A model generated the notes under the pieces. The model was not told where the DNA came from. It worked only from the letters and a program-made list of their open reading frames with translations, and made no database searches. From contig NHBT01000028.1 in assembly GCA_002167805.1 (NCBI GenBank), positions 33,659 through 52,901 on the forward strand: a stretch of DNA of 19,243 nucleotides, given 5' to 3'. Source of the stretch: Owenweeksia sp. TMED14 (GTDB lineage: Bacteria; Bacteroidota; Bacteroidia; Flavobacteriales; Schleiferiaceae). Every line of letters starts with the position of its first letter. The stretch's first letter is position 1. Made by a program: the position numbers and the translations under genes. Positions 1 through 19,243 of this stretch are shown here, in pieces.

Positions 1-84
1 AATCAAATTAAATTTATCGCATATTTTAAATGATATTTACTGTTAAAATTCAATTATAAAGATTTAACAATTTCATAGTTAATT

Positions 85-453
85 ATGAACAATAAAAACA
101 TATCACTAAGTTTTAAATATGCTATTCAGGGATTTAAAATTGCATTTTTAAATGAATTTAAAATACGCTTACACTGTGCTATTGTTGTGGTTGTCGTAAT
201 AGGTGGACTATTATTGAATTTATCAATTTTGGAATGGATCTCCGTAGTTGTCTCCATGGGAATGGTTCTAATCACCGAATTAATAAATACTTCGATAGAA
301 ACTTTATCTGACACTTTACATCCAGATGTGAGTGAGGGAATAAAAAATACAAAAGATATAGCAGCCAGCGCGGTCTTAATTGCCTCAACAACAGCCCTTA
401 TAATTGGATTAATAGTTTTTATTCCATATTTGTGTCAATACTTCAAAATTTAA
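85..453 (+). CDS. dgkA: Diacylglycerol kinase / undecaprenol kinase family protein (DgkA-like)
   Basis: A 122-residue integral membrane lipid kinase. Enzymes of this family phosphorylate diacylglycerol or, in many bacteria, undecaprenol, with ATP at the inner membrane, recycling the lipid carrier used for peptidoglycan and other surface polymers. The family signature is clear: residues 65-76 read ELINTSIETLSD, containing the conserved E, N and second E, and residues 87-97 read KNTKDIAASAV, matching the KDxAA element. The hydrophobic segments (about 31-46, 48-64 and 93-116) fit the usual three-helix plan and the length is normal. The NTSIE and KDIAASAVL wording is closer to the Gram-positive undecaprenol-kinase type than to E. 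coli DgkA, so the substrate is uncertain. The ATG at 85 is the first start, about 11 residues before the first conserved positions. The next gene begins 4 bases after the stop, suggesting co-transcription. Confidence 0.9.
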   Translation: MNNKNISLSFKYAIQGFKIAFLNEFKIRLHCAIVVVVVIGGLLLNLSILEWISVVVSMGMVLITELINTSIETLSDTLHPDVSEGIKNTKDIAASAVLIASTTALIIGLIVFIPYLCQYFKI

Positions 454-457
454 AGGT

Positions 458-880
458 TTGTCGATATTAAAATCAATAGAAAAAAATCGAGAAAAACACA
501 AAAAACTGTGTGACGATATAAGAAAATCAAAAATTTACTTTGACTGGGTTGGAATTTATTGGATGAATTACTCAAACCAAACCTTGGAATTGGGAGTTTT
601 TTCCGGGACTCCAACTGAACACGTATCCATTCCATTCGGTAAGGGCGTTTGTGGACAAGTGGCTTTAACAGGAGAAACCTTAGAAATTGGCAACGTCAAA
701 GAGGAAGAAAATTACATCGCGTGTTCCCTTGAAACACAATCAGAAATCGTAGTTCCCATTTATAAAAATGGCAAATTAATCGGGCAATTAGATATTGACA
801 GTCACTCTAAAAATCCATTTAAACCTGAAGATCATATTTTTCTTGAAAATATCTGCAGATCTATCGCCGAAAGTATTTAA
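458..880 (+). CDS. GAF-domain protein, free methionine-(R)-sulfoxide reductase family
   Basis: A 140-residue single-GAF-domain cytoplasmic protein that aligns along its whole length with E. coli YebR/MsrC (fRMsr), which reduces free methionine-R-sulfoxide. Landmarks are DWVGIYW (29-35), IPFGKGVCG (58-66), YIACSLETQSEIVVP (86-100) and GQLDIDS (109-115). Cys65 and Cys89 are 24 residues apart, exactly as E. coli Cys94 and the catalytic Cys118. The position of E. coli Cys84 is His55 here, so one of the two resolving cysteines is missing. The start is TTG at 458, one base after AAAGG and 4 bases after the dgkA stop. The first internal ATG falls at residue 36, inside the GAF fold, so it cannot be the start. 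Translation coupled to dgkA is likely. Activity on free methionine sulfoxide is an inference from the family. Confidence 0.88.
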   Translation: MSILKSIEKNREKHKKLCDDIRKSKIYFDWVGIYWMNYSNQTLELGVFSGTPTEHVSIPFGKGVCGQVALTGETLEIGNVKEEENYIACSLETQSEIVVPIYKNGKLIGQLDIDSHSKNPFKPEDHIFLENICRSIAESI

Positions 881-952
881 AATATTTTTTGAATTAAACT
901 GAACAAAAGATTTCATCTTGGAATTTAGCTCTAAGCTGTTATTATGCTTATG

Positions 953-1035
953 ATTAGTTACCACTAATTCTGAAATATTGTATTTTAAACAATGTTGGTT
1001 TATTACAAGTAAAGCCGCAATAGAATAAACCAACA
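953..1035. terminator. Hairpins in the convergent gap between the GAF gene and the MacB-type gene
   Basis: The 162-base gap between the stops of two convergent genes holds a perfect 12-base inverted repeat, TGTTGGTTTATT at 993-1004 and its complement at 1024-1035, with a 19-base loop. A smaller 6-base hairpin (953-958 with 963-968, loop TACC) lies just to the left. Position and symmetry fit a bidirectional transcription terminator. However, neither strand shows a clean T run directly after the stem, so this is a structural call, not a classical intrinsic terminator. No coding sequence is visible in the gap. Confidence 0.4.
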
Positions 1036-1042
1036 GAATCAC

Positions 1043-2305
1043 CTATTGATTAAACCTTATTGCCTCAACCGGATCTAATTTTGAAGCCATTGAAGCAGGA
1101 GCTAAGCCCGATAAGAGACCAATAAATGCAGATAAACCAATCCCGGTAGTAACATTAGCAAAACTTAAAAAAAGCTCAAACTCAGAAAAGCGAGAAGCAA
1201 TTGATAATAGACCTGAGACAAACAAAATACCCAAAACGCCTCCCAAAAGACTTAAAAGTATACTTTCAACTAAGAATTGAAGCAGAATGAAAGAACTCTT
1301 AGCGCCTAGGGCTTTCTGAATTCCAATTTGACCGGTTCGCTCTCTTACACTAACGAACATAATATTTGCTATGCCAAACCCACCAACTAAAATAGAAAAC
1401 CCACCGATTATGGATCCTGCAATTCCAATAGCTGAAAACATAGTATCCAAACCACCACTGATAACTGAAGATTCATTCATCGAAAAATCATCTTCAGCTC
1501 GCGGACTCAATCTACGAATTGCTCTCATGTTAACTCGAATATCGTCTTTGAACATTTTAATTGGAATATTATCTTTTGCTTTGAGCTGTATGGAAGTCTC
1601 AGATATTTTATCACCCATAATTGTGACCAAAAGACTGGCAGGAATCCACATTTTTGAATCATCCGACTGCCCCAAAAGATTTGCTCCTTCTTTTTTCATC
1701 ACACCGATAACAGTGAACTCCCTACCTAATGTTTTAACACTTCTTCCTAGGGGATCTTTTTCCCCAAAAAGCCCGGAAGATATATCGGCTCCAATAACAC
1801 AAACAGATTTAGCTAACTTATCTTCCTTTTCAGAAAAAAACCTACCATATTTAAGATTTACATCTCTTTGAAATATCAAACCCGCTTCAAATGTAACGCC
1901 CTCAATTTTTGCATTCTCTACACTAGAATTTCCATATTTTAAAGTCCCATTGACAGAAGCTGCGAAAGAAATATATTTTGCAGTCGGCACTCCACGGTTA
2001 ACAATTTTCTTATAATCCTCCAAACTCACCTCAGGTCTCTGAAAATATTTCCACCAAGGATACCCATCAGGATCAGCTCCGCCTCCCCAGGCCCATTTAT
2101 TAACAAAAACAACATCTGAACCGATACTTTCGACGCTTTCCCGAATATTTTTTTCAAGACTGTCAACTATCGAATAAACAGATATGATAGCGAATATCCC
2201 TATTCCAATTCCAAGGAGACTTAAACAAGTTCTTAAACGGTTGTTTATTAGCACATTCCATGCAAATCGATTAGACTCTGAAATAAGCGTAAAAATTTTC
2301 CACAT
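1043..2305 (-). CDS. MacB-type ABC transporter permease (FtsX family)
   Basis: A 420-residue inner membrane permease subunit. It has the MacB layout: a cytoplasmic N-terminus, a first transmembrane helix (about 27-47), a periplasmic MacB_PCD domain (about 48-285), and a C-terminal FtsX domain with three helices (about 290-415). The FtsX core contains RERTGQIGIQKALGA (321-335), and the end reads LDPVEAIRF (410-418), the usual last element before the C-terminus. MacB-type machines are mechanotransmission ABC systems that expel or move substrates in the periplasm rather than importing them. No ATPase or membrane-fusion partner is encoded nearby; Bacteroidota often carry such permeases alone, so the partner probably lies elsewhere. 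The substrate is unknown. The ATG at 2305 is chosen because MWKIF sits just before the amphipathic region and no longer in-frame start is evident. Confidence 0.9.
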   Translation of the reverse strand: MWKIFTLISESNRFAWNVLINNRLRTCLSLLGIGIGIFAIISVYSIVDSLEKNIRESVESIGSDVVFVNKWAWGGGADPDGYPWWKYFQRPEVSLEDYKKIVNRGVPTAKYISFAASVNGTLKYGNSSVENAKIEGVTFEAGLIFQRDVNLKYGRFFSEKEDKLAKSVCVIGADISSGLFGEKDPLGRSVKTLGREFTVIGVMKKEGANLLGQSDDSKMWIPASLLVTIMGDKISETSIQLKAKDNIPIKMFKDDIRVNMRAIRRLSPRAEDDFSMNESSVISGGLDTMFSAIGIAGSIIGGFSILVGGFGIANIMFVSVRERTGQIGIQKALGAKSSFILLQFLVESILLSLLGGVLGILFVSGLLSIASRFSEFELFLSFANVTTGIGLSAFIGLLSGLAPASMASKLDPVEAIRFNQ

Positions 2306-2312
2306 GATGACT

Positions 2313-2320
2313 CAAAATTA
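2313..2320 (-). promoter_or_regulatory. Candidate -7 element for the MacB-type permease gene
   Basis: On the minus strand the sequence TAATTTTG matches the Bacteroidota -7 consensus TAnnTTTG perfectly and ends 7 bases before the ATG at 2305, implying a leader of only a few bases. No TTG-type -33 element is visible at the usual distance. In AT-rich DNA such a match can arise by chance. Confidence 0.25.
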
Positions 2321-2343
2321 CAAAGTCGATGAATAGGAATCGC

Positions 2344-2351
2344 TACATTTG
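2344..2351 (+). promoter_or_regulatory. Candidate -7 element for the purH-mre operon
   Basis: TACATTTG is a perfect match to the Bacteroidota -7 consensus TAnnTTTG. Transcription would begin near 2356, giving a leader of about 30 bases before the purH ATG at 2386. The whole divergent intergenic region is only 80 bases, so the operon promoter must lie here or inside the permease gene. A good -33 element is not visible. Confidence 0.4.
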
Positions 2352-2385
2352 TTTCTTTAAATTCCTTATGGCTATCTGAATTAAA

Positions 2386-3909
2386 ATGACTTTGAAATTA
2401 AAACCCATTAAATCTGCTTTAATATCAGTTTTCAACAAAGAGGGCATTGAGTCCCTATTAAAAATTTTAACAGAAGAAGGAGTAAAGATTTATTCCACAG
2501 GAGGCACAGAGGACCATATCAAAAAATTGGGGTATGATTGCACCTCTGTTGAATCCATTACAGATTTTCCAAGCATATTAGACGGGCGAGTTAAAACCCT
2601 TCATCCAAAAGTTTTTGGGGGAATACTCTGGAGAAGAAATTTGGAGAACGATGCCCAAACAATCAGCTCGATGAAAATTCCCAGTATAGATTTGGTAATT
2701 GTTGACTTATATCCCTTTGAAAAGACTGTGAATTCAACTAAAAATGAATCAGAAATTATAGAAAAAATTGATATCGGTGGTGTGTCACTGATTCGTGCAG
2801 GAGCAAAAAATTTTAATGATGTATGGACTATCTCATCAAAAAATCAATATAAAAAAGCGATTGAAATAATGACAAGAAATGGGGCAAAAAGCTCTCTTTC
2901 AGATCGAAAATTTTTTGCAGCTCAGGCATTTAATCTTTCTGCTCACTATGATTCCTTAATTTCAAATTGGTTAGATCCAGAAATTAAGCCTTTTGGGACA
3001 ATTAACGGAAAGAAAAAAGAATTACGCTATGGCGAAAATCCTCATCAAAAAGGTTGGTTTATCGGAAATCTTGATTCATTGTTCACCCAGCATAGTGGTA
3101 AAGAATTGAGTTACAATAACCTACTGGACATTGACTCTGCGATATCTTACTGTTCAGAAGGTAAAAACTCAACTGTTGTCATAATAAAGCACAATAATGC
3201 TTGTGGGTTTGCGATTTCAGAAACACTTGAAGATGCATGGAATAAATCTCTCTCCTCCGACCCCGTATCCGCGTTTGGTTCTGTAATTGCAACAAATAAA
3301 AAGATTGATGCTTCAACAGCAAGAAAAATCAATTCTATTTTTTTTGAGGTTTTGATCGCCCCCAGCTATTCAAAAGAAGCTCTCGAAATATTCAGGTCCA
3401 AGAAAAACAGAATTATTTTGGAACTTAAAGTTGAAGAATTTCCGAAAACAATTGTTAGATCATCCTTAAACGGCCTCTTATTGCAGACAAGAGATGATCA
3501 CAGAGATAATGAGAAAGATTTGAGAGTCGTAACTAAGAAAAAACCTTCCTCAAAAGAAACAAATGATTTACTCCTTGCATCCGCTATATCTAAGCATACA
3601 AAAAGCAACACTATAGTTCTTGTAAAAGATCAGCAATTAATTTCAAGTGGAACAGGACAAACATCAAGAGTAGATGCTTTGAATCAAGCAATTAATAAAG
3701 CAAAATCATTTAACTTAGATCTAAAAGGAGCAGTAATGGCCTCAGATGCATTTTTCCCTTTTCCCGATTGTGTAGAAATTGCATTTGAAGCCGGAATTAA
3801 TGCAGTAATTCAGCCGGGAGGGTCTGTTAAGGATGAACTGAGTATTAATTTTTGCGATAATAATGAAATGGCTATGGTAATGACTGGTATTAGACACTTT
3901 AAACACTAA
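2386..3909 (+). CDS. purH: Bifunctional AICAR formyltransferase / IMP cyclohydrolase
   Basis: A 507-residue cytoplasmic enzyme for the last two steps of de novo purine synthesis: formylation of AICAR with 10-formyl-tetrahydrofolate, then ring closure to IMP. The N-terminal MGS-like cyclohydrolase domain (about 1-145) carries YSTGGT (36-41) and GRVKTLHPKVFGG (67-79). The C-terminal transformylase domain carries RYGENPHQ (214-221), the catalytic Lys-His pair in IKHNNACG (K268, H269), SDAFFPFPD (453-461) and QPGGSVKD (476-483). Length and motifs are complete, so the enzyme should be active. The ATG at 2386 precedes the MGS domain by the usual few residues. mreB begins 10 bases after the stop, so purH heads the cell-shape operon; this arrangement recurs in Bacteroidota. 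Confidence 0.98.
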   Translation: MTLKLKPIKSALISVFNKEGIESLLKILTEEGVKIYSTGGTEDHIKKLGYDCTSVESITDFPSILDGRVKTLHPKVFGGILWRRNLENDAQTISSMKIPSIDLVIVDLYPFEKTVNSTKNESEIIEKIDIGGVSLIRAGAKNFNDVWTISSKNQYKKAIEIMTRNGAKSSLSDRKFFAAQAFNLSAHYDSLISNWLDPEIKPFGTINGKKKELRYGENPHQKGWFIGNLDSLFTQHSGKELSYNNLLDIDSAISYCSEGKNSTVVIIKHNNACGFAISETLEDAWNKSLSSDPVSAFGSVIATNKKIDASTARKINSIFFEVLIAPSYSKEALEIFRSKKNRIILELKVEEFPKTIVRSSLNGLLLQTRDDHRDNEKDLRVVTKKKPSSKETNDLLLASAISKHTKSNTIVLVKDQQLISSGTGQTSRVDALNQAINKAKSFNLDLKGAVMASDAFFPFPDCVEIAFEAGINAVIQPGGSVKDELSINFCDNNEMAMVMTGIRHFKH

Positions 3910-3919
3910 TTATTTAGAT

Positions 3920-4948
3920 ATGGGACTTTTTGACTTTTTAACCTATGATATAGCTATTGATCTTGGAACAGCTAATACCCTTATAATTCATAATGATAAA
4001 GTTGTAGTTGACGCTCCATCAATCGTTGCAATTGACAGATCTTCCAATGCTATTCTTGCAATTGGTCACGAAGCAATGCAAATGCATGGAAAAACTCACG
4101 AAAATATTAGAACTGTAAGGCCTTTAAAAGATGGCGTGATAGCAGATTTTGTTGCTTCAGAACATATGATTCGTGAAATGATCAAAAGCATCCCAGTATT
4201 AAAAAAGAAATTACTTGCACCGTCATTGAGAATGGTTATCTGTATTCCTAGTGGAATTACTGAGGTTGAAAAGCGTGCAGTCCGTGACTCTGCTGAGCAT
4301 GCCAATGCAAAAGAGGTTTATTTAATTCATGAACCCATGGCTGCAGCTATAGGTATTGGTGTTGATGTTCTTGAACCGAAAGGGAATATGATTATTGATA
4401 TTGGTGGAGGCACTACTGAAATTGCAATTTTAGCCCTTGGAGGAATTGTCTGCGACAAAAGTATCAAAGTAGCCGGAGATGTTTTTACCAGTGATATTGC
4501 ATACTACATGCGCTCTGAACATAATTTATATGTTGGAGAGAGAACCGCAGAATCAATTAAAATAAATGTTGGGGCTGCGATAGATAATCTAAGCAATCCC
4601 CCTGATGACATGTCAGTGCAAGGAAGAGATTTAATAACGGGAAAACCAAAACAGGTAGATATCTCTTACAAAGAAATATCTAAGGCTCTTGATAAATCAC
4701 TTACTAGGATAGAAGATGCCGTTATGGAAGCTCTTGCTATGACACCTCCCGAATTGTCTGCAGATATATACAATTCGGGTATTTATATGGCTGGTGGCGG
4801 GTCACTTTTAAGGGGTCTTGACCAAAGAATTTCTTCAAAAACAGACTTACCGGTATATGTTGCTGAAGATCCTCTCAGAGCAGTGGTGAGAGGCACAGGA
4901 ATAACCTTAAAAAACTTAGACAAATACCGCACCCTTTTGATGCGTTAA
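3920..4948 (+). CDS. mreB: Rod shape-determining actin homologue MreB
   Basis: A 342-residue bacterial actin that polymerises with ATP under the inner membrane and positions the peptidoglycan elongation machinery. Actin-fold signatures are all present: phosphate-1 loop IDLGTANT (13-20), CIPSGITEVEKRAV (108-121), HEPMAAAIG (137-145), phosphate-2 loop IDIGGGTTEIA (159-169), and the adenosine motif AGGGSLLRGL (291-300). The N-terminus MGLFDFLTYD gives the short hydrophobic or amphipathic membrane-binding end typical of MreB. Length is normal. It sits between purH (10-base gap) and mreC (3-base gap), which with mreD, PBP2 and RodA form a complete elongasome set in one transcript. Confidence 0.98.
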   Translation: MGLFDFLTYDIAIDLGTANTLIIHNDKVVVDAPSIVAIDRSSNAILAIGHEAMQMHGKTHENIRTVRPLKDGVIADFVASEHMIREMIKSIPVLKKKLLAPSLRMVICIPSGITEVEKRAVRDSAEHANAKEVYLIHEPMAAAIGIGVDVLEPKGNMIIDIGGGTTEIAILALGGIVCDKSIKVAGDVFTSDIAYYMRSEHNLYVGERTAESIKINVGAAIDNLSNPPDDMSVQGRDLITGKPKQVDISYKEISKALDKSLTRIEDAVMEALAMTPPELSADIYNSGIYMAGGGSLLRGLDQRISSKTDLPVYVAEDPLRAVVRGTGITLKNLDKYRTLLMR

Positions 4949-4951
4949 AAA

Positions 4952-5752
4952 ATGCGAAATGTCTTAAGGTTTATTATTCGATACCGCATAATCTCGACAC
5001 TTATTTTTTTTCAAGTTTTGGGTTTGTCGATAACATATACAAATTCAACCCTTCACCAATCTATTTTTTGGGATCAAGTACTCAATTTTCAAGGAAAATG
5101 GAACAATGTTACAGACAGTTGGCGAGGTTATTTTCAACTAAAAAATATAAATGAATCCCTTCAAAAAGAAAATTTAATATTACGAAATCAAATCGGACCA
5201 ATTCATATTGATTCAAAAGGACTCAATGACACTCTTCAATTTAAATGGATAGACGGGCAGGTCATATACTCAAGTATTCACTTAAAAAACAATTATTTAA
5301 TCATCAATAAAGGGAGAATGGATAAAATCTCTGTTGGAGATGGAGTTCTTGGAATTCAAGGAGAGGTAATGGGTATTATTGATAAAACCTCAGAACATTT
5401 TAGCAGAGTATTACCGATAATAAATAGTGAATCTCGAATTTCGGGCATCGTCAAAAAATCAGGTCATTTTGGTACAATAATTTGGCGAGGTGGCGCGCCA
5501 AATAGAGTTAAAATGATTGATTTACCTTTTGAAACCAAATTATTGACTGGAGATACAATTATAAGTGATTCTCGCTCAAATATTTTCCCAACAGGTATGC
5601 CTATTGGCTATATATCAGAGGTAATATCTGATTCTGCCAATCAAAGTCAAATTGCTACTTTAGAAATATTCGTTGATTATGCTAAAATTCAACCTATTTA
5701 TATAGTTAAAAACCATTTGAAATCAGAATTTGAAAAGCTTAGAAAACCATGA
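4952..5752 (+). CDS. mreC: Rod shape-determining protein MreC
   Basis: A 266-residue bitopic inner membrane protein of the elongasome, thought to activate PBP2 from the periplasm. It has one N-terminal transmembrane helix (about 11-29), a coiled-coil segment (about 50-82, rich in Q, N, L and E), and the two-part beta domain. Recognisable family stretches are NNYLIINKGRMDKISVGDG (113-131), SGIVKKSGHFGTIIW (164-178) and TGDTIISDSRSNIFPTGMP (199-217). Length is in the normal range. It starts 3 bases after mreB and its TGA overlaps the mreD start as ATGA, so the two are translationally coupled. Confidence 0.95.
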   Translation: MRNVLRFIIRYRIISTLIFFQVLGLSITYTNSTLHQSIFWDQVLNFQGKWNNVTDSWRGYFQLKNINESLQKENLILRNQIGPIHIDSKGLNDTLQFKWIDGQVIYSSIHLKNNYLIINKGRMDKISVGDGVLGIQGEVMGIIDKTSEHFSRVLPIINSESRISGIVKKSGHFGTIIWRGGAPNRVKMIDLPFETKLLTGDTIISDSRSNIFPTGMPIGYISEVISDSANQSQIATLEIFVDYAKIQPIYIVKNHLKSEFEKLRKP

Positions 5753-6249
5753 AAAAAATTAATAATTGGCTAATTTGGAGTGGTATTTTAATATTCGCTC
5801 AATCACTGATTATTAATAAAATTCAAGTATATGGATTTTTAAACCCATATATATACGTTTCCGTATTTTTAATAGTTCCAACCTATATTGGAAAAATACC
5901 CTTATTATTAATCGGAGCATTAGTCGGAGGCTTTATGGATCTGACGTTACTAACCGGAGGAATACATTTAATGGCATCAACTCTTACATGCTTCTTTCAA
6001 CCAAAAATTCTCGGATATATAGTCCCAAGAGCGGATGAAGAAAATCTACCATTTATGCCAAGTGATTTGGGAATACCCAAATGGTTAATTTATTCAGGTT
6101 CAACTATACTTATTCATCATACTTATTTATTTTTTGTTGATTCACACAGCTTTAATGCTCCTCTATATTTAATTTGGAGAATAATTATTTCCACATTTGC
6201 AACTACAATTTTAACCATGAGTATTCTCTTTTTTGTAAAAAACAAATAG
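5749..6249 (+). CDS. mreD: Rod shape-determining membrane protein MreD
   Basis: A 166-residue polytopic inner membrane protein, the least conserved part of the MreBCD complex. About five hydrophobic helices are visible (near 6-22, 32-48, 50-68, 112-130 and 140-163). Family hallmarks are the NPYIYV stretch (32-37), the G-x-x-x-D pattern in GGFMDLTLLTGGIHLMA (60-76), and a position between mreC and mrdA. The ATG overlaps the mreC stop by 4 bases and the stop lies 7 bases before PBP2. Identification rests as much on gene order as on sequence. Confidence 0.92.
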   Translation: MKKINNWLIWSGILIFAQSLIINKIQVYGFLNPYIYVSVFLIVPTYIGKIPLLLIGALVGGFMDLTLLTGGIHLMASTLTCFFQPKILGYIVPRADEENLPFMPSDLGIPKWLIYSGSTILIHHTYLFFVDSHSFNAPLYLIWRIIISTFATTILTMSILFFVKNK

Positions 6250-6256
6250 ATAAGTA

Positions 6257-8089
6257 ATGAGGAGCAAACTGCTTTTAACTCTTTTAATTGGGCTAACAGT
6301 AACATTCGTTTTTAGATTATTTCAAATTCAAATAATCGATTCAAAATATACTCTTGACGCTGCAAATAATGCTCAAAGAATGGAGAAAATATTTGCTCCA
6401 AGAGGAATTATTTTAGATCGCGATAGTAACCTTCTTGCTATGAATCAAGCTGCCTACGATATAGAAGTGACGACAAGTTTATTAAATTCCCTAGACACCT
6501 CAAGGTTATCAAAATTAATCGGTGTAAATGAAAAAAAAATTAAATCATCTTTAATAAAAGCTCAACGTTATTCTCCATATAGACCAAGTTCTTTAATTCG
6601 AGGATTAACAGCTCAAGATTTTGCAAAAATTCAAGAAGAGATAGGTTTTTATCCTGGAATCTCTATGAGAAGAAGAACCTTTCGAAAGTATTCTAACTCA
6701 GCATCAGGAAGCGCAATAGGGTATGTGGGAGAAGTTAATGATTATATTTTGTCAAAAAAACCTGAGTATAAATTAGGAGATTATATAGGAATTGCTGGAA
6801 TTGAGGCGAGCTATGAAAAGTACTTAAGAGGTAAAGATGGAATACAATACATAACAGTTGATAATCTGAATCGCGACAAAGGCCCATTTCAAGAAGGCAA
6901 ATATGACATTGACCCCGTTCCAGGAAAGAATATAATGACGACTTTAGACTCAAGATTACAAGAATACGGGAAACTACTGATGTCAGGAAAAAGAGGTAGT
7001 ATTGTTGCAATTTCTCCAGAATCAGGCGAAATACTTACACTCTTATCATCACCAGATTATAATCCCAATTTACTAGTCGGAAGGCACCGTTCAAAAAATT
7101 ATAATCTTTTATATCTCGATTCAATAAACAAACCTCTTTTTCATCGGGGCTTATTGGCTGTTTATCCTCCAGGTTCACCTTTCAAAATCATCAATGCATT
7201 AATTGCATTGGAGGAGGAAACCATAAAACCTTCGACCAACTTCAATTGTATTGATGGTTATCACTATGGCGAACTCCATATAGGATGTCATTGCGAATCG
7301 GGACTTGTTAATCTGCGCAAATCAATTTCTCATAGCTGTAATAACTACCATTGCCAAGTTTTCAAAAAAACCTTGGATAAATTTCAATCCACAGCCAAGG
7401 GCCTGGATGAATGGGAAAAGCACGTGAGAAGTTTTGGCTTAGGAAATTACCTTGGAGTTGATATCAATTCCGGAAGAAAAGGATTTGTACCAAATTCCGA
7501 CTTTTATAATAATTATTACCAAAATAAACGATGGAAGGCGCCGACCATTGTTTCTTTAGCAATAGGACAAGGCGAATTAGGGGTCACTCCTTTACAACTA
7601 TCTAACATGACTGCTATTATAGCTAATAGGGGCCATTGGTTTATTCCACATATTGTTAAATCTATTGAAGGAACCATGATTGATAGTCTTAAATATCTAA
7701 CTCCAATGAGAACAACTATTAAAAAGAAGCATTTTGATACCGTAATCAAGGGGATGGAAGATGTATTTAAAATTGGGACAGCTAAAGAATCTAGACTTAA
7801 TGGAATTCGAATTGCTGGCAAAACAGGTACAGCGGAAAATCCACATGGACAAGATCATTCGATATTCATCGCATTTGCTCCTATTGATTCACCTAAAATC
7901 GCAATTGCTGTTATTATTGAAAATGGTTATTGGGGATCGCGCTGGGCTGCTCCCATAGCCAGTCTAATGATAGAGAAGTATATAAACGACACTATAGCCA
8001 GAACAGACCTGGAGGAGCGTATGATATCCGGAAGTTTGGCAAATGAATATGGTGTGGAAAGTGTTGAAATCAAACTCCCTCATAATTAA
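6257..8089 (+). CDS. mrdA: Penicillin-binding protein 2 (elongasome D,D-transpeptidase)
   Basis: A 610-residue class B penicillin-binding protein that cross-links new peptidoglycan during sidewall growth, partnered with RodA. It has an N-terminal membrane anchor (about 5-22), then the pedestal/dimer domain starting at APRGIILDRDSNLLA (47-61), then the transpeptidase. The three active-site motifs are present: SxxK as S307-P-F-K310 in YPPGSPFK, SxN as S360-C-N362, and KTG at 522-524 in AGKTGTAE. The region between the first two motifs is unusually rich in Cys and His (C331, H336, H341, C344, H345, C346, H359, C361, H365, C366), which may hold a metal. The stop codon overlaps the rodA start as TAATG. 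The short tail after the transpeptidase is hydrophilic. Confidence 0.96.
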   Translation: MRSKLLLTLLIGLTVTFVFRLFQIQIIDSKYTLDAANNAQRMEKIFAPRGIILDRDSNLLAMNQAAYDIEVTTSLLNSLDTSRLSKLIGVNEKKIKSSLIKAQRYSPYRPSSLIRGLTAQDFAKIQEEIGFYPGISMRRRTFRKYSNSASGSAIGYVGEVNDYILSKKPEYKLGDYIGIAGIEASYEKYLRGKDGIQYITVDNLNRDKGPFQEGKYDIDPVPGKNIMTTLDSRLQEYGKLLMSGKRGSIVAISPESGEILTLLSSPDYNPNLLVGRHRSKNYNLLYLDSINKPLFHRGLLAVYPPGSPFKIINALIALEEETIKPSTNFNCIDGYHYGELHIGCHCESGLVNLRKSISHSCNNYHCQVFKKTLDKFQSTAKGLDEWEKHVRSFGLGNYLGVDINSGRKGFVPNSDFYNNYYQNKRWKAPTIVSLAIGQGELGVTPLQLSNMTAIIANRGHWFIPHIVKSIEGTMIDSLKYLTPMRTTIKKKHFDTVIKGMEDVFKIGTAKESRLNGIRIAGKTGTAENPHGQDHSIFIAFAPIDSPKIAIAVIIENGYWGSRWAAPIASLMIEKYINDTIARTDLEERMISGSLANEYGVESVEIKLPHN

Positions 8090-9366
8090 TGCGAAACGAT
8101 TCAAATTTATTCGGAAGAATTGATAAGATCACATTAATTCTTTATTATTTTCTGATACTTTTTGGTTGGGTAAATTTGCATGCAACTGTAAATGCAAGTT
8201 CTAATTTGTATCATTGGAACTGGAGTAATGAAGCCGGAAGACAGTTGATTTTTATTGGACTTAGTAATATTCTCATTTTTATATTTCTCCTGATTGATCC
8301 AAGAATATATGAATTTTTAGCAATACCGGTTTATGGAATTGCTATCATTTTTTTAATTTGTGTGCTGTTCTTTGGCGCAGAAGTGGGGGGAAGTAAAAGT
8401 TGGTTGGATATTGCTTCGTTTAGATTTCAACCGTCTGAGCTGGCCAAATTAGGAACCATCTTGATGGTTGCAAAATTATTATCGAAAAGAAATGTGAATC
8501 TTAGTGTTTGGAAAGACCGGTGGATTCCGTTTGGTGCTATTTTGTTACCAATTCTATTAATTGGCTTACAACCCGATGCAGGATCTGCAATTGTTTTTTT
8601 AGGACTGACATTTGTTTTAAATCGCGAGGGTCTCCCCTCTTACTTTATCCAATTAGGTATAGGAAGTATAATATTATCAATATTCGCTTTGGCTTTTAAA
8701 ACAAATACCATATTAATCATAATTTTATTCTTTTACATAATCGCTTTATTTATTCAACGAATTCAAAACCGAGTCACCTTGAAGGGCTTGATTCGCCATC
8801 GAATATCTTTTCTTATGATAATTGCTATTATTTGGAGTCGTTTTGTAAATTTTTTTTTCAACGAGCTCTTGTTACCCCATCATCAAGTCAGAATAAAACT
8901 TTTATTAGGTCAATTAGAAGATACCTCAGCTATAGGCTACCAAACTACACAATCTCTCATTGCTATTGGCTCTGGAGGAATTACCGGGAAAGGTTATATG
9001 AAAGGGACCCAAACAAAATTTAATTTCGTTCCCGAACAAGCGACAGACTACATTTTTTGCACTGTAGGAGAAGAGTGGGGGTTCCTTGGTTCAAGTATTT
9101 TTTTAACTTGCTTTTCACTTCTCATTGGTAGGATTATAATACTATCAAATCTTCAAAAAAATTCATTTGCACGAATTTTTGGATTTGGTCTCGCATCGCT
9201 ATTATTTATGCACTTTGCAATTAATATCGGTATGACCTTGGGACTAATGCCAGTTATTGGAATTCCCTTACCTTTTTTTAGTTATGGGGGGACTTCAATA
9301 ATGGCTTTTACAGCAATGCTATTTATTTTTTTGAGAATGGATTCTTATCGCTGGGAAACCTTGTGA
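8089..9366 (+). CDS. rodA: RodA, SEDS-family peptidoglycan glycosyltransferase
   Basis: A 425-residue polytopic membrane protein of the SEDS family (RodA/FtsW/SpoVE) that polymerises lipid II into glycan strands for the elongasome. Family motifs are FQPSELAKL (113-121), QPDAGSA (161-167), GSGGITGKGYMKGTQ (295-309), VPEQATDYIF (314-323) and the C-terminal GIPLPFFSYGGTS (391-403). The hydrophobic profile fits about ten helices. It is somewhat longer than E. coli RodA because of an extra, very hydrophobic segment around 190-260. It is assigned to RodA rather than FtsW because it lies directly after PBP2, with a one-base overlap. The 23-base gap to the convergent ppiD gene shows no clear terminator. 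Confidence 0.95.
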   Translation: MRNDSNLFGRIDKITLILYYFLILFGWVNLHATVNASSNLYHWNWSNEAGRQLIFIGLSNILIFIFLLIDPRIYEFLAIPVYGIAIIFLICVLFFGAEVGGSKSWLDIASFRFQPSELAKLGTILMVAKLLSKRNVNLSVWKDRWIPFGAILLPILLIGLQPDAGSAIVFLGLTFVLNREGLPSYFIQLGIGSIILSIFALAFKTNTILIIILFFYIIALFIQRIQNRVTLKGLIRHRISFLMIIAIIWSRFVNFFFNELLLPHHQVRIKLLLGQLEDTSAIGYQTTQSLIAIGSGGITGKGYMKGTQTKFNFVPEQATDYIFCTVGEEWGFLGSSIFLTCFSLLIGRIIILSNLQKNSFARIFGFGLASLLFMHFAINIGMTLGLMPVIGIPLPFFSYGGTSIMAFTAMLFIFLRMDSYRWETL

Positions 9367-9389
9367 CCGGGTTCGAGCTTGAGTTAGGA

Positions 9390-11489
9390 TTAAAAGAAAC
9401 GCCCCCGATTGTCTTGGATATCTGAGGCATCCACTAGAGACTCGAGCAATTGAGACTGAACACGAGACCTTAATAAATTTACCTGTGAAGCCACTTCAGC
9501 AGCTGAAAAATTTGATACAGAATTTTCTGATTTATTTAAAACTCGATATTTAAAAACTCCATTCTCACCTTTAAGAAGCGTTGATTCATAACCCACATTA
9601 GATCCTACGGCTTGGCCGATAATGATATTTTCTCGTCCAACAGAGGGAATAAAATTGTTTGTAAGCGAAACGGAATTATTCTTCCATGAGTAAGTTGATT
9701 CATCACCATTTGATTTTTCAAAAGAGTCAAATAAATAATTCACTTTAGATCTATTCAATGCTAATGTTTTGAGCTCATCTTTGACATATTCAAGAGGCTT
9801 ATATCCAGGCTTATAAACTGCTGTTAATTCAGTAACTACATAATTTTTGTAACCGTTATTTACAATTCCAACATCTCCAACAGATCTCTCTTCATTAAAT
9901 AACCACTTCACAATTTCTCTTGAGTCTCCTTGCAAGCCAGCAATGGATTGATCCGTTGAATTTGTATTATTATTGGAAAGAAGCATCACCTGATAGTTCT
10001 TCGCTATATCCTGGGCATTATCGCCAGACTGCAATGCCTTAGCAAATTCTGCGGCTCTTTTATATATTCCTTGTTCTGTCTCCTTACTCACAGTTACACG
10101 ACGAAAAACTTGTGCAAGCTTTATTGAAGGAATCTGTCCATTTTGGTCTGTAATATTTATTATATGAAACCCGAAATTAGTTAAGACCAAACCAAGGTCT
10201 CCAATATTGTTTCTAAAACAGAAATCTTCAAATGGCTTGGCCATTCTGTTTGTCTTAAACCAACCTAAATCCCCTCCCTGAGATCCAGCAAAAGTATCGT
10301 CATTAAGTGTTCCGTTAGCAGACTCAAAAGATATAACTCCTAAGTTCAAGATTTCAAAAATAGAGTCTGCAATTGCTTTGGCAGCACTGAAAGATCGTGT
10401 GACCTGAGAACGCTCAGCACCTTCAAAAGAAATCAATATGTGTCTTGCTTTAACTGAATCAGGTAAACTTCGGCGATCCATTATTTTCAGAATTTGGTAT
10501 CCATTGCCTGTTTCCAAAGGTTCACTTACAAAACCTTCCTTCCTGTCTTTTACTGCATTTCTAAGATTCAAATCTAAAAGTTCCAAATTAGAATAAACAT
10601 CTTGAAAAGGAAGATCGCTATTGGCCATAACAAATAAGCTATCATCCTCCGAATCCTCGAAATCAGACTTTAAATCTAACAATTCATCAAAAGCCAATGC
10701 CCTATCCTCATCTGAAGGGTTAATAGGAAAATCAGCAAACAACATATCTCTTAACTCCGAATCTACCTTAAAATCCTCTTTCGTCATATCATACACAGCT
10801 TGATAGTCGCTTTCAGTCAAGTCCGAAATAGAGTCGTCTAATTCAGAAGTTAATGATCCAAACCATTCAATTTCAGCTTCAATTTCATTTCTTGAATTCT
10901 CATAATTTTGAAGACTAACAGGTATGTTTAAACCACTTTGAACAGCTGAATAAAACTTATTCGTCATCGCCTCATCTCTTACATTGCTTTCAAAATTTAC
11001 CCAATTCAGCCATTGGTCATTAGCCTCGGGCGATGACTCACGATTATCACGTAAGTTAGCCAGTGTAGATTTTAATAACTCCTGATCAAATAATCCGGTG
11101 TTGGGATCTCTAAAACCATCCATTTGCTGAATACTCGGGTTGAGAGTAATTTGATCCCATAATTCTTCTGTGGAAATTGTAAAACCAAGGTCCTTCTGAA
11201 TTGTACCGATAATTTCTTTTGTCAAGGTCTGATTCCAAACAACTTCTGAGAGTTGAATAGCGCTAAAAGAGGCGACTTGCTGATTGTTTAATCGTAAATT
11301 TTCAATATCCTTATTAAAGTCAAAGTAACTTATTTTATTTCCGTTTATAAATCCCACAGCATCCTGATCCGAATCAAACATACTTGATCCAGAATTTAAA
11401 AATTCTCCTAAAATAAATGCTGCTAATGCCGTTCCAATTACCAAGATTACTAGACCTGAACGTTTTCGGATTTTTTCGAAAATTGCCAT
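9390..11489 (-). CDS. ppiD: Membrane-anchored parvulin peptidyl-prolyl isomerase (PpiD/SurA type)
   Basis: A 699-residue periplasmic folding factor. The protein begins MAIFEKIRKRSG, the standard opening of Bacteroidota PpiD homologues, followed by one transmembrane anchor (about 12-30), a SurA-like N-terminal chaperone region, a very acidic linker (about 255-290) and one parvulin domain (about 346-449) with ARHILI (348-353), GGDLGWF (405-411) and FGFHIINI (439-446). It probably assists folding of secreted and outer membrane proteins, which fits the envelope genes upstream. A longer reading frame from 11534 adds 15 residues of basic, non-conserved sequence; I prefer the ATG at 11489 because the family start is unambiguous there. 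It is last in the operon, 73 bases after the CNNM/CorC-type gene, so it may also have its own promoter. Confidence 0.9.
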   Translation of the reverse strand: MAIFEKIRKRSGLVILVIGTALAAFILGEFLNSGSSMFDSDQDAVGFINGNKISYFDFNKDIENLRLNNQQVASFSAIQLSEVVWNQTLTKEIIGTIQKDLGFTISTEELWDQITLNPSIQQMDGFRDPNTGLFDQELLKSTLANLRDNRESSPEANDQWLNWVNFESNVRDEAMTNKFYSAVQSGLNIPVSLQNYENSRNEIEAEIEWFGSLTSELDDSISDLTESDYQAVYDMTKEDFKVDSELRDMLFADFPINPSDEDRALAFDELLDLKSDFEDSEDDSLFVMANSDLPFQDVYSNLELLDLNLRNAVKDRKEGFVSEPLETGNGYQILKIMDRRSLPDSVKARHILISFEGAERSQVTRSFSAAKAIADSIFEILNLGVISFESANGTLNDDTFAGSQGGDLGWFKTNRMAKPFEDFCFRNNIGDLGLVLTNFGFHIINITDQNGQIPSIKLAQVFRRVTVSKETEQGIYKRAAEFAKALQSGDNAQDIAKNYQVMLLSNNNTNSTDQSIAGLQGDSREIVKWLFNEERSVGDVGIVNNGYKNYVVTELTAVYKPGYKPLEYVKDELKTLALNRSKVNYLFDSFEKSNGDESTYSWKNNSVSLTNNFIPSVGRENIIIGQAVGSNVGYESTLLKGENGVFKYRVLNKSENSVSNFSAAEVASQVNLLRSRVQSQLLESLVDASDIQDNRGRFF

Positions 11490-11562
11490 AAGATTTTTTT
11501 TTATAAGGATGCGAATATACAAAGTTGTAGGCATCCATTAATGAGAGATTTTTTGTTTTATT

Positions 11563-12810
11563 TTAATTTCTATCTGATTTGGAGACCAAAACTCTTCCAA
11601 TGCGATGAGTATCCATAGTTTCAATTGTAAATTCCCAGTCTTCAATAATAACAGATTCTCCAACTGAAGGAAGATGACCTATTTGAGATCCTATTAGGCC
11701 TGCAAGAGTAGAATACGATTCGTTTTCTGGCCAATCAAAAGAGTAATTTGAATTTAAATAATTTACTTCTAAAGACGCATCAAGCCTCCACAAATTATCA
11801 CCAATTTCTTCTTCTACGTGTTTAACATGATCATGCTCGTCATCAATTTCTCCAAAAAGTTCCTCTACGACATCTTCTAAGGTAATTATTCCTGTTAAAG
11901 ACCCTAATTCATCAACTACCGATGCCATACTTCTTTTTTCACGTATTAACATCTTAAATACTTCTTGAGCACTCATTGTTTCTGGAAGAAATGAAAGGGG
12001 AGTTAAAATAAATGCCAATCGCTTGGGGCGACGAAATAATCCAAATGCATGAACATAAGCAAAAGCATCATCGATATTATCTCGATATACAACTAGTTTG
12101 CTTAATCCCGTTTCAATAAATTTTTTCCTTAGTTCACTCATCCCTATTGAGTTTGGAACTGCCATTATTTCTGTTCGGGGGACCATACATGAGCGAATTT
12201 TTGTATCACTAAAGTCCAAGGCATTTTTAAATAATTCCACCTCTGTATCAACATTTTTTGAGCTGATACCTTCATCCAAGTAGTCATCGAGGTCTGCTCT
12301 ACCAAAAACAATAGGATCATACTCTTTTTGATTACCCTTAACCTTTTTAGGCATCAAAAATCGACTCATCCCAGTTAAAATTGTTACAATTGGCCAAAAA
12401 AGAAAATAAAAAAAACTTAAAGGCAGAATAAACCAATTTAGAGATTCATTTGATCGATTTCTAAAAAATGCCTTGGGCAAAAATTCTGCGAGAAATAAAA
12501 CAACAAAAGTGGAAATAAGGGTTTCTATGATAACCGCGAAAGCTGGACTTAAAAATTTCATAAAAAAAGGATCCAATAAAGTCGCAGTTTTTAATCCTAC
12601 AAACACAAGTGAAATAGTATTACCCATAAGCATAGCGCCAATAAAATTTGAAGGTTTAGATATTAGAAAAGCTAACCACGACGCAAAAACTCCCCCTCTC
12701 TTTGATTCAATTTTCACTTGTAGTCTGCTTGCACTTAAAAATGCTAACTCCATTCCAGAAAAAAAAGCTGAGAGTACTAAGGCAAATAATAACTGTATGA
12801 AATCAATCAT
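11563..12810 (-). CDS. CNNM/CorC-family membrane protein with CBS pair (hemolysin-like)
   Basis: A 415-residue inner membrane protein with the full CNNM/CorC layout: an N-terminal DUF21/CNNM membrane domain (about 1-150, four hydrophobic segments, with FFSGMELAFLSA at 16-27), a CBS-domain pair (about 204-322, with MVPRTEI at 209-215 and TGIITLEDVVEELFGEIDDE at 306-325), and a C-terminal CorC_HlyC domain (about 335-410). Relatives are linked to magnesium or cobalt efflux; the old name hemolysin is historical. GldE of gliding bacteria shares this architecture, but the neighbours here (lptC, ppiD) are not gld genes, so I do not call it GldE. The gene starts 2 bases after the upstream small membrane protein gene, so the two are co-transcribed. 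Confidence 0.9.
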   Translation of the reverse strand: MIDFIQLLFALVLSAFFSGMELAFLSASRLQVKIESKRGGVFASWLAFLISKPSNFIGAMLMGNTISLVFVGLKTATLLDPFFMKFLSPAFAVIIETLISTFVVLFLAEFLPKAFFRNRSNESLNWFILPLSFFYFLFWPIVTILTGMSRFLMPKKVKGNQKEYDPIVFGRADLDDYLDEGISSKNVDTEVELFKNALDFSDTKIRSCMVPRTEIMAVPNSIGMSELRKKFIETGLSKLVVYRDNIDDAFAYVHAFGLFRRPKRLAFILTPLSFLPETMSAQEVFKMLIREKRSMASVVDELGSLTGIITLEDVVEELFGEIDDEHDHVKHVEEEIGDNLWRLDASLEVNYLNSNYSFDWPENESYSTLAGLIGSQIGHLPSVGESVIIEDWEFTIETMDTHRIGRVLVSKSDRN

Positions 12811-12812
12811 TT

Positions 12813-13043
12813 TTAATTATCTATTTCATTTTTATTGGATCTCCAACGAGCCTCCATTTTTTTTCTTTGAGACCTCCTTAATTTAAACATGAAAATACCG
12901 AGTAGAAAAAAAATCACAAAAACATAGGCCTTTTCACGATTTTCATCCCATTGACTAAAAATCGTTTCCAGAGATAAAATCGATATTACCAACCAAACCC
13001 ATTCGACGGCTTTTAGTGATTTACGACCAAAATTTGATTTCAT
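12813..13043 (-). CDS. Small two-helix membrane protein, conserved position next to lptC
   Basis: A 76-residue protein with two hydrophobic segments (about 13-30 and 38-54), separated by a short polar loop SQWDENREKAY, and a strongly basic C-terminal tail (KLRRSQRKKMEARWR). By the positive-inside rule, both ends should face the cytoplasm. Proteins of this size and shape sit between lptC and the CNNM/CorC gene in many Bacteroidota, so it is probably a genuine family and not a chance frame; I know no function for it. The ATG overlaps the end of lptC by 4 bases, and the stop is 2 bases before the next start. Both support real, coupled translation. Confidence 0.8.
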   Translation of the reverse strand: MKSNFGRKSLKAVEWVWLVISILSLETIFSQWDENREKAYVFVIFFLLGIFMFKLRRSQRKKMEARWRSNKNEIDN

Positions 13044-13600
13044 TTCAAATCTTTTTTTCTGCTAAAATGTCCCTTCACTTCGAATATGGTATATTCTGAA
13101 AGGTCCTCTTCTGAACTGAGCCCCATTCCGACTATTTCTTCTCCATCTTGAATTATTTTCACTCTAGAGTCAGTGTAAAATATTTTTTTATCTCTATCCC
13201 AAAATAATTTTTCAGTATGTAAAGTATTTCCACCTTTCTTAGATACAACAACCTTCCCAGTCAAAGTCCATAATTCTTTTTTTATGTCATTTAAGGCATT
13301 CACAGCTTCTAAAAATCCTGATTTTTCGCCATTTTCGGTGAGAATTTGAACACGAAGGTTTTTAGAAAACTCTTGTCTAGGGAAGTCCTTTAAATCACTG
13401 TAATCTTTTAATTGACCGGCATGAATAACTAGTTTAACTATGCCGCTATCAGAATATGAAATCTTAACACCTTCTTGCTCGATAATTGGCAAACTATTAC
13501 TTTCTATATTTTTTGTCTTGAAAGAAACCTCATTTGACCAGCCATTAAAAAGGAAGCAAATTAGAAAAAAAATACTAGAACGCAACTCGTACTGTTTCAT
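13040..13600 (-). CDS. lptC: LptC-like LPS export protein
   Basis: A 186-residue protein with an N-terminal hydrophobic segment (about 8-20) and an LptC/OstA-type beta region. The clearest stretch is TLHTEKLFWDRDKKIFYTD (126-144), followed by VKIIQDGEEIVGMGL (147-161), matching the LptC pattern in which a WD motif precedes a repeat ending in a G-x-G turn. LptC bridges the LptB2FG transporter and periplasmic LptA in lipopolysaccharide export. No lipobox is present (residues 12-15 are FLIC), so it would be membrane-anchored or simply exported. The frame is open up to 13678, but I choose the ATG at 13600 because a signal-like MKQYELRSSIFFLICF begins there. It overlaps the end of the upstream TPR gene by 26 bases. 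Confidence 0.8.
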   Translation of the reverse strand: MKQYELRSSIFFLICFLFNGWSNEVSFKTKNIESNSLPIIEQEGVKISYSDSGIVKLVIHAGQLKDYSDLKDFPRQEFSKNLRVQILTENGEKSGFLEAVNALNDIKKELWTLTGKVVVSKKGGNTLHTEKLFWDRDKKIFYTDSRVKIIQDGEEIVGMGLSSEEDLSEYTIFEVKGHFSRKKDLK

Positions 13601-14984
13601 TAATCCAACAGGGTATTCTGTATGAATCTCCTTCTTTATAACCGAATTGAAAAGATATAGATTTGTCAGGAAATCCATTTCGATAATTCACTATTGCCTT
13701 ATTCGCACGACTTGAAATTTCAGGATCTACCTGCTTTGCTTTAATTAACTTATTCACTGCAGCCCAATACACAGCATTTTTCTCAAATACATTATTACCA
13801 CAAGTTCCTGCCGCTTGAGCATAAATACTTGCCCATACCAAATAAATCTCTCCCGAGGATTCGTTTAAACGCGATGCATTAACTATGTGCTTTTTAGCAG
13901 AGGGGAGATCGCCGATTTTTTGATTTATAACTGCAATTCGCATGTGATCTCTGGATTTTTTTATTGGATCTACTTCACCTTCGATGGCAATGGAAAAGTA
14001 CTTTATCGCTTCTTCCCATTTTTCGTTCTTTATACTCAATACGCCCATAGATCGAGCAGATTGGGGAGATGGATCTAAATCATATAGAGACTCAGCAATT
14101 TGAAAATATATTGGATTGTCTGTACAATCCGTCAATCCTAATGAATCTAATCGCTCCTTAGAGAGCATTTTCTCTGCTCTCCTTAGCCAAGAGGCATCAT
14201 CCGCATGGGAAATCAAATTATCCTCATTGTAGATTAATGACAAACGATCGCAGGTCAACAAAGGAGCTATCTTTTTTTCAATATTTGAAAATAATTTATT
14301 TACCTGATTTAGTCTCTTTTTATCCGTGCTCAAGATTCTTTTTTCTTTCGAAGAAATTGTTCCCAAAGTATCCTTTTCTGTGAGTAAAGTAATTCTCCGA
14401 TTCCACTTATTTGTCTGGGCTTCAGCCGATTCCCCTACCATGCTATACCCATTTAATAATCCTTCTGTATCGAGACTATCTACCTTGTAAAGCTTGATGA
14501 CAGTATTGAAATATTTATTCAGGTAAGCCGTTTGAACTGCCCCCGGGTCAAGGTTCAAAGCAATATTAAACATGTTATAAGCCTCGTAATATTTATCAGG
14601 ATAAAATCTGTAAAAATCGTAAGCCTTTTTTGCTAGAACCGATGCCTCTTTACCTGGAAAATATCTATTGTAGTCGTCATGAACCTTTAGCAGCAATAAA
14701 ATCAATTCATTTCTTTTACTGGAGTCCTTGGTCGCTTTAATCCTGGCGTCCACAATTTTTGGACCGATTTTATAAATCACCTCTTTTGCCTGCGGGCAAG
14801 TATTATAGACAAATAGCCAGGGTTTAAAAGCCGCCACATATGATTTTCCATTATACAGCGAACCGAAATTATTATAATTTTCATAACACCTAATGCTATC
14901 CGCATCAGTGCTTCCCCATTTAGATTCTTGGGCAATGCAAGAAAATGTTAGAATAAAAGAAGTTAATGTAAAAAAATATTTCAT
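13575..14984 (-). CDS. Secreted TPR-repeat protein of the coaX-lptC envelope operon
   Basis: A 469-residue exported protein. From the ATG at 14984 it begins MKYFFTLTSFILTFSCIAQ, a signal peptide with probable cleavage after about residue 18. The longer frame from 15023 would bury this signal behind 13 extra residues and is rejected. The body is helical. TPR-like repeats are clearest around 310-380 (for example KWEEAIKYFSIAIE at 322-335 and LPSAKKHIVNASRLN at 360-374). Paired cysteines may form disulfides in the periplasm. Similar TPR proteins lie between the barrel protein and lptC in other Bacteroidota, which suggests a role in outer membrane or LPS assembly, but no function is established from sequence. 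It starts 4 bases after the upstream barrel gene stops and overlaps lptC by 26 bases. Confidence 0.82.
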   Translation of the reverse strand: MKYFFTLTSFILTFSCIAQESKWGSTDADSIRCYENYNNFGSLYNGKSYVAAFKPWLFVYNTCPQAKEVIYKIGPKIVDARIKATKDSSKRNELILLLLKVHDDYNRYFPGKEASVLAKKAYDFYRFYPDKYYEAYNMFNIALNLDPGAVQTAYLNKYFNTVIKLYKVDSLDTEGLLNGYSMVGESAEAQTNKWNRRITLLTEKDTLGTISSKEKRILSTDKKRLNQVNKLFSNIEKKIAPLLTCDRLSLIYNEDNLISHADDASWLRRAEKMLSKERLDSLGLTDCTDNPIYFQIAESLYDLDPSPQSARSMGVLSIKNEKWEEAIKYFSIAIEGEVDPIKKSRDHMRIAVINQKIGDLPSAKKHIVNASRLNESSGEIYLVWASIYAQAAGTCGNNVFEKNAVYWAAVNKLIKAKQVDPEISSRANKAIVNYRNGFPDKSISFQFGYKEGDSYRIPCWINETVRVAF

Positions 14985-14988
14985 GAAA

Positions 14989-16317
14989 TTATCGATATTT
15001 AAATTTAAGAAACCATTGATCATTTAGAGTCACTCCAAAAAGAACTCTTATTGAGAATTCATTTATAACATTCATACTGCCAGATCCTAAATTACCCATT
15101 TGTATTCCAAAGTGCAATGTTGCAAATTTTATATCTCCTGGAAGAACAGAAGATCCTCCAATTGGGATACCTAAACCCAAAGTAGATTCCCAAGAAGTAA
15201 TTGGCATTTGTTCGATAATTAAGCCAGTATTTCCCGCACGAAAAGATGCCCGATAAGCCATTTGTGAAGACTTAGATTTATATCTACGCTTGGGAAATGC
15301 CAAAAACGGTGTTAGACAAGTAGATACAGACAAAAAGCGACTAGATTCTTGAAAAGGACCAATATTCGGACTATTGCCCGACCAAAAGTCACGCAATTCG
15401 GTTTGTGCTGATGTTTTATATTGGAGTGAAAATGACCATGCTGGTAGTAGTATTCCAGAGACCCGTTTTTCATAATGAATTCCTAGGCCTAAACTAGATG
15501 GAAGAGTAATATTACCTTTTGGCTGGTTTAAGAACAATATGGTGTCTATTGGGTTTTCAGAACCAGATGAACTCGGAAGATAGGTGATACTTGTATTTTG
15601 ATATGATGATGAAACATCTTGCCTTGGGGAAAAAGAAACTCCAAAATTTAAAACATTACCACCCATCGATAAACTCAATATCGAACCTATATCATATGAC
15701 CAACCATTCACTAAAAGTCTTTCTTTATTCGATACTGGGTTAAAGGAATTATTCTCAAAAATCATTCTCACTCGTTTATCTAATGAGCCAAACAAATAAT
15801 TCATATTTATTCCGAAACTAAAAAATTTCAAAGGTTTATAACCAAAACCAAAATGAGACTTGTTAATACCGCCGCTTCCATCAAAAATTTGGACAAAATT
15901 TCCAAAATTTTGATCTACTCCGTCACTTCGCATTTGATATCCAACTTGAGTTAATGGACTTATTCCTGCAGAAACTCCTATCCCTTTAGCCAAGGGTAAT
16001 GCTAATCCCATACTACGAAATCCGCCTGTACTATTCCAAATGGCATCCTTGTCGGAAGATTGATATATGGCGCTGTAAGATCCTCCTAAGTCTAAAGTGG
16101 TGTATTTTATTTGTGCATAGCTCGCTGGCTGATCAGTATTGACAAAAAGATTTGAATTATTTGCAACCTGAGTTCCGCCAACAATCTGTCCATAAGAAAA
16201 TGAAGAAGTTTGAACTTGCCCTAATCCGAATAAAGAATACGGGCTAACTCCGCTGCTTTGAGCTACCGCTTGGTAAGGCAGTAACACAAGAAAAATAATT
16301 TTACCGATTCTTTTCAT
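14989..16317 (-). CDS. Outer membrane beta-barrel protein (PYSxxGxG type)
   Basis: A 442-residue predicted outer membrane protein. It begins MKRIGKIIFLVLLPYQAVAQ, a signal peptide with likely cleavage after Ala19, followed by SPYSLFGLGQ (25-34), a motif typical of a Bacteroidota family of outer membrane porin-like proteins. The rest alternates short amphipathic beta strands with Gly, Ser and Asn-rich turns, and ends in a strand (WFLKFKYR), as barrels do. No specific substrate can be named. I choose the ATG at 16317 because the signal peptide starts there; the frame also permits a start 15 bases earlier. The start overlaps the coaX end by 17 bases. Confidence 0.85.
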   Translation of the reverse strand: MKRIGKIIFLVLLPYQAVAQSSGVSPYSLFGLGQVQTSSFSYGQIVGGTQVANNSNLFVNTDQPASYAQIKYTTLDLGGSYSAIYQSSDKDAIWNSTGGFRSMGLALPLAKGIGVSAGISPLTQVGYQMRSDGVDQNFGNFVQIFDGSGGINKSHFGFGYKPLKFFSFGINMNYLFGSLDKRVRMIFENNSFNPVSNKERLLVNGWSYDIGSILSLSMGGNVLNFGVSFSPRQDVSSSYQNTSITYLPSSSGSENPIDTILFLNQPKGNITLPSSLGLGIHYEKRVSGILLPAWSFSLQYKTSAQTELRDFWSGNSPNIGPFQESSRFLSVSTCLTPFLAFPKRRYKSKSSQMAYRASFRAGNTGLIIEQMPITSWESTLGLGIPIGGSSVLPGDIKFATLHFGIQMGNLGSGSMNVINEFSIRVLFGVTLNDQWFLKFKYR

Positions 16318-17008
16318 AACTCCATTGAGCAAAAAGTCCCATTGCTTCTAAATTTGGATTGGCAAAGATGCTATATTCCAATGACTCTGCAAAAGCCGGA
16401 CCATCCCCTCCAGTTACAAAAATTTGAACATCGGGATCAACACGTTTATAAAGACTAATCCTATGCTGAATTTCAAATAACATACCCTCATAAGCCCCTT
16501 TTTGCATGCTAGTTTCTGTGCTGGAAGTGTATTGAGATACTTTTTTCTTGTAGTCAGGTTTTAAAAGAGGTAGTGAATTTGTATAATCGCTCATCGACTT
16601 CATCCTCATCGCCAGACCTGGCGAAATTGCACCACCTTGAAAACTATTTTTAACATTTAAATAAGAAAATGTTAGGCACGTACCGCATGAAATAACTAGC
16701 AGTGATTTCTTTTTTGAGACAACCCTTGCTCCGGTCACACCTGCAAGTCTATCGACGCCAACATTTTTTGAGTAATTAATTTCTATCGGCCACTCAGAAG
16801 TCGAAAAAACTTCATGCCAATTTTTGGGTATGACTTCAAAAACCCTAGATGTATTACAATAACGAATATTTTCAAAATCATTAGATAAGAATTTATGAAT
16901 TAAATCAACGTTAAATTCATTCCAAGTTTTAGATTCGATAATATTGGCTTTTATGTCCATTACAGACAATTTAGTACGAGTATTTCCCCTTTCAACTATT
17001 GCAATCAC
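16301..17008 (-). CDS. coaX: Type III pantothenate kinase homologue, divergent active site
   Basis: A 235-residue protein of the CoaX family, which phosphorylates pantothenate in the first step of coenzyme A synthesis. Family landmarks in order are ERGNTRTK (6-13), GVDRLAG (84-90), ISCGTCLTF (106-114), GGAISPG (125-131) and VTGGDG (198-203). Of the three aspartates conserved in type III kinases (Asp6, Asp105 and Asp127 in Thermotoga maritima, as I recall), only the middle one is kept (Asp86). The first is Glu6 in place of the D of DxGNT, and the third is Ser107 in place of the D of DAGT. The enzyme may be weak, altered or inactive. GTG at 17008 is the only usual start downstream of an in-frame stop at 17018-17020. 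It opens the envelope operon, as coaX does in many Bacteroidota. Confidence 0.88.
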   Translation of the reverse strand: MIAIVERGNTRTKLSVMDIKANIIESKTWNEFNVDLIHKFLSNDFENIRYCNTSRVFEVIPKNWHEVFSTSEWPIEINYSKNVGVDRLAGVTGARVVSKKKSLLVISCGTCLTFSYLNVKNSFQGGAISPGLAMRMKSMSDYTNSLPLLKPDYKKKVSQYTSSTETSMQKGAYEGMLFEIQHRISLYKRVDPDVQIFVTGGDGPAFAESLEYSIFANPNLEAMGLFAQWSYEKNR

Positions 17009-17012
17009 AAAA

Positions 17013-17020
17013 CAAATTTA
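17013..17020 (-). promoter_or_regulatory. Candidate -7 element for the coaX envelope operon
   Basis: On the minus strand TAAATTTG matches the Bacteroidota -7 consensus TAnnTTTG and ends 5 bases before the GTG start of coaX. Transcription would then begin at or very near the start codon, giving a leaderless or nearly leaderless message. No convincing -33 element is visible, so the match may be fortuitous. Confidence 0.28.
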
Positions 17021-17108
17021 TGATTCAAAAAATACCTATGATTTTTTTTAGTAAAAATATTTCTAATCGAAAAGCCTAAAAAAAAATGATAAAAATAATT
17101 TTCCGCTT

Positions 17109-17116
17109 TACCTTCG
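17109..17116 (+). promoter_or_regulatory. Candidate -7 element for tRNA-Phe
   Basis: TACCTTCG differs by one base from the TAnnTTTG -7 consensus and lies 16 bases before the mature tRNA 5' end, a spacing that would leave a short 5' leader for RNase P to remove. A -33 element is not clear. Confidence 0.4.
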
Positions 17117-17132
17117 CGCATCTTTAATAATT

Positions 17133-17205
17133 GGTTCGGTAGCTCAGTTGGTAGAGCAATGGACTGAAAATCCATGTGTCGGCGGTTCAATCCCGCCCCG
17201 AACCA
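17133..17205 (+). tRNA. tRNA-Phe (anticodon GAA)
   Basis: A complete 73-base cloverleaf. The acceptor stem GGTTCGG pairs with CCGAACC, followed by discriminator A at 17205. The D arm is GCTC/GAGC. The anticodon arm is ATGGA-CTGAAAA-TCCAT, with anticodon GAA reading Phe codons UUU and UUC. The variable loop is GTGTC, and the T arm is GGCGG-TTCAATC-CCGCC. The 3' CCA is not encoded and must be added by a nucleotidyltransferase. It is transcribed divergently from coaX, with a hairpin terminator 4 bases downstream. Confidence 0.98.
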
Positions 17206-17208
17206 CTT

Positions 17209-17242
17209 AAATAAACCCCCCATTAATGGGGGGTTTATTTTT
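17209..17242. terminator. Strong intrinsic terminator after tRNA-Phe
   Basis: A perfect 13-base inverted repeat: AAATAAACCCCCC at 17209-17221 and GGGGGGTTTATTT at 17228-17240, with a 6-base loop ATTAAT. The stem has a six-pair GC core, and on the plus strand a T-rich tail runs through 17242. The A-rich left arm also gives a T run on the minus strand, so it could act in both directions. It ends the tRNA transcript and insulates it from the small membrane-protein genes downstream. Confidence 0.88.
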
Positions 17243-17247
17243 AGATT

Positions 17248-17255
17248 TAATTTTG
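17248..17255 (+). promoter_or_regulatory. Candidate -7 element for the small membrane-protein gene pair
   Basis: TAATTTTG is a perfect TAnnTTTG match directly after the tRNA terminator and 48 bases before the ATG at 17303. It is the only such element between the terminator and the gene pair. The usual -33 position falls inside the terminator stem and has no TTG, so this is tentative. Confidence 0.3.
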
Positions 17256-17302
17256 TAACTCAATTTAGAAAAAATAAATATGTTCAAATCTCATAAACTA
17301 AA

Positions 17303-17428
17303 ATGAATTATATTAAATATTATCTATTTAAATTCAAAAATGTCAAGTTTAAAATTATTTTTCTTAACTGGTTTGCTCTATTTCTTGCGACCATTGGAAG
17401 TTTAGTGACATTTTGGGTTGCTGTATGA
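17303..17428 (+). CDS. 41-residue single-helix membrane protein, coupled to the next gene
   Basis: A short frame of 41 codons from ATG at 17303 to TGA at 17428. The product has a basic N-terminal half (Lys at 5, 10, 12, 15 and 17) followed by one hydrophobic helix of about 22 residues (18-40, including NWFALFLATIGSLVTFW), so the N-terminus should stay in the cytoplasm. Its TGA overlaps the ATG of the next gene as ATGA, the same coupling seen between mreC and mreD in this window, which argues strongly for a real translated gene. It could be a small partner subunit of the four-helix protein that follows. I do not recognise the family and assign no function. Confidence 0.62.
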   Translation: MNYIKYYLFKFKNVKFKIIFLNWFALFLATIGSLVTFWVAV

Positions 17429-17751
17429 AGAAAAAATATGTCTGGACCATCAGCTTATTTTTCTTTCTATTTCATCAAATTGCGATTAAATACAATTTTT
17501 CCAATCCGCTTTTGGATTCGTGGCTTGACCCACTTCTTTTTATTCCAGTTTTAATAGGGGGAATCGAGATTTTTCTCAAATCATTATGTGATGACTTCAC
17601 GCTAAAACCAATTTTTATTTATTCATTTGCGACAGTTTCCGTAATTCTTTTCGAAATTATAATTCCTTCCTATGATAATCGTTTTACATCTGATTTATTA
17701 GATGGTTTCGCCATTTTTACAGGAACTTGGATATATCTAAAGAGCTATTAG
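17425..17751 (+). CDS. Small four-helix membrane protein, possibly VanZ-like
   Basis: A 108-residue polytopic protein with four hydrophobic segments (about 5-22, 36-54, 62-80 and 91-107). Polar residues cluster in the loops: DSWLDP (31-36) and PSYDNRFTSDLLDGF (81-95). The last loop, with R86, D90 and D93 before a final glycine-containing helix, resembles the acidic pattern of VanZ-like proteins, but the match is loose. I choose the ATG at 17425, which overlaps the stop of the 41-codon gene. The frame is open 12 bases further, to a TTG at 17413, which would place it inside the upstream gene. It converges on the trehalase-like gene with a 42-base gap showing no clear terminator. Function unknown. 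Confidence 0.7.
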   Translation: MKKKYVWTISLFFFLFHQIAIKYNFSNPLLDSWLDPLLFIPVLIGGIEIFLKSLCDDFTLKPIFIYSFATVSVILFEIIIPSYDNRFTSDLLDGFAIFTGTWIYLKSY

Positions 17752-17793
17752 TTTGGATAGCAGTTTAAAAATGGCAACATTTTAATTGAAAAA

Positions 17794-19243
17794 CTAACTT
17801 ATTATTTCACCCGTTTCTATAAAATGCTTGCATGCTAAATATACACCCAGAGACCAGCCTGAACTGGTTTTCACTTGTTCAGAATTATCAAAATCTGAGT
17901 CGAATTTTTTAGGAAATCTCTTATATTTTTGAAAATATGCATCACAATTATTTGTGTAACATTGTGCTATTTTCTTTGCCAATTTCTCGTTTCCCGATCT
18001 GTAAGAGCCAGCAATACAGGCCCATTGTATAGGTGGGTAAATATTTGGAAAATCCCAATTTTGTCCAGAATTAATAAGACTCGTTAATACTCCTCCTTTC
18101 GAAAGATAATTCAGTTCTAAAATCTCCAATATTCTATCAATCTGCTTTATTCCTGGTGCACCAATCCAAAGTGGATAAAACATTGCTGAACTTAAATGAT
18201 CATTTCTGCCAATTCCATCTAGATCGATGTCGGTATATGTCTCGCCATTCCAAAACAAAGTATTCAGTGCTGATCTGCGTTCTCGAACTCGCGCACTCCA
18301 TTGATTCTTTTCTGCTGGAAATGCTTTCCCTAAGGCGAATTCTAGGTGAGATAAAAGAGCATTGAGCTCAATAGGAATTATATGAGCTGTTTTTAATGAA
18401 GTCAAATCCGTTGAATCTGACATCCAACGGCTACTAAATTCCCATCCTGATTCTTTAGCTGAAGATAAATGCTCTAATATTTCTTCTTCTGAAACTCCTT
18501 TTTTCACAGCAGATTGAATCAAATCAGGATACTTATGAATAACCTCTTCATTCTCAGTTGGTTGATCATTCCAATATCTATTTAGAACGTAACCTTTTAC
18601 TTTTACAACTCTGCGATAGGCAAACCCATCTGCAGCCTCCACATCAGCGCCTTCCATCCAGAACTGATACTCTCTTCGAAATGCAAGAGCATAATCCTGC
18701 CATTCTGCCCAGCCTTTGTTCACGATTAAGGATACCATCATTGAAAAATATGGGGGTTGAGAACTGGACAAGGAGTAATAGCGACATTTACTAGGAATTA
18801 AACCATATTTTTCCAACAAATAGGAATAATTATTAACCATATCTATTGCCAGTTGCTTATTTCCAGAGATGACAAGCCCCAGTAAAATAAAATAACTTTC
18901 CCAATAGGAAGTCTCCGAATCACCTTCAGAGGGAACAACATATGAATTTGGGAGGGGTATTCGACTACCAACCCATTTGGATTTATCCGGTGCTCTTTTC
19001 AAATTTGCCCAAAGCAATTGCGAAAAATCTAAAATGTTAGATTCACTTTTGAGATCGTTTTTTACTTCAATTTCTTTATCGAAGCTTAAGTGCTCCTTAA
19101 TAAACCCATCAGATTTTCCTTTGTAATTATCCCAAGATTCGAGTATTTTTTTTACACCGCCATTAGGCTTTGAATCACGCAACTTTTGGGGCTCAAATGA
19201 TGAACCTTTTGAAATTAATTCCGAAATCATTTTTTCCCATAAG
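17794..19243 (-). CDS. GH37 trehalase-family protein with altered active site (probably partial at its start)
   Basis: At least 478 residues from the ATG at 19230, with the (alpha/alpha)6 trehalase fold recognisable throughout. Stretches matching E. coli TreA include YVVP then SYWESYF (97-114), SSSQPPYFSMMV (155-166), VLNRYWND (215-222), ESGWEFSSRWM (260-270), GQNWDFPN (389-396) and SSGWSLGVYL (456-465). GH37 enzymes hydrolyse trehalose to two glucoses. Here the catalytic acid Asp312 is Glu264, the base Glu496 is Gln434, and Arg152, Arg205, Arg277 and Asn196 are replaced. Trehalose hydrolysis is therefore doubtful. No signal peptide is visible from this start. The frame stays open to the window edge, and the extra residues LWEK before Met1 resemble the LF-xx-VQ opening of trehalases, so the true start probably lies outside. 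Confidence 0.85.
   Translation of the reverse strand, partial: LWEKMISELISKGSSFEPQKLRDSKPNGGVKKILESWDNYKGKSDGFIKEHLSFDKEIEVKNDLKSESNILDFSQLLWANLKRAPDKSKWVGSRIPLPNSYVVPSEGDSETSYWESYFILLGLVISGNKQLAIDMVNNYSYLLEKYGLIPSKCRYYSLSSSQPPYFSMMVSLIVNKGWAEWQDYALAFRREYQFWMEGADVEAADGFAYRRVVKVKGYVLNRYWNDQPTENEEVIHKYPDLIQSAVKKGVSEEEILEHLSSAKESGWEFSSRWMSDSTDLTSLKTAHIIPIELNALLSHLEFALGKAFPAEKNQWSARVRERRSALNTLFWNGETYTDIDLDGIGRNDHLSSAMFYPLWIGAPGIKQIDRILEILELNYLSKGGVLTSLINSGQNWDFPNIYPPIQWACIAGSYRSGNEKLAKKIAQCYTNNCDAYFQKYKRFPKKFDSDFDNSEQVKTSSGWSLGVYLACKHFIETGEIIS

Follow-up and report, generated by a model that had tools for sequence, protein, structure and literature searches.

The window analysed here, a stretch of 19,243 nucleotides, ends on its right with treL, a gene whose product (TreL) is probably a non-hydrolysing pseudoenzyme derived from GH37. 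Selection would maintain it for a role other than catalysis that one flank of its barrel carries out, most likely the binding of a partner. TreL descends from GH37 and has the trehalase fold in a predicted model, its catalytic residue set is lost, most of the former active site drifts, one flank is nearly frozen, and the gene has a set place beside its neighbours (Table 1). The protein would thus be without enzymatic activity, and its frozen surface would be expected to bind something.

Table 1 Features of treL and the adjoining small gene, in window positions
Feature	Position	Strand	Basis
treL, putative GH37-derived pseudo-trehalase gene	17794..19243	-	ORF; PF01204 E 7.1e-77; model and PDB matches
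Codon 264 (GAA, Glu), place of catalytic acid Asp312	18439..18441	-	Alignment; E2/G6/D2 in ten TreL rows
Codon 441 (AAA, Lys), place of catalytic base Glu496	17908..17910	-	phmmer and MAFFT; K6/R4 in ten TreL rows
Frozen sector, part 1: residues 172-222, outer helix 177-191 and hairpin	18565..18717	-	Model, conservation, omega
Frozen sector, part 2: residues 282-347, helices 287-303 and 305-325, next loop	18190..18387	-	Model, conservation, omega
Loop of the former base and lid, residues 437-457	17860..17922	-	3/21 columns invariant in TreL
Residues 223-247, former R277/E279 loop	18490..18564	-	6/25 columns invariant in TreL
DIDLDG (DxDxDG), residues 334-339	18214..18231	-	10/10 TreL rows; 0/136 outgroup rows at the loop
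Small ORF of 112 aa without a Pfam family, 3' of treL	17413..17751	+	ORF; Pfam scan

TreL matches the trehalase family and its predicted fold

The visible open frame of treL (17794-19230, minus strand) encodes 478 aa counted from an internal ATG. It stays open past the right edge of the window, where the 5' end lies, and a TTG start 24 codons upstream gives a protein of 502 aa. The sister genes have the same TTG start (502-504 aa), and the extra N-terminus is alike in the five genomes in a MAFFT alignment; by eye it has no hydrophobic signal, so TreL is probably cytosolic. All sequences are MAG data, and the home assembly has many ambiguous bases just past the window edge (L012 7900-10600, G000:C14); they fall in the 5' end of treL, the intergenic region and the symporter gene.

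TreL is the sole PF01204 match in the home genome (1,720,102 bases in 32 contigs, with the window at C14:33659-52901) and scored 259.9 bits against a cut-off of 21, while its scores with the NCBIfam trehalase models were far under the cut-offs (280.4 vs 941, 278.1 vs 512 and 259.2 vs 560). The preliminary description of this DNA had assumed an intact fold, and the predicted model bears this out, showing an (alpha/alpha)6 trehalase barrel with PDB matches to the trehalase fold.

Catalytic and substrate-binding residues are replaced

Residues were numbered after E. coli K-12 TreA, alignments were made by phmmer and MAFFT, and residues were counted in ten TreL rows and 136 GH37 rows. The ten rows comprise five genomes and five protein clusters, some of them near-identical (P0002 to G015; P0003-P0005 to G010), and correspond to about five or six independent lines. 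The outgroup rows are the nearest matches (115 proteins from the best 120 of 1133, 20 loci and TreA); chosen by similarity, they are rich in Enterobacteriaceae and not an even GH37 sample. Three loci were aligned outside the 136 rows: L002, which is canonical with Phe at 157, L047, which ends before E496, and L007, which is without most of the canonical residue set and apparently belongs farther off in the family. The query used had no match in L008-L011.

The catalytic roles of the GH37 Asp in motif 4 (acid, D312) and Glu in motif 5 (base, E496) are described in the available text of PMC9604388 and PMC10969515. D312 and E496 are kept in 136/136 outgroup rows, and the window protein has Glu264 and Lys441 in their places. 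For the acid, the computed TreA alignment agreed with the preliminary description, which had placed Glu264 opposite D312 and read its codon as GAA. The proposed base, Gln434, was ruled out: phmmer against TreA and MAFFT both put E496 (VEKYD) opposite Lys441 (PKKFD), and position 434 is Gln, Lys, Glu, Glu and Glu in the five genomes. Nor do close homologues share the pair E264/Q434, the acid position varying between Glu, Gly and Asp (Asp in 2/10 rows). An alignment restoring acidic residues at both catalytic positions had been named as one finding that would overturn this picture; the computed alignments instead gave Glu264 and Lys441, with the base Glu in 0/10 rows.

Seven substitutions proposed at substrate-binding positions, R152 to G103, F153 to D104, Y157 to S108, D160 to E111, N196 to S147, R205 to S156 and R277 to N227, were reproduced for the window protein by the computed TreA alignment. 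Across the ten TreL rows these columns read G3/T7 (Arg in 135/136 GH37 rows), D3/S5/A2, S3/N1/T6, E10, S8/T1/G1, S10 and N3/K7, respectively. The four residues said to be retained, W159, Q207, E279 and G310, are all present in the window protein, but across the clade this holds for Q207 (Q10) and G310 (G10) and not for W159 (W6/G4, against Trp in 136/136 GH37 rows) or E279 (E3/R7). The active-site arginines R152, R205 and R277 are therefore absent from all ten rows, and we take them to be the three that are essential in an insect trehalase. That enzyme and its essential arginines are treated in the available text of PMC9604388.

Losses beyond this list include the PGGRF motif and part of the Gly-rich lid before E511, which is shortened in TreL, the E511 column itself being placed differently in the two alignments. 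As given in the available text of PMC10969515, GH37 motif 1 is PGGRFxExY..WD.Y, motif 2 QWD.P and motif 3 ..RSQPP, and by these definitions the window protein has motifs 1 to 5 in broken or degraded form. In TreL, PGGRF is replaced by PSEGD.. or SSET.., Q446 by N or E and RSQPP by SSQPP, so that motifs 1, 2 and 3 and the lid loop do not mark it as a GH37 member. Of 109 columns that are at least 95% invariant in the 136 GH37 proteins, 57 are changed in TreL and 52 kept, which is a loss beyond chance. Conserved catalytic residues are thus missing from an intact, selected protein with a predicted trehalase fold, which is how a pseudoenzyme is defined.

Conservation has moved to one flank of the barrel

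The codon-model omega of TreL was 0.057. Same-genome values were 0.020 for the regulator, 0.046 for HMG-CoA reductase, 0.116 for CoaX, 0.087 for an outer-membrane-type protein and 0.176 for the small ORF, all but the regulator being named by eye; the symporter was left out because its home copy has ambiguous bases. Inside TreL, residues 172-222 and 282-347 gave 0.003 and the remainder 0.077, and the highest values belonged to the pooled active-site loops (0.10-0.54 by pairwise counts, where computable). Recent gene exchange as the source of the frozen blocks is disfavoured, because synonymous differences between the two subclades stand at 0.79-0.88 in the frozen sector.

In GH37, outer helix 304-325 and loop 326-347 rank with the most variable elements (entropy 2.50 and 2.31 in 57 diverse rows, <75% identical), and in TreL 21/22 and 19/22 of their columns are invariant. 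GH37-variable columns are invariant in TreL in 51/58 cases in the frozen sector vs 56/148 elsewhere (Fisher p 2e-11, a descriptive value, the ranges having been picked after the profile was seen and the rows being related). Ninety-two TreL columns are fixed for a residue present in <5% of outgroups. DxDxDG is among them, a type of motif that binds calcium; anywhere in the protein it occurs in 2/136 outgroup rows. The acids E102, E111 and E288 are also fixed, as are the exchanges D160E, D336E, G150S and G151E (10/10 rows), and two other active-site loops are fairly conserved (143-161, 15/19 columns; 262-286, 16/25). By helix order in the model, the outer helices 177-191 and 305-325 would lie in neighbouring sectors with the 192-222 hairpin between them, which suggests that the frozen parts form one contiguous flank of the barrel.

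TreL forms a small, separate clade

TreL is present in 5 of the 22 genus genomes, with an open frame and no stops in each. A family search of 88 genomes gave ten further matching genomes, all of another genus, and these sister-genus trehalases keep the canonical residues (L047 only up to its early end). Among 395 Flavobacteriales genomes, an even draw from a larger group, 54 had matches, the five TreL at >1000 bits and the other 49 at <=278 bits, and no TreL was found outside the genus; 25 of the 49 were examined and keep the canonical set except Y157 (Phe in 17/25). Scanning genome contigs by six peptide patterns, a search of limited sensitivity, also gave none outside the genus, its 15 loci being 4 TreL and 11 at 31-35% identity. 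Among named entries, the closest copies come from MAGs that carry the label Cryomorphaceae or Flavobacteriales. A profile search of ~5.8 billion proteins returned at least five TreL clusters with 228 member sequences among the best 120 of 754 matches, and the next proteins in that set had at most 38% identity.

In a 64-row tree TreL formed one side of a branch with SH-aLRT 100, and this branch spans 3.75 changes per column across the midpoint root vs a median end branch of 0.42. A tblastn search of genus members without TreL (12 loci, 12 genomes) gave no match to a treL remnant at E <= 1. Most simply, TreL was gained once beside the regulator/symporter unit.

A sugar regulator and a sugar symporter adjoin treL

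The next gene past the right edge had been suggested as a pathway clue, and an AraR-type regulator and a vSGLT-type symporter proved to be encoded there. In 5/5 TreL genomes treL is divergent from the regulator gene, whose product has Nudix and NrtR/AraR winged-helix domains and AraR (5BS6, E 1.5e-50) as its closest solved structure. Next in order is the gene of a Na+/sugar symporter very near the 2XQ2 protein (sodium/glucose cotransporter, E 3.1e-237), which we take to be vSGLT, and after it come HMG-CoA reductase- and GHMP kinase-like genes (names by eye). Orthologues of the regulator (>=59% identity) occur in 17/22 genus genomes and those of the symporter in 12/22; G009, G006, G004 and G013 have the same gene order without TreL, and several TreL-less genomes have relatives of the small ORF beside the regulator. 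In the regulator tree (16 of 17 orthologues, G020 left out, with a long-branch warning for the two paralogues) a branch with SH-aLRT 98 sets the TreL carriers apart from the rest.

Gene content beside the regulator changes within the genus, since six TreL-less members (G018, G020, G002, G001, G008 and G005; loci L084-L089) have a GH3 gene there, two of them covered by a Pfam scan. Because of these GH3 genes and a GH16 gene near the regulator in G020, the regulator probably serves beta-glucan sugars. An OtsA-type trehalose synthase was found in 0/22 genus genomes by a search for the OtsA family. An operator upstream of the regulator had looked shared in the genus and was not upheld: the pattern is present in 3/5 TreL genomes, and its hits numbered 0, 0, 2, 2 and 2 vs 7, 7, 1, 1 and 1 for a backward control.

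Gene order points weakly to the regulator or the symporter as the partner of TreL, the pointer being weak because relatives keep both without TreL, and gene order in one subclade is what would link TreL to sugar uptake. A place for this partner in the unit for sugar uptake or its control is a tentative guess. It is a little more speculative still that a trehalase barrel turned into a protein-binding, possibly metal-binding module tunes the AraR-type regulator or vSGLT-type symporter in marine Bacteroidota.

A partner-binding pseudoenzyme and its alternatives

We propose that a trehalase-fold barrel lost its acid, base, active-site arginines, PGGRF and full Gly-rich lid, and that the resulting TreL would no longer hydrolyse trehalose. 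Selection would keep it for a non-catalytic job on one flank, made up of outer helices 177-191 and 305-325, hairpin 192-222 and the DxDxDG loop, whose surface may bind a partner. A mostly drifting catalytic mouth together with a frozen flank and an intact fold matches what a partner-binding pseudoenzyme predicts. Counting against this reading are the few independent lines, the Asp in 2/10 rows, the fairly conserved loops 143-161 and 262-286, and the fixed acids E102, E111 and E288, which could serve another chemistry.

It is unlikely that TreL is active through a relocated catalytic centre, with E102, E111, E288 or the DxDxD acids working on a new substrate. Such an enzyme would account for the fixed D160E, D336E, G150S and G151E, for the kept Q207 and G310, and for a DxDxDG loop that, judging from the element order of the model, precedes an inner helix as active-site loops do. 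However, adaptation to another substrate should have left an active site that is new yet fixed, and most of that of TreL drifts: positions 152, 153, 157, 196, 277, 279, 312 and 496 round the pocket differ among sisters, and omega peaks in the pooled active-site loops. Quite improbable, too, is a non-catalytic sugar binder working through the old pocket. Most sugar-contact positions vary among sisters, W159 has become Gly in 4/10 rows and the frozen residues are mostly elsewhere, although the predicted fold is kept, loops 143-161 and 262-286 are fairly conserved and a sugar regulator and symporter adjoin. Of the two roles offered in the preliminary description, the non-catalytic one is thus favoured over a different substrate, and it is doubtful whether the old pocket still binds sugar.

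Decay of a trehalase gene, which the preliminary description had rejected, would explain the lost catalytic residues and is very improbable, since it predicts omega near 1 and broken frames, whereas omega is 0.057 overall and 0.003 in the frozen sector, frames are open in 5/5 genomes, and there are at least 228 member sequences in five clusters (best 120 of 754). An ordinary trehalase with misaligned catalytic positions can be practically dismissed: the first base alignment was indeed wrong, but both phmmer and MAFFT arrive at Glu264 and Lys441, and the stretch to the (K/R)x(F/Y) motif is ungapped with no base Glu in any row.

Relation of TreL to known systems

The putative pseudoenzyme TreL resembles GH37 TreA/TreF (E. 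coli TreA, PDB 2JF4, 2JG0, 2JJB) in its PF01204 descent, predicted (alpha/alpha)6 fold, Q207 and G310, and differs from them in the missing acid, base, active-site arginines and PGGRF, the shortened lid and the move of conservation to one flank. Some pseudoenzymes act by allostery or scaffolding, according to the available text of a review (PMC10211241), and TreL is like them in its lost catalytic motif, predicted intact fold and purifying selection; the cases there belong to other families, and 'trehalase' occurs 0 times in the available main text. AraR/NrtR regulators, in the available text of PMC4666351, have a Nudix fold without catalytic residues that binds a sugar. They offer a parallel for a hydrolase fold put to new use in the control of sugars, the neighbour product of TreL being AraR-like, but TreL has a different fold and is without the DNA-binding domain that AraR carries.

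No report of a pseudo-trehalase was found in the literature searched, whose coverage leaves out most subscription papers; the words 'inactive trehalase' occur for PMC12309661, which in its available part concerns a nematode trehalase and plant immunity. Should TreL be the module that tunes the regulator or symporter, it would be the first pseudoenzyme of GH37 in that literature whose alternative surface is defined. The loss of the cutting machinery, while another side became nearly unchangeable, points to an enzyme taken over for a task other than cutting, and TreL would be a clear natural example of how, within one fold, constraint can shift from the catalytic site to a different face. Trehalase is the only enzyme listed for GH37 in the available text of PMC10969515, and Pfam annotation, which labels TreL a trehalase, would credit these marine bacteria with a trehalose degradation that they probably lack. 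The frozen flank provides a short residue list for a partner search.

Other loci of the window and home genome

By eye, a cell-shape operon of ordinary type (MreB, MreC, MreD, penicillin-binding protein 2 and RodA) lies at window 3920-9366 on the plus strand. Elsewhere in the home genome, L097 1-12316 (G000:C26:9000-21315) looks like a laminarin-like beta-glucan locus with SusC-, SusD-, GH16- and GH5-like genes and GH3, of which the GH3 part was confirmed by family search. A paralogous Nudix-type regulator with 46% identity to the TreL neighbour is encoded at L090 1-6966 (G000:C15:37000-43965), and the genes around it look like GH65 phosphorylase, beta-phosphoglucomutase, phosphofructokinase and an MFS transporter, the last checked by Pfam scan.
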